A DNA stretch of 64,000 bases from Halofilum ochraceum (GCF_001614315.2 NZ_LVEG02000001.1:620001-684000), one strand, 5' to 3'. Shown: positions 1-64,000, counted from the stretch's first letter. Notes: generated by a model not told the origin, from the letters alone. Program-made: numbers and translations.

Positions 1-2236
<2,236 letters not shown>

Positions 2237-2545
2237 GTGTACTTTCTCTGGAGTCTGTCCGCACGACCATGAGCCTGTTGCGCGCGCACCACGGCGACCG
2301 CTACGGCACCCATGCCTCCTCCGGCCGGCCCCTGGCGACTTCGGTGACGATCCCCTGATGAACGGGATATGGATGCGAGATGAACCCGGAGCGAGGATGA
2401 CTCGGGAGTCGATCACCACTGCTATCATTCCGCGTTTTGTTCGCTCGCGTGTCCATTGCGCGCATGCCCGTGGCGTTATGCCCGGGGAGACTGCAGGCAT
2501 GCCTGAGCGACCGCCACGCACAGGGACTCCCGTGAGACAGAACGT
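2237..2545. other. Intergenic region between ligA and djlA
   Basis: 309 bp without a convincing gene. A short frame (from about 2109) runs through it but has no recognisable content. It contains a small perfect palindrome GACTC-GG-GAGTC near 2400 and a possible -10 box TATCAT near 2421, but no good -35 partner. It presumably carries the djlA promoter. I see no terminator with a T-tract after ligA. Confidence 0.4.
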
Positions 2546-3343
2546 ATGAGCTGGTGGGGCAAGCTGGTTGGAGGCGCGTTCGGCCTGATGGTCGGCGGGC
2601 CATTGGGTGCGGTCCTCGGGGCCGCGTTGGGGCATTCCTTCGACCGTGGCCTCAACGGTATCGAGAGTCCGCTCGGCGGCGCCGGCTCGCAGGAGCGGGC
2701 CCAGGCGGCGTTCTTTACCACCACCTTTTCCTGCATGGGCCACCTGGCCAAGGTCGACGGCAAGGTATCTCCCAGCGAGATCCAGCTCGCCGAGGCCGTC
2801 ATCCAGAAGATGCAGTTGACGCCGGATCAGCGCGAAGCGGCAATCCGGCTGTTCAATCAGGGCAAGCAGTCGGATTTCGACCTGGACGGCACGCTGCGCC
2901 AGTTCCGCGACGAATGCCGCCGGCGCACGAACGTGATCCAGATGTTCATCGAGATTCAGCTGCAGGCGGCCTACGCGGATGGTGATCTCGACCAGGCGGA
3001 AGAACAGCTGCTGCTGCACATGTGCTCGATTCTCGGGATCCCGGAGCAGCGGTTCCGGCTGCTCGAGCGCATGCTGCGCGGCGGTCAGCGGAGTCAGCAG
3101 CGCGCCGGCGGCCCGCCGCGTCAGGAGGGCATGAGCCTCGCCGATGCGTACGAGATCCTGGGCGTGTCGAAAGACGCCAGCGATGACGAGGTCAAGAAGG
3201 CATACCGGCGGCTGATGAGCCAGCATCACCCGGACAAGCTTGTATCGAAGGGGCTGCCCGATGAAATGGTCGAGATGGCGAAGTCCAAGAGCCAGGACAT
3301 CAGCCTGGCGTACGAGCGGATCCGCGAGGCGCGCGGCCACTGA
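2546..3343 (+). CDS. djlA: DjlA-like co-chaperone (TerB + C-terminal J domain)
   Basis: 265 aa. The N-terminus ([20 protein letters not shown]) is a short glycine-rich membrane segment as in DjlA. A TerB-like helical domain follows (about residues 55-165: [20 protein letters not shown]). A J domain closes the protein (about 196-265) with the Hsp70-stimulating HPD tripeptide at 228-230. This order (membrane anchor, TerB, C-terminal J domain) is typical of DjlA, a membrane-anchored DnaK co-chaperone. The J domain sits at the very end as in E. coli DjlA. It stands alone between ligA and a small membrane protein. Confidence 0.88.
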
Positions 3344-3448
3344 GCGGCACGGGGATACACACCCGTAGCGCCAATTCCCGGGCAAAGGGATTCCGCACGC
3401 CGGGACGGTCGTGTACGGTCGGTTCAGGGATCATCAAGGGGAAGACTT

Positions 3449-3664
3449 ATGGCACGTGGTTCGAGGAGTACCGTTCAGGCCGTCGGCGCGGCCCTGAGCG
3501 TTGTCGGGGCCGGGCTGATCGTATGGGGATACCGCGAGTCGCAGTCACTGGGCGATCAGTTCGCCTCGGCGGTCACCGGGGACCCGACAAATGACGTTGT
3601 GCTGTTCTACGTGATTGGCGGTGCCAGTCTCGTCGCCGGGCTGGTCCTCCTGTTCCGAAAGTGA
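3449..3664 (+). CDS. Small two-TM membrane protein (DUF3185-like)
   Basis: 71 aa. Two hydrophobic segments (about 9-27 and 51-69) are separated by a short polar loop (YRESQSLGDQFASAVTGDPT). Length and layout match the DUF3185 family, whose function is unknown. An AAGGGGAAG ribosome-binding site lies just upstream of the ATG. The following flavodoxin-fold gene begins 14 bp after the stop, so the two may be co-transcribed. No catalytic motif is visible. Confidence 0.75.
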   Translation: MARGSRSTVQAVGAALSVVGAGLIVWGYRESQSLGDQFASAVTGDPTNDVVLFYVIGGASLVAGLVLLFRK

Positions 3665-3678
3665 CCGTGCGATAAGCA

Positions 3679-4155
3679 ATGACCACGGTTGAACGCCGCA
3701 ACCTGCTGGTCGTCGCCCACGACCCCTCGCCGAACACGCAGCGGATGGTCGAGGCGGTCCTGCGCGGTGCCGGGCACGAAGATATCGAGCGGGTCGATAC
3801 GCGGCATGTGCGCCCGCTGGAGGCGGGCCCCGACGATGTGCTCGCCTGTGACGCGGTCATCCTCGGCACCACGGAAAACCTCGGCTACATGAGCGGTGCG
3901 CTCAAGGACTTCTTCGATCGCACGTACTACAACGTGATCGAGCAGACGGAAGGACTGCCGTACGCGCTGTATGTGCGTGCGGGTATGGACGGCACCGGGA
4001 CGCGCCGGGCGGTGGAGAGCATCTGCACCGGGCTCAGCTGGCGGCCGGTGCAGGAACCGTTGGTCTGCCGCGGCTCATGGGACGACGCCTTTTTGGAGCA
4101 GTGTGAGGAACTCGGTCTCTACATGGCCGCGAGCCTCGATACCGACATTATCTAG
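3679..4155 (+). CDS. Flavodoxin-fold NAD(P)H-dependent reductase-like protein
   Basis: 158 aa. The N-terminus (NLLVVAHDPSPNTQRMVEAV) has the beta-strand/phosphate-loop arrangement of flavodoxin-like FMN proteins. A second conserved block follows (DAVILGTTENLGYMSGALKDF), typical of the FMN isoalloxazine-binding loop in WrbA/flavodoxin-like reductases. It probably binds FMN and transfers electrons; the substrate is unknown. The TAG stop ends at the first base of the 7-bp repeat block, so that array abuts the gene directly. Confidence 0.75.
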   Translation: MTTVERRNLLVVAHDPSPNTQRMVEAVLRGAGHEDIERVDTRHVRPLEAGPDDVLACDAVILGTTENLGYMSGALKDFFDRTYYNVIEQTEGLPYALYVRAGMDGTGTRRAVESICTGLSWRPVQEPLVCRGSWDDAFLEQCEELGLYMAASLDTDII

Positions 4156-4196
4156 GCGGCAGGCGGCAGGCGGCAGGCGGCAGGCGGCAGGCGGCA
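4155..4196. repeat. Tandem 7-bp repeat, GGCGGCA x6
   Basis: Six perfect head-to-tail copies of GGCGGCA begin at the last base of the upstream TAG stop and run to 4196. All frames stay open because a 7-bp unit shifts frame each copy, so overlapping open frames here are artefacts. There is no gene in it. Confidence 0.95.
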
Positions 4197-4201
4197 GGGG
4201 T

Positions 4202-4292
4202 AAGGGCCAAGGGCCAAGGGCCAAGGGCCAAGAGCGAAGGGCCAAGGGCGAAGGGCGAAGGGCGAAGGGCGAAGGGCGAAGGGCGAAGAGCG
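4202..4292. repeat. Tandem 7-bp repeat, AAGGGCS x13
   Basis: Thirteen consecutive 7-bp units: AAGGGCC (5), AAGGGCG (6) and AAGAGCG (2), almost immediately after the GGCGGCA array. The last base of the unit switches from mostly C in the left half to mostly G in the right half, which suggests stepwise expansion by slippage. No reading frame in it looks real. Confidence 0.95.
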
Positions 4293-4298
4293 GCATTA

Positions 4299-4371
4299 CG
4301 TAGGCCGGCATTGCACGGTGATATGCACCGGCCGGTATCCACCGCCGCGGACCGCGCAAAGCCGGTCTACG
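4299..4371. repeat. Imperfect inverted repeat (GTAGGCCGGC-type)
   Basis: The 16-bp arm CGTAGGCCGGCATTGC (4299-4314) is matched in inverse orientation by GCAAAGCCGGTCTACG (4356-4371), differing at two positions. The unit lies directly after the 7-bp arrays and upstream (in coordinates) of the DUF2946 gene end. It resembles the dispersed palindromic REP-like elements of gammaproteobacterial intergenic regions. Whether further copies exist in the genome cannot be seen here. Confidence 0.6.
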
Positions 4372-4439
4372 TTCGGTAGCAGCCCGCGAAGGGATGATGC
4401 CGCGGGCGGTGCACAGCCGGCCTCCATTCGGGGGTGGGG

Positions 4440-5021
4440 TCAGGGTCCGTCGGCGCTCGGATCGGGAAGGAACCCGAAACGCTTCGGGACGTCCGCACGG
4501 CGGATGAAGCCGACATCGATCGCCCGGCCGTCGTGCACCAGTTGCAGACCTGCACTTTCCCCCGCCTGCAGGGTCTCGACCGCATTCTCCAGCGTTTCCG
4601 GCGCCGCGCGTTCACCCGCTTCGTCGACCAGCCATTCGGCCACCGCGGCGAGGGAGTCGCTGTCCACGAGACCGATACCGGCCTCGAAGTGGAGCAGGAG
4701 GTTGCCCTCGTCGTCGATCCACGCGCCGTCCACCGCGTCCACATGCTCGCCGGTATGGCGGCACAGATCGTCGCCACCGTCCACGTAGAGCACCCAGGGC
4801 GTGTAATCGAGTGTCACGAAGCCGCGCTGCGGGCCGTTCTGGAAAAACCAGCGGCCCTGTTCATCGCGGTCGTAATTGCGGTTGATGAAACCGACCAGAC
4901 CGCCGTGCGTGATCGTTTCGCCCTTCAGGCGCCAGTGACCGGATTCATCCAGCGACAGCCAGCCGGCCAAACCCGGCACATCGGGCCACTTCGCCATCGC
5001 CGCGCGGACGGTCTCGTCCAT
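4440..5021 (-). CDS. DUF2946 family protein
   Basis: 193 aa, starting at the ATG for MDETVRAAMAKWPDVPGLAG. The frame is open further upstream, but that part is low-complexity and unlike any protein. The body (GWLSLDESGHWRLKGETITH, then FINRNYDRDEQGRWFFQNGP and TPWVLYVDGGDDL) matches the DUF2946 family, small proteobacterial proteins of unknown role. There is no signal peptide or membrane segment. It lies downstream of the arsenic genes on the same strand, but a ~190-bp repeat-rich gap separates them, so co-transcription is doubtful. Confidence 0.75.
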   Translation of the reverse strand: MDETVRAAMAKWPDVPGLAGWLSLDESGHWRLKGETITHGGLVGFINRNYDRDEQGRWFFQNGPQRGFVTLDYTPWVLYVDGGDDLCRHTGEHVDAVDGAWIDDEGNLLLHFEAGIGLVDSDSLAAVAEWLVDEAGERAAPETLENAVETLQAGESAGLQLVHDGRAIDVGFIRRADVPKRFGFLPDPSADGP

Positions 5022-5097
5022 TCTTTCGAGCCTCGGCCTGGATTCCTGGGGGAATGTAGCAAAGACGGCCGGCAGGTGGCAGGGCCAAGGGGGCGTT

Positions 5098-5217
5098 CGT
5101 AGGCGCGTTTTCGCCGAAGGCGAACGCGCGCGGTCGCGCCTCTGCCGGGGATCCGGCGCTCCGGGCGTGCCGCGCGCATTCGACCGGTGCGGTGGCCCGG
5201 TCGAAGACGCGCCTACG
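5098..5217. repeat. REP-like inverted repeat with internal hairpin
   Basis: CGTAGGCGCGT (5098-5108) and its exact inverse ACGCGCCTACG (5207-5217) bracket ~98 bp. The left arm continues into a hairpin, GCGCGTTTTCGCC-GAA-GGCGAACGCGC. This resembles the GTAGG(A/C)GCG-type REP sequences of pseudomonads. The right arm overlaps the stop codon of the CC/Se-motif gene, so this element may also end the ars transcript. Confidence 0.55.
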
Positions 5218-5521
5218 TCTGCGTTCCCGTGGTTTCCACGAACAGGCGCCGCCACTGCCGGAAGCCCTCGGCGCGGATCGTGAGTGCGTCCGCCAGGGCG
5301 TCGAGGTGACGGTCGATGTAGGCGGTTACGCCGTCGATGTCGCGTACGATCCAGTCGTCGCGCGTGGCGGGCGTGCGCGCCTCGGCGACCGGCAGCATTG
5401 CCGTTCCCCCGCAGCATCCGTGACGCGGTGACTGGCGCAGGGTCACGATGCCGCCGTGGCGCTGGATCCAGTCGATGGCGTCGGTGTCGATCGTGAGCCG
5501 GAGTCCGTGTTGTTCCGTCAT
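5213..5521 (-). CDS. CC/Se-motif family protein in the ars operon
   Basis: 102 aa, starting MTEQHGLRLT; its ATG overlaps the stop of the upstream pump gene by 4 bp (ATGA), so the two are translationally coupled. The signature is a vicinal cysteine pair in HGCCGG (C36-C37). Related proteins are known as the CC/Se motif family, some with selenocysteine in place of a cysteine. Here both codons are ordinary Cys codons. The operon position suggests a metalloid-linked redox or binding role, but its biochemical function is unknown. The stop lies inside an inverted repeat. Confidence 0.75.
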   Translation of the reverse strand: MTEQHGLRLTIDTDAIDWIQRHGGIVTLRQSPRHGCCGGTAMLPVAEARTPATRDDWIVRDIDGVTAYIDRHLDALADALTIRAEGFRQWRRLFVETTGTQT

Positions 5522-6615
5522 CCGGGAGCAACAGCGGGTTGGGCGACCGGGAAATGGCCGCGCGTTCGATTGGCGATCCGCACGAGGGCCAGCATCAACG
5601 GCACCTCCACGAGCACGCCGACCACGGTCGCGAGCGCCGCACCGGACTGCAGTCCGAACAGCGAGATGGCCGCCGCCACCGCAAGCTCGAAGAAATTGCT
5701 CGCGCCGATCATGGCACCGGGGGCCGCGATGCCGTGTGGCACGCGCCAGGCACGCGCCCACCCGTAGGCGATCGCGAAGATCAGGAAGGTCTGGATGATC
5801 AGCGGGATCGCGATCAGCGCGATGTGCAGTGGATTATTCAGGATCACCTCGCCCTGGAAGGCGAACAGCAGCACGAGTGTCAGGATCAGACCGATCGGGG
5901 TGACCAGGCCGATGCGTTTCATGAACACGTTGTCGAACCAGTCGATACCCCTGCGGCGGATCAGGATCAGGCGCGTGATATAGCCGGCGGTGAGCGGGAT
6001 GACGATGTACAGCAGCACGGAGATGGCCACGGTTTCCCAGGGGACGGCGATATCCGACAGACCGAGCAGGAATACGACGATGGGCGCGAAGGCGAACAGC
6101 ATGATCAGATCGTTCACGGAGACCTGCACCAGCGTATAGGCCGCATCGCCCCGGGTCAGGTAGCTCCACACGAACACCATCGCCGTGCAGGGCGCCGCAC
6201 CGAGAAGGATCGCGCCGGCCAGGTATTCGCGGGCCAGTCCGGCGGGGATCAGTGGTTCGAAAACCACGATCAGGAAAAACCAGGCGATGGCGAACATGCT
6301 GAAGGGCTTGATCAGCCAGTTCACGGTGGTCGTGATGATCAGTCCCCGGGGCTGACGGCGGACCCCGAGAATCGAGGCGAAGTCGATCTGGACCATCATC
6401 GGAAAGATCATGGCCCAGATCAGGACCGCCACCGGGATCGAGACCTGCGCGTATTCGTAGCGGGACAGTGCATCGGGGATCGCGGGTGCGAATTGCCCGA
6501 GCATGATGCCGGCGATGATAGCCAGTCCGACCCAGACCGTGAGCCAGCGCTCGAACAGGCCCATGCCTGAGCGGATATCGGGTTCGTGATCGGTGGCTGC
6601 GGGCGTATCGTTCAT
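5518..6615 (-). CDS. arsB: Arsenite efflux permease, ACR3 family
   Basis: 365 aa with about ten hydrophobic segments. ACR3 pumps expel As(III), driven by the proton gradient. The diagnostic block GAAPCTAMVFVWS carries the conserved thiol (C143) required for As(III) transport in characterised ACR3 proteins. Other conserved stretches are VQIDFASILGV near the N-terminus and PGAMIGASNFFELAVA near the end. A GGAGAG ribosome-binding site precedes the ATG. It lies ~107 bp downstream of arsC and overlaps the CC/Se gene. Many ACR3 genes are annotated arsB although unrelated to the E. coli ArsB fold. Confidence 0.93.
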   Translation of the reverse strand: MNDTPAATDHEPDIRSGMGLFERWLTVWVGLAIIAGIMLGQFAPAIPDALSRYEYAQVSIPVAVLIWAMIFPMMVQIDFASILGVRRQPRGLIITTTVNWLIKPFSMFAIAWFFLIVVFEPLIPAGLAREYLAGAILLGAAPCTAMVFVWSYLTRGDAAYTLVQVSVNDLIMLFAFAPIVVFLLGLSDIAVPWETVAISVLLYIVIPLTAGYITRLILIRRRGIDWFDNVFMKRIGLVTPIGLILTLVLLFAFQGEVILNNPLHIALIAIPLIIQTFLIFAIAYGWARAWRVPHGIAAPGAMIGASNFFELAVAAAISLFGLQSGAALATVVGVLVEVPLMLALVRIANRTRGHFPVAQPAVAPG

Positions 6616-6722
6616 GAACTCTCCGTATTGATCAGCCGGTGCTTTGTCGCGGCTGGCGGGGGCGTGATCGGCCGTCGATGAAACCAGGGCGATCGCTGCG
6701 GCTCGGCCGCGAAGGCCCGGGA

Positions 6723-7244
6723 TCAGGCTGCTCCCGGTGCTTCACCGTCCCCGATCGCGCGTACGCGGTGCTGGCTGGACAACCGGTCGAGACTGGCCAG
6801 GGGCAGGTTCAGGAACAGTTTGATACGGCGCTCGAAATCCGCCAGGACATTGCGATAGGCCTGCATGCGGCGCGCATCGTCGCCCTCGACCCTGGCCGGA
6901 TCCGGCAATCCCCAATGGGCCGTAATGGGCTGGCCCGGGAACACCGGGCACTGCTCGGCCGCGTGATCGCAGACCGTGATGACGAAGTCGAACGGTGGCG
7001 CATCCGGGCCGGTGTAGACGTCCAGGGATTTGGAGCGCAGCCCGTCGGTGGGCAGGCCATAGCGTTCCAGTAACTGCAGCGCGAGAGGCTGGATCGTCCC
7101 GGTGGGCGCGCTGCCCGCGCTGTGCGCCTCGAAGCGGTCGCCGCCCCAGTGCCGCAACAGACTCTCGGCGATGATCGAGCGGGCGGAATTGCCCGTACAC
7201 AGAAAGAGTATGCGCCAGGGTTCATCGGGGTGCTGGGCGGTCAT
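6723..7244 (-). CDS. arsC: Arsenate reductase, thioredoxin-coupled (LMW-PTP fold)
   Basis: 173 aa, starting MTAQHPDEPW. It reduces arsenate to arsenite for export by ACR3. The phosphatase-type P-loop CTGNSARS contains C16, and the redox cascade cysteines are C92 and C99 in VCDHAAEQCP, seven residues apart as in thioredoxin-type ArsC. The C-terminal ~35 residues extend past the usual fold and look unstructured. Its ATG overlaps the arsR stop by 4 bp. The frame is open further upstream but that region is arsR in another frame. Confidence 0.93.
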   Translation of the reverse strand: MTAQHPDEPWRILFLCTGNSARSIIAESLLRHWGGDRFEAHSAGSAPTGTIQPLALQLLERYGLPTDGLRSKSLDVYTGPDAPPFDFVITVCDHAAEQCPVFPGQPITAHWGLPDPARVEGDDARRMQAYRNVLADFERRIKLFLNLPLASLDRLSSQHRVRAIGDGEAPGAA

Positions 7245-7561
7245 GCGGATCTCCGTTGGCTCGCGGGGTGGCAGTCGGTGCCGCCGCAGCAGTTTTCGGT
7301 GAGGTAATCGACCAGCGCATGCATGTGCCCGAACGCGGCGCGATAGATCCGCTCCCGGCCAGAGGTCTGGCGCTCGATCAGGCCGGCGTGACGCAGGGCC
7401 GAAAGATGGAATGACAGCGTTGCCGGCGCCAGTCCGAGCGTCGACGCGATCTCGCCGGCGCACATGCCCTCCGGGCCCTGCTGGACCAGCAGCCGGAAGA
7501 TCTCGAGCCGACTCGGTTGGGCGAGGGCAGCGAGTGCGTCTACTGCTGTATCTGTTTCCAT
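7241..7561 (-). CDS. arsR: ArsR-type metalloid-responsive repressor
   Basis: 106 aa from the ATG giving METDTAVDALAALAQPSRLE. A TTG 36 bp further up is possible but less likely. It is a winged-helix dimeric repressor with a recognition-helix region GLAPATLSFHLSAL. The N-terminal sensing pair of the E. coli type is absent. Instead there is a C-terminal cluster C91-C92-C97 (ENCCGGTDC), similar in placement to the Acidithiobacillus-type ArsR, plus C34. As(III) binding would release DNA and derepress arsC, ACR3 and the CC/Se gene. A dyad overlaps the start codon. Confidence 0.92.
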   Translation of the reverse strand: METDTAVDALAALAQPSRLEIFRLLVQQGPEGMCAGEIASTLGLAPATLSFHLSALRHAGLIERQTSGRERIYRAAFGHMHALVDYLTENCCGGTDCHPASQRRSA

Positions 7562-7583
7562 ATTTCCAGAATAGTCGAAATAT
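7560..7583 (-). promoter_or_regulatory. Candidate ArsR operator
   Basis: Inverted repeat ATATTTC-N10-GAAATAT spanning the arsR start codon region. Read on the minus strand, a possible -35 TTGCGC and -10 TATTCT (18-bp spacer) overlap it, so a bound repressor would block RNA polymerase. With that -10, transcription would begin almost at the ATG, giving a nearly leaderless mRNA. The dyad is clear; the promoter boxes are inferred. Confidence 0.5.
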
Positions 7584-7621
7584 TGTCCCTGGCGCAATTG
7601 CTCTTTTCGAATGCCCGTTGC

Positions 7622-8164
7622 TCAGGAAGGGCGGCGTCGCCGCCGGGGCAGGGGGTCAAACACATGGGTCTCGACGACCCACTCGTCCACGGTGGCGTGC
7701 AGCACGAAACAGCCCGGTCCACCGTACGCCCGGCTGCGCCCGGCAGCCCCGGGATTCAGGATCCACGGAGCCGGCGTATATTCGATCGCACGCCGATGGC
7801 TGTGGCCGAGGACGATCGCGGCGGCGTCCGGGGCCTGCTCGCGCAGGCGCCGGTGTCGTGTGCGTGCCGGCAGACGATGCCCGTGCACGATCCAGAGTTG
7901 TCCGCCCGGCAGGTCGATCGTCGCCGTCTCCGGGAGACCATCGAGTGCCGCCCGGTCGGCGGCGGGCCAGTGTCGCGCTGTATCGTTGTTGCCACTCACG
8001 GCCACGACCCGCGCATGATCCGCCCCAAGCGCCTCCAGGATGCACGCGGCACCGATATCGCCCGCGTGCACGACGAGATCGCAGGCCCGTGCGACCTCGG
8101 CGATCCGCGGATCGAGCCAGCCATGGGTGTCGGCGAGCAGGGCGACGTGCACGATTTCGGTCAT
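7622..8164 (-). CDS. YfcE/MJ0936-type metallophosphoesterase
   Basis: 180 aa, starting MTEIVHVALLADTHGW; the open frame continues upstream but without recognisable sequence. Calcineurin-like metal-binding motifs appear in order: D12-T-H14, the GD pair in VVHAGDIG, the GNND motif, the H in WIVHGH, and LGHSH. This small YfcE-like group hydrolyses phosphodiesters with two metal ions; the physiological substrate is generally unclear. It ends 60 bp before arsR on the same strand, and that gap holds the ars operator, so it is probably a separate transcript. Confidence 0.88.
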   Translation of the reverse strand: MTEIVHVALLADTHGWLDPRIAEVARACDLVVHAGDIGAACILEALGADHARVVAVSGNNDTARHWPAADRAALDGLPETATIDLPGGQLWIVHGHRLPARTRHRRLREQAPDAAAIVLGHSHRRAIEYTPAPWILNPGAAGRSRAYGGPGCFVLHATVDEWVVETHVFDPLPRRRRRPS

Positions 8165-8367
8165 CCGCGTGGTGGGATTCTGGTCCGGCGACGATTTTGT
8201 CTCGCCGACCCGAGTGCCGGGGACATTTGTAACAGACGCGACGGCAACATGCGGGCGCGCGGGGAAAAATGTAACCGGAGTGGCATTGTCATAGCGCGCG
8301 ACAGTATATTGCCTCGCCGGAACGCAGGGAGGGAAGGGCCAATGGAAGACCGATGCGGTCCGCATGA

Positions 8368-10506
8368 ATGTCGCGCGATGAATGCCACTCCGTTGCGCGG
8401 GCCGGGAGCGCGCTCTTGAACCGTTGGCCCCGAGTGTCTGCGGGCCGGGCGGTCGCGACACTGCGTGAGAGCCAGGAATTCCAGTCGGCACTCGTCCGCC
8501 TGACCGCCTGGCTGGTGATGGCCGTGTTCATCGGCATCGGCGGTATCCAGGGCCACTATACGATCTCCTGGTCGTTATACGCATGGCTCTTCGGCGTCCA
8601 TTTCGTATGGTTCGCGGGCCTGCTGTACGACATCGTTCGACGCCCGTGGCTGCGCCCCTGGCGCACGCGGTTCGCGATCGTGGCCGACCTGAGCGCGATC
8701 ACGCTGCTGATCCTGCTCGCGGGCGAACCGCTGGCCCCGTTTTATCTCGTGTACATCCTGTCGTTTCTGTCCCAGGGCACGCGTTACGGGCGCACGAATC
8801 TTACGATCGCGTCCATCGGCAGCGTGCTCGCGTACGGAGCGATCGCCACGGTCATGGGCGGATGGCAGACACACGGCTTCGAGGTCGGATTCATCCTCGC
8901 TTCGCTTCTGATCCTGCCGCTCTATCAGGACCGTCTGCTGCGTAACCTGCAGGCGACGCGGCAGCGGGCAGAGGACGCCAACGCGGCACGGGGCGATTTT
9001 CTCGCGACCGTGAGTCACGAACTGCGCACGCCGCTGGCGGGTATGGTCGGGGCCGCTCGCCTGCTGCGCGACTCTGATCTGGATCCGGAGCAGCAACGCT
9101 GCGCGGAGTCGATCTGCGCATCCGGCGATACGCTGCAGGCCCTGATCGGGGACATTCTCGACCTGTCCAAGATCGATTCGGGTTGTCTCGATCTGCACCC
9201 GGAACTCTTCGAACTGCGCCGAAGCGTGCTCGATGTCAGCCGCAACGTGGGTCAGCAGGCGCTGGACAATGGCGTCGAACTTATCTGCTGCATCGACGGT
9301 CGGCTTCCGGTTCTGGCGTATGGCGACCGGCTGCGGTTCGAGCAGATCCTGTACAACCTCATCGGCAACAGCGTGAAGTTTACGCCGGCGGGAAGGATCC
9401 GGATCGAGGTCGAGCGCTCCGGGCCACACCCGCGGTTACCCGAAGAGCACGTGGAGGTCGTCATCGCCGATACCGGTGTCGGTATTCCGCGCGCGCGGCT
9501 CGACAGTATCTTCGACAGTTTCTGGCAGGCGGACACGCGTGCGAGCCGGGGGCGTGGCGGAACCGGCCTCGGTACGACCATCGCCCATCGGTTGACGACC
9601 GGGATGGGCGGGGATATCTCCGTCGACAGCGAGGAGGGACAGGGGACGACCTTCCGGATACGTCTGCCGCTGTTGCCGGGATCCGCGCACGACCGGCCGC
9701 CCGAGCCGCCCGCCGTCCTGCAGGGACGCACCGCCCTGGTCTATGAATGCGATCCGGAGGCGCGCAGTGCCCTCGAGGAATCGTTACGGCAGGCCGGCAT
9801 GCAGGCGGTGTCGTGTTCGGACGATATGGAACTCGAACGCCACCTCCAGGAACCGGGGGTCAGCGAGCGGATCGAGGTGGCGATCGTCGCGGATAACCCG
9901 CCGGGACTCGATCTTGGGGCGGTCGCCGAGCGTTTGCGCGAGCGCATCGGCCACACCGTGCCTACGCTGTATGTAGGCTATGGCGGTCGCCTGGCGAATG
10001 GTTCGGCGACCACCGCGGTGGGTAAGCCCTGGCATCCGGATGAGTTCTGGGCCGCCCTCGCGGCCGTAGTCGACCGCGAGGGCGCCGAGCGTGGATCCGC
10101 CGCGCGTGCAATGCTCGCAGGCGTCAGGGGCGTTAAGCCGCTCAGTATCCTGGTCGTCGAAGACGATTCGGTGAATGCGGAGCTCGCGGCGACCGTGCTG
10201 GGGCGTCTGGGCTATACGGTCACGGTGGCCCGCAATGGCCGCGATGCCCTGGAACGGCTTGCGGCCGGCGGCGTTCAGCTGGTGCTCGTGGATCTGCGCA
10301 TGCCGGGCATGGATGGCGTCGAATTCACACAGCGGCTTCGCGCCCATGAACGCGACGGAACCCGGCTCCCGATCGTGGCCTTGAGTGCGAATGCGGCGGT
10401 CGAAGTGCGCGCGCGCGGCCTCGAGGCGGGTATGGATGGCTTTCTGACCAAGCCGCTTGATCCCGACAAGCTGGAATCGTTGATCGATCGGCTTGTGCGC
10501 GCCTGA
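8368..10506 (+). CDS. RpfC-like hybrid sensor histidine kinase
   Basis: About 712 aa; the exact start is uncertain (TTG near 8416 or a later GTG are alternatives). Five to six N-terminal transmembrane helices are followed by HisKA with H217 in SHELRTPLAGM, a HATPase domain (DTGVGIPRARLDSIFDSFWQ, then GRGGTGLGTTIAHRL), a degenerate receiver-like domain (~450-580), and an intact receiver with D642 in VDLRMPG. The membrane input region (ESQEFQSALVRLTAWLVMAV) resembles RpfC, the sensor for fatty-acid diffusible signals. Unlike RpfC there is no C-terminal HPt domain, and no rpfF or rpfG lies nearby, so the ligand is unknown. Divergent from the phosphodiesterase gene. Confidence 0.85.
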   Translation: MSRDECHSVARAGSALLNRWPRVSAGRAVATLRESQEFQSALVRLTAWLVMAVFIGIGGIQGHYTISWSLYAWLFGVHFVWFAGLLYDIVRRPWLRPWRTRFAIVADLSAITLLILLAGEPLAPFYLVYILSFLSQGTRYGRTNLTIASIGSVLAYGAIATVMGGWQTHGFEVGFILASLLILPLYQDRLLRNLQATRQRAEDANAARGDFLATVSHELRTPLAGMVGAARLLRDSDLDPEQQRCAESICASGDTLQALIGDILDLSKIDSGCLDLHPELFELRRSVLDVSRNVGQQALDNGVELICCIDGRLPVLAYGDRLRFEQILYNLIGNSVKFTPAGRIRIEVERSGPHPRLPEEHVEVVIADTGVGIPRARLDSIFDSFWQADTRASRGRGGTGLGTTIAHRLTTGMGGDISVDSEEGQGTTFRIRLPLLPGSAHDRPPEPPAVLQGRTALVYECDPEARSALEESLRQAGMQAVSCSDDMELERHLQEPGVSERIEVAIVADNPPGLDLGAVAERLRERIGHTVPTLYVGYGGRLANGSATTAVGKPWHPDEFWAALAAVVDREGAERGSAARAMLAGVRGVKPLSILVVEDDSVNAELAATVLGRLGYTVTVARNGRDALERLAAGGVQLVLVDLRMPGMDGVEFTQRLRAHERDGTRLPIVALSANAAVEVRARGLEAGMDGFLTKPLDPDKLESLIDRLVRA

Positions 10507-10606
10507 GCCGCTCGAACGGAACTCCTGCCCGCTTGAAGGTGTCCGAGCAGCATGCGCGCTCACGCCCTCGTGAGCATTGGCGGCGGTTTGTACGGAGAGA
10601 CTGACC

Positions 10607-11431
10607 ATGAAGCGACTGATTCACGGCCTGCTGGTGTTCGGACTGCTGGCGACCCATCCGGCCGCGGCAGCCCCCGAGGCCGATCTCTGGGAGCGATGGA
10701 CCGCGCACGACGAGACATCCACGGAGACGATCGATCACTCCGCCTGGACCGGGTTTCTCGGGGAATACCTGCAGGAAGACGCGGAAGACGTGACGCGGCT
10801 GGATTATGGCGGCGTCGACCAGGCCGACCAGCAACGGCTCGATCGCTATATCGAGCGCCTGGCCGGCGTTCCCATCAGCGATTACAGCCGGTCGGAGCAG
10901 TTCGCGTACTGGGTCAATCTGTACAACGCCGTGACGGTCGACGTCGTGCTGGAGCACTATCCGGTCGAGTCGATCCGCGACATCGATATCTCGCCGGGCT
11001 GGTTCAGCAGCGGCCCCTGGGGGGCCAAACTCGTAACCGTCGAGGGCGAGGAACTGTCGCTCGACGATATCGAGCATCGCATCCTGCGACCGATCTGGTC
11101 CGACCCGCGGATCCACTACGCGGTCAATTGCGCGTCCGTGGGTTGTCCGGATCTGCAGCCGCAGGCGTTCACGCCGGAGAACATGGAGAAACAGCTCGAC
11201 CGGGCCGCGCGCGGATACGTGAACGACAGCCGCGGTTTCACGATCGACCAGAACGATGATCTGATCGTGTCGAGCATCTATGAATGGTTCCAGGAGGACT
11301 TCGGCGGCAGCGAATTGGGCGTGATCAAACACCTGCAGAAATACGCGGACGAATCCGGCGCGGCCATGATCGAGCGCCGCACGGAGTACGACAGCCACCG
11401 CTATGACTGGTCACTCAACGACGTGCAGTGA
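10607..11431 (+). CDS. Secreted DUF547 protein
   Basis: 274 aa from MKRLIHGLLVF, which is preceded by a GGAGAG site. A signal peptide ends at about residue 22 (AAAAPEA). The DUF547 core is visible: RSEQFAYWVNLYNAVTVDVV, then PRIHYAVNCASVGCPDLQP with the conserved NCASxGCP motif. Its histidine, asparagines and cysteine may form an active site, as the family is related to transglutaminase/papain-like folds, but the activity is unknown. It follows the hybrid kinase by 100 bp on the same strand. The downstream region is the 251-bp tandem repeat. Confidence 0.85.
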   Translation: MKRLIHGLLVFGLLATHPAAAAPEADLWERWTAHDETSTETIDHSAWTGFLGEYLQEDAEDVTRLDYGGVDQADQQRLDRYIERLAGVPISDYSRSEQFAYWVNLYNAVTVDVVLEHYPVESIRDIDISPGWFSSGPWGAKLVTVEGEELSLDDIEHRILRPIWSDPRIHYAVNCASVGCPDLQPQAFTPENMEKQLDRAARGYVNDSRGFTIDQNDDLIVSSIYEWFQEDFGGSELGVIKHLQKYADESGAAMIERRTEYDSHRYDWSLNDVQ

Positions 11432-11479
11432 TCGGGAACCGCGAATGCGTGCGGGTGGCGCTTGAGGGGAACTGTGGCG

Positions 11480-11985
11480 CATCTGGAGCTTCGCTGAGAG
11501 CGTTCGGGGGACCAGCGCGCAAAAAGCCGGAACCACGAATGAACACGAATGGACACGAATAGTGTCCGGGGTGTGTGGGAGTCCGCGGGGCTTCGCTGAA
11601 ATCGCGAGGGTACTGAGCCCCCTGAAACAGGGGACTGCCTGTAGCCACTCTGCGTATGTAATGCCCGTCGATATCGGGGATCGAGACCCTGTCAGCGAAG
11701 CTCCCACGGGGTTCGCGAACCACAAACCAACATTTGGAGCTTCGCTGAGAGCGTTCGGGGGACCGGTGCGGAAAAAGCCGGAACCACGAATGAACACGAA
11801 TGGACACGAATAGTGTCCGGGGTGTGTGGGAGTCCGCGGGGCTTCGCTGAAATCGCGAGGGTACTGAGCCCCCTGAAACAGGGGACTGCCTGTAGCCACT
11901 CTGCGTATGTAATGCCCGTCGATATCGGGGATCGAGACCCTGTCAGCGAAGCTCCCACGGGGTTCGCAAACCACAAATCAACATT
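11480..11985. repeat. Tandem duplication of a 251-bp non-coding unit with internal terminal inverted repeats
   Basis: Two near-identical copies (11480-11730 and 11731-~11985), period 251 bp, differing at only a handful of bases. Each copy opens with GGAGCTTCGCTGA (11485-11497; 11736-11748) and carries the exact inverse TCAGCGAAGCTCC near its end (11692-11704; 11943-11955). Each also contains a perfect hairpin CCCCTG-AAA-CAGGGG and a 30-bp AACCACGAAT block. Open frames across it, including repeated ~80-residue minus-strand translations, are artefacts of the duplication. Together with its borders it fills the 621-bp gap between the DUF547 gene and ettA; I see no gene here. Confidence 0.92.
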
Positions 11986-12012
11986 CGTGTGCATTCGTGT
12001 TCATTCGTGGTT
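11531..12012. repeat. AACCACGAAT-type short repeats, direct and inverted
   Basis: A 30-bp block made of three ~10-bp units (CACGAATGAA-like) occurs at 11531-11560 and 11782-11811. An inverted copy at 11983-12012 matches 29 of 30 bases. The inverted copy closes the right side of the duplicated region, so the whole 0.48-kb stretch is bounded by inverted 30-bp blocks. Confidence 0.85.
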
Positions 12013-12052
12013 CTTCATCCGTCGTTCCAATAACACGCACCCGCACTGACGG

Positions 12053-13720
<1,668 letters not shown>

Positions 13721-13755
13721 AGCTGGTCCTGCCGAGGGTTGTGCGAGAGGGCGCG

Positions 13756-13784
13756 TATTATCGGTGCAGTTGGGGTTTTGGTCT
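13756..13784 (-). promoter_or_regulatory. Putative sigma70 promoter for ettA
   Basis: On the minus strand TAGACC (13779-13784) and GATAAT (13756-13761) are separated by 17 bp, about 36 bp upstream of the ettA ATG. The -10 is close to consensus; the -35 is weaker. Confidence 0.4.
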
Positions 13785-13853
13785 ACCTGCGGTTCCGTGC
13801 CGCGGAGCCCTGTGCCAGGGTATAGCATCCCCATGGTCACTGGAGACCCCATC

Positions 13854-14411
13854 ATGCGGCGCATCCGCGCGTGTTTCGTACTGCTGCTGTTGTCGCTGAC
13901 CGGCGCCGCCGGAGCGGCCGATCTGCCCGTGTTTTCCACGCCGGACCGGGCCGATGAAGCGCTGCGGGCGAAGGACCTGCCGTTCCACCTCCACTACGAC
14001 AGCGGGCAGTGGGATATCAAGCCCCAGCGCTCGCAGCTCGCCCTGCTGGCGCGGGTCCTGCACCGGGAGGAAGCGGTATCGGGCGCGTTCGATTACCGCG
14101 CGGAGTCGCTCACCGAGGAGGCACTGCGCGAGCGCGAGATCGCCGAGCTGGAGTCCGCCTTCGCAAGTCACGAAATTGAGGGTTTCGAGCGGCGTCGGGT
14201 CAATGGCCACGAGGTGCTGTTCATGCGGGCCCGCGCGACCACGGCCGATGGCCAGGAAGTGGTCGTGCGCAGCTATCTGTGGCGTGGCGACGAGGGCACG
14301 GCCGATTACGGCGTGGTGGTGGATGCCGAGCGCTTCGACGCGTACCGCCAGGACATGATCGACCTGCTGAACGGGTTTGATCGCCGCACCGCAGGGGAGT
14401 CCGGGGCGTGA
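13854..14411 (+). CDS. Secreted protein of unknown function
   Basis: 185 aa from [20 protein letters not shown], preceded by GGAGA at a good distance; an upstream in-frame ATG at 13833 lacks a better site. A clear signal peptide ends around AAGAADLP. The mature part is mixed alpha/beta with no motif I recognise ([39 protein letters not shown]). Its TGA overlaps the GTG start of the dehydrogenase gene (GTGA), so both are probably one transcript, although a secreted protein and a cytosolic dehydrogenase have no obvious shared role. Confidence 0.7.
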
Positions 14412-15523
14412 CCGCGACCGGCGTGTTTGAAGGAATGGACGCGGGCGGCCATGAACAGGTCGTCTACTGCAATAACCCGCGCATTGGCCTGCGGGCGATC
14501 GTGGCGATCCACGACACCACGCTGGGGCCCGCCCTGGGCGGTGTCCGCATGTGGCCCTACGATGACGGGGACGCCGCCCTGATGGATGTCCTGCGCCTGT
14601 CGCGCGGTATGACCTACAAGAATGCCCTGGCGGGACTCGAACACGGCGGCGGCAAGGCCGTTATCGTCGGCGATCCGGCGGTGGACCGCACCGAGGCGCG
14701 CATGCGCTGTTTCGGGCGTTTCCTGGATTCGCTGGGCGGGCGGTACATCACGGCCGAGGATGTCGGCATGACGGCTGTCGACATGGAGTACATCCTGCAG
14801 GAAACCCCATGGGTGACCGGCACCCACGAGTACCGTGGCGGCAGCGGCGATCCGTCGCCGTTCACGGCCCAGGGTACGCTGGCCGGCATCCGTGCCTGTC
14901 TGCGCGAGCGCTTCGGACATGTCGATATCGGTGAAGTTTCCTACGCGGTGCAGGGGGCGGGCCACGTCGGGACCGAATTGATCAGCCGCCTGCGCGATCA
15001 CGATGCCCGGGTGTTCGTCTGCGACGTCGATCCTGAACGGGTGCAGCGCGCAGTGGACGAGTTCGGCTGTGTGCCGGTCGACGAGGAGGCGATATTCGAT
15101 ACGGGCGCCGAGGTGTTCGTGCCCTGTGCCCTCGGCGGGGTGATCAATCCGGAGACGCTGTCGCGGCTGCGTTGCGATATCGTTGCCGGCGCCGCCAACA
15201 ATCAGCTGGCGACCACTGCCGATGGTGACGAACTGCATCGTCGCGGCATCGTGTATGCACCGGATTACGCCATCAACGCCGGCGGCGTGATGAATGTCTC
15301 GCTGGAGATGAAGGGCTACAGCGCGGAGCGCGCACACGCCATGGCCGAGCGGATCGAGGACACGATCAGTGCGATCTTCGAGCGGGCGCGAGCCGAAGCC
15401 ATTCCGACCTGGCTCGCGGCCGATCGGCTCGCCGAAGCCCGGATCGCGGAGCGGGCGGTCCTGCGTTCAAGTGCCCCCGCGACGCCGGCTGGTGCGATCC
15501 ACGTACCATCCGGCCGCGGCTGA
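14408..15523 (+). CDS. Leucine/valine-type amino-acid dehydrogenase
   Basis: 371 aa with a GTG start overlapping the previous stop. Glu/Leu/Phe/Val dehydrogenases oxidatively deaminate an amino acid with NAD(P)+. Catalytic lysines are K71 (MTYKNALAGLEHGGGK) and K83, matching leucine dehydrogenase spacing. The glycine-rich block PALGGVRMWPY is typical of the leucine/valine/phenylalanine branch rather than glutamate dehydrogenase. A Rossmann motif follows (VQGAGHVGTELI, then CDVDPERV), and YAPDYAINAGGVMNV lies near the end. It could serve branched-chain amino-acid catabolism; the exact substrate cannot be read from sequence. Confidence 0.9.
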   Translation: MTATGVFEGMDAGGHEQVVYCNNPRIGLRAIVAIHDTTLGPALGGVRMWPYDDGDAALMDVLRLSRGMTYKNALAGLEHGGGKAVIVGDPAVDRTEARMRCFGRFLDSLGGRYITAEDVGMTAVDMEYILQETPWVTGTHEYRGGSGDPSPFTAQGTLAGIRACLRERFGHVDIGEVSYAVQGAGHVGTELISRLRDHDARVFVCDVDPERVQRAVDEFGCVPVDEEAIFDTGAEVFVPCALGGVINPETLSRLRCDIVAGAANNQLATTADGDELHRRGIVYAPDYAINAGGVMNVSLEMKGYSAERAHAMAERIEDTISAIFERARAEAIPTWLAADRLAEARIAERAVLRSSAPATPAGAIHVPSGRG

Positions 15524-15542
15524 TCCACGCCGCGAGCGCTGG

Positions 15543-16037
15543 TCAGCGGGTCAATGAACCGGCGCGCACCAGACGCGAACGCCAGTAATCCCGGTCGAGG
15601 CTACTGATCTGGACGTCCGCGCCGGTCTTCGGCGCGTGCACGAACTCGTCTTCACCGACGAAGATGCCGACATGCGAGACCTGGATTCCCGTGATGCGGA
15701 AGAACACCAGGTCCCCGGGCTCGAGCTGGTCAAGATAGCGTCGATTGACGGCCTCGTATTGCGCGCGCGTCGTGCGCGGCACCTTCGCGCCAGCCCGGCG
15801 GTAGGCGTACTGTACGAGACCGCTGCAGTCGAACGCGTCCGGACCGTTCGCGCCATAGCGGTAGGGGCTGCCCCGCAGCGACAGGGCGATATCGGCCGCC
15901 CGCTGATGTGTGGCCCCGTCATCGCCGGATTCGACCGTCGGCCGCGGGGCGGTCGCACAGCCGGCGATGAGCAGGATCGTGACCAGCAGAAGTCCGGCAG
16001 GGGCCGGATGTCGGCCCGGTATGCGTCTGGCCCGCAT
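15543..16037 (-). CDS. NlpC/P60 lipoprotein peptidase
   Basis: 164 aa from MRARRIPGRH, which has a GGAGAGA site; an ATG 21 bp further up has none. The signal peptide ends in a lipobox LLIAGC (C27 lipidated). The NlpC/P60 catalytic triad is visible: C71 in FDCSGLVQYAY, H122 in VSHVGIFVG and H134 in FVHAPKTG. Such enzymes cleave gamma-D-glutamyl-diaminopimelate bonds in peptidoglycan (Spr/MepS-like). It is convergent with the dehydrogenase gene, stops 19 bp apart. Confidence 0.92.
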   Translation of the reverse strand: MRARRIPGRHPAPAGLLLVTILLIAGCATAPRPTVESGDDGATHQRAADIALSLRGSPYRYGANGPDAFDCSGLVQYAYRRAGAKVPRTTRAQYEAVNRRYLDQLEPGDLVFFRITGIQVSHVGIFVGEDEFVHAPKTGADVQISSLDRDYWRSRLVRAGSLTR

Positions 16038-16163
16038 GGCAGTCTCTCCGATGCGCATCGTGCAATTATCGCCTGTTTTCCGGAGCTTGCAAGTGAAACT
16101 TGATGGAGTTCGCAGGATTATCCGCCTTGTCCGGGACCGACCGGTAGCGTGATCGGCGGCAAA

Positions 16164-16604
16164 ATGGCGGGATTGAGGGGCTTGTTCAGCACTGGTTCTG
16201 CAGGGGCTGGATCGGGCCCGGGGCTGCACGACGGGCGCCTGCGTGCGTGTCCGGGGGCGCCATGCTGCGTATCCACGGAGGCGGGCCGGCCCTCACGCCG
16301 GGTGGCGCCGATCGGCTATCCGGGATCCCGGGCGGAGATGCGCGCCATACTCGTGGATGTGCTCCGCTCATGGCCGCGGACCGAGCTTGTCACGGTTGAG
16401 GACGACTATATCCATGTAGTCCAGCGATCCCGCTGGTTCGGCTTTCCGGATGACCTCGAATGCCATCTGCCAAACGACGAGCGCCTCGTCCATGTGCGCT
16501 CGGCCGCCCGCGTTGGCTGGTATGACTTCGGGGTGAATCGCGCCCGCGTCGAGCGCCTGCGCCGCGCCGTCAACCAGCGACTGGCCCACCAGGCCGGGCC
16601 CTGA
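16164..16604 (+). CDS. DUF1499 family protein
   Basis: 146 aa from ATG 16164; a GTG at 16149 would add five residues. The hallmark LRACPGAPCCVSTEA with its cysteine pair, then YIHVVQRSRWFGFPDDLECH and VHVRSAARVGWYDFGVNRARVERL, define DUF1499, small proteins of unknown function. No clear signal peptide or lipobox is seen here, although many relatives are lipoproteins. Convergent with the DoeB-like gene. Confidence 0.85.
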   Translation: MAGLRGLFSTGSAGAGSGPGLHDGRLRACPGAPCCVSTEAGRPSRRVAPIGYPGSRAEMRAILVDVLRSWPRTELVTVEDDYIHVVQRSRWFGFPDDLECHLPNDERLVHVRSAARVGWYDFGVNRARVERLRRAVNQRLAHQAGP

Positions 16605-16691
16605 TCAACGATCTTCCGGCCCGGCGGGAAGGCACCCGCGGGTGGAACTGGTCGCAATACGCTGCCGCGGCACGGGAACGAGGCGGTCCAC

Positions 16692-17747
16692 CTACAGGAG
16701 TTCGTCCTGATCGATACCGATCACGGCCAGGCAGTCACCGGGCCGTGCGAGGCCGGGGAAGTGGCGGCCGATCAGGGTGCCGCTGCGGTTCGCGTAATAC
16801 AGTCCCGGCTCCAGGCCGGTCTTCTCGATCGAGTGGATGCGACCGATCAACTGGCCGTCGACCACCTCATCGCCCAGTGTGACCAGGCACTCGTACAGTC
16901 CGGTCTCGTCGGAGATCGTGTACGAGTTGACGTCCGGCGTCGCCATCACGCGTGAGGGCGTCTCGCCGCGCCACTCGCGCGTATTCGGCTCGCCGTCGAG
17001 ATTGCCCAGGTGGTGCATGACGTTGACGACGCCCTGTTCGGCGATCTGTACCGTTTCCGGCGTGGTGGTACCGCCGCCGCTCAGTTCGGTGAACATGAAG
17101 ATCTTGCCTGATTCCTCGACCACGCCGTCGATCATGCCTTCGGTGTCGAGTTCCTCGATGATGAGCGAAATCGGTGCATCGAAAGCCTGGATGACGCCCT
17201 TGGTGCGCTCGAACTGCTCGGCGTCGTTGAGGTAGTGCATGGCCGCGAATGGCACGAAGTCCAGCGTCTTGCCACCGGAATGGAGATCGATGACCGCTTC
17301 GACCCGTGGCAGGAGCACATAGGTCACATAGTGGCACAGCATCTCGGTGATCGAGCCGGTGCGCTGTCCGGGGAACGCCCGGTTCATGTTGACGCCATCA
17401 AGCGGCGAGCAACGGGCGCCGACCTGAACGGCCGGGGGGTTGAGACACGGGATCATGATGATCGTCCCGTGGACCGATGCCGGGTCGATCGACGCGGCGA
17501 GTTTCTTCAGGGCGATCGGCCCTTCGTACTCGTCACCGTGATTGCCGCCGGTGAACAGCACGCTCGGTCCCGGGCCGTTGCGGATCACGGTGATCGGCAC
17601 GCGCACGGCGCCCCAGGCGGAATCGTTGGCGGAATAGGGGGCGCTGATGTACCCGTGCTGCTTGCCGTCCGCGTTCCAGTCGATATTGGAGGTGACGCGT
17701 GGCCCCTTCTGCGTGAGGCCCGGTGTTTCGTTTTCGTTCGCGGTCAT
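16692..17747 (-). CDS. doeB: DoeB-like N-acetyl-diaminobutyrate deacetylase (AstE/AspA family)
   Basis: 351 aa from MTANENETPGLTQKG. It belongs to the zinc carboxypeptidase-like AstE/AspA family. Metal ligands are H70 and E73 in GGNHGDEYEG and H156 in DLHSGG; the likely catalytic glutamate is E221 in FTELSGGG. The N-terminal block HGYISAPYSANDSAWGAVRV resembles DoeB, which removes the acetyl group from N-alpha-acetyl-L-2,4-diaminobutyrate in ectoine degradation. No doeA or other ectoine gene is in this window, so the substrate assignment is by family resemblance only; another N-acyl amino acid is possible. A possible promoter lies ~70 bp upstream. Confidence 0.65.
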   Translation of the reverse strand: MTANENETPGLTQKGPRVTSNIDWNADGKQHGYISAPYSANDSAWGAVRVPITVIRNGPGPSVLFTGGNHGDEYEGPIALKKLAASIDPASVHGTIIMIPCLNPPAVQVGARCSPLDGVNMNRAFPGQRTGSITEMLCHYVTYVLLPRVEAVIDLHSGGKTLDFVPFAAMHYLNDAEQFERTKGVIQAFDAPISLIIEELDTEGMIDGVVEESGKIFMFTELSGGGTTTPETVQIAEQGVVNVMHHLGNLDGEPNTREWRGETPSRVMATPDVNSYTISDETGLYECLVTLGDEVVDGQLIGRIHSIEKTGLEPGLYYANRSGTLIGRHFPGLARPGDCLAVIGIDQDELL

Positions 17748-18064
17748 TGCTCGATCCCCATTCGTGATTCGGATTGGCCCGTAAAGCGGAGCCCTGTGCA
17801 GCACGGTTCAGGCGATTCTGTCACAGCATCGCGTTTTGCCAAGTGTCCTTATGGACCCATCCGTGTTTCCGGAAAATCCATCGTACCCGTGTCCGGTCAA
17901 CGCGCGAATTTTCCTCCATGGGGCGGTTTCGGGGGAATATCTGCCGCGGTGCTTCAGTGACGCTGCGGTAGACGCACTTCCCGGCTGCGGCTGAATGGCG
18001 GCAGAACACGGTGAACGGGACCCTGAATGTTCGCCATCAGGCGCCAGGCGCAACGGTTACGATC
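17748..18064. other. Intergenic region upstream of the doeB-like gene
   Basis: 317 bp without a credible gene. It holds the probable promoter for the doeB-like gene (17815-17842) and the 3' flank of the ChaN-like gene. I see no repeat family or strong terminator hairpin in it. Confidence 0.5.
17815..17842 (-). promoter_or_regulatory. Putative promoter of the doeB-like gene
   Basis: Minus-strand TTGGCA (17837-17842) and CAGAAT (17815-17820) with a 16-bp spacer, about 68 bp from the ATG. A sigma54 reading (GG/GC) was considered but the spacing is one base off. Confidence 0.35.
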
Positions 18065-19108
18065 TCACTTGCCGGGCGTCCCGGATCGGTCGGCCGAGCA
18101 GTCCGGCCCGGCGGCGCCGCCCTCCGTGAACCAGACGTAATCGAATGGCAGGGTACCACCCGCCGCTTCACGCTGGTCGGCGATGGTCGGCCGATTGGCG
18201 GTGCCGAGAAAGGCGACGGTGACAAAATCGCGCTCCGGGGCTCCCCGTTGCAGATAGACGGGGACTCCGTAATCCCGGCGAACGTGGCCGCGGCCGGCGA
18301 TGAGGACCGCGCCACTGGCCGAATCCGCTTCGAGCATCGTATGCGCCATGGCGGCATCACGCAGGCGCTGCACCGCGATCATGCGATCGACCGGGGCATG
18401 TTCCGGCAGGCCACAGTGGGCGCGCGTCAGTGTATCGAGCAGACGCCGTTCGGCGGCCGCATCGAGCGGTGTTTCCAGCCCGGGAAACGTCTCTTCGGTC
18501 CGGTCAGCGAGGGCGGCCAGTCCTGCCTCGGCGACACGACCGGACAGGTCCGAGGCGGGGCCGCCGGCCCGCACCGGCAGGCCGTGCGCGAGGGCCGCTT
18601 CGACGATCGGGCGGTACGCCGACCAGGGCGGCCAGCCCCGTTCCCGCCATTCGACCGCGGCACCGAACGCGACGGCGTCAGGTGCATCCGCCCGTCGCCA
18701 TGCGTCGATATCGCCTTGCCGGTCGCGCGCGACCATCTCAAGAACGATGGCGGGTTGGCGCCCATTCTCGGCAATGGCCCGGATCAGGCGCGCCTGGAGC
18801 GCATGGTGTCGGGCGACGGTATGCGTCTCGCCGAGGAGTACGAAAGGCGCGGCCCGCGCCGCCGCAATGACCTCGCCCGGGTCCACGAACCGCGCTTCGG
18901 CCGGTTTCCAGATCCGCCCGGGGAGCGGCTCCGCCCGCGCCACGCCGGTCGCGCCCAGCACCAGCACCAGGATGATCAGCCAGCGGCGTCCTGCGGGGTG
19001 CAGGCGAGCCTTGTCGAGGCATGGCCCCGGGTGCGGTCGGCGCCAGCCCGCCGTCCGTGCGGGCTTGCATTCGGTGCGCATCATCTTTACAAACCCCGGT
19101 TTGCCCAT
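18065..19108 (-). CDS. ChaN-family (haem-binding-like) exported protein
   Basis: 347 aa from MGKPGFVKMM, with GGGGA upstream; MM at 19084/19081 is an alternative. A long basic N-region precedes a hydrophobic stretch (WLIILVLVLGATGVARA) that looks like a signal peptide or anchor. The core PFVLLGETHTVARHHALQ, followed by AIVLEMVARDRQGDIDAW and AHTMLEADSASGAVLIAGRG, matches the ChaN/PhuW family, which in some bacteria binds haem and is linked to iron uptake. No lipobox cysteine is evident. No iron-transport gene lies alongside, so the role is open. Confidence 0.78.
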   Translation of the reverse strand: MGKPGFVKMMRTECKPARTAGWRRPHPGPCLDKARLHPAGRRWLIILVLVLGATGVARAEPLPGRIWKPAEARFVDPGEVIAAARAAPFVLLGETHTVARHHALQARLIRAIAENGRQPAIVLEMVARDRQGDIDAWRRADAPDAVAFGAAVEWRERGWPPWSAYRPIVEAALAHGLPVRAGGPASDLSGRVAEAGLAALADRTEETFPGLETPLDAAAERRLLDTLTRAHCGLPEHAPVDRMIAVQRLRDAAMAHTMLEADSASGAVLIAGRGHVRRDYGVPVYLQRGAPERDFVTVAFLGTANRPTIADQREAAGGTLPFDYVWFTEGGAAGPDCSADRSGTPGK

Positions 19109-19119
19109 CGGCGGTCCCC

Positions 19120-20052
19120 ATGATCGAGACGGAACACCTGACCCGACGGTTCGACCTGTTCACTGCGGTGGATGATCTCACGTTGCGTGTCGAACCGGGC
19201 GAAGTGCTGGGATTCCTCGGGCCGAACGGTGCCGGGAAGTCCACCGCGATGAAAATGATCAGCGGATTCCTGGCACCCAGCGAAGGCCGTGCCGCGGTCT
19301 GTGGTCATGACGTCGTGAACGAACCGCACGCCGCCCGGCTGGCGCTCGGTTACCTGCCCGAGGGTGCGCCGGCGTACGCGGAGATGGTGCCGCGGGCTTT
19401 CCTGCGTTTCATCGCCGATATGCGCGGGCTCCGCGGCGAGCACCGCCAGCGGCGTATCGATACGGTCGTCGAGCAATTGCATCTCGGACCGGTGCTGTAT
19501 CAGCCCATCGTGACCCTCTCCAAGGGCTTCAAGCGCCGCGTCGGTCTCGCCCAGGCATTGCTGCACGACCCGCCCGTGCTGATCCTCGATGAGCCGACCG
19601 ACGGTCTCGATCCGAACCAGAAGCATGAAGTGCGCCGCCTGATCAACGCCATCGCGCCGGAGAAGACCATCATCGTCTCGACGCACATCCTCGAGGAAGT
19701 GGAGTCCGTCTGCACCCGGGCCGTGGTGATCCGCAGCGGCCGGGTGGTTGCCGACGATACGCCCGCCGGCCTGCTGGCGCGCTCGCGCTACCGCAACGCG
19801 GTCACGGTTGCGATCGAGGAGGATATCGATGATGCGCCCGATGTCCTTGCCGGTCTGCCCGGCGTGACCGGGATCGAGCGCGCGGCCGACGGCCACAGCG
19901 TGACCGTGTTCGGGGAGGACGGGCTCGATACCGCCGCGCGGGTGCGGGCGTGCTGCCACGAACAGGGCTGGACGGTGACCGCGCTGCGCGCCGAGGGCGG
20001 TCGACTCGACGACGTGTTCCGTGACATCACGGCATCGGAGACGGCGGCATGA
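19120..20052 (+). CDS. ABC transporter ATPase, GldA-like
   Basis: 310 aa from MIETEHLTRRFDLFTAVDDL. Walker A GPNGAGKST, signature LSKGFKRRVGL, Walker B LILDEPTDGLDPN and switch histidine STHILEEVE are all intact. It is the first gene of a four-gene operon with 4-bp overlaps; the next genes encode an ABC-2 membrane subunit, a GldG-like auxiliary protein and a DUF4340 protein. The set resembles the GldA/GldF/GldG module first known from Bacteroidetes gliding but widespread in non-gliding gammaproteobacteria, where the cargo is unknown. It is divergent from the ChaN gene, 11 bp apart. Confidence 0.9.
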   Translation: MIETEHLTRRFDLFTAVDDLTLRVEPGEVLGFLGPNGAGKSTAMKMISGFLAPSEGRAAVCGHDVVNEPHAARLALGYLPEGAPAYAEMVPRAFLRFIADMRGLRGEHRQRRIDTVVEQLHLGPVLYQPIVTLSKGFKRRVGLAQALLHDPPVLILDEPTDGLDPNQKHEVRRLINAIAPEKTIIVSTHILEEVESVCTRAVVIRSGRVVADDTPAGLLARSRYRNAVTVAIEEDIDDAPDVLAGLPGVTGIERAADGHSVTVFGEDGLDTAARVRACCHEQGWTVTALRAEGGRLDDVFRDITASETAA

Positions 20053-20783
20053 GGGCGATCGGAGCGATTTTCCGGCGCGAACTGAGCGGCTATTTCGTAA
20101 CCCCGGTGGCCTACGTATTCCTCGTGATTTTCCTCGCGCTGATGGGCGCGTTGACGTTCTATTTCGGCGCTTTCTACGAGCGCGGGCAGGCGGATCTCGG
20201 CCCGTTCTTCGGGCTGCACCCGTGGCTGTACGCGTTTCTGGTGCCGGCGCTCGCGATGCGGCTGTGGGCCGAGGAGCGCGATACCGGCACCATCGAACTC
20301 CTGCTCACGCTGCCGGTCACGACCGCGCAGGCGGTCATCGGCAAGTTCCTCGCGGCGTGGGTCTTCGTCCTGTTCGCGCTCGCACTGACCGCCCCGATGT
20401 GGTGGACGGTCAATTATCTCGGGGAACCGGATAACGGCGTCATCCTGGCCGCTTATATCGGCAGTGGCTTCATGGCCGGCGGGTTTCTGGCCATCGGCAG
20501 CTTCGTGTCGGCGCTGACCCGCAGTCAGGTGGTCGCGTTCGTGATCGGGTTCGTGCTCTGCTTCCTGTTCCTGATGGCCGGCTATCCGCTGGTGCTCGAT
20601 GCCTTCCGCGGGTGGGCGCCACAGGGCGTGGTCGATGCCATATCGGCGATGTCATTCCAGGCGCATTTCGAGTCCATAAGGCGCGGGGTACTCGAACTGC
20701 GGGATCTGATCTATTTCGTCGGACTGATCGTGTTCTTCCTGTTCGCGAATGTCACCGTCATCGAAATGAAAAAGGGCGAATGA
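20049..20783 (+). CDS. ABC-2 type permease subunit, GldF-like
   Basis: 244 aa, overlapping the ATPase gene by 4 bp. Six hydrophobic segments are visible: the first in YFVTPVAYVFLVIFLALMGA, the last in DLIYFVGLIVFFLFANVTVI. The intracellular block LWAEERDTGTIELLLTLPVT is the characteristic ABC-2 coupling motif. It would form the membrane pore with the preceding ATPase. The next gene starts 3 bp after its stop. Confidence 0.9.
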   Translation: MRAIGAIFRRELSGYFVTPVAYVFLVIFLALMGALTFYFGAFYERGQADLGPFFGLHPWLYAFLVPALAMRLWAEERDTGTIELLLTLPVTTAQAVIGKFLAAWVFVLFALALTAPMWWTVNYLGEPDNGVILAAYIGSGFMAGGFLAIGSFVSALTRSQVVAFVIGFVLCFLFLMAGYPLVLDAFRGWAPQGVVDAISAMSFQAHFESIRRGVLELRDLIYFVGLIVFFLFANVTVIEMKKGE

Positions 20784-20786
20784 ACG

Positions 20787-22673
20787 ATGCGTTTCGCGCC
20801 GGGTCGCCGATTGCAGTCCATTGCCGGTATCGCGCTTGCCGGTGTCCTGTTTGTCGCCGTCGTGCTGCTCGCCGATGCCCTGCTGGTCGGGGCACGCGTC
20901 GATCTGACCGAGGACCGTCTGTATACCCTGTCCGAGGCCACGCACGGTATCGTCGAGGATATCGATGAGCCGATCGAGTTCACGCTGTACTTCTCGAACG
21001 ACGCCGCCGAGGGCGTGCCGTTCGTGCGTCAGTACGCACAGCGTGTACGGGAACTGCTCGAGGAATACGAGGCCCTGTCCGGTGGCCGCATCGATGTGCG
21101 CACGGTCGACCCCAAACCCCTGACGGAGGCGCGCGACCGCGCCCTTGAGCACGGTCTCGAACCGGTTCCTTCCGGCACCGGCAACAATGCCCGGCTGTTC
21201 CTCGGCCTGGTCGCGACCAACAGCACCGATGGCGTCGAGGTCATCGAGTTCTTCGAGCCCGAGCGCGAGCGCTTCCTCGAATACGATATCTCGCGTCTCG
21301 TCTGGTCGCTGATGAATCCCGACCCGCCCGTGGTCGGGGTCATGTCCCGGCTCGATATCACCGAGCGCTACAACCCGAGCACGCGCGAACCGATCCCGGC
21401 GTGGGCCGTTGTCGACCGGATCAAGGAATTCGCCGAAGTCCGCGAGGTGGACACGCCGACCACGGGCATCGACCCGGAAATCGACGTGCTCATGCTGGTG
21501 CACCCGCGCGATTACCGGGAACGCACGTTATATGCCGTCGATCAGTACCTGACCCACGGCGGGCGCGCGGCGGTATTCGTGGATCCGGTGGCGGATACCG
21601 CTTCGGGCCCCACTCGCGATCAGCCGGACGGTCGCGTCAGTGCGTCGGACCCGGGGCCGCTGCTCGAGGCGTGGGGGGTCGACGTCACGCTCGGGCACGC
21701 CGTCGCCGATCCGCGCAATGGCCTGGTGGTCAGCACCGGCGAGGGCCGCCAGACCGTGCATCCCGGGCTGCTCGGGATCACCCGTCAGGGGCTGGCGACG
21801 GATGATGTCATTACCGCCACGGTCGAGCGCCTCGTATTCGGCTCGCCGGGCGTGATCACCAATGCCGAAGGCGGTCTCGAGATCACGCCGCTGGTGCAGG
21901 CCGCGCCGTCCGCCAGCGTACTGCCGGCGGAGCGCTTTGTGGGTCTCGACGATCCGTCTGAACTCGCGCGTGGCCTGAAACCGCTGGGGCGTCCCTTGAC
22001 CGTGGCCGCACGTCTGCACGGCGATCTGCGTTCGGCCTGGCCCGATGGACCGCCGCCCGAAGGGGAACCGCCGGCGGGCGGCCATCGGGCGGCGGCAGCG
22101 GATCCGGCCAATATGGTGCTGTTTGCGGATACCGATGTCCTGTCCGATCGGCTCTGGGTGAACGAGCGCCGCCAGCGCGGTCAGACCGTGCGCGAGGCCT
22201 TCGCGGGGAACGGCGACATGGTGGCGAACGCCATCGAAAACCTGCTGGGCAGCGATGCCCTGATCGGCATTCGCGGCGCGGGCACTTCGGCGCGCCCGTT
22301 CACGCGCGTTCAGGAACTTGAGCGTGAAGCGGCCAACCAGTTCCGGGAAAAGGAACGGGAGCTGCGCGAGGCCCTGGAGGAGACCGAACAGCGCCTGGAG
22401 GCGCTGCGCAGTGGCCGCGAAGCCGGTGAGGGTGGCGTGATCCTGAGCGAGGAACAGCAGCAGGAACTCGCCGCGCAGCGCGAGCGCCGTAATCGCCTGC
22501 GGCGCGAGTTGCGCGAGGTTCGGCAGCGTCTGGACGCGCGGATCGAGGCGCTGGGCGATCGCCTGCGGCTGCTGAATATCGTCGCGGTACCCGGCGTCGT
22601 CGCATTGACGGCGCTGCTGGTGTTCGGATTCCGGCGGCGGCGCCGTCGCAGACGCGCGGCGGCAGCGGCGTGA
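20787..22673 (+). CDS. GldG-like ABC auxiliary membrane protein
   Basis: 628 aa. An N-terminal membrane helix (SIAGIALAGVLFVAVVLLAD) is followed by a large periplasmic part beginning VDLTEDRLYTLSEAT, the typical opening of the GldG/ABC-transp-aux family, and by a ThuA/GATase-like region (DVLMLVHPRDYRERTLYAVD; GGRAAVFVDP). Residues ~510-590 form a charged coiled coil rich in Arg/Glu, then a C-terminal membrane helix (LLNIVAVPGVVALTALLVFG) and a poly-Arg tail. It probably bridges the ABC subunits to a periplasmic partner. The stop overlaps the GTG start of the DUF4340 gene. Confidence 0.85.
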   Translation: MRFAPGRRLQSIAGIALAGVLFVAVVLLADALLVGARVDLTEDRLYTLSEATHGIVEDIDEPIEFTLYFSNDAAEGVPFVRQYAQRVRELLEEYEALSGGRIDVRTVDPKPLTEARDRALEHGLEPVPSGTGNNARLFLGLVATNSTDGVEVIEFFEPERERFLEYDISRLVWSLMNPDPPVVGVMSRLDITERYNPSTREPIPAWAVVDRIKEFAEVREVDTPTTGIDPEIDVLMLVHPRDYRERTLYAVDQYLTHGGRAAVFVDPVADTASGPTRDQPDGRVSASDPGPLLEAWGVDVTLGHAVADPRNGLVVSTGEGRQTVHPGLLGITRQGLATDDVITATVERLVFGSPGVITNAEGGLEITPLVQAAPSASVLPAERFVGLDDPSELARGLKPLGRPLTVAARLHGDLRSAWPDGPPPEGEPPAGGHRAAAADPANMVLFADTDVLSDRLWVNERRQRGQTVREAFAGNGDMVANAIENLLGSDALIGIRGAGTSARPFTRVQELEREAANQFREKERELREALEETEQRLEALRSGREAGEGGVILSEEQQQELAAQRERRNRLRRELREVRQRLDARIEALGDRLRLLNIVAVPGVVALTALLVFGFRRRRRRRRAAAAA

Positions 22674-23704
22674 GCGGACGTACGCTCGCTGCCCTGGCAC
22701 TCCTGACCGTACTCGCCGTGGCTGCGGCATGGTACGTGCGTCAGCCGGTGCCGGAGCCCGCCGCGGATACCGCCGGTGATCACTTCATGCCCGGTCTGGC
22801 GGATCGTCTCCCGTCGGTGACGGGCGTCCGCGCCCGGATCGCGGGAGGGAAGCTCCTCGCGGACGTCGTGCGCGACGGCGATATCTGGCGTGTGCGCAAC
22901 CGCGACGGTTATCCGGCGGACCCCGGCACATTGCGGGGCACGTTGATCGCGCTGTCCGAGGCGCGACGGCAGGATGCGAAAACGGATCGCCCGGAAGGCT
23001 GGGATCGGCTGGGACTGCAGCCGATCGAGGAAGCCGATGCCGGCGGGGTCGAGCTGACGCTCGAGGGGCTGGATCCGGCGCCGCGCGTCATCATCGGCGA
23101 GACGGCGGGCGCTGATACCGGGGGGACATACCTGCGCCGCTTGGACGGCGACGATGGGCGCGCGTGGCTGGTCTCGGAACGGATTGAAAGGCCCGCGGAG
23201 ATCGGTGACTGGCTCGATGACCGCCTGACGGAAATCCCGATCCAGCGGATGCGCTCGGTCGAGATCGTTGCGCGCGATGGTGAACCGGTCCGGGTCGCGC
23301 GCGAGCAACCACGGTCCCGGAACTTCGAGATCGCCAACCGGCCCGAAGGTCGCCGCCCGCTGTCCAACAGTATCGCCCGCTCGGTCGTGCGGATCGTCTC
23401 CGATCTGCGCCTGACGGACGTGCATCCGGCCCCTGCGGTCGATCTGCCTCCCCGCCTGGCCGAGGCCCGGTTCGAGACGCTGGACGGTCTGCGGATCGTG
23501 ATCGAAGCGTTTGCCGCCGAGCGCGGAACGGGCCCGCGTTATATCCGCCTCCGCGCGGAGGCGGCAGCGGGTTCGGGCGATCCGGTGCGCCAGCAGGTCG
23601 ATACGCTCAATGCGCGTTTCGATGGCTGGCTCTACGCGATCCCCGAGTACAAATTCGTCAATATGACGCACACGCTGGAAAGCGTACTCGAGGATCCGAG
23701 GTAG
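22670..23704 (+). CDS. DUF4340 protein, last gene of the GldA-like operon
   Basis: 344 aa with a GTG start overlapping the previous stop. A single N-terminal membrane anchor (LAALALLTVLAVAAAWYV) precedes a periplasmic domain with repeated beta-rich units, including WRVRNRDGYPADPGTLRGTL and EGWDRLGLQPIEEADAGGVE, typical of DUF4340. Its constant neighbourhood with GldG-like genes across gammaproteobacteria suggests it completes the same complex. Function unknown. Confidence 0.82.
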   Translation: MSGRTLAALALLTVLAVAAAWYVRQPVPEPAADTAGDHFMPGLADRLPSVTGVRARIAGGKLLADVVRDGDIWRVRNRDGYPADPGTLRGTLIALSEARRQDAKTDRPEGWDRLGLQPIEEADAGGVELTLEGLDPAPRVIIGETAGADTGGTYLRRLDGDDGRAWLVSERIERPAEIGDWLDDRLTEIPIQRMRSVEIVARDGEPVRVAREQPRSRNFEIANRPEGRRPLSNSIARSVVRIVSDLRLTDVHPAPAVDLPPRLAEARFETLDGLRIVIEAFAAERGTGPRYIRLRAEAAAGSGDPVRQQVDTLNARFDGWLYAIPEYKFVNMTHTLESVLEDPR

Positions 23705-23755
23705 GACTGCGCACGGCGGCCCGGCATCGCTCGATCGCCGCCGGAAGGCCCGCCG

Positions 23756-24640
23756 TTACTCGGACGTCGATGCCCCCGAGCCGTCCGCGGCGCCTTTCAG
23801 ATACCGATTCAGAAACGCGGTCGTTTCCGCCCATGCACGGGCCGCGGTATCGGGCTCGTAATTTTCGCCGGACGGATTCGCGAAGGCGTGGCCCGCGCCC
23901 TCGTAAACGTGGATCTCGTGGGGTTTCTCCAGCTGCGTGAGCACCTGACCGAATTCCCGCACTGTCTCCGTCGGCACGACACTGTCTTCGCTGCCAAAGA
24001 GACCCAGAATGGGCACGTCCAGCGGCGCGAGGCGGTCGGCATCGGTCTCGAGCTCACCGTAATAGATCACGCTGGCATCCAGCTCCTCCGGGAACATCAG
24101 TGCCGTGCGCAGGGACCAGCCGCCGCCAAAGCACCAGCCCACACTGCCGATCCTTGCCGTCGACGGCATGACGTCCAGGTAGTAGAAGGCCTGCTCGATA
24201 TTGCGTTCGAGCCGATCGGTCCGGGCCATCGCCTTGTCCATCAGTGTGCGGGCCCGTTTCGGGCGCTGGGCCGTTTCGCCTTCATACAGATCCACCGCCA
24301 GCGCCACATAGCCGGCGTCGGCGAACCGACGGGCCATCGCCCGGATATTGTCATTCAGTCCCCACCACTCATGGATCAGTACGACGGCGGGGAACGGGCC
24401 CGAGCCGGTGCGCGGGCGCGCCAGATAACCGCTGACGGGTTCGCCGTCGAGGGTCGCGTAGTCGCGCGTTTCCGCGTGCACGGTCTCCTGGTCCGCCTCT
24501 ATGTTGGCGCTCGGGGTGTCGTCCGCATGCTCTTCCGCGACGCGCTCCCCGTAGTCGGAATCTTCGGCATGGGCGGGAATGAGCGTGAATACGAGCGCGA
24601 GCGCGAGTAGCTGCGGGACAATCTGGCAGATTCGTTGCAT
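23756..24640 (-). CDS. Exported dienelactone-hydrolase-like protein
   Basis: 294 aa. A signal peptide (QLLALALVFTLIPAHAED) is followed by an acidic linker and an alpha/beta-hydrolase. The DLH triad is present: C170 in GWCFGGGW, D219 in GSEDSVVP and H251 in GAGHAF, with the oxyanion-side glutamate E91 in HEWWG. Cytosolic DLH opens dienelactones in chloroaromatic catabolism, but exported relatives act on unknown esters or lactones. Convergent with the DUF4340 gene and divergent from the diguanylate cyclase. Confidence 0.88.
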   Translation of the reverse strand: MQRICQIVPQLLALALVFTLIPAHAEDSDYGERVAEEHADDTPSANIEADQETVHAETRDYATLDGEPVSGYLARPRTGSGPFPAVVLIHEWWGLNDNIRAMARRFADAGYVALAVDLYEGETAQRPKRARTLMDKAMARTDRLERNIEQAFYYLDVMPSTARIGSVGWCFGGGWSLRTALMFPEELDASVIYYGELETDADRLAPLDVPILGLFGSEDSVVPTETVREFGQVLTQLEKPHEIHVYEGAGHAFANPSGENYEPDTAARAWAETTAFLNRYLKGAADGSGASTSE

Positions 24641-24796
24641 AAGTATTCCGGTCGAGGGTTTCGTCCGATTGTAGCCGCCGGCGCGTGTTGGCCCAACGTC
24701 GCGTTTTCTCCGCCCGCTGCAATCGCTCCATCCGGACCCTGTCAGGCCTGTATTCTCTATACCGGCCGGCCCGGGGCGGGCAGAAACCGGACACCG

Positions 24797-26857
24797 ATGC
24801 GCACACTCTCCGAAATCCGGTCCAGTGGCAGGATTCTGCAGGTCGCGGCTTCAGCAGTCGTGATCCTGCTCGCGCTGGCCGCGTTCGCGGCACCTTCGCA
24901 CGCGGCTGGGAATTGGCTGGATGCCACCAGCATCGCCGCGCTGCTCGCTTGTGCCGGCGGCCTCATGGCGATCACCATCGGCGCGCCGCGGCTGTCGACC
25001 GCGCTTGCGATCGTCGCCATTACCGGCGGTATGGCCTCGCTCGATGGCCTGTATGTGCCGTGGATAGGCGGTGGTCCGGATGCCGGCGATACCGCCGGCC
25101 TGCTGACCCGGGTAATCGCCATGGCGACCGTGCTGGCGGGTCTTGCGATCGGTGCGGCCGCCTGGCTGCGCAAGCCGCGCCGGCGCGCAATGACCGTGGT
25201 TTCCGTGGGGGCGATCACGGTCGCCCTTGGCCTCGCGGGTCTCCTTCATGATCTGTTCCCCGGCGCCGAGACAAGCGGGCCGGCGCTGTGGCTCACGATC
25301 TGGCGTGCACTGCTGCTGGTCGTGCTGGGCACAGCCATTATCCTGGTCGGTCGGCCGGCGCGCCGCCGGGCCCGTAGCCGGCTTACGCGGTGGCTGTTCG
25401 TGCCAGTGGCCCTCGCGGTCGCCGCGGGTGCCCTGCTGCTTGCGCAGCTGGTCCGGATTCAGGAAATGGGTCAGCTCGACGCCCGCATCGAGACGACCAT
25501 GGAGCGGATCGAAGACCAGCTCGCCGCCCGACTGGCATCCAGCGTACTGGGAATCGATCGAATGGCGCGCTCCTGGACGTGGACCGGGCAGCCGGAGCGC
25601 AATGACTGGAAGACGGACGCCTGGCTGTTCGTCGATCATTACCCCGAGGTGCGGGCCGTCGCCTGGGTAGACCCGGAGACACGTGTACGCTGGCTCGCGC
25701 CGCTGGCCGGCTCGCATGCGCTGCAGAATAACCTGCTCAGGGATCACGGCGTCATGGGCGCGGCGCTCGAGCGCGCGCGTGAGGCGCGTGGTCCGGCCAT
25801 GAGCGACCCGGTGGAACTGGCGATCGGCGGACTCGGGTTCATCGTGGCGGCACCGGTTCCGCGCGGCGCGGATTTCCTCGGTCATATCGTCGGTTTCTAC
25901 CGTTTCAAACCGATCATGGAGCGGATCCGGGGGGATGTAGCGCCGGGATATACGATCTCACTGGCGAACGATGCCGGGACGATCTTCCCCGCCCGGCGCT
26001 TGGTGGAGAGGCCGGATGGCGGCTGGTGGAAGGAAGATCGCTTCAAGGCCTATGGAGCCGAGTGGACGATCCGGATCGCGCCCGGTCAGGAGACGCGCGA
26101 ACGCTACCTGACGTCTTTGCCCGGATTGACCCTGGCCATCGGTCTCGCGCTCGCGCTGCTCGTCGGGGTGGCCGTGTACCAGGCGGAGGTTTCCCGGCTG
26201 TCGGCACGGCGTCTCGGTTATGCGGTCGAGCGGCGGGCGCGGGTCGAAGCGGAACTGCGGCGTCATCAGCGCACACTCGAGCAGCGCGTGGAGGCCAGAA
26301 CCGCGGATCTCAACGCGAAGCAGGAGGAACTCGAACGCAGCAACGCGGAGCTCGAACGACTGGCGACCACCGATGAACTGACGGGGGTCTGTAATCGGCG
26401 CCGTTTCCTCGAGGTCGCCGAGCATGAGCTGCGCGCCGCACGGCGCTACGACCGGGCCTTGTCGCTGATCATGTTCGATCTGGATCATTTCAAACGGATC
26501 AATGACCGCCATGGGCACCAGTGCGGCGACCGGGTGCTGACGGCGGCCGCGGAAACGGCGGGTGCGGGGCTGCGGGAAACGGACTGCCTGGCCCGCTACG
26601 GTGGCGAAGAATTCGCGGTGCTGTTGCCGGAAAGCGGGCCAGCGGAGGCCGACGCGGTCGCCGAGCGTATGCGCGACGCGCTTGCGCGGCTGACGGTGGA
26701 GTGCGATGGGGGCGAGTTGTCCCTGACAGCGAGCTTCGGCGCCGCGGCTCTGATGGCGGCGGACCGGGATATCGACCAGCTCCTCGAACGCGCGGATCGC
26801 GCCCTCTACGAGGCCAAAAGCGCGGGCCGGAATCAGGTCGTCCATCTGGATGCATGA
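24797..26857 (+). CDS. Membrane diguanylate cyclase
   Basis: 686 aa from MRTLSEIRSSGRILQ; the frame continues ~160 bp upstream without a better start. Several hydrophobic segments (~15-220), then an extracytoplasmic sensor of CHASE-like layout (~220-430: ARLASSVLGIDRMARSWTW; AVAWVDPETRVRWLAPLAG), a further helix, a coiled coil (QEELERSNAELERLATTDEL) and a GGDEF domain. The active site is GGEEF at 602-606 and an RxxD inhibitory site (RETD) lies five residues before it, so product feedback is likely. It should make cyclic-di-GMP; the signal is unknown. Confidence 0.9.
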   Translation: MRTLSEIRSSGRILQVAASAVVILLALAAFAAPSHAAGNWLDATSIAALLACAGGLMAITIGAPRLSTALAIVAITGGMASLDGLYVPWIGGGPDAGDTAGLLTRVIAMATVLAGLAIGAAAWLRKPRRRAMTVVSVGAITVALGLAGLLHDLFPGAETSGPALWLTIWRALLLVVLGTAIILVGRPARRRARSRLTRWLFVPVALAVAAGALLLAQLVRIQEMGQLDARIETTMERIEDQLAARLASSVLGIDRMARSWTWTGQPERNDWKTDAWLFVDHYPEVRAVAWVDPETRVRWLAPLAGSHALQNNLLRDHGVMGAALERAREARGPAMSDPVELAIGGLGFIVAAPVPRGADFLGHIVGFYRFKPIMERIRGDVAPGYTISLANDAGTIFPARRLVERPDGGWWKEDRFKAYGAEWTIRIAPGQETRERYLTSLPGLTLAIGLALALLVGVAVYQAEVSRLSARRLGYAVERRARVEAELRRHQRTLEQRVEARTADLNAKQEELERSNAELERLATTDELTGVCNRRRFLEVAEHELRAARRYDRALSLIMFDLDHFKRINDRHGHQCGDRVLTAAAETAGAGLRETDCLARYGGEEFAVLLPESGPAEADAVAERMRDALARLTVECDGGELSLTASFGAAALMAADRDIDQLLERADRALYEAKSAGRNQVVHLDA

Positions 26858-26956
26858 TGTGACTGCGTGACCCGGGGGCGGTGATCGGCGGGGCGCCGCC
26901 TCCGGCCGTTCGAGCCCGTCGGCCGAACCACCCCGGTACCGTCGGGATCGAGTCCG

Positions 26957-26976
26957 GTAGCCCGGATTGGCGCGGC
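26957..26976. repeat. GTAGCCCGGAT-type dispersed motif
   Basis: GTAGCCCGGATTGGCGCGGC in the gap before the glucosaminidase gene shares its first 11 bases with the sequence at 41952-41962. The GTAGCCCGGAT opening is a frequent dispersed intergenic motif in proteobacteria. This copy has no visible inverse arm. Confidence 0.4.
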
Positions 26977-27003
26977 ACTGCACGAGTCGGGCACAATACA
27001 GCC

Positions 27004-27861
27004 ATGAATACGAATGAAACCGGCAGGCGCGGCCTCGTCGCGTTCCTGCGTGATCACAGGCCGATCGTGGTCGTGAGTATGGTCGCTGGGCTCCTCATCG
27101 TTTTTGCGGTAGCCGGTCCGCTGCTGGTGGCACCACCCGGACCCGGTGTGCGCAATGTCGCCGATCTTCCGAAAGCGGAGGAAGAGCAGCCCGAGGAAAA
27201 ACAGGCGGAGAGAGAGCAGAAACTCCCGGCCAAGAAACAGAACTTCTTCGATTTCCTCCGCCCGGTGATTCGCGCTGAGAACAATCGGGTACGCGAGCAG
27301 CGCGAGCGCCTGCGCGGACTGCTTGAGACCCTGAAAGCGGAGGGGTCGCTGTCCTCGGGCGAGCGCAAGTGGCTTGCGCGCATGGCGGAACGTTATCGTG
27401 TCAAGGCCGATGAGCCGCTGGCGCGCGCGCGTGCCCTGTGGGCGCGCATCGATATCATTCCGGTCTCGCTGGCCCTCTCACAGGCCGCCCTCGAATCCGC
27501 GTGGGGTCAGTCGCGATTCGCCCGCGAGGCCAACAATCTGTTCGGGGAGTGGTGCTTTGAGCCGGGTTGCGGCGTGGTCCCGGAGCGACGGCCCGCGGGG
27601 AAAACCTACGAGGTCGAGGCGTTTGATGGTGTCGGTGGCTCAGTACGCAGTTATATCCACAACCTCAACTCCCATCCCGCCTACGCGCCACTGCGCGAAA
27701 TCCGGGCCCGGGCGCGGGCCGCGGGCGAGATGCCGAGTGGCTATGAGATGGCGGCCGGGCTGGTGAATTACGCCGCGATAGGAGAGAAGTATGTCGGCCA
27801 CATCCGCAGCGTCATCGAGGCCAACGGGCTTCGTCGGCAGCCGGACCAGCAGTCGGGGTAA
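27004..27861 (+). CDS. Bax-like glucosaminidase-domain protein
   Basis: 285 aa. One N-terminal membrane helix (VVVSMVAGLLIVFAVAGPLL) precedes a charged linker (KAEEEQPEEKQAEREQKLPA) and a C-terminal mannosyl-glycoprotein endo-beta-N-acetylglucosaminidase-like domain. The catalytic-type region is LALSQAALESAWGQSRFAR, with the conserved glutamate in ALESAWG, then NNLFGEWCFEPGCGVVP and VRSYIHNLNSHPAY. This matches the Bax family, anchored peptidoglycan-active proteins. It ends one base before the deacetylase start, so the two cell-envelope genes are probably translated together. Confidence 0.88.
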   Translation: MNTNETGRRGLVAFLRDHRPIVVVSMVAGLLIVFAVAGPLLVAPPGPGVRNVADLPKAEEEQPEEKQAEREQKLPAKKQNFFDFLRPVIRAENNRVREQRERLRGLLETLKAEGSLSSGERKWLARMAERYRVKADEPLARARALWARIDIIPVSLALSQAALESAWGQSRFAREANNLFGEWCFEPGCGVVPERRPAGKTYEVEAFDGVGGSVRSYIHNLNSHPAYAPLREIRARARAAGEMPSGYEMAAGLVNYAAIGEKYVGHIRSVIEANGLRRQPDQQSG

Positions 27862-27862
27862 A

Positions 27863-28921
27863 GTGCGCGCCGGCTGTCTGGCGCTCGCCTCCATGGCGGC
27901 GTTTTTCTCCTCGTTCGCGTCCGCGGCGAGTGGGGTCGTGCTCGAATACCATCACGTGGCGAACGATACGCCGCCATCGACCAGCGTGACGCCGGCGAAA
28001 TTCGAGGCGCACATGGATCACCTCGCGGACAACGATTTCAGTATCTGGCCGCTGCCAAAACTCGTCGAGACCCTTCGCGAGGGCGGTGACGTCCCCGAAC
28101 GGACCGTCGCGCTCACGTTCGATGATGCGTACGCCTCGGTCTACGATGAGGTCTTCCCGCGGCTTCAGGATCGCGGCTGGCCGTTCACCGTGTTTGTCTC
28201 GACCGGGTCGATCGACAAAGGGATCGATGCGTACACGAGTTGGGACGAATTGCGGCAAATGGAAGCGGCCGGCGTCACCATCGCCAATCACAGCGTCGAT
28301 CATGCCCACATGGTGGCGCAGGGCGATCGCGATCGCCGGGAGTGGCTTGAGGACGCGCGGGCGAATATCGTCGATGCCCAGGCGCGTCTCAATGAGGAAC
28401 TGGAGTCCCCTGCGCGCCTTTTCGCCTGGCCATTCGGGGAGTTCTCGCCGCCGCTGCAGCGGCTGCTCGCGGATCTCGATTACGTCGGCTTCGGACAGCA
28501 GTCCGGCGCCGTCGGGCCGGACAGCGATTTCACCGCGTTACCCCGGTTCCCGCTTGCGACCGGCTTCGATTCGCTGGACAGCTTTGCCCTCAAGGTCCGC
28601 TCGCGGCCCCTGCCCGTGGCGGAGGCGGAGCCCGCCAGTGGCGTGCTGGGCCCCGATGCCGAGCGCCCGGTCCTGAATCTGACACTGGAGGAGGGGCCGT
28701 ACCGTCCGGAAACGGTACGCTGCTACATCGGGGGCGGGCCCGCCGAGACCGAAATCGACGAGAGTATGCCGGCAACACTGCGCGTGCGACCCACGGAGGC
28801 GCTGGGGACGGGCCGAACCAAGATCAATTGCACGGCACCGGCGACCGATGGTGATCAATGGTTCTGGTACAGCTACGTATGGATGAAACCCAATCCCGAC
28901 GGTACCTGGTACAGTGACTGA
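27863..28921 (+). CDS. Exported polysaccharide deacetylase
   Basis: 352 aa from a GTG, chosen because CGGGGT lies just upstream, the protein then begins with a signal peptide (MRAGCLALASMAAFFSSFAS), and it avoids a 71-bp overlap with the previous gene; ATG 27791 is the alternative. NodB-type metal and catalytic residues are visible: D87-D88 in ALTFDDAY and H143, H147 in ANHSVDHAHM. The opening VVLEYHHVAND resembles PgaB-type deacetylases. An extra C-terminal beta-rich domain of ~110 residues follows. It likely removes N-acetyl groups from a cell-surface glycan. It overlaps the DUF502 gene by 8 bp. Confidence 0.87.
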   Translation: MRAGCLALASMAAFFSSFASAASGVVLEYHHVANDTPPSTSVTPAKFEAHMDHLADNDFSIWPLPKLVETLREGGDVPERTVALTFDDAYASVYDEVFPRLQDRGWPFTVFVSTGSIDKGIDAYTSWDELRQMEAAGVTIANHSVDHAHMVAQGDRDRREWLEDARANIVDAQARLNEELESPARLFAWPFGEFSPPLQRLLADLDYVGFGQQSGAVGPDSDFTALPRFPLATGFDSLDSFALKVRSRPLPVAEAEPASGVLGPDAERPVLNLTLEEGPYRPETVRCYIGGGPAETEIDESMPATLRVRPTEALGTGRTKINCTAPATDGDQWFWYSYVWMKPNPDGTWYSD

Positions 28922-29573
28922 CTTGGCCGGGCACCCAAGTGACGGGCTCTGGCAGCGCCTGTGGCGCACGTTCCTCTCCGGTCTGGCGACCGTCCTGCCG
29001 GTCGGTATCACGCTCTATCTGGTCTGGTGGCTGCTGCAGCAGGCCGAGTCGCTGTTTGGCGGGCTGGTGCGAGTCGTGTTGCCCGACGGCTGGTACTTTC
29101 CGGGCCTGGGAATCCTGGTCGCGATCGGGGTCGTTCTGCTGGTCGGGGCCTTTCTGAACGCATGGCTGTTCGCCCGTCTGGTCGATCTGGGCGAAGCGAT
29201 ACTGAGCCGGATTCCCCTGGTCAAAACCGTATATACCGGACTGCGCGATATTCTCGGATTCCTCTCGCGCTCGGGCGGGGAGTCGGATCTCAAGCAGGTG
29301 GTTTCGGTCGAGATCCAGCCCGAGGTCCACGTGATCGGCTTCGTGACCGATAACGACGTCGGTCAGGGGCTGCCTGAACTCGCGCGCGATGCCGACGATC
29401 CGCTGGTTTCCGTTTACATGCCGATGGGGTACCAGGTAGGGGGGTATACCCTCTACCTGCCCGAGAGCCGGCTGCAGCCGCTCGATCTTTCGATCGAGCA
29501 GGCCATGCGGGTGGTACTCACGGCGGGCGTCAATCGCCCGCACTCCACGGGCGGTGACGGTAACCGGGGATAG
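28914..29573 (+). CDS. DUF502 membrane protein
   Basis: 219 aa with a GTG start inside the 3' end of the deacetylase gene. Two hydrophobic helices (~20-45, ~60-85) are followed by the family signature SRIPLVKTVYTGLRDILGFL and a soluble beta-rich domain with VIGFVTDNDV and PLVSVYMPMGY. DUF502 proteins are widespread with no firm biochemical role. Grouping with a glucosaminidase and a deacetylase hints at an envelope function. Confidence 0.88.
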   Translation: MTDLAGHPSDGLWQRLWRTFLSGLATVLPVGITLYLVWWLLQQAESLFGGLVRVVLPDGWYFPGLGILVAIGVVLLVGAFLNAWLFARLVDLGEAILSRIPLVKTVYTGLRDILGFLSRSGGESDLKQVVSVEIQPEVHVIGFVTDNDVGQGLPELARDADDPLVSVYMPMGYQVGGYTLYLPESRLQPLDLSIEQAMRVVLTAGVNRPHSTGGDGNRG

Positions 29574-29683
29574 GGCGGGGACGGGCCGCCCGAGGGCATT
29601 CCTCGACGGGCGTGGAAGTCCCCCCGCTGGCGCCACCGCCCCATATCCGGCGGGCGGGTAAAAGGCTCCGGGGCCGACGCGGC

Positions 29684-31990
29684 TCAGGTAATGCCCGGCC
29701 CTTCCTGCTGAAGCTGAGCGTCCGTGACGGCGATGGCGGTCATGTTGACGATCCCGCGCGCGGTAACGGATGGCGTCACGATGTGGGCCGGCCGGTCACA
29801 GCCGAGCAGTATCGGGCCGACAGAAAGGGCATCGGTGGTCTGCTTCAGCAGGTTGTAGGCGATGTTTGCCGCATCCAGCGACGGCATGATCAGCAGGTTC
29901 GCCGCGCCCTTGAGTTCCGCGTCCGGGAAAAGACGCTCGCGGATCTGCTCGTCCAGGGCCGCGTCGCCCTGCATCTCCCCCTCGATCTCGAGATCCGGGT
30001 GATCCCGGCGCAGGAGGGCGACCGCGTCGCGTACCCGCTGGGCCGATTCCGCGTTCGAGGTCCCGAAGTTTGAATGGGACAGCATCGCCACCTTCGGCTC
30101 GATGCCGAACCGTCGCATCTGCCGGGCGGCCAGGACGGCCATTTCGGCAAGCGCGTCGGGGTCCGGTTCCGGCGAGATGTGTGTATCCGCGAGGAACAGG
30201 GTACCTTTCGGCATGATGAGCATCGTCAGGCCCGACAGGTGACTGACCCGCGGGCGCCGGCCAAGGATGTCGTCGACGTCGCGCAGGTGATCCTGGTAAA
30301 TGCCGGTGTGGCCGCAGATCATTCCGTCCGCCTCGCCGCGCTTGACCATCAATGCCGCGATGACCGTGTTATTGGTTCGCACGATCGTACGGGCGGTGTC
30401 GGGCGACACACCCTTGCGCGCCATGCACTGGTGATAGAGGGTCCAGTACTCGCGGTAACGCGGATCGTCCTCCGGATCGCAAAGCTCGAAATCGGTGTCC
30501 ATTTCGAGGCGCAGATCCAGTCGGTTGATGCGCCGCCGCACGACTTCCCGACGCCCGATGACGATCGGTACGCCCAGTTGCTCGTCGACCACGACCTGGA
30601 TGGCGCGGAGCACCCGTTCCTGCTCTCCGTCGGCGAAGACCACGCGCTTGGGTGACTGGCGGGCCTTCTCGAACACGGGCTTCATGACCATCGTCGACCG
30701 ATAGACAAATGCCTGCAGACGGTTGTTGTAGGCCTCGAAATCCTGGATCGGGCGGGCCGCGACACCCGTTTCCATGGCGGCCCGCGCCACCGCGGGCGCG
30801 ATCTCCAGAATCAGGCGCGGGTCGAACGGTTTCGGGATCAGGAAATCGCGGCCAAACGTAAGCGATTGATCTTCATAAGCGCTTGCGACCGCCTCTGTCG
30901 CCTCTTTCTGCGCGAGCGCGGCGATCGCTTCGGCGCAGGCGACCTTCATCGCGTCGTTGATCTCGGTGGCGCCGCAGTCGAGTGCGCCCCGGAAGATGAA
31001 CGGGAAACACAACACGTTGTTGATCTGGTTCGGGTAATCGGAGCGGCCCGTCCCCATGATCACGTCATCGCGCGCCGCCTTCGCTTCTTCGGGCCAGATT
31101 TCGGGTACTGGATTCGCCAGCGCGAAAATCAGCGGGTTCGCGGCCATGCGCTTGACCATTTCAGCGGTCAGAACGCCCGGGGCCGAGAGTCCGAGGAAGA
31201 GATCCGCTCCGTCGATGATCTCGCCCAGCGTTTCCGCATCGGTCTCGCGGGCATAGCGAGCCTTGTACTGGTCCATGCTGTCTTCACGGTCGGTCCGCAC
31301 GACACCCTTCGCGTCGGTTACGGTGATGTGGTCCTTGCGTGCGCCGACGGAGCAGAGCATATCGAGACAGGCGAGCGCGGCGGCGCCGGCGCCCGAGCAG
31401 ACGATGTGCAGATCCTCGACTTTCTTGCCGACCACTTCCATCGCGTTAAGCGTCGCGGCGGCCACGCAGATTGCCGTGCCATGCTGGTCGTCGTGAAAGA
31501 CCGGGATGTTCATACGCTCGCCGAGGCGGCGCTCGATCTCGAAGCACTCGGGGGCTTTGATATCTTCCAGGTTGATGCCGCCGAAGGTTGGCTCGAGCGC
31601 GGCGACTGCATCGCAGAAGCGGTCGACATCGGGCTGGTCGACCTCTATATCGAACACGTCGATGTTGGAGAATGCCTTGAACAGAACCGCCTTGCCCTCC
31701 ATGACGGGCTTCGCGGCGAGTGCGCCGATATTGCCGAGGCCCAGGACGGCGGAACCGTTGGTGATGACCCCGACCAGGTTCGCTCGCGCGGTCACGGTGG
31801 AGGCTTCCAGCGGGTCGTCCACGATGGCACGGCACGCCGCGGCGACGCCGGGAGAGTAGGCGAGACTCAGGTCGCGCTGGTTGGCCAGCGGTTTGGTCGC
31901 GACGACACCCAGTTTCCCGGGCGGATCCATCCGGTGATAAATCAGCGCCTGCTTGTCGAATTCTTCGCGATTCTCTTCGTGATCGGTCAT
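29684..31990 (-). CDS. maeB: NADP-dependent malic enzyme with C-terminal phosphotransacetylase-like domain
   Basis: 768 aa, the normal length of the MaeB fusion. The N-terminal malic domain shows [20 protein letters not shown] and [19 protein letters not shown]; the Rossmann part has [16 protein letters not shown]; a PTA-like domain occupies about residues 435-765 ([40 protein letters not shown]). It decarboxylates malate to pyruvate, supplying NADPH; the PTA part is usually regulatory, sensing acetyl-CoA. Convergent with DUF502. It would link TCA intermediates made from proline, GABA or creatine breakdown to pyruvate. Confidence 0.96.
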
Positions 31991-32092
31991 GGGTATAAGG
32001 TGAGCCCTTCGGCGGGATAGATATCGTTTTTCGAGGCGGAAACGGTAGCACGGATCGGCATCCGGTCCGAGCGAGAATCGCCCCGATCCGGC

Positions 32093-32395
32093 TCAGCGGG
32101 CGTCGGTAATCGATTCGAGTGCTTCCTCGGCGCCGCCAACGAATGCGCCGTCGACGAAGACCTGGGGCAACAGTGGCCAGTCGGTCCAGTCACGCAACCG
32201 GTGGAAACGGTCGCGCTCGACGCCCGAGCCCATGCCCATCGTGATCTCCCGATAGCCGATACCTTCGCGCTCGAGGTGCGCGATCAGGCTGCGGGTGTCG
32301 GTCAGATTGCTGCGGAAGATGACGACCCGGGCCGAGCGGAGGAACTCCGCGATGTCGGCGGGTGCGTCCGCGTCGTCGACGGATACGTATTTCAT
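32093..32395 (-). CDS. Glutaredoxin-like protein lacking active-site cysteines
   Basis: 100 aa from MKYVSVDDADAPADIAEF, with the ATG overlapping the photolyase stop by 4 bp. The C-terminal half (WPLLPQVFVDGAFVGGAEEA) matches the cis-Pro/GG glutathione-binding part of monothiol glutaredoxins. At the expected CxxC/CGFS position, however, the sequence reads VVIFRSNLTDTRSL; the protein contains no cysteine at all. Thiol redox or Fe-S transfer chemistry therefore seems impossible; it may bind glutathione or act as a structural partner. Coupling to phr suggests a functional link. Confidence 0.78.
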   Translation of the reverse strand: MKYVSVDDADAPADIAEFLRSARVVIFRSNLTDTRSLIAHLEREGIGYREITMGMGSGVERDRFHRLRDWTDWPLLPQVFVDGAFVGGAEEALESITDAR

Positions 32396-33837
32396 GCGAT
32401 CCCCTTGATGGTCTCGAAGGCCGCGAGCGCCGCCTGGCGGCTCGCCTTGAGATCGACGAGCGGCCGCGGGTAATGGAGGCCAGGCGTGATCCCGGCGGCT
32501 TCGAGTGCGTTTGCCGGCGCCTGCCATGGCGCATGGATGTGCCGGTCCGGCAGCGCGGAGATCTCCGGTACCCAGGTCCGTACGTATGCGCCATCGGGAT
32601 CGAAGCGCTCGCCCTGGCGGACCGGGTTGAAGATCCGGAAATACGGGGCCGCATCGGCACCGCAGCCGCCGGCCCATTGCCAGCCGAGCGTGTTGCTGGC
32701 GAGGTCCGCGTCGACCAGCGTATCCCAGAACCAGCGGGCGCCCTGCAGCCAGTTGAGGCGCAGGTTTTTGGTCAGGAATGAGGCGACGACCATGCGGATG
32801 CGGTTGTGCATCCAGCCGCAGTGCCAGAGCTGCCGCATGCCGGCATCGACCAGTGGCACACCCGTCTGCCCGGCCTGCCACGCGGCAAGGTCCTGGGCGG
32901 CCTCGCCGTCGGGGTCGCGCCATGGAAACGCCTCGAAGCGTTCGTTGAGCGGGCGTTCCGGTGTCTGTGGGAAATGAAACAGCAGGTGATGGGCGAAGTC
33001 GCGCCAGCCGAGCTCGCTCAGGAATACCCCGGCGGAGTCGGTCTCCGCCTGTCCGCACTGGCGCAGCGCCCGGACGATCTGGCGCGGGCCGAGCTCACCG
33101 AAATGGAGATGCGGGGAAAGCGCCGAGGTCCCGTCCAGCGCGGGACGATCCCGGTCCTCTCGATAGCCGCCCACGAGGTCGCTGCAGAAGTGGTCGAGCC
33201 GGGCGAGCGCGCCGGCCTCACCCGGTTGCCAGGTGGCCTCGAGCCCCTGATCCCAGGGAATGGTTGGCTTTAGATCGAGGGCGGCGATCGGTTCGGAAGC
33301 CGGTGCGTGAGGCCGCCCCGGAATGCCCGCCGGCGCCGCCAGGACGGCATCCGGCAGGCCATAGCCCGATATGCGTTTCCAGAACGGCGTGAATACGCGG
33401 TAGGGCTGCCCCTGTCCGGTCTCGATCTGCCAGGGTTCGTAGAGCAGGGCGGCGTTGAAGCTCTCCGCGTGCACGCCCCGTTCGTCTCGCAGCCACGACT
33501 TGATCCGGCGGTCGCGCTCGATCGCCAGGGGCTCGTAGAGCCGGTTCCAGTAGACGGCCTCGGCGTCGGTCTCGTCGATCAGCTCGGCCAGCGCCTGCCC
33601 GGACGGCCCACGGCGGATGGTGAGCGGCGCGCCGGCGGCATCGAGGCTGTCGGCCAGCGCCTTCAGCGAATGATGCAGCCACCAGCACTGGGCATCGCCG
33701 GGTGCCCACGCGCCATCTTCTTCCGGCGCGTGGATGTACAGCGGGATCACCTGCTCGTGGCGCTCGACTGCCGCTGCCAGCGCAGGCTGGTCGGCCAGGC
33801 GCAGGTCGCGGCGAAACCAGACGATTGCGGTCGACAT
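32392..33837 (-). CDS. phr: Deoxyribodipyrimidine photolyase (CPD class I type)
   Basis: 481 aa from MSTAIVWFRRDLRLADQPAL. The N-terminal alpha/beta domain binds the antenna cofactor. The C-terminal helical domain binds FAD and carries family blocks: GWRDFAHHLLFHFP, VPLVDAGMRQLWHCGWMHNR, RMVVASFLTKNL and NTLGWQWAGGCGADAAPYFR. The tryptophans used for electron transfer appear present (WMHNR; WFWDTL). It repairs UV cyclobutane dimers with blue light, consistent with a light-exposed habitat. It is followed by the coupled glutaredoxin-like gene. Confidence 0.95.
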   Translation of the reverse strand: MSTAIVWFRRDLRLADQPALAAAVERHEQVIPLYIHAPEEDGAWAPGDAQCWWLHHSLKALADSLDAAGAPLTIRRGPSGQALAELIDETDAEAVYWNRLYEPLAIERDRRIKSWLRDERGVHAESFNAALLYEPWQIETGQGQPYRVFTPFWKRISGYGLPDAVLAAPAGIPGRPHAPASEPIAALDLKPTIPWDQGLEATWQPGEAGALARLDHFCSDLVGGYREDRDRPALDGTSALSPHLHFGELGPRQIVRALRQCGQAETDSAGVFLSELGWRDFAHHLLFHFPQTPERPLNERFEAFPWRDPDGEAAQDLAAWQAGQTGVPLVDAGMRQLWHCGWMHNRIRMVVASFLTKNLRLNWLQGARWFWDTLVDADLASNTLGWQWAGGCGADAAPYFRIFNPVRQGERFDPDGAYVRTWVPEISALPDRHIHAPWQAPANALEAAGITPGLHYPRPLVDLKASRQAALAAFETIKGIA

Positions 33838-33889
33838 GCGGGGCTCTTCGGGGGGCAGCGGTTTCGGGATGCGCGCGTGGCCGCGCCGG

Positions 33890-34414
33890 TTATCGTTCGT
33901 CGAGACGCGGCCGCAGTTCGACCAGATTGCAGGGTCGGGTGCGGTAGTCGAGCTGGTCGCGGATGATCCGGTCAAACCCGGTCCGACAGGCCCCGGACGA
34001 GCCCGGCAATGCAAATACGAAGGTCCGGTTCGCCACGCCGGCGATCGCACGCGACTGTAGAGCCGACGTCCCGATCTCCTCGTAGGAAATCGCGCGGAAG
34101 ATCTCGCCGAACCCCTCGATCGTTTTGTCGAACAGCGGCGCGAGGGCCTCGGGTGTCCCATCGCGGCCGGTGAGGCCGGTGCCGCCGGTGGCGATCACTG
34201 CGTCGATATCCGCGCGCGCGATCCAGTCGGACACGACCGCGCGGATCGCATAGCGATCGTCGCGCACGATACGGCGATCACCGAGGTGATGGCCAGCCGA
34301 TTCCAGTCGATCCGCAAGCAGTTGTCCCGACTTGTCCGTGGCCTCCGTGCGGCTGTCGGAGACGGTCAGCACGGCGATGTGCAGTGGCTGGAAGCTGCGC
34401 TCTTCGGCGGCCAT
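33890..34414 (-). CDS. moaB: Molybdenum cofactor biosynthesis protein MoaB
   Basis: 174 aa. The MoCF-binding core is visible: IAVLTVSDSRTEATDKSGQL, DAVIATGGTGLTGRDGTPEA, and FALPGSSGACRTGFDRIIRD. MoaB/MogA-type proteins adenylylate molybdopterin before molybdate insertion; MoaB is often a weaker or redundant version. It lies 52 bp upstream of phr on the same strand. Confidence 0.93.
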   Translation of the reverse strand: MAAEERSFQPLHIAVLTVSDSRTEATDKSGQLLADRLESAGHHLGDRRIVRDDRYAIRAVVSDWIARADIDAVIATGGTGLTGRDGTPEALAPLFDKTIEGFGEIFRAISYEEIGTSALQSRAIAGVANRTFVFALPGSSGACRTGFDRIIRDQLDYRTRPCNLVELRPRLDER

Positions 34415-34438
34415 GGCAAGCGGTTCCCGGTGATTGCA

Positions 34439-34461
34439 GGCGGACCGGCATACGGTCCGCC
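34439..34461. terminator. Stem-loop between the ABC operon and moaB
   Basis: Perfect 9-bp stem GGCGGACCG / CGGTCCGCC with a 5-nt loop, about 36 bp beyond the malG-type stop (minus strand). No T-tract follows on either strand, so it is at most a weak or Rho-assisted terminator or an RNA end-protecting hairpin. Confidence 0.4.
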
Positions 34462-34496
34462 AGAATCACGGTTCCGTCAATACACCAGTGCCCGTG

Positions 34497-35339
34497 TCAG
34501 CCCTTGGCCTCGGCACCCGCGCTCTGGAAGCCGCGGACCAGGTAGTCGAACAGCAGGCCATAGGCGATCCCGAGTGGAATCGCCACGATCGCGGTCGCCG
34601 CCATCAGCGAGGGCCAGAAATAGACGTCGCCGCGGATCAGTTCCATGGGCACGCCCGCGCTCAGGTTGCGTGAGGCGCTCTCGCTGATGAAGGTGACCGA
34701 GTAGATGTAGTTCGCCAGCGACAGCGAGAATGCGAAGACCACGCAGGCGCCGATACCTGGCAACGCCTGGGGTAGCACGACCTTGCGGAACGCCTGGAAG
34801 CGCGAGCAGCCATCGATCAGCGCGGCCTCATCGAGCTCCCGCGGTACCGAGCGGAAGAAGCCGAGCAGCAGCCAAGTGCAGAACGGCACGGTGGCAGTGG
34901 GCAGTACGAGCACCAGTGACCAGATCGTGTTGGTCAGGTTGAGATCGACCACGATCCGGAACAGGGGCAGAAACAGCAGCGACGGCGGCACCAGATAGAC
35001 CAGGAAGATCGCCATCCCTGAGCTCTCGCCCCAGCGGCCCGTCAGCCGGGCCAGGGCGTAGGCGGCCGGCACCGCCAGCAGCACCGTGATGGCCACCACG
35101 CAGATACCGATGATCAGCGAGTTCCACAGGAACAGTGGATACTTCGTGTCGGTGAACAGGAAAATCAGGTGTTCGATGGTCGGGCCGCGTTCGTAGATGA
35201 ACGGGTTGGCGTCCGCATCGAAGAGCTCGGACTGCTTCTTGAATACGGTGATCACCGCATAAAGAATCGGCAGGATCGAGAACAGTACGAGACCGACGAC
35301 CGCGAAGTAGAAGCCCGACTTGCGTACGTTTCTGTGCAT
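34497..35339 (-). CDS. Carbohydrate-type ABC importer permease (MalG type)
   Basis: 280 aa with six hydrophobic segments. The EAA loop that contacts the ATPase reads DEAALIDGCSRFQAFRKVVL. The N-terminus (FYFAVVGLVLFSILPILYAV) and LVYLVPPSLLFLPLFRIV are typical of CUT1 MalG-like subunits. It is the last gene of the operon (binding protein, ATPase, MalF, MalG), starting 12 bp after the malF-type stop. Substrate unknown; sugars, glycosylglycerols or polyols are usual for the family. Confidence 0.9.
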   Translation of the reverse strand: MHRNVRKSGFYFAVVGLVLFSILPILYAVITVFKKQSELFDADANPFIYERGPTIEHLIFLFTDTKYPLFLWNSLIIGICVVAITVLLAVPAAYALARLTGRWGESSGMAIFLVYLVPPSLLFLPLFRIVVDLNLTNTIWSLVLVLPTATVPFCTWLLLGFFRSVPRELDEAALIDGCSRFQAFRKVVLPQALPGIGACVVFAFSLSLANYIYSVTFISESASRNLSAGVPMELIRGDVYFWPSLMAATAIVAIPLGIAYGLLFDYLVRGFQSAGAEAKG

Positions 35340-35351
35340 GAGTCGCTCCGT

Positions 35352-36326
35352 TCAGTCGCGGTGCAGGCGGGATGCGAAGCGTAGCGCCACGATCGCCGCC
35401 GCCAGCAGGACGGGGAACAGGAACAGCGCGATCGCCGCCCCCTGGCCGAGGTCGCCGCTCTCGATGCCTTTCTCGTAGGCCCAGAGCGGGAGGATCTGGG
35501 TCGAATGTCCCGGGCCGCCGCGCGTCAGCAGTTCGATCGTCGAGACCTCGCCGATCACCAGCAGGGCGGTGAACAGGATGGCGACGATCAACACCGGGGC
35601 CAGCGCCGGCAGCACGATGCGGAACAGGGTCCGGAAGAAACCGGCGCCGTCGATCTGGGCCTGCTCGAGCCGTTCACGCGGGATGGACAGGCGTCCGGCG
35701 AGCACGATGATGGTCGCCAGCGGCAGGGTCCGCCAGGCGTCGACGAAAACGGCCGATGCCATGCCCCAGCCCGTGCGGCCGAGGTAGTACACGTGACGGC
35801 TTGGCCCGAAGATTCCGTCCGGTCCGAGGATGCCGATCTGGACCAGGATCCAGTCGATCGGACTGAACTGCGAATCCAGTAACCACAGCCACGTGATCGC
35901 GGCCAGTGACACCGGCATCGCCCACGGCATCATGAACAGGACCTGTACCAGCCGCTTGCCACGGAATTCGCGCGCCAGTATCTCCACGGCGATGGTCGCC
36001 AGCACGACGATGGTCGTGACGGTCGCCGCGGTGATGATCAGGCTGTTCCACAGGGCCGTCCAGAACGCCTCCTGGCCGGTCACGGCGATGAAATTGTCGA
36101 GTCCGACGAAATTGTCGATCCGCGGATCGCCGGCGGTCGCATCGCTCAGGCTGAGCAGGATCGCCATGAAGAAGGGAACGGCGACGAAGAACACGACATA
36201 AAGGACCGCCGGCGCCAGCATGACGAGTCCCAGCACGCCCGGGCGTTCGAGTGCCTCGCTGACGCGCCCCAACAGACCGGTGGGGGCTGCCGATACGGGG
36301 TGGTGTCGTCCGGTCGCGGTACTCAT
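35352..36326 (-). CDS. Carbohydrate-type ABC importer permease (MalF type)
   Basis: 324 aa with about six membrane segments (first near VMLAPAVLYVVFFVAVPFFM). The EAA motif is LEQAQIDGAGFFRTLFRIVL. Its ATG overlaps the stop of the ATPase gene by 4 bp. It pairs with the MalG-type subunit to form the pore. No extended periplasmic P2 loop of the E. coli MalF kind is present, which is normal outside enterobacteria. Confidence 0.9.
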   Translation of the reverse strand: MSTATGRHHPVSAAPTGLLGRVSEALERPGVLGLVMLAPAVLYVVFFVAVPFFMAILLSLSDATAGDPRIDNFVGLDNFIAVTGQEAFWTALWNSLIITAATVTTIVVLATIAVEILAREFRGKRLVQVLFMMPWAMPVSLAAITWLWLLDSQFSPIDWILVQIGILGPDGIFGPSRHVYYLGRTGWGMASAVFVDAWRTLPLATIIVLAGRLSIPRERLEQAQIDGAGFFRTLFRIVLPALAPVLIVAILFTALLVIGEVSTIELLTRGGPGHSTQILPLWAYEKGIESGDLGQGAAIALFLFPVLLAAAIVALRFASRLHRD

Positions 36327-37375
36327 GCGGCGGCCACCCCCGGACCATTCATGCGCTCACCACTGCGGGGATCGAAGTAGCGTGCATTGGACTGGCGGAT
36401 CACGAAACGCCGGCGCTCGCCGGTGCCGAAACTCGGCGGTTCCGCAGAGCGCAGGCGGCCGATCACCCGTGGGGCACGGTCACCCTCCGGGACACCGCCA
36501 CGCACGGCGCCGTAGATCAGCCATTCGGCACCGAGGAATTCGAGGTGCTCGATCTCGACATCGAGGTCCAGAGCGATCTCTTCTTTGGGCACGCTCTCGG
36601 CGTCCAGCAGATGCTCCGGGCGCGCGCCGAGAATCGTATCGCCCAGATCAAGCAGATTCATGGGCGGATCGCCGATAAACCCGGCGACGAACAGATTACC
36701 GGGATTCTCGTAGAGTTCGCGCGGCGTACCCAACTGATGAATCCGGCCGTCATGAATCACGGCGACGCGATCGGCGAGACCTAGGGCCTCGAGCTGGTCG
36801 TGCGTTACGTAGAGCGTCGTGATCTGGGTGCGGTCGTGCAGCTCACGGAGTTCGCCCCGTGCCTGACTGCGGATCTGCGCGTCGAGCGACGAGAGCGGTT
36901 CGTCGAACACGAAGAGCTCCGGATCCCGGACCAGGGCGCGCGCCAGGGCAACGCGCTGCATCTGGCCCCCGGAAAGCCGGGTTGGGCGGCGCTCGAGCAG
37001 GTTCTCGATCTCGAGGATGCCGGTAACCCAGTCGATTTTCTGTTTCTGCTCCGCCTCCGGCACTTTGCGCGCGACCAATGGAAAGCGGATGTTGTCGCGT
37101 ACGTTCATGTGCGGGTAGAGCGCGAAGTTCTGGAACACCATCGCGACGTTGCGCCGTTTCGGCGGCACGCCGACGATGGACTCGTTGTCGACGAGAATGT
37201 CGCCGGACGAGGGTTCCTCCAGGCCTGCCACCATCCGCATCAAAGTGCTCTTGCCCGAGCCGGATGGGCCGAGAATCGCAAGCAGTTCACCGTCCTCCGA
37301 AGTCAGGTCGATGCCATTGACCGCCGGGATGCGGCCGAAGTGTTTCTCGAGTGCCCGCGTTTCGAGTATCGCCAT
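36323..37375 (-). CDS. CUT1-type ABC importer ATPase (UgpC/MalK-like)
   Basis: 350 aa from MAILETRALEKHFGRI; extra upstream frame is not coding. Walker A GPSGSGKST, Q-loop FQNFALYPHMNV, signature LSGGQMQRVAL, Walker B FVFDEPLSSLDA and switch TLYVTHDQLEALGLADR. The C-terminal ~115 residues form a TOBE/MalK-like regulatory domain (LGARPEHLLDAESV; LIYGAVRGGVPEGD). It drives the importer made by the adjacent permeases; a hairpin separates it from the binding-protein gene. Confidence 0.92.
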   Translation of the reverse strand: MAILETRALEKHFGRIPAVNGIDLTSEDGELLAILGPSGSGKSTLMRMVAGLEEPSSGDILVDNESIVGVPPKRRNVAMVFQNFALYPHMNVRDNIRFPLVARKVPEAEQKQKIDWVTGILEIENLLERRPTRLSGGQMQRVALARALVRDPELFVFDEPLSSLDAQIRSQARGELRELHDRTQITTLYVTHDQLEALGLADRVAVIHDGRIHQLGTPRELYENPGNLFVAGFIGDPPMNLLDLGDTILGARPEHLLDAESVPKEEIALDLDVEIEHLEFLGAEWLIYGAVRGGVPEGDRAPRVIGRLRSAEPPSFGTGERRRFVIRQSNARYFDPRSGERMNGPGVAAA

Positions 37376-37476
37376 GGATCCATGTCCGGGTTGGGTGGTG
37401 GGAGCGTTGCTGAGATCGCAGTGGACCCGCCCAACCGGTCGTGCGGTCGAGTCCGTGCTGCGTTGTGAAGTTGCCC

Positions 37477-37505
37477 GGCCGGACCGCAACCTGCGCGGTC
37501 CGGCC
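37477..37505 (-). terminator. Intercistronic hairpin after the binding-protein gene
   Basis: Perfect 11-bp stem GGCCGGACCGC / GCGGTCCGGCC with a 7-nt loop, just after the binding-protein stop and before the ATPase gene. No U-run follows. In similar importer operons such hairpins protect the upstream message or cause partial termination, so the binding protein is made in excess. Confidence 0.55.
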
Positions 37506-37530
37506 CGGCGCTGGCCAGTGGCCCGGAACG

Positions 37531-38967
37531 TCAGCCGTCGCCGACGTAACCGCGTTTGCGCCACTTCTCGAAGATGGCCCGGATCTCTTCGGCCGTATCT
37601 TCGACCGCTTCTTCCGGTTCTTTCACGCCGCGCGCGACGTCCGCCATCATGCTGGAGACCAGGTTGGTCTGGTACACCTCACTGATGGCCGGGTTCGCGT
37701 AGCCCGGGTAACCCAGCCAGGCGGTCCAGTCCTCGGCAGTCTGCAGCAGCTTGAGCTTGTCCGGCGGCTCCGCACCCCAGGGATCGTCGTCCAGCCAGCT
37801 GTCGTCCCCGAACAGCTGCGGGACCTGTGAGGAGAACGCGGGGAAGTTATAGAACTTGGAGTAATAGCTGGCACTGGCGTAGTTGTTCTCCAGGTCCAGC
37901 ATGAACTTCTTCGCCGCCGCGATCTTGTCCTCGTCGGTCACGTATTCCGGCATGGTGTGGATGAACCACACGTGGGCCGGCATCTTTTTGTCGCCGCGTG
38001 GGCCTTTGAGCCCCGGCCGGAAACCGGTATCCGCGGCAACCTCCGGCGAGTCCTCCTGCGCGCTGCGGTAGAAGGAGATCGAGTTCTGGATGTACGAGGC
38101 CTGTCCGGCGATGAAGGTCTGGTTGTTCGACGCCGCGTTCCACGCGAAAACCTCGGGCGTCATGGCGTTGTCGAACAGTTTCTTCTGGTATTTCACCGCC
38201 TCCAGGACTTCGGGCGAGTCGAAGGTGACATTGCCTTCCTCGTCCTGGATCGAGCCGCCGAACGACCAGATCAGCGCACGGGCGTAGAACTCCGAGTCGA
38301 TTTCCGGCGACATGCCGAGGGCGACGGGCGTGCCCGTTTTCTCGAAGATCTTCTTGCCGCCCTTGAGGAGGTCGTCATAGCTCTCCGGGCCTTCAGGATA
38401 GCCGGCGTCCTTCCAGAGGGAACGACGATAGTCGCCCGGGTCGGGCACCCAGCCATGACAGAAGCCGTACCAGATGTCCTGCGAGGGCAGATAGCTGGAG
38501 CGCTCACAGGTCCCGGAACGCTCGCCGAACTCCGCCTGCGCGGCCTTGTTGACGTCCTCGAGCGGCTTAAGGCCCTCGATGAAAGAGGTCGGTGGCGCGT
38601 TCATCTCGAACAGCGTCGCGCCCTCGCCGGCGGAGATCGAGGCGGACAGGGTAGAGGGGACTTCGGCGATGTTGATGAAGTTGACCGTTACATCGACGTT
38701 GTTGGCCTCGCCCCATGCCTCGGCATAATTCTCGAACCACTCGTCGTACCGGGGTACGAAGTGGCTCCACTGCGTAATGCTGATGCTCGTGCCGTCGGGG
38801 AATTCCTCCGGAAAGTTCATGTCCCCGTATGAGGTCTTGTCGAAAACTGGGTCCGGCGGTTCGCCGGCGGCCTGTGCTCCGCCCACGGAGAGGATCGTGG
38901 CGAGGGTGGAGCCGAGGAGTACGCCGCCACGGCGTACCCGCGGGAATACATGGGTTTCTGTTGACAT
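37531..38967 (-). CDS. ABC importer periplasmic substrate-binding protein
   Basis: 478 aa from MSTETHVFPRVRRGGVLLGS, preceded by a perfect AAGGAGG site. A signal peptide ends near VGGAQAAG; there is no lipobox. The mature protein is an extracellular-solute-binding fold of the MalE/UgpB class (SISITQWSHFVPRYDEWFEN; LFEMNAPPTSF; SYLPSQDIWYGFCHGW), rich in acidic and aromatic residues as expected for an exported protein facing high salt. Ligand unknown; many tryptophans suggest stacking with a sugar-like or polyol ligand. Confidence 0.88.
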   Translation of the reverse strand: MSTETHVFPRVRRGGVLLGSTLATILSVGGAQAAGEPPDPVFDKTSYGDMNFPEEFPDGTSISITQWSHFVPRYDEWFENYAEAWGEANNVDVTVNFINIAEVPSTLSASISAGEGATLFEMNAPPTSFIEGLKPLEDVNKAAQAEFGERSGTCERSSYLPSQDIWYGFCHGWVPDPGDYRRSLWKDAGYPEGPESYDDLLKGGKKIFEKTGTPVALGMSPEIDSEFYARALIWSFGGSIQDEEGNVTFDSPEVLEAVKYQKKLFDNAMTPEVFAWNAASNNQTFIAGQASYIQNSISFYRSAQEDSPEVAADTGFRPGLKGPRGDKKMPAHVWFIHTMPEYVTDEDKIAAAKKFMLDLENNYASASYYSKFYNFPAFSSQVPQLFGDDSWLDDDPWGAEPPDKLKLLQTAEDWTAWLGYPGYANPAISEVYQTNLVSSMMADVARGVKEPEEAVEDTAEEIRAIFEKWRKRGYVGDG

Positions 38968-39004
38968 TGTTGCCTCCTTGTGAAACCCGGAATGTGCATA
39001 ATCG

Positions 39005-39032
39005 AGTGTACGGTGGTGCCAGCGCCTGTCAA
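39005..39032 (-). promoter_or_regulatory. Promoter of the CUT1 ABC importer operon
   Basis: Minus-strand TTGACA (39027-39032, perfect -35) and TACACT (39005-39010) with a 16-bp spacer, about 38 bp from the start codon. The strong AAGGAGG ribosome-binding site at 38973-38979 follows, implying high expression of the binding protein. Confidence 0.6.
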
Positions 39033-39179
39033 ATCTGTAATGTCTGGTGAGCAGTTCCTCCATTGGTTCCGGGCGGGCGGAAGACGCGTCGCCGTTCGCG
39101 GTGCTCTGGTAGCATGCGCCCTTCACCAGCGGTCGTGCGGCCCTGCCAACGCCCATCACCCGCCCATCCGGAGCTGGAC

Positions 39180-40064
39180 TTGAGCGAACGAATACACAAA
39201 GTCCTCGCGCGAGCGGGGCTGGGCTCGCGGCGGGCCGTCGAACGCCTGCTGGCCGACGGCGCGATCCGCGTCAACGGAGAGGTCGCCGCGGTCGGCGCCG
39301 CACTGGAGCGCGATGATCGGGTCCAGGTTGAAGGCCGGTCCTACCGCGTCGTCATGCGCCCCGCGCAGCACGCCCGCTGGCTGCGTTATCACAAGCCGGA
39401 AGGTCAGGTCAGCACCCGCAGCGATCCCGAGGGCCGACCGACCGTATTCGATCCGCTGCCGCGGCTGCGTGAAGCGGGCGGGCGCTGGGTCTCGCTCGGG
39501 CGGCTGGACGTAAACACCACCGGGCTCATGCTGTTCACCGATGATGGGGCCCTGGCCAATGCGCTCACGCACCCGTCGGCCGGAATCGAACGCGAATACG
39601 CGGTCCGGGTGCGCGGTACGGTCGCGGCGGAAACGCTCGAACGCCTGACTACGGGCGTGCTGCTGGATGACGGAGAGGCGAAATTCGATCGCATCATCGA
39701 CGCCGGGGGGCAGGGCGCCAACCACTGGTACCACGTGATCCTGCACGAAGGCCGGCGCAATGAGGTGCGGCGTATCTGGGAAGCGGTCGGCTGTCAGGTC
39801 GCGCGCCTGACCCGCGTGCGTTTCGGCCCGATCACGTTGCCGCGCCACATCCGGCCGGGTCGTTTCGAGGATCTGCCCACCGAGGACATCCGGGCCCTGC
39901 AGCAGCTCGCCGGCGTCGGTAATGGTGGCGGGGAACTCGCGCTCGAACCCGAGTCCAGCCGCGGCAAACGGGCCGCCCGGGCGCGTGGCAAGGGTAAACC
40001 GCGCAAGTCGCGTACGCGGGCCGGCACCGGCGCGACCGAATCCGGAGGCCGGAAGCGACGATGA
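39180..40064 (+). CDS. rluB: 23S rRNA pseudouridine synthase RluB
   Basis: 294 aa from a TTG that follows GGAG at a good spacing and gives LSERIHKVLARAGLGSRRAV, the usual RluB start; the frame is open to 39063 but upstream residues are not family-like. An N-terminal S4 RNA-binding domain is followed by the RsuA-type catalytic domain with the nucleophile aspartate in GRLDVNTTGLMLFTDDG. A basic, low-complexity C-terminal tail (~230-294) is typical. It modifies U2605-equivalent in 23S rRNA. Its stop overlaps the MFS start (ATGA). Confidence 0.92.
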   Translation: MSERIHKVLARAGLGSRRAVERLLADGAIRVNGEVAAVGAALERDDRVQVEGRSYRVVMRPAQHARWLRYHKPEGQVSTRSDPEGRPTVFDPLPRLREAGGRWVSLGRLDVNTTGLMLFTDDGALANALTHPSAGIEREYAVRVRGTVAAETLERLTTGVLLDDGEAKFDRIIDAGGQGANHWYHVILHEGRRNEVRRIWEAVGCQVARLTRVRFGPITLPRHIRPGRFEDLPTEDIRALQQLAGVGNGGGELALEPESSRGKRAARARGKGKPRKSRTRAGTGATESGGRKRR

Positions 40065-41266
40065 CCGTGGCCGGCCGACGCGCTGGCATCGCGGCGATTC
40101 TCGCCGGCGGTGTCGTGCTCGCCCTCAACATGGGGCTGCGGCAGACGTACGGCCTGTTTCTCGAACCCATGACCACGGCGCTGCCGGTCAGTCACACTGC
40201 CTTCGGCCTTGCCATTGCCGTCCAGAATCTGCTCTGGGGCGCGCTCACGCCGTTGTTCGGCGCGGCTGCCGACCGCTGGGGCACGGGCCGCATGCTCGCT
40301 GTCGGCGCGGTCTTCTACAGTGCGGGGCTCGTGGTAATGGCGACCGCCCAGACACCGGTCGGCATCCATCTGGGCGCCGGGATTCTGACCGGCATCGCGG
40401 TCGCGGCGACGGGATTTCCGCTGGTCCTTGCGGCGGTGGCCCGCAGCGTTCCGGAAGCGCGCCGCAGCACCGCGCTCGGGCTCGCGACCGCGGGCGGCTC
40501 GATTGGGCAATTCCTGTTGCTGCCAGGCACCCAGGGGCTGATCTCGGGCCTCGGCTGGCCGGCGGCGCTGTTGGGTCTAGCCCTGCTGGCGGCGTTCATC
40601 CTGCCGTTCGCCATCCCGCTGCGGGGACGGCCGATGCGCGCCGAGGGCAGCGAGCAGCGACTCGGTGAAGCGCTCGGCGAAGCCGGCCGGCATCGCGGCT
40701 ATCTCCTGCTCACCGGCGGTTTCTTCGTCTGCGGTTTCCATATCGCGTTCGTCGCCACGCACCTGCCGGCGTATGTCACCGCCAACGGTCTCGCACCGCT
40801 GGTCGGTGCGACCGCCCTCGGTATCGTCGGGTTCTTCAACATCATTGGTACTTTCGGGTTCGGTTGGGCCGGCGGACGGTGGCGCAAAAAACACCTGCTC
40901 TGCGGAATTTATCTCGCGCGGGCGGCCGCTATCGGGATGCTCTTGGTCGTGCCGTTCACGACGGCCAGCGTGTTCGCCTTTGCCGCCGTGTTCGGGGTTC
41001 TCTGGCTGGGCACCGTGCCGCTCACCAGTGGTCTGGTCGGTGACATTTTCGGTGCCCGTTTCCTCGCGACGCTGTTCGGTATCGTCATGTTCAGTCATCA
41101 GATCGGCGCATTCTTCGGCGCCTGGCTCGGCGGCGTCAGCGTCGATATGACGGGCGGTTACGAGATCATCTGGCTGCTCGCGATCGCGCTGTCGCTGCTC
41201 GCCGCCGCCCTGCACGCGCCGATTGCGGATCGGCCGGTCGAGCGTGTGGCACCGGTGGCGCAATGA
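40061..41266 (+). CDS. MFS transporter
   Basis: 401 aa, about 12 membrane segments. The N-terminal motif GLRQTYGLFLEPMTTALPVS and loop 2-3 LFGAAADRWGTGRML fit the oxalate/formate-like or monocarboxylate-type MFS branch. Substrate unknown. Coupled by 4-bp overlaps to rluB upstream and the glycosylase gene downstream, although the three have no obvious shared pathway. Confidence 0.85.
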   Translation: MTVAGRRAGIAAILAGGVVLALNMGLRQTYGLFLEPMTTALPVSHTAFGLAIAVQNLLWGALTPLFGAAADRWGTGRMLAVGAVFYSAGLVVMATAQTPVGIHLGAGILTGIAVAATGFPLVLAAVARSVPEARRSTALGLATAGGSIGQFLLLPGTQGLISGLGWPAALLGLALLAAFILPFAIPLRGRPMRAEGSEQRLGEALGEAGRHRGYLLLTGGFFVCGFHIAFVATHLPAYVTANGLAPLVGATALGIVGFFNIIGTFGFGWAGGRWRKKHLLCGIYLARAAAIGMLLVVPFTTASVFAFAAVFGVLWLGTVPLTSGLVGDIFGARFLATLFGIVMFSHQIGAFFGAWLGGVSVDMTGGYEIIWLLAIALSLLAAALHAPIADRPVERVAPVAQ

Positions 41267-41955
41267 CCCGGTTGCACGCGAACACGGCGCGCAGCGTGTA
41301 CCGGCGCCTGCTCGATGCCTACGGCCCGCAGGGCTGGTGGCCGGCGGACAGCGCGTTCGAGATCGTGGTCGGCGCGGTGCTTACCCAGAACGCTGCCTGG
41401 ACCAACGTCGAGTACGCGCTCACTCACCTGCGCGAAGCCGATGCGCTGTCACCGGAGGCGATCCTCGCGTTGCCGGACGAGCGGCTGGGCGCGTTGATAC
41501 GACCCAGCGGCTATTTCAACGTCAAGGCGCAGCGCCTCAAGGCGGTGTGCCGATTCCTTGTGGATGCGGGTGGCATTGAAGCCCTGCGTGACCGCGAGAC
41601 TCACGATCTGCGGGCCGCGTTTCTCGCTGTCCACGGGATCGGGCGCGAGACCGCCGACGATATCGTGCTGTACGCGTTCCACCGCCCGGTGTTCGTGATC
41701 GATGCCTACACGCGCCGGATCTTCGAGCGCCTGGGCCTGTTCGCGGGCGGCGAGGCGTACGAGGCGTTGCGGGGCGCCTTCGAACGGGCCCTTGGCCCGG
41801 ACGTGCCCGTGTATCAGGAATACCACGGACTGATTGTCGAGCACTGCAAGGCCGTATGCGCGGTCCGCCCGCGCTGTGCCGACTGCTGCCTGCGCCAGCG
41901 TTGTCCCGTCGGCCGCGGCAACGGGCCTGAGCACGTGGTCCGCCGATCGGCGTAG
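41263..41955 (+). CDS. Endonuclease III-like DNA glycosylase (HhH-GPD, Fe-S)
   Basis: 230 aa, coupled to the MFS gene by ATGA. HhH-GPD fold: EIVVGAVLTQNAAWTNVEYA, hairpin HGIGRETADDIVLYAF and the catalytic aspartate in FVIDAYTRRIF. The hairpin has Glu where Nth has its catalytic Lys, so it is more likely monofunctional, like the MIG/3-methyladenine-type subfamily. A C-terminal Fe-S loop is present as C-x5-C-x2-C-x5-C (CAVRPRCADCCLRQRC). It excises damaged bases; substrate not predictable. Confidence 0.85.
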   Translation: MTRLHANTARSVYRRLLDAYGPQGWWPADSAFEIVVGAVLTQNAAWTNVEYALTHLREADALSPEAILALPDERLGALIRPSGYFNVKAQRLKAVCRFLVDAGGIEALRDRETHDLRAAFLAVHGIGRETADDIVLYAFHRPVFVIDAYTRRIFERLGLFAGGEAYEALRGAFERALGPDVPVYQEYHGLIVEHCKAVCAVRPRCADCCLRQRCPVGRGNGPEHVVRRSA

Positions 41956-41963
41956 CCCGGATC

Positions 41964-42168
41964 CAGCGCAGTGGAATCCTGGAATCATCCCGTGCCCGCG
42001 GTATCCCGCAGAGGCGCAGAGCGCGCGGAGAACGCGAAGAAGGCCGATAATCGCGTTGCGGTGAATACTCCCCGCACTGCAAAGCTCATTTGCCTCCCCT
42101 TGCGTGCTTTGCGGACTCCGCGGCTCCGCGTGATACCGTTTTTCTGGCTCCAGAATTCCACTGCGCTG
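41964..42168. repeat. 205-bp imperfect inverted-repeat element
   Basis: CAGCGCAGTGGAATCCTGGA (41964-41983) is mirrored by TCCAGAATTCCACTGCGCTG (42149-42168), 19 of 20 positions matching. Inner arms also pair (GGTATC at 42000-42005 with GATACC at 42132-42137) and both carry CGCAGAGG/CGCGGAG-type repeats. A GTAGCCCGGAT motif precedes the left end. This fills the gap between the glycosylase and ligase genes; no coding sequence lies inside. It resembles a MITE-like or REP-derived unit. Confidence 0.7.
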
Positions 42169-42228
42169 TAGACTCATGCCAGGCGCGCCGGATGCGCGCC
42201 GATCATCAGGCCATCCACGGAGGGAACC

Positions 42229-43092
42229 ATGCGCGCCTTCGCATTCGTTTTGTTGACCTTTCTTGCGGTACTTCCGGTTACGGCGGCGGATCCAGACCCG
42301 GACCCACCGAATCTCATGCACGCCTCGAGCTGGGGCGAGCGGGGAGACGTGTCGTCGTACCTGGTCAGCGAGAAGCTCGATGGCGTCCGCGGTCACTGGA
42401 CCGGCGAGCGCCTCCTCACCCGTGGCGGTCATGCGGTCGATCCCCCCGAATGGTTCACCGCCGGCTGGCCATCTACCCCGATGGACGGCGAGCTGTGGCT
42501 CGGCCGTGGCCGTTTCGCCGCGGTTAGCGGGATCGTGCGGACCCGGGAACCGGTAGACGCCGAATGGCGCGAGGTGCGGTTCATGGTGTTCGACCTGCCG
42601 GCGCATGAGGGGCCGTTCGAGGTGCGTGCCCGGCGGATCCGGACGCTGCTGGATGGCGCCGCCGTACGGTGGCTGCAGCCCGTGCGGCAGTTTCCGGTCG
42701 CGAACGCGGACGCGCTCGATCAACGCCTCGAGCGGATCGTCGATGCGGGCGGCGAGGGCCTGATGCTGCATCGCCGCGATGCGCACTACCGGGCCGGACG
42801 CAGCGATACCCTGTTGAAGTACAAGACGTCGGCTGACGCCGAGGCCCGGGTGGTGGCGCATACGCCCGGCAGGGGGCGTTACCGGGGCATGCTCGGTGCG
42901 CTGGTCGTCGAGCGACCCGACGGCCTGCGATTCCGCCTCGGTACAGGCTTCAGCGACGCGCAACGCGCGGACCCACCGCCCGTCGGCAGCCGCGTCACGT
43001 ATCGCTACAACGGCTTCACGGTGAACGGTGTGCCCCGCTTCGCGCGCTTTCTGCGGCTGCGGCCACGCAGGCGTGACAGCCCGAAGGACTGA
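42229..43092 (+). CDS. Exported ATP-dependent DNA ligase (LigE-like)
   Basis: 287 aa. A clear signal peptide (MRAFAFVLLTFLAVLPVTAA) precedes a minimal ATP-dependent ligase: adenylation motif K49 in SEKLDGVRGHW, motif III FMVFDLPAHE, motif IV GGEGLMLHRRDAHYR, motif V LLKYKTSADAEARV, and a small OB domain at the end (FRLGTGFSDAQRADPP). Such Lig E proteins are predicted or shown to be periplasmic and may process extracellular or incoming DNA. It is distinct from the essential NAD ligase at the window start. Confidence 0.9.
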   Translation: MRAFAFVLLTFLAVLPVTAADPDPDPPNLMHASSWGERGDVSSYLVSEKLDGVRGHWTGERLLTRGGHAVDPPEWFTAGWPSTPMDGELWLGRGRFAAVSGIVRTREPVDAEWREVRFMVFDLPAHEGPFEVRARRIRTLLDGAAVRWLQPVRQFPVANADALDQRLERIVDAGGEGLMLHRRDAHYRAGRSDTLLKYKTSADAEARVVAHTPGRGRYRGMLGALVVERPDGLRFRLGTGFSDAQRADPPPVGSRVTYRYNGFTVNGVPRFARFLRLRPRRRDSPKD

Positions 43093-43203
43093 TCAAGCGG
43101 TGCCCTGTAAGGGCGCGGCATGCTTGACCACCGCCACGGTGGCCGGCAGATTGCTTTACCGCCTGCAACAGGCTATCCCCATCCGACGCCGTGGACCCAT
43201 TCC

Positions 43204-43689
43204 ATGAAGATCTCTGGATTTCGCGCACTTTCACTGATCGTCTTTGTGGTCGCGGCCCTGACCGCCATACCCGTGCATGCGAGCGATTCCCGCTCGGTGG
43301 GTGATCTCCGGATCGAGCGGCCGTGGTCGCGGGTGACGCCACCGGGAACACCGGTCGGGGCGGGATACATGACCATCGTGAATACCGCGGATGAACCCGA
43401 TCGCCTGATCGCGGCGGAATCACCCGCGGCCGGACGCGTGCAGATCCATCGCAGCGTGAAAAAGGAAGGCACGAGTTCGATGGTCCATCAGAAGGGGGGT
43501 GTGGTCGTGCCGCCCGCGGGGCAGCTCGAATTCAGCCCCGGCGGGTATCACCTCATGCTCATGCAGCTGCAGGCGCCACTGGAGCAGGGCCAGCGTGTCC
43601 CGGTCACGCTGCGGTTCGAGCGGGCCGGTCGGATCCAGGTGGACCTGATCGTTCGCTCACTGACGGCCGGACCCCCGAAGCAGGACTGA
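43204..43689 (+). CDS. PCu(A)C-type periplasmic copper chaperone
   Basis: 161 aa from MKISGFRALSLIVFVVAALT with a signal peptide ending at VHASDS. Cu(I) ligands of the PCu(A)C family are present: H82, M93 (H-x10-M), then H116-x-M118 (GYHLMLM). The conserved opening IERPWSRVTPPGTPVGAGYM is clear. It delivers copper to the CuA/CuB centres of cytochrome oxidase. No oxidase or Sco gene is adjacent. Confidence 0.93.
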   Translation: MKISGFRALSLIVFVVAALTAIPVHASDSRSVGDLRIERPWSRVTPPGTPVGAGYMTIVNTADEPDRLIAAESPAAGRVQIHRSVKKEGTSSMVHQKGGVVVPPAGQLEFSPGGYHLMLMQLQAPLEQGQRVPVTLRFERAGRIQVDLIVRSLTAGPPKQD

Positions 43690-43870
43690 TGCGGTTTGCT
43701 CCAACGGCCTGAAGGCTGGATCGGGGCGGGATTCGGCGAAGCCGGGGGATCGAGGCCTGACTGTATGTATCACGGCAGCGCGGATCGCGCGTACCATCGA
43801 TCTCGCGGGCAGGCGATGATGGACGATGGTCCCGGTACCGCTATGGGAGCCATCGATAATGGGAACCGGT

Positions 43871-44728
43871 ATGTCAGCCATGCACAAATGGTGTCTCGCC
43901 GCAGCGATACTGGTTCTGACTGGCGGCTGCGCCGGACTGGAACAGGCGCTGGAAGATCGCAAGCCGAAGGTCTCGATGGAAGGGATGCGCCTCGCGGCCG
44001 TCGACTTCGATCGCGCCCGGGTCGTCTTCGATGTCGTCATCGACAACCCGAATCCCGTCGGGATCGATCTCGCGGGGTTCGATTATGTCCTCCGTCTCGG
44101 CGGCAACGAATTCCTCTCTGGCAAACGCGACCGTGCGGTCCGCCTGCCGCCGGATGGCAGGGAATCCATCGCCATACCGCTGGACATACCGTTTGCACGC
44201 GTCGCGGAGTTGCCCGGCGACCTGCGTGGGCGTCAGAGCGTGGACTATGGCCTCGACCTCGGGCTCGACTTCGATCTGCCCGCTCTCGGTCGTCAAAGGC
44301 TCGGGACATCCACCACCGGCAACATCCCGATACCGCAACGGCCCGGAATCTCGCTTGAAGGCGTGCGGGTGGCGGAGCTTGGATTGTCGGGCGCCGAACT
44401 CGTCCTCGAACTCGGCATCGATAATCCGAACGACTTCGGCATCGATCTGGATCGTCTGGTCTACGCCCTTGCCATCAACGGGCGTCGCTGGGCCGGGAGC
44501 AGCCGCGAGACCGGCCTCTCACTTGCCCCCGAGGGCAGCACTGCCGTGGAGCTTCCGCTAAAGGTCAACTTCGGTGCGATCGGCATGGGTGCCTACGAAC
44601 TGCTGCGGGGCGGGGCAAGCGCGGATTATCGCTTCACGGCCGACATCGCCGGCGATGCGGGGCTGCAGGGCTTCGGCGCGTTCGATTTTCCCGTCGAGCG
44701 CAGTGGCCGGATCAATCTGGCACGCTGA
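43871..44728 (+). CDS. LEA14-like (LEA_2) lipoprotein with two repeats
   Basis: 285 aa from MSAMHKWCLAAAILV; ATG 43859 is equally possible. The signal ends in a lipobox LVLTGGCAG. Two water-stress/LEA_2 domains follow, each with the family motif: VVFDVVIDNPNPVGIDLAGF and LVLELGIDNPNDFGIDLDRL. LEA14-type proteins are associated with desiccation or osmotic stress; in bacteria the function of these lipoproteins is not established. Convergent with the aminotransferase. Confidence 0.87.
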   Translation: MSAMHKWCLAAAILVLTGGCAGLEQALEDRKPKVSMEGMRLAAVDFDRARVVFDVVIDNPNPVGIDLAGFDYVLRLGGNEFLSGKRDRAVRLPPDGRESIAIPLDIPFARVAELPGDLRGRQSVDYGLDLGLDFDLPALGRQRLGTSTTGNIPIPQRPGISLEGVRVAELGLSGAELVLELGIDNPNDFGIDLDRLVYALAINGRRWAGSSRETGLSLAPEGSTAVELPLKVNFGAIGMGAYELLRGGASADYRFTADIAGDAGLQGFGAFDFPVERSGRINLAR

Positions 44729-44746
44729 AGCGAGGCGGCACGCTGG

Positions 44747-46048
44747 TTACGCGGCCTGGTGCCCTGGCGCCATTTCCGTCAGTGAATGCTCCAGGATCGC
44801 AAGGCCTTCCTCGACGATCGCGTCCGATGCCGTAAGCGGCACCAGAATCCGGATGGTATTGCCGTAGACGCCGCAGGAAAGGAGGACCAGGCCGTGCTCA
44901 CGCGCGCGGGCGCAGAGGGCCCTGGCGGCCTCGGGGGCGGGGGTCGTGCTGCCTGCCGCCGTGACCAGATCGAATGCGATCATCGAACCCAGTCCGCGCA
45001 GTTCTCCGATCGGGTGGACGTCGTCGCGGGCGGCGATCTGCTGGAGTCGGGAGACGATCTGACTGCCCAGCGTTGCCGACCGTTCGACCAGTCCTTCCTG
45101 CTCGATCGCATCCAGCACGCCGAGCGCGGCGGCGCAGGCGACCGGATGGCCGGCGTAGGTACCACCGAGGCCGCCCGGTTGCGCGGCATCCATGATGTCG
45201 GCCTTGCCGACCACCCCTGCCAAAGGGAAACCGCCCGCCAGCGACTTCGCGACCGTCATAAGATCCGGCTCGATACCCGCGTGTTCCACCGCGAACAGCT
45301 TGCCCGTGCGGGCGAAGCCACTCTGTACCTCATCGACGATCAGGCAGATGCCATGCGCGTCGCAAAGCTCGCGCAGGCGCTGCAGGAGGGAGGGTGGGGC
45401 GACGTTGAAACCGCCCTCGCCCTGGACCGGTTCGATGATGATGGCGGCCACGCGTTCGGGTTCGACGCGCGTGCGGAACAGCCACTCGAGCGCCGCGAAC
45501 GAATCGTCGACGGTGATCCCGTGGGCCGCCATGGGGAAGGGGACATGATGCAGATCGCCCGGGAATGGTCCGAAGTCGCGCTTATAGGGGTCGACCTTGC
45601 CGGTCAGGCCCATGGTCAGCAGCGTGCGGCCATGGAAACTGCCGTTGAACGCGACCACGTCCGAGCGCCCGGTCCAGGCGCGGGCAGCCTTGACCGAGTT
45701 CTCGACCGCCTCGGCGCCCGTGGTTACGAACAGGCTTTTCTTCGCTGAAGACCCGGGTGCGAGCGCGTTCAGGCGTTCGGCCAGCTCGACATAGGGTTCG
45801 TAGGGTGCGACCGCCCACGCGGTATGCGTGACGCGCTGGAGCTGCTGCTCGACACGCCGCATGACGGCCGGGTGCCGGTGGCCTGTGTTCAGCACCGCGA
45901 TGCCGCCGGCGAAGTCGATGTAGCGGTATCCCTCCACATCCCACAGCTCGGCATTTTCGGCCCGATCGACAAAGAACGGCGCGCCCGGCGTGACGGCGCG
46001 CGGCGTCGCTGCCGCACGCCGCCCATTCAGACTGGCGTTATCGTTCAT
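44747..46048 (-). CDS. gabT: 4-aminobutyrate-type aminotransferase (GabT-like)
   Basis: 433 aa from MNDNASLNGRRAAATPRAVT with a GGGAG site; the upstream open frame is not used. Class III PLP fold: TTGAEAVENSVKAARAWTGR, FNGSFHGRTLLTMGLTG, IIEPVQGEGGF, LIVDEVQSGFARTG and the PLP lysine K268 (VAKSLAGGFPLAGV), the same number as in E. coli GabT. It converts GABA (or a similar omega-amine such as diaminobutyrate or putrescine) to the semialdehyde. No succinate-semialdehyde dehydrogenase is adjacent. Substrate therefore moderately certain. Confidence 0.85.
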   Translation of the reverse strand: MNDNASLNGRRAAATPRAVTPGAPFFVDRAENAELWDVEGYRYIDFAGGIAVLNTGHRHPAVMRRVEQQLQRVTHTAWAVAPYEPYVELAERLNALAPGSSAKKSLFVTTGAEAVENSVKAARAWTGRSDVVAFNGSFHGRTLLTMGLTGKVDPYKRDFGPFPGDLHHVPFPMAAHGITVDDSFAALEWLFRTRVEPERVAAIIIEPVQGEGGFNVAPPSLLQRLRELCDAHGICLIVDEVQSGFARTGKLFAVEHAGIEPDLMTVAKSLAGGFPLAGVVGKADIMDAAQPGGLGGTYAGHPVACAAALGVLDAIEQEGLVERSATLGSQIVSRLQQIAARDDVHPIGELRGLGSMIAFDLVTAAGSTTPAPEAARALCARAREHGLVLLSCGVYGNTIRILVPLTASDAIVEEGLAILEHSLTEMAPGHQAA

Positions 46049-46112
46049 GTGATCGCTCCCGCGCATGCTCAAACCGGCTCGATTTCGTACCTGCAGCGGA
46101 CCTAGGCCGCCT

Positions 46113-46676
46113 TCAGGCCTGACCGAAACCGGCCTCGTGGCGGTGGTCGTCGCCATGGTGAACCGGCGGCTGCGGAGTCGTAGCACTCATCTCGTCGGCC
46201 TCGTGCCGCGTGGCCTCCGGCTCGGGCGCCGCTTCGCGCGGGGCCGCCGGTACCCGGGCGGCGACGGTCCACACATGGCCGAACGGATCGATGAAACGGC
46301 CCATGCGTTCGTCGGAACGCTCGCTGATCTCGATCCGCGTCATCGGCAGCAGCGCGTGGGCACCGGCCTCCAGCGCGCGCTCGAAAACCGCGTCCGGATC
46401 CGCAAGGAACACCTTCTGGCCGACCGGGGTCCCGCCCAGGGCGAGAGGCGACAGCAGGCCCCATTCGGGCATTTCCTCGGCCATCAGGATCAGGGAGCCG
46501 CCGATCTTGAGTTCGACCTGGCTCACGCGTTCGCCTTCCGCCTCGTGGCTGCGGGGACCGGCCTTGGCCTCGAATACGGTTTCGTAGAACTCGACGGCCT
46601 GCTCGACACCCCGGACGACGAGGCCCGGCGTGACGGTGCGGTAGCCTTTCGGTACGGGATTGATCTTCTGCGTCAT
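46113..46676 (-). CDS. VOC-family (PhnB/glyoxalase-like) protein
   Basis: 187 aa. The VOC fold is seen in VTPGLVVRGVEQAVEFYETV and in MGRFIDPFGHVWTVAARV, matching PhnB-like 3-demethylubiquinone/glyoxalase-like proteins. A C-terminal tail rich in His, Glu and Ala (RHEADE; HHGDDHRHE) might bind metal. Substrate unknown. It lies 64 bp from the aminotransferase on the same strand. Confidence 0.8.
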   Translation of the reverse strand: MTQKINPVPKGYRTVTPGLVVRGVEQAVEFYETVFEAKAGPRSHEAEGERVSQVELKIGGSLILMAEEMPEWGLLSPLALGGTPVGQKVFLADPDAVFERALEAGAHALLPMTRIEISERSDERMGRFIDPFGHVWTVAARVPAAPREAAPEPEATRHEADEMSATTPQPPVHHGDDHRHEAGFGQA

Positions 46677-46753
46677 GGTGGTCAGTTCTCCAGATGACCG
46701 CGACCGCGACCGCGGTCGATTGCCTGCGATTGCTCTTGCTCCGTGCCGACATC

Positions 46754-47170
46754 ATGTTTCATGATGTGGATATTGAAGGCCATGATGTCAGCACCATGGG
46801 CCATGATGCAAGTCTCGGCGTCGCCACCACCATTTCCCAGGCGGATCTCGCCTACCTGCGATCGGTCGGCCGTGTGGGGGAATTCGCGGTGGTCTACCGT
46901 ACATACCGGCACCAGGCCGGCGGCGGCTTCGGCCGCCAGGAACAGCATCCGCTGACCTGGGGCGTGCTGGTCTACGTGGACGGTGTGCTCGCGCGCATGT
47001 ACTCCGTGCGGGGCGCCGCGCGCGAGTGGACCAGTCTCGATCGTCTCGAGCGGTGGCTCCGCCAGCAGGGGTTCCGCTACTGGTGGACCCGTAACGATCT
47101 CGAGCCGACGGCCCTCTTCGAGGGCGAGGCGGAGAGCGCGACCGTTCCGGGCGAGGCGACGGATGAATGA
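46754..47170 (+). CDS. Small protein of unknown function with N-terminal HD repeats
   Basis: 138 aa if it starts at MFHDVDIEGHDVSTM; starts at 46694 or 46796 are also possible. I do not recognise the family. The body (ISQADLAYLRSVGRVGEFAV, then TWGVLVYVDGVLARMYS and LRQQGFRYWWTRNDLEP) looks like a genuine globular protein with conserved aromatic residues. The first ~20 residues are three xHDxxxx heptads coming from a 21-bp DNA repeat, which may instead be upstream control DNA. Divergent from the VOC gene. Confidence 0.55.
   Translation: MFHDVDIEGHDVSTMGHDASLGVATTISQADLAYLRSVGRVGEFAVVYRTYRHQAGGGFGRQEQHPLTWGVLVYVDGVLARMYSVRGAAREWTSLDRLERWLRQQGFRYWWTRNDLEPTALFEGEAESATVPGEATDE
46760..46808. repeat. 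Three CATGATG motifs at exact 21-bp spacing
   Basis: CATGATG begins at 46760, 46781 and 46802, i.e. two helical turns apart on the same DNA face. They lie in the divergent region between the VOC gene and the small unknown gene. They could encode the HD heptads or be binding sites of a regulator. Confidence 0.6.
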
Positions 47171-47296
47171 AAAGCGCTCGCCGCGCGCCTTCGGATTGCG
47201 GGCGGTGAAGCGTACGCGTATGTTTCCATGCGCATATAACAACGACACGCCCGCGCCGTCGGCCGGAGATCGGGAATCAGCACAATCGGGGATCGA

Positions 47297-48241
47297 ATGA
47301 CACCGTTTTCAGTCGCCGGCGTACAGATGTACGTCTCGGCCACCACCAGCAACGTCAGCGAGATGCGCCGCCAGCTCGCGATCCTGGTCCATCAGTTCCC
47401 CTGGGTCGACATGGTCGTCTTCAGTGAACTGGCACCGTATGGACCGCTTCCGGGCAATGCCCCCGAGGACGCCGCCGCGGCCGAAGCCGAGTTCCAGGAG
47501 ATGGCGCGGGAGTTCGGCGTGTGGCTGGTTCCAGGATCCATGTTCGTCCACGACCAGGGGGGCATGTACAACACGGCCATGGTGCTGGATCCGGACGGCG
47601 TCATCGTCGGGCGGTATCGGAAAATGTTCCCGTTCACCCCCTATGAGCAGGGCGTGGAGCCGGGGCACGACTTCCTTGTATTCGACGTCCCGGGTGTCGG
47701 CCGCTTCGGCCTGACCATCTGTTACGACCTCTGGTTCCCGGAGGTGGCCCGCACGCTGGCGTCGATGGGCGCGGAAGTGATCCTGGCACCCACCTTGACG
47801 AATACGATCGATCGGGGCGTTGAACTGGCTATCGCCCGGGCCATGGCCGCGGTCAACCAGTGTTATGTGATCGACGTGAATGGGGTCGGTGACGGCGGCT
47901 ACGGACAGTCCACTTTCGTCGGTCCCCAGGGCAACGTGATCCACCAGTCGGGCGCCGGTCCGGAGCTCGTGCCGCTGCAGCTCAATCTGGAACGGGTTCG
48001 CTGGGAGCGCGAGAACGGAATCCATGGTCTCGGGCAGGTGCTCAAATCGTTCCGGGACCGGCGGGTGGAATTCCCGGTCTATCGCTGGGAAACCTTCGAC
48101 AGCACCTATCTCGACAGCCTCGGCGAGATCCGCAAGCCGGATCGGCGTCAGCCACCGAAGGCGGCCGGTACGCATCCGCGCCCAGACGATCTCCAGTTGC
48201 CGCCCACCGGCGACGGCACGCCCGGATTCCAGCCGGGTTGA
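47297..48241 (+). CDS. Nitrilase-superfamily amidase (carbon-nitrogen hydrolase)
   Basis: 314 aa with a GGGGATCGA site. The catalytic Glu-Lys-Cys triad is E44 in VFSELAPYG, K109 in RYRKMFPF and C142 in ICYDLWFPE. The region around C142 resembles aliphatic amidases more than true nitrilases. It hydrolyses or transfers a C-N bond of an amide; substrate unknown. It opens a block of four enzymes on the same strand (decarboxylase, ATP-grasp, C45 acyltransferase), with gaps of 127, 79 and 138 bp. The C-terminal ~45 residues are proline-rich and probably disordered. Confidence 0.85.
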   Translation: MTPFSVAGVQMYVSATTSNVSEMRRQLAILVHQFPWVDMVVFSELAPYGPLPGNAPEDAAAAEAEFQEMAREFGVWLVPGSMFVHDQGGMYNTAMVLDPDGVIVGRYRKMFPFTPYEQGVEPGHDFLVFDVPGVGRFGLTICYDLWFPEVARTLASMGAEVILAPTLTNTIDRGVELAIARAMAAVNQCYVIDVNGVGDGGYGQSTFVGPQGNVIHQSGAGPELVPLQLNLERVRWERENGIHGLGQVLKSFRDRRVEFPVYRWETFDSTYLDSLGEIRKPDRRQPPKAAGTHPRPDDLQLPPTGDGTPGFQPG

Positions 48242-48368
48242 CTCCGTCAGACCGGATATCGGCCGCGCAGGGCGTGAGCCGCCGTGGCATCCTCGCGATG
48301 CAGGCCGGGCATTGCCCGGCTGCATGGTCCACCCGCCACCCGATCCGCCGAGGGCCCGCACGGTGAGC

Positions 48369-51119
48369 ATGACGCTGTCTCCGGGACACTATTACAACGC
48401 CTCGCAGCTGCGTGCCGACACCTGGCAGCGGCTCAAGCACGACTCGATGCGCCTGGCGGAGCACGTATCGAGCGGCCGCGAGGTGCAGCAACTGCGTGAG
48501 CGGGTGCGAGCGGCACTCGAGACACTGACTCCCATCGAGACCTACTGGGCTTTCCCGGGGCCGTTCCATTTCCGCCAACTGCATGACTTTTTCAACGATG
48601 AAGAGTATGTAGAACTCGCCCATGAAGTCGGGCGTCTGGTGCGGGCGATGGTCTCCGGGAGTTACCGGCGCCGGCGTCTCGATCAGGACCAGGAAAGCCA
48701 CTTCGACGACCTCGATGACCACGAGGCGAGTGACGATTTCTCCAGCGATCCGCAGGCGGGGCGGCCTTATTTCGAGGTCATGGTCGTCGACCACATGTCA
48801 CACCAGGCGAAGCAGTCGCTGCGCCATGGCCTGCATCGGATGCGGCGCTCCGAGGACGCATTCCTGTACGAGACGGTGATCGTGCCCTCACTCGAGGATG
48901 CCGTGATTGCCGCATTGCTCAATCCGATCATCCAGGCGGTCGTCATCCGCTACGATTTCCCCCTGAAGACGCAGAACGAACAGCCGCTGATCCAGCGTGA
49001 ATTGAGCCACGTCTCGCTCGACCAGGCGGCGGAGGCCGAGCCATCGGAACGGGGGCTACTCCTGGCGAGTCTGCTGTTCGATCTCCGGCCCGAGGTCGAT
49101 GTCTACCTCGTGACCGATTTCCCGGTCGAAGATATCGCCGTGCGGTTGCCCGATAACGTCCAGCGCGTGTTCTATCAGCAGGAAGACTTCCTGGAGCTCC
49201 ACCTGAACCTGCTGCGCGGCATCAATCGGCGCTACCGCACCCCGTTTTTCGAGGCGCTGAGCGAATACAGCCGCCAGCCGACCGGTGTGTTTCACGCCAT
49301 GCCCATCAGTCGCGGCAAGTCGATATCCAAGTCGAACTGGATCCGCGACATGGGCGAGTTCTACGGGATGAATATCTTCCTCGCCGAGACTTCGGCGACA
49401 TCCGGTGGACTGGACTCGCTGCTGGACCCGCACGGTCCCATCAAGGAAGCCCAGGAGGCCGCCGCGCGCGCGTTCTTCGCGCAGCGCACCTTCTTCGTCA
49501 CCAACGGCACGTCGACCGCCAACAAGATCGTGGTGCAGGCGCTGGTACGCCCGGGCGACATCGTTCTGGTCGATCGCGATTGCCACAAGTCGCATCATTA
49601 CGGCCTTGTGCTCGCCGGCGCCGAGGTGGTCTACCTCGACAGTTATCCGCTCGACGACTTCTCGATGTACGGCGCCGTACCGCTGCGCGAGATCAAGCGC
49701 AGCCTGCTGAAACTCAAGGCGGCGGGCAAGCTGCATCGCGTCAAACTGCTCCTGCTCACCAACTGCACCTTCGACGGCATCGTCTACAACGTTCAGCGCG
49801 TGATGGAGGAGTGCCTCGCGATCAAGCCCGACCTCGTTTTTCTCTGGGATGAGGCCTGGTTCGCGTTCGCCTCGCTGGGCGCCACCTACCGCCAGCGCAC
49901 CGCCATGTGGGCGGCCCGGAAACTGCGCGAGCGGATGGCGAGCGAGAGCTACCGCGAGGCGTATCGCGCGCAGGTCGCGGCGCTCGAAGGGGCCGACGAC
50001 GAAACCCTGCAGTCGACCCACCTGCTTGCGGATCCAGCCGCCGTGCGGATGCGCGTGTATGCCACGCACTCGACCCATAAAACGCTGACGGCGCTGCGCC
50101 AGGGTTCGATGATCCACGTCCACGATCAGGACTTCAAACACCTGAATGAGGACGCGTTTCATGAGGCCTACATGACGCATACCTCGACCTCACCGAACTA
50201 CCAGATCCTTGCATCGCTGGACCTGGGGCGTCGCCAGGTGGAGCTTGAGGGCTACGAACTGATCCAGAAACAGGTCGAAATGGCCATGGTCCTGCGCCAG
50301 CGCATCCGCAGCCACCCGCTCCTGTCGCGCTGGTTCCGCTTCCTCGAGACCGCGGATCTCATCCCCGAGGAATTCCGCGGCACCGGCAGTGCATACGAAT
50401 CGGAGGTGGATGGCGGCAAGGGCGAGGTGCTATGGGATGCGTGGACCGACGGCGAATTCGTGCTCGACCCCACCCGCCTGACCCTGTTCGTCGGCGCAGC
50501 GGGGATCGAGGGCAACGAGTTCAAGAATGCCCACCTGATGGACAAGTACGGCATCCAGATCAACAAGACCTCGCGCAACACCGTGCTGTTCATGACGAAC
50601 ATCGGCACGACGCGCTCCTCGGTGGCGTATCTGATCAAGGTGCTGGTCGCCATCGCGCGTGATCTCGACGGGCAGCTCGAGGACATGTCGCGGACGCAGA
50701 AGCGGATCCACGAGCAGCGCGTGCGGGCGCTGACGAGCGAACTGCCGCCGCTGCCGGACTTCAGCTATTTCCATGACCGGTTCCGCATCGATGCGGCCGG
50801 CGATACCCCCGAGGGCAATATCCGCGAGGCGTTCTTCCTGTCGTACGACGAGCCGGCCTGCGAATACCTCGGACTGAATAACCGCGAGATCGACCGCGAA
50901 ATGGCATCCGGACGCGAGATCGTATCGGCCATGTTCGTGATCCCGTATCCGCCGGGTTTTCCCATTCTGGTCCCGGGGCAGGTCGTATCGAACGATATAC
51001 TGGATTTCATGCGGGCGCTCGATGTAACCGAGATTCACGGCTATCGGCCGGAACTCGGGTTGCGCGTCTTTACGCAGGCGGTGTTGGGCGACGAAAGCAG
51101 CGCGGGCACGGGGGCCTAA
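48369..51119 (+). CDS. Large Orn/Lys/Arg-type PLP decarboxylase of unknown substrate
   Basis: 916 aa from MTLSPGHYYNASQLRADTW (a GTG two codons earlier is possible), much longer than the usual 710-755. The N-terminal ~380 residues have a wing-like region without close resemblance to characterised enzymes. The PLP domain follows: AETSATSGGLDSLLDPHGP, FFVTNGTSTANKIVVQALV, FLWDEAWFAF and THSTHKTLTALRQGSMIHV, with the PLP lysine at K571. About 60 extra residues (ARKLRERMASESYREAYRAQ) sit between the WDEAW and STHK motifs. It should make an amine from a basic amino acid, but the partner genes suggest a special product. Confidence 0.82.
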   Translation: MTLSPGHYYNASQLRADTWQRLKHDSMRLAEHVSSGREVQQLRERVRAALETLTPIETYWAFPGPFHFRQLHDFFNDEEYVELAHEVGRLVRAMVSGSYRRRRLDQDQESHFDDLDDHEASDDFSSDPQAGRPYFEVMVVDHMSHQAKQSLRHGLHRMRRSEDAFLYETVIVPSLEDAVIAALLNPIIQAVVIRYDFPLKTQNEQPLIQRELSHVSLDQAAEAEPSERGLLLASLLFDLRPEVDVYLVTDFPVEDIAVRLPDNVQRVFYQQEDFLELHLNLLRGINRRYRTPFFEALSEYSRQPTGVFHAMPISRGKSISKSNWIRDMGEFYGMNIFLAETSATSGGLDSLLDPHGPIKEAQEAAARAFFAQRTFFVTNGTSTANKIVVQALVRPGDIVLVDRDCHKSHHYGLVLAGAEVVYLDSYPLDDFSMYGAVPLREIKRSLLKLKAAGKLHRVKLLLLTNCTFDGIVYNVQRVMEECLAIKPDLVFLWDEAWFAFASLGATYRQRTAMWAARKLRERMASESYREAYRAQVAALEGADDETLQSTHLLADPAAVRMRVYATHSTHKTLTALRQGSMIHVHDQDFKHLNEDAFHEAYMTHTSTSPNYQILASLDLGRRQVELEGYELIQKQVEMAMVLRQRIRSHPLLSRWFRFLETADLIPEEFRGTGSAYESEVDGGKGEVLWDAWTDGEFVLDPTRLTLFVGAAGIEGNEFKNAHLMDKYGIQINKTSRNTVLFMTNIGTTRSSVAYLIKVLVAIARDLDGQLEDMSRTQKRIHEQRVRALTSELPPLPDFSYFHDRFRIDAAGDTPEGNIREAFFLSYDEPACEYLGLNNREIDREMASGREIVSAMFVIPYPPGFPILVPGQVVSNDILDFMRALDVTEIHGYRPELGLRVFTQAVLGDESSAGTGA

Positions 51120-51198
51120 CGGGTCAATACAACGGAACGGTCGCCGCCCGTGCATGAACGGGGAAGCGGGACGGCCGGCTCATGAGGGGGCGCAGGGC

Positions 51199-52665
51199 AT
51201 GACACAGAAGCGCGGAAAAAAGAAGCTCAAAGGGATTTCCGATATCCGCCGGTATTTTCACCGCAATTCGGACCCGATCTACTTCATCAGCGCAACGAAT
51301 TTCAACCTGCTCGGACTCGACGAGTGGGTCAAGAACTTCAAGTACATCAATTACATGGATTGTTACGACGGACGCCACCCGAACACGCTGGCACCCAGCC
51401 CCGAGCCGCATCCGGAGTTCCAGTCGATCGAAGAGATCAATAACTACCTGCTGGAGCACAAGGAGGTCATCGACTGGATCAAACAGCGGGGCGGGAGGCC
51501 CAAGGCGGTCTTCCTCATGTTCGACGAATCCACGGAGAAACTCGCCAAAGAACTCGGGCTGAAGGTCTGGATGCCGTCGGCGAAACTGCGAAGCCGACTC
51601 GATGACAAGATCGAAACGGTCCGGATCGGCAACAAGGCGGGCGTGCCGTCCGTCCCGAACATGCTGGTTCACATCAAGTCGTACGACGACCTGATGGCGA
51701 AGGCCGAGAAACACGGGCTGGGCCGCGACCTCGTGCTGCAGTCGGCCTATGGCGATAGCGGCCATACGACATTCTTCGTCTCGAAACGACGGGACTTCGA
51801 TCGGCACGCCGGGGAAATCGTCGACCAGGGCGAGATCAAGGTCATGAAGCGCGTCGACGTGCGCCAGGCGACACTGGAGGCGTGCACGACGCGCCGCGGA
51901 ACGATCGTTGGCCCGTTGATGACGGAGATCGTGGGGTTCAGCGAGTTGACGCCGTATCGCGGCGGCTGGGCGGGGAACGAGATCTTCGCGGACGCGTTCA
52001 CCCCGGAGATCCGCGCCAGGGCGCGTGATCTCACGTTCCGGTTTGGCGAGCAGTTGCGCAAGGAAGGGTATCGTGGCTACTTCGATCTCGATTTCCTCAT
52101 CGACAAGAAGACCGGGGAACTCTGGTTGGGCGAACTGAATCCCCGGATCACCGGCGCCAGCTCGATGACGAACCACGCGGCCTTCGCGCACGCGGATGCG
52201 CCGCTGTTCGTGTTCCATCTGCTCGAAATGTCCGGCGTGGATTTCGATCTGGACGTGCACGAGCTGAACGCCCGCTGGTCGGACCCGGACAACATCGACA
52301 GCTGGAGCCAGGTCGTCATCAAACACACCGAAGAGACGGTCGACGTCGTCGAATCGGCACCGGAAACCGGCATCTACAAATTGACCGATGAAGGCATGGT
52401 CTTCAGTCGTTTCGACTATCACCGGCGTGCCGTGGAGAACGAGGATGAGTGCTTCTTCATGCGCATCGCCGGTCCCGGCGACGTCCGTTATGAAGGGGCC
52501 GATCTGGGCATCCTGATCACCCGCGGACGCCTGATGACCAAAGGGTTCCGGCTCAACAAGCGCGCCCGGCGCTGGATCGAAGGCGTCAAGAGTCAGTACG
52601 CTGGGCGTCCGGCGGCGGAGGAAGGGCAGCGGGTTCCTGAACCGGGGGCCTTCAAGATCTTCTAG
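51199..52665 (+). CDS. ATP-grasp ligase of unknown substrate
   Basis: 488 aa from MTQKRGKKKLKGISDI, preceded by AGGGGG. ATP-grasp elements are seen in DLVLQSAYGDSGHTTFF, TEIVGFSELTPYRGGWAGNE and GYFDLDFLIDKKTGELWLGE with the metal-binding ELNPRITGASSMTNH. Such enzymes activate a carboxylate as acyl phosphate and join it to an amine or thiol. No biotin or carrier domain is present, so carboxylase is unlikely despite similarity to that fold. The neighbouring decarboxylase suggests an amine acceptor. Substrates cannot be told from sequence. Confidence 0.8.
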   Translation: MTQKRGKKKLKGISDIRRYFHRNSDPIYFISATNFNLLGLDEWVKNFKYINYMDCYDGRHPNTLAPSPEPHPEFQSIEEINNYLLEHKEVIDWIKQRGGRPKAVFLMFDESTEKLAKELGLKVWMPSAKLRSRLDDKIETVRIGNKAGVPSVPNMLVHIKSYDDLMAKAEKHGLGRDLVLQSAYGDSGHTTFFVSKRRDFDRHAGEIVDQGEIKVMKRVDVRQATLEACTTRRGTIVGPLMTEIVGFSELTPYRGGWAGNEIFADAFTPEIRARARDLTFRFGEQLRKEGYRGYFDLDFLIDKKTGELWLGELNPRITGASSMTNHAAFAHADAPLFVFHLLEMSGVDFDLDVHELNARWSDPDNIDSWSQVVIKHTEETVDVVESAPETGIYKLTDEGMVFSRFDYHRRAVENEDECFFMRIAGPGDVRYEGADLGILITRGRLMTKGFRLNKRARRWIEGVKSQYAGRPAAEEGQRVPEPGAFKIF

Positions 52666-52803
52666 CTTCACTGGGCGCCACGTGGTCGCGCAGCGGCGGC
52701 GAGGGGGCGGTGGGCCGGGCGCTACACTTCGGTTTCGAGCGATCAGGCGAGTCACATCAGCAAGCGCCGGGGGCGCTCGGTGTGACCGGATCGGGGAGAA
52801 AGC

Positions 52804-53808
52804 GTGGAACTGACCTTTCAGGCAGTAGCGGAACAGCGGATCGGGTCGGAATGGTCGCGCCTGTTCCGCTCATTCTGGCCCGCGTATCGGCGCTGGTTTC
52901 TGGGCGAGGGCATCGACCGGCGGCCGACCTACGCGGCCGGTCTGCGCCAGCTGCGCGAGCACATGCCGGAGCTGATCCCGACCTACGAGGCCGCCTGCGA
53001 GGCCGCCGGGGGCGGTGATCTGGAGGCGCGTTGCCTCGCGCTGTGGTCGCCGCCGGCATATGTAACCGGCTGCAGCCAGGTCGTTTGGCTTGATGATGAG
53101 CCGATGCTCATCCGCAACTATGACTACGCGCCGGGCGCCTGTGAGGGCGTTCTGCTTGATTCGTGCTGGAACGGTCGCCAGGTGATGGCCGCGACCGACT
53201 GCCTCTGGGGCGCCCTGGATGGCGTCAATGAGGATGGTCTGGCCGCATCGCTTACGTTCGGCGGCCGGCAGGTCGTCGGCGAAGGCTTCGGGATCCCCCT
53301 GATCGTGCGGTATGTGCTGGAGTTCTGTGCCGATGTCCCCGAGGCCTGCGCTGCGCTGCAACGACTGCCCAGTCACATGGCGTACAACGTGACCGTGGTC
53401 GACCGGGCGGGACGTTTCGCGACCGCCTATCTCGCGCCGGACCGCGAGACCGTCATCCGCCAGGTGCCGGTTGCCGCCAACCATCAGGGCCGGATCGACT
53501 GGCACAACTTCGCGCGCGCGACCGCGACGCTGGAGCGCGAGCGTTTTCTGTACTTCCGCCTGCAGGACAGCTCGATGACCACGGAGCGCCTGATCGACCA
53601 TTTCCTCAAACCCCCGTTGTACACGCGCGCGTATGCGAACGGGTTCGGGACGATCTACACGGCGGTCTATCGTCCGGCCAGTGGTGAGGCGACCTTCATC
53701 TGGCCGGGGAAGAGAGTGGAACAGTCATTGCACGCGTTCCGCACCGGGCAGCATCGACAGCGGTTCGATGCCGACACGGACACAACGGTCGCGGGACCGG
53801 TCCATTGA
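52804..53808 (+). CDS. C45-type Ntn hydrolase / acyltransferase
   Basis: 334 aa from a GTG after GGGGAGAAAGC. The family resembles acyl-CoA:6-aminopenicillanic acid acyltransferase (peptidase C45). An internal Gly-Cys at 89-90 (YVTGCSQVVW) is the expected self-cleavage site that exposes C90 as nucleophile. Family blocks follow: MLIRNYDYAP, GALDGVNEDGLAASLTFGG and YNVTVVDRAGR. It would transfer or hydrolyse an acyl group on an amine or amide. It closes the four-enzyme block and ends 96 bp before putA. Penicillin chemistry is not implied. Confidence 0.82.
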   Translation: MELTFQAVAEQRIGSEWSRLFRSFWPAYRRWFLGEGIDRRPTYAAGLRQLREHMPELIPTYEAACEAAGGGDLEARCLALWSPPAYVTGCSQVVWLDDEPMLIRNYDYAPGACEGVLLDSCWNGRQVMAATDCLWGALDGVNEDGLAASLTFGGRQVVGEGFGIPLIVRYVLEFCADVPEACAALQRLPSHMAYNVTVVDRAGRFATAYLAPDRETVIRQVPVAANHQGRIDWHNFARATATLERERFLYFRLQDSSMTTERLIDHFLKPPLYTRAYANGFGTIYTAVYRPASGEATFIWPGKRVEQSLHAFRTGQHRQRFDADTDTTVAGPVH

Positions 53809-53904
53809 TTTTCGATCCATCCATCATCCATTCCCACTCACGACGAAGCCACAGCCCCGGTCGGGGAGACCGCGGTCCAGGCCTCTGCAACTGAACCAAC
53901 GGGT

Positions 53905-56900
53905 ATGCCCATGTCCTCAAAGATGGTTTTCAAGACGCCCCTTTCCGAGCGTGACGCACTGCGGGCCGCGCTGGATCAGCACTACCGCGCCGACGAGAGT
54001 GACTGTATCCGCAATCTGCTCGCCGACCTCGAACTCTCCGGGGACAGCCGCAGCCGGATCCATGCCTATGCCCGCTCGCTGGTCGAGGCCGTGCGCGAGG
54101 AGAGTGCAAACCAGGGCGGCATCGACGCCTTCCTGCACGAGTACGGGCTCGCGACCCATGAGGGCGTGTTGCTGATGTGCATCGCGGAGGCCCTGCTGCG
54201 GATCCCCGATTCCGAGACCCGTGAACGCCTGATCCGCGACAAGCTGGGTAGCGCCGACTGGAAACAGCATCTGGGTCATTCGCGCTCGCTGTTCGTCAAT
54301 GCCTCGACATGGGCGCTGATGATGACCGGACGGGTCGTGGGTATGCACGATTCCGTCGGCCGCTCACCGGATGCCGCGCTGCGGCGCCTCGTGGCCCGCC
54401 TCGGCGAGCCGGTGGTGCGCGAGTCGGTGAACCAGGCGATGCGCATCATGGGTCGTCAGTTCGTGATGGGGCGCAGTATCGAGAACGCGATCGAGCGCGC
54501 CGAGAAGTGGGAGAAGCGCGGCTACAGCTATTCCTACGACATGCTCGGCGAAGCCGCGCGCACAATGGACGACGCCAAGGGCTACTTCCGCCGCTATAAG
54601 CACGCGATCAAGAAAATCGGCGAGACCGCTGGCGGGCGTGGCCCGATCAACGGGCCGGGGATCTCGGTCAAACTCTCCGGCCTGCATCCGCGCTACGAGG
54701 TCGCCAATCACGAGCGCGTGATGGAAGAGCTGATGCCGCGGCTGCGGGCGCTGTGTGTCGATGCCGCGCACTACGACATCGGCCTCAACATCGACGCCGA
54801 AGAAGCGGACCGCCTGGATATCTCCATCGACTGCATCGAGGCCATCTCGGGCGATCCCGAACTCAAGGACTGGCAGGGCTTCGGGGTCGTCGTCCAGGCC
54901 TACCAGAAGCGTGCGCCGTACGTCCTGGATGTGCTGGCCGATATGGGCCGGCGCCACGAGCGGCGATTCATGGTGCGCCTCGTCAAGGGCGCCTACTGGG
55001 ACATGGAGATCAAGCGCGCCCAGGAGATGGGCGTCGAGGACTATCCGGTGTTCACCCGCAAGGTGAACACCGACGTCTCCTATCTCGCATGCGCCCGCAA
55101 ACTCTTCGCGAACACGGATGTGTTCTATCCGCAGCTGGCCACGCACAACGCACACTCGATCTCCAGCGTGCTCGAGTTCGCCGGCAACAGCCGTGACTTC
55201 GAGTTCCAGCGGCTGCACGGCATGGGCGAGGACCTCTACGAGCGCGTGATCGAGCACGATCAGGTCGGCGCGGGCTGCCGCATCTATGCCCCGGTCGGTC
55301 AGCACGAGGATCTGCTGGCCTATCTCGTGCGGCGATTGCTCGAGAATGGCGCCAACAGCTCGTTCATCAATCGCATCCAGGACGAGTCATTGCAGATCGA
55401 TGAGCTGATCGCCGATCCGGTGCCGCAGGTACAGGCGTTGACCCGCGTGCCGCACCCGCGGATCCCGTTGCCGCGCGATATGTTCGGCCCGGAGCGGACC
55501 AACGCACTCGGTGTCGATCTCACCGATCGGACGGAACTGCAGGGCCTCAAGGACGGCATGGAGGCCGCGACCAGCAAGGCGCGACGGGCGGATCCGATCA
55601 TCAATGGCGAAGCGGTTGACGGTCAGGATCAACGCGAGATCCGCGCACCGCACGACCGCGGGCGGGTCCTCGGTGAGACCAGCGAGGCGACCGACGAGCA
55701 GATCGAACGCGCCCTCCAGGCGGCCCATGATGCCGCCCGCGAATGGGCGCGAACCCCGGTCGCGGAGCGGGCGGCCTGCCTCGAGCGTGCCGCGGACCTG
55801 ATGGAAGAGCGCATGACCCGGCTGCTGGGTCTGATCGTCGCCGAGGTCGGCAAGACGCTCAACGATGCCGTGGCCGAGGTACGCGAAGCGATCGATTTCT
55901 GTCGCTACTACGCGCTGCGGGCGAAACAGGACTTCTCCAGCGAGATCCAGCTGCGGGCGCCGATCGGTGTCGACCGCAGGATCGAGCTGCAGGGCGGTGG
56001 CGTGTTCACCTGCATCAGCCCTTGGAACCTGCCCTTCGCCATCTTTAACGGCCAGGTGACGGCGGCGCTGGTGGCGGGCAACTCCGTGCTCGCCAAGCCG
56101 GCGGAACAGAGCCCGCTGATCGCAGCCGAGGCCGTGCAACTGCTGCACGAGGCCGGCATCCCGCCGGCCGTGCTGCATCTGGTTCCGGGCGAGGGCCGAC
56201 GCGTCGGCGGCAAACTGACTGCGGACCCGCGCGTGACCGGTGTCTGCTTTACCGGGTCGACCGAGACCGCGCGGGCGATCAACCGCGTGCTGTCGAAGCG
56301 GGATGGCCAGATCCCGCCCCTGATCGCGGAGACCGGCGGCCAGAACGCGATGATCGTCGATTCCACCGCGCTGACCGAACAGGTCACGCGCGATGTCGTC
56401 ACCAGCGCATTCCAGAATGCCGGTCAGCGCTGCTCCGCTCTGCGCGTACTGTTCGTGCAGGAGGATGTGGCCGACCGCACGCTGGACATGATCTCGGGCG
56501 CGATGGATGAACTGACGGTCAGCGATCCGCAGTTGATCTCGACGGACGTGGGGCCGGTGATCGACGACAACGCCCAGAAGATGCTGAAGGATCACATCAA
56601 GCGCATGCTGGGCGATGCCACCGAAATCCGCCGTGCGCGTCTGGGCCCGGCGACCGAGAACGGGAGTTTCGTGACGCCGGCGGCGTTCGAGATTGACGGC
56701 ATCGAACAGCTCAAGCGCGAGGTATTCGGGCCGGTGCTTCATGTCGTTCGTTACAAAGCGGACCGGCTCGACAAGGTGATCGACTCGATCAACGCCACCG
56801 GCTATGGCCTGACCATGGGCGTGCACAGCCGGATCGACGAGATGTGGAAGCAGTGCTACCAGCGCGCCCGTGTCGGTAACAACTATGTCAATCGCAATCA

Positions 56901-57870
56901 GATTGGTGCCATCGTCGGCGTACAGCCGTTCGGTGGACAGGGCCTGTCGGGGACGGGTCCCAAGGCGGGCGGACCGCTGTATCTCCACCGCTTCGTCTCG
57001 GACCGCCCGGTGAACGGCGATGCCCGGGCCGCGTCCTCGGCCGGTAATGGTGCGACCGCGATCGACGAGCAATGTGTCAGCGCCTCGGGCCTCAAGCGCG
57101 CGGTGGAAGCCCTGGCGAAGAACGGCTCCGAATGGCACGAGGGGCCCGAGGCCCGATCAGGCGTACTGGAGAAAGCGGCCGATGCCTTCGAATCGGAACC
57201 GAAGGCGCTGCGGGGCATCGACGCCGCCGGCGACGGTGAAGCCCGGCGCGGCGGCGATTATCTGCGCGTGTATGCCGCCCAGGTGGAAGCGGATTTCGCC
57301 TCGCCGATGCAGCTGGCCGGCCCAACCGGCGAGCGCAACGAACTGTCGTTCTGGCCGAAGGGTGCCGTGGCCTGTATCGCGTTGGACGGGCAAAGCGCGG
57401 TCGGGAACCTGATCGCCCAGGCCGGCGCCGCACTCGCGGCCGGCAACACCGCCGTCCTCTGGCACCCGGAAGCGGGCGCCGCGGAGGCGGTCGTCAAAGT
57501 GTTGCACAAAGCGGGCGTGCCGCAGTACGCGGTCCAGGCCGTCGCACCGGGCAAGGATGCGACGCTCTCCGATCTGATCAGTGCTGAAGCAATCGATCTG
57601 GTCGCGTTCGCGGGCGAGGGGCCGACGGCACGCGAGGCCGCGACCGTACTGGCCGGGACCGAGGGACCACTGCGCCAGCTGGTGCTGTTCCAGGAAATGC
57701 CCGCCGATTCGGACGACTTCATCGGCCAGGGGCAGCCCGTGGCGAGCAGTCCGCACTATCTGTATCGCTTCGTCCACGAGCGTTCGCTGTCCGTGGACAC
57801 GACGGCCTCCGGCGGCAATGCCTCGCTGCTGTCGATCGAGGACCATCCGGGCCTCCCCGGCGAGAGCTGA
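53905..57870 (+). CDS. putA: Bifunctional proline dehydrogenase / P5C dehydrogenase PutA
   Basis: 1321 aa; starts at MPMSSKM or two codons later. There is no N-terminal ribbon-helix-helix DNA-binding domain, so it is not self-repressing. The PRODH barrel shows GPGISVKLSGLHPRYE, RFMVRLVKGAYWDMEIKRA and GAGCRIYAPVGQHEDLLAYL. The aldehyde dehydrogenase shows SPWNLPFAIFNGQVTAALVA, AETGGQNAMIVDS and the nucleophile C843 in FQNAGQRCSALRV. A further ALDH-like domain of ~250 residues ends the protein, as in long PutAs. It oxidises proline to glutamate. An intrinsic terminator follows. Confidence 0.97.
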   Translation: MPMSSKMVFKTPLSERDALRAALDQHYRADESDCIRNLLADLELSGDSRSRIHAYARSLVEAVREESANQGGIDAFLHEYGLATHEGVLLMCIAEALLRIPDSETRERLIRDKLGSADWKQHLGHSRSLFVNASTWALMMTGRVVGMHDSVGRSPDAALRRLVARLGEPVVRESVNQAMRIMGRQFVMGRSIENAIERAEKWEKRGYSYSYDMLGEAARTMDDAKGYFRRYKHAIKKIGETAGGRGPINGPGISVKLSGLHPRYEVANHERVMEELMPRLRALCVDAAHYDIGLNIDAEEADRLDISIDCIEAISGDPELKDWQGFGVVVQAYQKRAPYVLDVLADMGRRHERRFMVRLVKGAYWDMEIKRAQEMGVEDYPVFTRKVNTDVSYLACARKLFANTDVFYPQLATHNAHSISSVLEFAGNSRDFEFQRLHGMGEDLYERVIEHDQVGAGCRIYAPVGQHEDLLAYLVRRLLENGANSSFINRIQDESLQIDELIADPVPQVQALTRVPHPRIPLPRDMFGPERTNALGVDLTDRTELQGLKDGMEAATSKARRADPIINGEAVDGQDQREIRAPHDRGRVLGETSEATDEQIERALQAAHDAAREWARTPVAERAACLERAADLMEERMTRLLGLIVAEVGKTLNDAVAEVREAIDFCRYYALRAKQDFSSEIQLRAPIGVDRRIELQGGGVFTCISPWNLPFAIFNGQVTAALVAGNSVLAKPAEQSPLIAAEAVQLLHEAGIPPAVLHLVPGEGRRVGGKLTADPRVTGVCFTGSTETARAINRVLSKRDGQIPPLIAETGGQNAMIVDSTALTEQVTRDVVTSAFQNAGQRCSALRVLFVQEDVADRTLDMISGAMDELTVSDPQLISTDVGPVIDDNAQKMLKDHIKRMLGDATEIRRARLGPATENGSFVTPAAFEIDGIEQLKREVFGPVLHVVRYKADRLDKVIDSINATGYGLTMGVHSRIDEMWKQCYQRARVGNNYVNRNQIGAIVGVQPFGGQGLSGTGPKAGGPLYLHRFVSDRPVNGDARAASSAGNGATAIDEQCVSASGLKRAVEALAKNGSEWHEGPEARSGVLEKAADAFESEPKALRGIDAAGDGEARRGGDYLRVYAAQVEADFASPMQLAGPTGERNELSFWPKGAVACIALDGQSAVGNLIAQAGAALAAGNTAVLWHPEAGAAEAVVKVLHKAGVPQYAVQAVAPGKDATLSDLISAEAIDLVAFAGEGPTAREAATVLAGTEGPLRQLVLFQEMPADSDDFIGQGQPVASSPHYLYRFVHERSLSVDTTASGGNASLLSIEDHPGLPGES

Positions 57871-57885
57871 AGGCGGCCCAGGAAA

Positions 57886-57913
57886 GGGGCCGGCGGGTAT
57901 GCCCGCCGGCCCC
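57886..57913 (+). terminator. Intrinsic terminator of putA
   Basis: Perfect 12-bp GC stem GGGGCCGGCGGG / CCCGCCGGCCCC with a 4-nt loop, 15 bp after the putA stop, followed by GTTTGTTCT. Confidence 0.8.
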
Positions 57914-57977
57914 GTTTGTTCTCCAAATTCTCTGACGCGGGTACCGCACAGCGCCCGCTGGGCAGTAATCCCGGGCC

Positions 57978-58544
57978 TTAATCGATTGCCGGAATCCGGC
58001 CGACCACACGCACGTCGGCGTCATCTTCGACCGCTACGACGACAAGTTCCCCCTCGCGCGGGAACACGCCCGTCAGGGCGGTGATATTCACCTGGTGGGT
58101 CACAAGCACGGGGGGCGGATCGAGCGCGGCCTCGCGCAGGAACGCCCGCAGCCGCGGCATGATCTCCGCGCGCGTGTACGCGTCGCCGAAGAAGGAGTTG
58201 AGTCCGTCGAGCGGCTCGACCGGCCCGATATCCAGCAGTTCCGCCGTCTCGGTGCAGCGGCACCAGCGACTGGTATAGACCGTTCTCCCATCGATGCCGC
58301 GTTCGCGCAGCCGCGCCCCGGTCTGCCGCGCCTGCTCGCGGCCCGTCTGATCCAGATTGCGCTGCGTACTGCAGTCGCCGAGCGTGAAGTCGGCTGGATC
58401 GCCCGTTCCCGGTGCGTTCGCATGTCGCATGAGAATCGCGTGGCCCGGTTGTGACATCGCCTCCCATGCGCTCGACGGATCGGCGGTGGCCGGCACCGAC
58501 AGCAGCGTCAGGAGTACGGTCAGACAGCGATTGATCGTCCGCAT
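57978..58544 (-). CDS. Periplasmic histidine phosphatase family protein
   Basis: 188 aa from MRTINRCLTVLLTLLSVPAT with a signal peptide. The phosphohistidine motif is R40-H41 in LMRHANAPG and the second histidine lies in LVTHQVNITALTG; SRWCRCTETAELL gives the conserved downstream arginine. It resembles exported SixA/phytase-like members of unknown substrate. Convergent with putA, and read away from the GlxA-type gene on the same strand. Confidence 0.88.
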   Translation of the reverse strand: MRTINRCLTVLLTLLSVPATADPSSAWEAMSQPGHAILMRHANAPGTGDPADFTLGDCSTQRNLDQTGREQARQTGARLRERGIDGRTVYTSRWCRCTETAELLDIGPVEPLDGLNSFFGDAYTRAEIMPRLRAFLREAALDPPPVLVTHQVNITALTGVFPREGELVVVAVEDDADVRVVGRIPAID

Positions 58545-58648
58545 CAGGAAGTCTTCCCGGGGAGTTCGTGCAGTCATTCGACTGCATGCTGCGAGTGGAT
58601 GAGGGGGTGAACGGGAACTGCCAGCGTCGATTCTTACAGGCCCGGCGG

Positions 58649-59704
58649 CTACGTCATTTCTGCATCCAGCCCCTTCCGGTCAGCCCGCGGGGATATACCG
58701 AAATAACCGCGGTATCGACGGCTGAAATGGGCCGGGCTGCGGAAACCGCTTCGGTGCGCGATCTCGGTGATGCTGGCGGCCGTATGCAGCAACAGTTGGC
58801 GGGCGCGGGCCAGACGGACACCCATGTAGAATGCGGTCGGCGTGGTGGCGAGATGGGCTTCGAACAGCCGCTCGAGTTGGCGCTCGGACACACCGATGTA
58901 GCCCGATATCTCGGTCAGCTGTATCGGTTCCTCGACGTTCGCTTCCATCAACGCGACCGCACCGCTCAGTCGGTCCTGGCCGGTACCGATACGGTGGCGC
59001 AATGGAATCCGCTGTCGGTCGTTTCGATCCCGCATGCGTTCGTGAATCAACAGATCGGCCGCGGCGGGGCTGGTGGTGCCGTCACCACAGGTCTCTGCGA
59101 TGAACTGCAACATCATGTCCATAGCGGCCGTGCCGCCGCTGCAGGTATAGCGCTGACGGTCGACCTCGAATACATGCTCGGAGGCGATGATGCGCGGAAA
59201 ATCGGCCGTCAGCGAAGGCAGGTCCTGCCAGTGAATTGTGCAGCGGTAACCATCCAGCAGACCGGCACGGGCCAGCAGCCAGCTGCCCGTGTCGATTCCG
59301 CCCAGCCCTGTGCCGCGTCCGGCCATGCGCCGGAGCCAGTGGATCAGCCGGCGCTCGTCCGGGAACTCGATCGGGTTGGGACCGCAGAGGAACAGGGCTG
59401 TCACCGCGGGTAGATCGTCAATCGCGCAGTCGACCTCGGTACGGACCCCGTTGCTGGCCACTATGGGCTCCCCGTCCGGCGAACAGGTGAGGGCACCGAA
59501 CAAAGTCTCGTGCACGACCATATTGGCCATGCGCAGCGGTTCGATCGCGGAAGCGAAGGCGATGTAGGAGAACCCGGGTACCAACAGGAGCGCGACGCGG
59601 TGGGGTGCCGCGTCGAACGTCGCTCCATTGAGCGGGACGGGCGCGGCTGCGCTGTGTGTTTCCGGTTCCGGGTGTTCGCGTGTTGCGGTCATGGCGTCAG
59701 CCAT
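58649..59704 (-). CDS. GlxA-family AraC regulator, likely of creatine use
   Basis: 351 aa (MADAMTATREH; an inner ATG at 59692 is possible). An N-terminal DJ-1/GATase1-like domain (HRVALLLVPGFSYIAFASAI; GGIDTGSWLLARAGLLDGYR) is joined to a C-terminal AraC double HTH (ISGYIGVSERQLERLFEAHL; IAHRSGFRSPAHFSRRYRGY). This architecture is that of GbdR, CdhR and related activators of betaine, carnitine and sarcosine catabolism. Position next to the symporter and creatinase genes suggests creatine or its product as inducer. That is an inference from neighbours. Confidence 0.85.
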   Translation of the reverse strand: MADAMTATREHPEPETHSAAAPVPLNGATFDAAPHRVALLLVPGFSYIAFASAIEPLRMANMVVHETLFGALTCSPDGEPIVASNGVRTEVDCAIDDLPAVTALFLCGPNPIEFPDERRLIHWLRRMAGRGTGLGGIDTGSWLLARAGLLDGYRCTIHWQDLPSLTADFPRIIASEHVFEVDRQRYTCSGGTAAMDMMLQFIAETCGDGTTSPAAADLLIHERMRDRNDRQRIPLRHRIGTGQDRLSGAVALMEANVEEPIQLTEISGYIGVSERQLERLFEAHLATTPTAFYMGVRLARARQLLLHTAASITEIAHRSGFRSPAHFSRRYRGYFGISPRADRKGLDAEMT

Positions 59705-59778
59705 CCCCGGTGAATATTACGGGAGTTCAGCGTGAAGTACTGTAGCAGCCTGTTGGACAGGGGCATGAAATGAAAAAG

Positions 59779-59812
59779 GCCGGCCGGCGGAATGCTGCGC
59801 CCGCCGGCCGGC
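59779..59812 (-). terminator. Intrinsic terminator after the SSS symporter gene
   Basis: Perfect 12-bp stem GCCGGCCGGCGG / CCGCCGGCCGGC with a 10-nt loop, followed on the minus strand by CTTTTTCATTTC. It lies 46 bp beyond the symporter stop and so separates the creatine operon from the regulator gene. Confidence 0.8.
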
Positions 59813-59857
59813 AGAGGGCCTGTTTCTGATGATGGGGCCCAGGGGGTGAACGGTGTA

Positions 59858-61321
59858 TCAGGACGTGTCCATCGCGCCGCGCGGCTGGATGCCGAATGTC
59901 GCGAGGCTGACGACGACGTAGGTGGCCGTCGAGCTGACACAGCCGGCAAGCGGCCCCAGCATCCAGCCTATGTCCGTCGTTAGCAGGAGACCGCCGCTGG
60001 TGATCGTTCCCACGACCATGGCTGCGAGCGCGCCGACCGCATTGCCCCTCCAAAACACCGAAACGAATACGGGGGCGACGGTGGCCGCCAACAGCGTGCC
60101 GGTGCCGAGGATACCCAGCCATGAGAGCAGAAACGGTGGTGCGTACAGCATCATGATGAGGCCGACGATCCCGAGCACGGCCACGGCCGCACGGTTGAGG
60201 GTCAAAGCCTGCCCGGGTGCGAGCTCAGGCGATGGCATCAGTGCCCGCCGCAGATCGTGCGATACAGCCGACGAAACCGCATGGAGGATCGAGTTCGCTG
60301 TCGACTTCATCGCGAACAGGATGCACAGCGTGATCAACGCGGCCCCGGCGGGGTGCATGAACTGATCGAGATACACGGGCATGGCGTTGTCGGAATCTTC
60401 GAGGCCGCCGATCTTCGCGCGCACATACATCCCGACCAGCGGTACGAGGCTCAGGACGACGCCCATGGGGGCGGCCCACAGCGCTACGGTGCGCATGTTC
60501 ACCGATGGCCGGAAGGCCATGAAGCGCATTCCCATGTAGGGGAGCACCGAGGCCCAGAGCGTGGCATAAACGAGAATCGTGAACACCGACGCTCGTGTGT
60601 CGCCATACGGTCCCGAGTCACTCGGGTTGACCAGCTCGGGGTCGACCGCCTGCAGACGATCGACGAGCCCCGTCATGCCCGTATCGCCCATGATCTGGGC
60701 GAGAATCACGAGACCGGCGACCATCATTCCGCAGAGCATCAGAGTGTCCGTCCAGGCAACGGCCGCCAGCCCGCCCAGCAGGGTGTACAGGATAATGATC
60801 GAGATCATCAGCGCCGCACTGCCACCGAGCGGGATGTCGAGCCATTCCGCGCCCATCACGCCGACCGCCTTGATCTGGCTGGTGAGGAACACAAGAAGCA
60901 ACGCCACCATGATGATCGCTGATACGGCCTGCAGTGCGTGTGGCCAGTGCCCGCCACCGCCGTGGCGTCGGGCGATGTACTCTGGAATCGTGTAGCTACC
61001 GATTTCCTCCGCGCGGCGACGCAGGGCCTGTGCGAAGAACAGGATGGCGAGTACGAAGGCCGGCGCGAACAGGAAATTGCCGAGCACCTCGATTGCGCCA
61101 TACTGATAGGCCACGCCGGGTGAGCCGACGAAGCCCCAGCCACTGTAGCCGGTCGCCATGATGCTGGCGGCACCGACGAACGGCCCGAGTGAACGCCCCG
61201 CGATCAGGAAGCCCGATTCGTCCCGGGTGTTGGCGATCCGCATTGAGCGGATGCCGAGGTAGATCAGCACGCCGATCGACAGCCCCATCAGCGTCCAGTT
61301 GAGCAGTAGCCAGTCGTTCAT
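59858..61321 (-). CDS. Sodium:solute symporter (SSS family), probable creatine uptake
   Basis: 487 aa with about 13 membrane segments and a GGAGGAGA site. SSS hallmarks are ESGFLIAGRSLGPFVGAASI, MATGYSGWGFVGSPG and AMKSTANSILHAVSSAVSHD, with sodium-site serines in the region around the latter. It is co-directional with a 40-aa membrane protein 30 bp upstream and with creatinase, so creatine or a related guanidino compound is the likely substrate. PutP-like proline use is possible, since putA lies 2 kb away, but the genes are separated by terminators and opposite orientation. Confidence 0.85.
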   Translation of the reverse strand: MNDWLLLNWTLMGLSIGVLIYLGIRSMRIANTRDESGFLIAGRSLGPFVGAASIMATGYSGWGFVGSPGVAYQYGAIEVLGNFLFAPAFVLAILFFAQALRRRAEEIGSYTIPEYIARRHGGGGHWPHALQAVSAIIMVALLLVFLTSQIKAVGVMGAEWLDIPLGGSAALMISIIILYTLLGGLAAVAWTDTLMLCGMMVAGLVILAQIMGDTGMTGLVDRLQAVDPELVNPSDSGPYGDTRASVFTILVYATLWASVLPYMGMRFMAFRPSVNMRTVALWAAPMGVVLSLVPLVGMYVRAKIGGLEDSDNAMPVYLDQFMHPAGAALITLCILFAMKSTANSILHAVSSAVSHDLRRALMPSPELAPGQALTLNRAAVAVLGIVGLIMMLYAPPFLLSWLGILGTGTLLAATVAPVFVSVFWRGNAVGALAAMVVGTITSGGLLLTTDIGWMLGPLAGCVSSTATYVVVSLATFGIQPRGAMDTS

Positions 61322-61351
61322 GTTGGTCGTCTCCTCCGCCGTTTGTGGCGG

Positions 61352-61474
61352 TCATCCGCGTTGATCTTTCCGCCATTGCCGGGATTGGCCGACAACGTAT
61401 GCACCGATGGCAAAGAGCAGCGTCAGACCGCTGAGCAGCCAGAAAAGATCGAGTGGCCAGGAGCCGGTAGACAT
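61352..61474 (-). CDS. 40-aa membrane protein accompanying the SSS symporter
   Basis: Starts MSTGSWPLDLFWLLSGLTLL with an excellent GGAGGT site 7 bp before the ATG. One transmembrane helix (about 8-28) is followed by a basic tail (GQSRQWRKDQRG). It lies between creatinase and the symporter with short gaps (46 and 30 bp), so it is co-transcribed. Small helper subunits of this kind occur next to several SSS-type symporters and may be needed for their assembly or activity; here that is inferred. Easily missed by gene finders. Confidence 0.75.
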   Translation of the reverse strand: MSTGSWPLDLFWLLSGLTLLFAIGAYVVGQSRQWRKDQRG

Positions 61475-61520
61475 GTTTAACCTCCGCTTTGTCGGGGCAC
61501 AGGGTGCGCCGGCGGCGGGG

Positions 61521-62735
61521 TCAGCCCGCCGCCGCGAGTTCACTGTCGGGGCCGTACGGGAAGCCGGTGATGTTGTCGGCGCCGTCTTCGGTCAGGACCA
61601 GGATGTCGTGCTCGCGGTAACCACCGGCACCAGGCATGCCGTCCGGGATCGTGATCATCGGTTCCATCGAGACCACCATTCCCGGCTCGAGTACCGTCTG
61701 CACGTCCTCGCGCAGTTCCAGTCCGGCCTCACGGCCGTAGTAGTGCGAGAGCACACCGAACGAGTGCCCGTAACCGAAGCTGCGGTATTGGAGAAGGCCG
61801 TGGCGGTCGTAGATGGCGTTGAGTTCGTGGGCAATGTCGCAGCAGCGCACGCCCGGGCGGATCAGTTCGCAGCCTTTCTCGAAAACCTCGGTGTTTACGC
61901 GCCAGAGTTGCTCGGCGGCCTCGTCGCAGGTACCGGCGAAGGCGGTTCGTTCGAGTGCCGTGTAGTAGCCGGCGGGCATCGGGAAGCAGTTGATACTTAG
62001 AATGTCCCCCTCGCGGATTTCACGGGCGGTCACCGGATTATGCGCACCGTCGGTATTGATGCCGGACTGGAACCAGGTCCAGGTATCCATGAGTTCGCCG
62101 TGCGGGAAGGTACGTGCGATCTCTCGGACCATCGCCTGGGTGGAGTGCAGCGCCACCTCGTGTTCGGCGACGCCGATGCCGATTGCATCCAGACAGGCCC
62201 GACCGCCAACGTTGGCGATCCGCGCGCTCTCGCGTATCTGCGCAATCTCCTCATCCGACTTGATCATGCGCATACGCATGGCCGGACGTGCGATATCGAC
62301 GAATCGACAAGTGGGCAACGCACCCTCGATCTGCTTGCGGAGCTCGATGCTGACTTCGTCATACTCGATGCCGACGCACATTCCATCCTCGATCAGTTGC
62401 TGGACTGCTACCAGGAAGTTGCCGCGATGCCAGTCCGTATACACGAGGTTGTCGCCGAACGTTCGGCGCCACGGCTGACCGCCGTCGATTCCGGCGGAGA
62501 TCGAAGTAGCACGTTCATTGGTGACCACAAACCCATAACGCCGGCCGAAGCGGCAGTGCAGGAAATCGGCGTAGTAGTTGATGTTGTGGTAGGAGGTGAA
62601 CAGCACGGCATCGATGCCGGCTGATTCCATATATGCACGGAGCGCCGACTGCCGGCGTTGCATTTCCGCGTCGGAGAAAGTCCCCGGGACCTTCTCGCCG
62701 TTCTCGAAAGTGAATGTCTGCGCTCGTTCCAGCAT
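61521..62735 (-). CDS. Creatinase (creatine amidinohydrolase)
   Basis: 404 aa from MLERAQTFTFENGEKVPGTF, the usual creatinase length. It hydrolyses creatine to sarcosine and urea, with a pita-bread fold but without the metal ligands of aminopeptidase P. The block MDTWTWFQSGINTDGAHNPV carries H232, the same number as the catalytic histidine of Pseudomonas creatinase. YRSFGYGHSFGVLSHYYGRE and EPMITIPDGMPGAGGYREHD are also closely conserved, as is TSYHNINYYADFLHC. Similarity across the whole chain separates it from DoeA and from X-Pro peptidases. Downstream sarcosine oxidase and urease are not in the window. Confidence 0.93.
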   Translation of the reverse strand: MLERAQTFTFENGEKVPGTFSDAEMQRRQSALRAYMESAGIDAVLFTSYHNINYYADFLHCRFGRRYGFVVTNERATSISAGIDGGQPWRRTFGDNLVYTDWHRGNFLVAVQQLIEDGMCVGIEYDEVSIELRKQIEGALPTCRFVDIARPAMRMRMIKSDEEIAQIRESARIANVGGRACLDAIGIGVAEHEVALHSTQAMVREIARTFPHGELMDTWTWFQSGINTDGAHNPVTAREIREGDILSINCFPMPAGYYTALERTAFAGTCDEAAEQLWRVNTEVFEKGCELIRPGVRCCDIAHELNAIYDRHGLLQYRSFGYGHSFGVLSHYYGREAGLELREDVQTVLEPGMVVSMEPMITIPDGMPGAGGYREHDILVLTEDGADNITGFPYGPDSELAAAG

Positions 62736-62977
62736 GATGCCGTCTCCGTAAGCCCTGGTTTCACGAATGTGGAGAGCATGGAGGCGGGGCCGGCAGGCGT
62801 CGTGCACGAAGCCGCAGTGGAATTGACCATGGCCGACATGATCATGGAGCCCCGGCGATGCCGGGCGTCAGTGGCTTTTACTGGCGGGAGCGCGTGGGAG
62901 TGTAGAGTAGAGGCTGGAAGAGTCGCGGGCCGCCGGACGCGTTTCCAGATTCGCTTGGTTCACGCGCGGTGGTCGGC
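62736..62977 (-). promoter_or_regulatory. Upstream region of the creatinase operon
   Basis: 242 bp between the PAS-GGDEF gene end and creatinase. It contains a perfect 10-bp palindrome CATGATCATG (62837-62846) and a CCCGGC-GAT-GCCGGG hairpin (62851-62865). Either could be an operator for the GlxA-type regulator. No convincing -35/-10 pair was found by eye. Confidence 0.3.
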
Positions 62978-63937
62978 TCAGCGGGTGGCAGCAGGCGTTC
63001 CGCCTGCGCCGACGGAGTTTCGCCCGGCTTCCTTCGCTGCATACAGGCCCTCGTCGGCCCGCTCGATGAGTTGTTGTGGCGTATCGCCTTCTGCGTATTC
63101 CGCTATGCCCATGCTGAGCGTGATCGCGATGTGATCGACGAACGTGGCATTCGCGGCCCGATCCTGAAGGGCTTGTGCCAATTGCTCGGCCCCGTCTAGC
63201 GACGTATGCGGGAGCACAAGCAGAAATTCATCACCGCCCCAGCGTGCGAAATGGTCATGTTCGCGCAGGCGTGTCGTGATCACCCGAGTCAATTGCTTGA
63301 GCACTTCGTCGGCTGCGGCATGTCCGTGTTCGTCATTGATGGTCTTGAAGTGATCGATGTCGAACAGGATCAGGCTGAATGGTGTCCCATACCGTCCGGC
63401 GCGCTTGATCTCACCCTGGAGGGCCTGCTCGGCCGGGGCCCGGCGCAGCACGCCAGTCAGGTCGTCGAAGTCCGCGCGTTGCTGAAGTCGTGAGCGCATC
63501 CGCTCTTCCGCGGTCACGTCGCGCTGGATCGAGATGAAGTGCGTGATCCTGTCGTCGGCGTCGCGGATGGGGGCCGTACGCCACTCGAGCTGAAAGGCGC
63601 TGCCGTCACGCCGGTAGTTGATCGCGCGTGCGTCGAAAGATTCGCCAAGTTCCAGGGCGCGGCGCAGGCGAGTGAGCACTTCGGGATCCGTTTCCGGCCC
63701 CTGCATGATCCGGGGACTCTGGCCGATGATCTCTTCGGCGCTCCATCCGGTCATTTCGGTGAAGGCCTTGTTCACGTAGAGGATATGAGGGCCCGGGGCC
63801 GTGAGCTCTGCGTCGGTGATCAGCACGGCGTCATAAGCCGACTCGACGGCCGAGCGGAAAATGAAACTCCACTCTGCGTCGAGCGACGGGGTGGTCGGCT
63901 GGGCGTCGTCCGAATTGCCGGACTGATTTCTGGTCAT
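62978..63937 (-). CDS. PAS-GGDEF diguanylate cyclase
   Basis: 319 aa, soluble. A PAS domain (~25-145: ILYVNKAFTEMTGWSAEEII; FISIQRDVTAEERMRSRLQQ) of the LOV-like layout is linked to a GGDEF domain with active site RWGGDEFLLVL and an RxxD inhibitory site (REHD) five residues ahead. The PAS region has no GRNCRFLQ; it reads GQSPRIMQGPETDPE, so the LOV cysteine is absent and blue-light sensing is not expected. It would make cyclic-di-GMP in response to an unknown cue. The coding end contains a GCAGGCG-TTC-CGCCTGC hairpin. Confidence 0.9.
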   Translation of the reverse strand: MTRNQSGNSDDAQPTTPSLDAEWSFIFRSAVESAYDAVLITDAELTAPGPHILYVNKAFTEMTGWSAEEIIGQSPRIMQGPETDPEVLTRLRRALELGESFDARAINYRRDGSAFQLEWRTAPIRDADDRITHFISIQRDVTAEERMRSRLQQRADFDDLTGVLRRAPAEQALQGEIKRAGRYGTPFSLILFDIDHFKTINDEHGHAAADEVLKQLTRVITTRLREHDHFARWGGDEFLLVLPHTSLDGAEQLAQALQDRAANATFVDHIAITLSMGIAEYAEGDTPQQLIERADEGLYAAKEAGRNSVGAGGTPAATR

Positions 63938-64000
63938 TGCGTGTTTGGTGTTGCGCTGAGGAGGAGAGGCACCTTTGCGGCATTATGGCATGGTCGTGCG

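Follow-up and report, generated by a model that had tools for sequence, protein, structure and literature searches.

Four adjacent genes of Halofilum ochraceum, coding for a nitrilase-superfamily amidase (NIT), a large OKR-fold decarboxylase (ODC), an ATP-grasp ligase (ATPG) and an Ntn acyltransferase/hydrolase (C45), recur in the same order in bacteria of three phyla, and we propose that they represent one horizontally mobile catabolic cassette feeding the GABA shunt. The pathway is most likely tied to the breakdown of glutamate and GABA rather than to polyamines, and its purpose appears to be catabolism rather than synthesis. For the complete reading, with ODC acting on glutamate or a gamma-glutamyl amide, ATPG making an amide, and C45 and NIT cleaving amides, we estimate a probability of about 40%. 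The genes were found in a window of 64,000 nucleotides (C1:620001-684000 within the 3.64 Mb genome), where they occupy positions 47297-53808 of the plus strand in the order NIT-ODC-ATPG-C45, next to three smaller or divergent genes:

44747..46186, minus strand: GABA transaminase-type class III aminotransferase (TIGR00700, 562 bits, cutoff 507)
46113..46676, minus strand: glyoxalase-fold protein, 187 aa (PF00903)
46694..47170, plus strand: small conserved protein, 158 aa as called, between the divergent genes and NIT
47297..48241, plus strand: NIT, nitrilase-superfamily amidase, 314 aa (PF00795, 118 bits; E44, K109, C142)
48369..51119, plus strand: ODC, large OKR-fold (group III) PLP decarboxylase, 916 aa (PF01276, 258 bits; PDB 9n0n/9n0o, 894 bits)
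51154..52665, plus strand: ATPG, ATP-grasp ligase, 503 aa, PRK06524 family (NF005096, 751 bits, cutoff 684)
52804..53808, plus strand: C45, Ntn acyltransferase/hydrolase, 334 aa, GTG start (NF040521, 161 bits, cutoff 85; PF03417, 103 bits)

As the earlier note had described, the four genes lie head to tail with small gaps (127, 34 and 138 nt), and no further gene is present within any of the three gaps. We use letter names for them because no functionally informative family cutoff was reached, except by C45 (NF040521) and ATPG (NF005096). Translation of ODC may start from ATG at 48369 (916 aa) or from GTG at 48366 (917 aa). The aminotransferase gene, which we infer to be a cassette member in the window, and the glyoxalase-fold gene are oriented divergently upstream of NIT. 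Distant homologues of the glyoxalase-fold protein (30-33% identical) occur in two cassettes of the more remote ATPG clade 2 (L066 and L135; see below). The small ORF at 46694-47170 matched no Pfam or NCBIfam model, a homologue adjoins C45 in locus L018 (57% identity over 129 aa), and it is a possible extra cassette member in gammaproteobacteria. A PutA gene follows 96 nt downstream of the cassette and is not among the recurrent cassette neighbours at other loci. No consensus sigma-70 promoters were detected in 44000-58500, terminator matches in this region stayed at chance level, and none of the four proteins matched the PADLOC models for anti-phage defence. A GbdR-like AraC regulator is encoded on the minus strand at 58649-59704 (348 bits, cutoff 480), and a related regulator lies near the cassette in L066.

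A genome search for co-occurrence of the four families in this order had been set beforehand as a test of the proposed four-enzyme block, and it recovered NIT-ODC-ATPG-C45 in exact order and on one strand, within 6.1-7.8 kb, in 38 of the 56 loci which carry a close (clade-1) ATPG with enough flanking sequence. With ATPG fixed and enough flank, all four genes were present in 42 of 62 loci. This recurrence of four families in one order is far beyond chance. The carriers span Proteobacteria, Planctomycetota and Myxococcota: a single scan of genome contigs, which retrieves fairly close relatives only, yielded 17 named loci from Alpha- and Gammaproteobacteria, Phycisphaerae, other Planctomycetota and the myxobacterium Enhygromyxa, and the cassette was also found on plasmids of Roseobacter, Pseudorhodobacter, Cupriavidus, Shinella and rhizobia. 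Strong ATPG matches (E at most 1e-20) were obtained from 9 of 369 species-level genome samples of the window's class, from 10 of 385 samples of the class of genome G439, and from 52 of 245, about a fifth, of its order, which we take as Rhodobacterales. The possibility raised in the earlier note that the four genes are not found together elsewhere is thereby contradicted. Because marine as well as soil bacteria from at least three phyla keep this order, the four genes appear to form one uncharacterised pathway; we found no published description of the set in the literature searched, whose coverage was incomplete, in line with the earlier note, which knew of no named pathway for it.

The variant orders are rearrangements of one gene set: NIT-ATPG-C45-ODC occurs in L083-L085, and ODC-ATPG-C45 without NIT in rhizobia, L018 and L065. 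The distance matrices of the four proteins correlate with Spearman coefficients of 0.78-0.93, values inflated by shared ancestry because many loci come from one order; for ODC and ATPG the coefficient was 0.925, to which shared ancestry also contributes, and none of 2000 Mantel permutations reached it. Apart from G305, every tested genome with a clade-1 ATPG also had an ODC of the cassette type (subfamily 1), and the ATPG-negative genomes had none; genome G012 contained ODC subfamily 2 only. The cassette is accessory, since two genomes of the same genus lack both ATPG and ODC. A second ATPG clade (43-46% identical) is found in ATPG-C45-NIT triads without ODC (L134:9020-12569, L135:1073-5408, L068:833-4395), with a TRAP transporter and a glyoxalase as neighbours in L135 and an FmdA formamidase and a class I GATase gene in L134.

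Both predicted amide-cleaving enzymes carry intact catalytic residues. The NIT triad E44, K109 and C142 is invariant in an alignment of 25 relatives; the protein stays below all NCBIfam equivalog cutoffs and falls outside every named branch tested, namely AguB, aliphatic amidase and deaminated glutathione amidase (best score 76 bits, cutoff 410). For C45, the predicted structure (pLDDT 94.2) aligned best with isopenicillin N acyltransferase (2x1c; Z 30.0, rmsd 3.1, 303 residues aligned), ahead of NAAA and acid ceramidase. The model thus has the AAT fold with a predicted autoproteolytic Cys nucleophile, C90, which is invariant among aligned relatives. Judged from their families, C45 and NIT presumably cleave amides.

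ATPG matches the model NF005096/PRK06524, labelled as biotin carboxylase, with 751 bits (cutoff 684) and has no Pfam match. Its AlphaFold model (pLDDT 88.9) shows an ATP-grasp fold about equally close to biotin carboxylase, PurK and PylC (Z 22-24 by VIA-align, 320-395 residues aligned), and no single ligase stands out in the structure search, where carboxylases, PurK and PylC tie. In biotin carboxylase, the QVEH after NPRI carries the catalytic Glu. Because ATPG reads ELNPRITGA(S) where carboxylases have NPRIQVEH, and because neither a biotin carrier nor a carboxyltransferase partner is found among the identified recurrent neighbours of the cassette, we rejected the biotin carboxylase label and regard ATPG as ligase-like. 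It presumably makes an amide bond, as judged from its family. The amide-making and amide-breaking chemistry proposed in the earlier note fits the four families.

The earlier assignment of ODC as an Orn/Lys/Arg-type decarboxylase held for the fold and failed at the substrate-binding segment. The protein has an OKR_DC_1 domain with the PLP lysine K572 in an STHK motif, invariant among relatives, and stays far below the cutoffs of all NCBIfam decarboxylase models (best 211 of 968 bits). In the Lactobacillus 30a enzyme, the Glu of the EKT segment contacts the basic side chain of the substrate. A profile alignment against the lysine decarboxylases LdcA and LdcI placed INKT of the ODC family at their VEKT, and the acidic residue of the GIxVEKT segment is absent from the family. 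Its position is taken by N733, which is invariant together with K734 and T735, and R737 is nearly so. A second pointer comes from ODC subfamily 2, which is 46-49% identical to the cassette ODC and adjoins one or two genes for AspT, an aspartate-alanine antiporter, in six of six loci examined (L177:9959-16275, L178:8008-14471, L179:9833-16072, L180:9962-14481, L182:8802-16365, L183:8553-15134); the AspT identity was confirmed at 642 and 612 bits (cutoff 547). Decarboxylase-antiporter pairs are classical acid-resistance modules, and subfamily 2 with AspT is possibly an undescribed one. Locus L179 additionally holds an HdeA/HdeB chaperone gene and AspD, which could be the reason for AspT there. 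Because basic amino acids are normally served by APC-family antiporters, pairing with AspT favours a substrate that is acidic or neutral, and the pairing in the sister subfamily is circumstantial evidence which suggests a non-basic substrate for the ODC family. Together with the invariant Asn in place of the EKT acid, this makes glutamate or a glutamyl compound the probable substrate of ODC, which on present evidence should not be named an ornithine, lysine or arginine decarboxylase. ODC is homologous to Rv2531c of Mycobacterium tuberculosis over 899 residues (894 bits; PDB 9n0n/9n0o/9n0p), that is, over nearly its full length. The structure of Rv2531c has been solved, and no activity has been assigned to it (PMC12910592). 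Work with a mutant of its gene (adi) did not find adi crucial for growth on arginine (PMC4569260), a result which is neutral for the substrate of ODC. For OdcA and OdcB of the CATCH-N system of S. meliloti (PMC7268258), no tie to the cassette ODC family was established.

The metabolic context was derived from a survey of 65 loci, whose genes were called heuristically by ORF and GC-frame score and then clustered. A GabT-type transaminase, 43-60% identical to that of the window and passing TIGR00700 (552 bits, cutoff 507), adjoins the cassette in more than ten loci, a succinate-semialdehyde dehydrogenase (SSADH) gene is present in L062 (TIGR01780, 691 bits, cutoff 646), and the omega-transaminase PRK07483 follows directly after C45 in several Rhodobacterales loci (769 bits, cutoff 485, in L121). 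A PuuR-like HTH-cupin regulator lies by the cassette in about 11 loci. Rhizobial neighbours are a dipeptide ABC transporter, an amidase, a serine hydrolase and glutamate dehydrogenase. Guanidinobutyrase adjoins the cassette in six loci, in four of which AruI (733 bits, cutoff 500) and DadA (472 bits, cutoff 383) are also present. In L053, L056, L061 and L064, three plasmids and one gammaproteobacterium, NIT-ATPG-C45 is merged with guanidinobutyrase, AruI, an aldehyde dehydrogenase, D-amino acid dehydrogenase and alanine racemase, which amounts to a complete arginine-to-GABA route. A simple loss of ODC from these loci was rejected, as an ODC (59%) was found elsewhere on plasmid NZ_CP084753.1. 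The neighbouring ureohydrolase is guanidinobutyrase rather than agmatinase (514 bits with PDB 3nio versus 321 with guanidinopropionase). Because most genomes tested contain a ureohydrolase of some kind, only orthologues of at least 57% identity are informative as a marker; these were present in 16 of 28 cassette genomes versus 5 of 18 others, a weak association. GABA is the common denominator of the cassette contexts; it would arise from glutamate or arginine and be passed onward by GabT and SSADH.

The Rhodobacterales cassettes have a TAXI-TRAP transporter, in some loci together with a USP gene, directly upstream of NIT, and its TAXI proteins point to glutamate. Those of 13 operons are 57-61% identical to VcGluP and all retain V44, Y45, S75, Q93, H123, E125 and Y200 of that protein, while three further contacts are changed (S40G, D157Q, M201T), and the ligand may therefore be a related compound. 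VcGluP itself binds glutamate specifically and is encoded alongside a USP gene and a membrane component with DUF3394 (PMC11574862). Cereibacter sphaeroides depends on a TAXI-TRAP pair for its sodium-dependent growth on glutamate (PMC12632250). When a cassette-linked TAXI protein was used as query, other linked copies were 75-87% identical and unlinked ones 57-67%; the linked copies thus form their own group and seem to be reserved for the cassette. In the genome of the window, TAXI is not cassette-linked, and the nearest homologue (60%) is encoded at C1:609119-610063, about 57 kb from NIT.

In the proposed pathway, glutamate would be imported by the dedicated TAXI-TRAP transporter (in Rhodobacterales), and either glutamate or a gamma-glutamyl compound derived from it would lose CO2 in ODC, giving GABA or a 4-aminobutyryl amide. 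ATPG would join a carboxylate and an amine in the amide-forming, ATP-spending step, and C45 and the nitrilase-type enzyme would cleave amides, setting GABA and its partner free. Succinate would then be reached through GABA transaminase and succinate-semialdehyde dehydrogenase, and in some genomes GABA may also come from arginine via AruI, aldehyde dehydrogenase and guanidinobutyrase encoded at the same locus. Several observations stand against this model. Plain conversion of glutamate to GABA needs neither an ATP-grasp ligase nor two amidases, so the model leaves the central chemistry unexplained; the AspT link comes from a sister subfamily of only 46-49% identity; the TAXI link is missing from the window's own genome, and three VcGluP contacts differ in the linked proteins; and the neighbours vary by lineage, with a dipeptide ABC transporter and amidase in rhizobia and ectoine genes in L083 and L085. 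The ligase and the two amide hydrolases would make sense if the pathway ran through a gamma-glutamyl (or 4-aminobutyryl) carrier amide. ATPG would then attach the gamma-carboxyl of glutamate to an amine, ODC would produce the 4-aminobutyryl amide, and C45 and NIT would release GABA and recycle the amine, a butirosin-like logic for glutamate breakdown with OKR decarboxylases working on non-basic substrates; this specific version is speculative, and we hold it to be rather doubtful. In butirosin synthesis, BtrJ, BtrK, BtrH and BtrG provide an ATP-grasp ligase, a PLP decarboxylase, an acyltransferase and amide cleavage around glutamyl and GABA units. The cassette differs by a decarboxylase of another fold and by having no acyl carrier protein.

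A biosynthetic role, in which C45 would be an acyltransferase and the product a GABA- or glutamate-derived amide serving as compatible solute or signal, is unlikely, if conceivable. Marine or halophilic bacteria are frequent among the carriers (Marivibrio, Enhygromyxa, Roseobacter ponti, Phycisphaerales), a USP gene is part of Rhodobacterales operons and the ligase spends ATP, but the cassette is also found in Cupriavidus, Shinella and beside nif on rhizobial symbiosis plasmids, and its neighbours are importers and genes for GABA and arginine breakdown. The earlier suggestion of a modified polyamine, an N-acyl amine or a compatible solute found no backing: GabT, SSADH, guanidinobutyrase, AruI and importers make up a catabolic neighbourhood, the TAXI importer linked to the cassette matches one specific for glutamate, and ODC shows signs of a non-basic substrate. 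It is extremely improbable that each of the four genes serves a known pathway of its own and that their neighbourhood is coincidental. The gaps of 127 and 138 nt could hold promoters and every fold is known, but 38 of 56 loci, spread across three phyla, keep the order, and ODC subfamily 1 is near-absent from genomes without ATPG.

Two further catabolic schemes start from basic amino acids or their amines. ODC might work as a PLP oxygenase in an oxidative decarboxylation of arginine (or lysine), converting arginine to 4-guanidinobutyramide, which NIT would hydrolyse to 4-guanidinobutyrate for guanidinobutyrase and GabT, with ATPG and C45 as accessory enzymes. Prokaryotic ODC has a decarboxylation-dependent oxidation side activity (PMC7497351), guanidinobutyrase adjoins the cassette in L062, L127 and the AruI loci, and the loci with an amidase-signature enzyme (L018, rhizobia) lack NIT, as if one amidase step were needed. 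However, NIT is kept in AruI loci without an adjacent ODC, where guanidinobutyramide would not arise, the scheme gives ATPG and C45 no role, and both the Asn in place of the acidic EKT residue and the AspT link of the sister subfamily speak against a basic substrate, making this route quite unlikely. Catabolism of a putrescine-type diamine by protective acylation, as in the Puu pathway, is also improbable: ODC would form the diamine, ATPG would acylate one end, a transaminase and an aldehyde dehydrogenase would oxidise the other, and C45 or NIT would deacylate the product to GABA. While the PuuR-like regulator, the omega-transaminase after C45, SSADH, GabT and a polyamine-type ABC binding protein in L127 would suit this scheme, it is countered by the dedicated glutamate-type importer, the lost acidic EKT residue, the AspT pairing of the sister subfamily and the lack of an amine oxidase, and the AruI loci have no need of such steps.

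The preferred glutamate/GABA reading shares ATP-dependent amide formation, amide hydrolysis, GabT, SSADH and a PuuR-type regulator with the E. coli Puu pathway. Unlike the latter, which employs a ligase of glutamine-synthetase fold and a class I GATase as hydrolase, the cassette has an ATP-grasp ligase, C45 and nitrilase-type hydrolases and a decarboxylase, and no amine oxidase. PuuA-type ligase, PuuB oxidase and PuuD GATase were not found among the identified recurrent neighbours, the only class I GATase being that of L134. The cassette is therefore not a member of the Puu pathway, as it shares no ligase, oxidase or hydrolase family with it. Decarboxylation combined with a dedicated transporter (TAXI-TRAP, or AspT in the sister subfamily) and GabT/SSADH resembles the GABA shunt and the GadB-GadC and AspD-AspT systems, whereas ODC has an OKR fold instead of that of group II GAD, and three amide enzymes are added. 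The arginine transaminase (ATA) pathway via AruI and guanidinobutyrase is physically merged with NIT-ATPG-C45 in the four loci named above, but AruI and guanidinobutyrase are not encoded in the window, and ODC is not adjacent in the merged loci. The Rv2531c locus is not known to have ATPG, C45 or NIT neighbours.

The lack of a named pathway for four genes whose order persists through three phyla leaves a considerable gap in the picture of bacterial nitrogen metabolism. Should ODC prove to act on glutamate or glutamyl amides, the annotation of many large-type enzymes as "Orn/Lys/Arg decarboxylases" would be misleading, the activity of Rv2531c would become directly testable with a short substrate list, and the AspT-linked sister subfamily would represent a new decarboxylase-antiporter pair.

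Some cassette copies are located in unusual surroundings. On Rhizobium leguminosarum plasmids (L058:9243-23389), the cassette without NIT adjoins nifHDKEN, followed by a dipeptide ABC transporter, an amidase and a serine hydrolase, and some copies are disrupted (L054, L057). In two gammaproteobacterial genomes (L083:5019-17683 and L085), it is inserted among ectoine-degradation genes, with DoeA of L083 scoring 670 bits (cutoff 613). In L086:3269-10506 and L087:8923-16043, the gene before a divergent ODC-ATPG pair encodes a urea transporter domain in fusion with an M23 peptidase domain.
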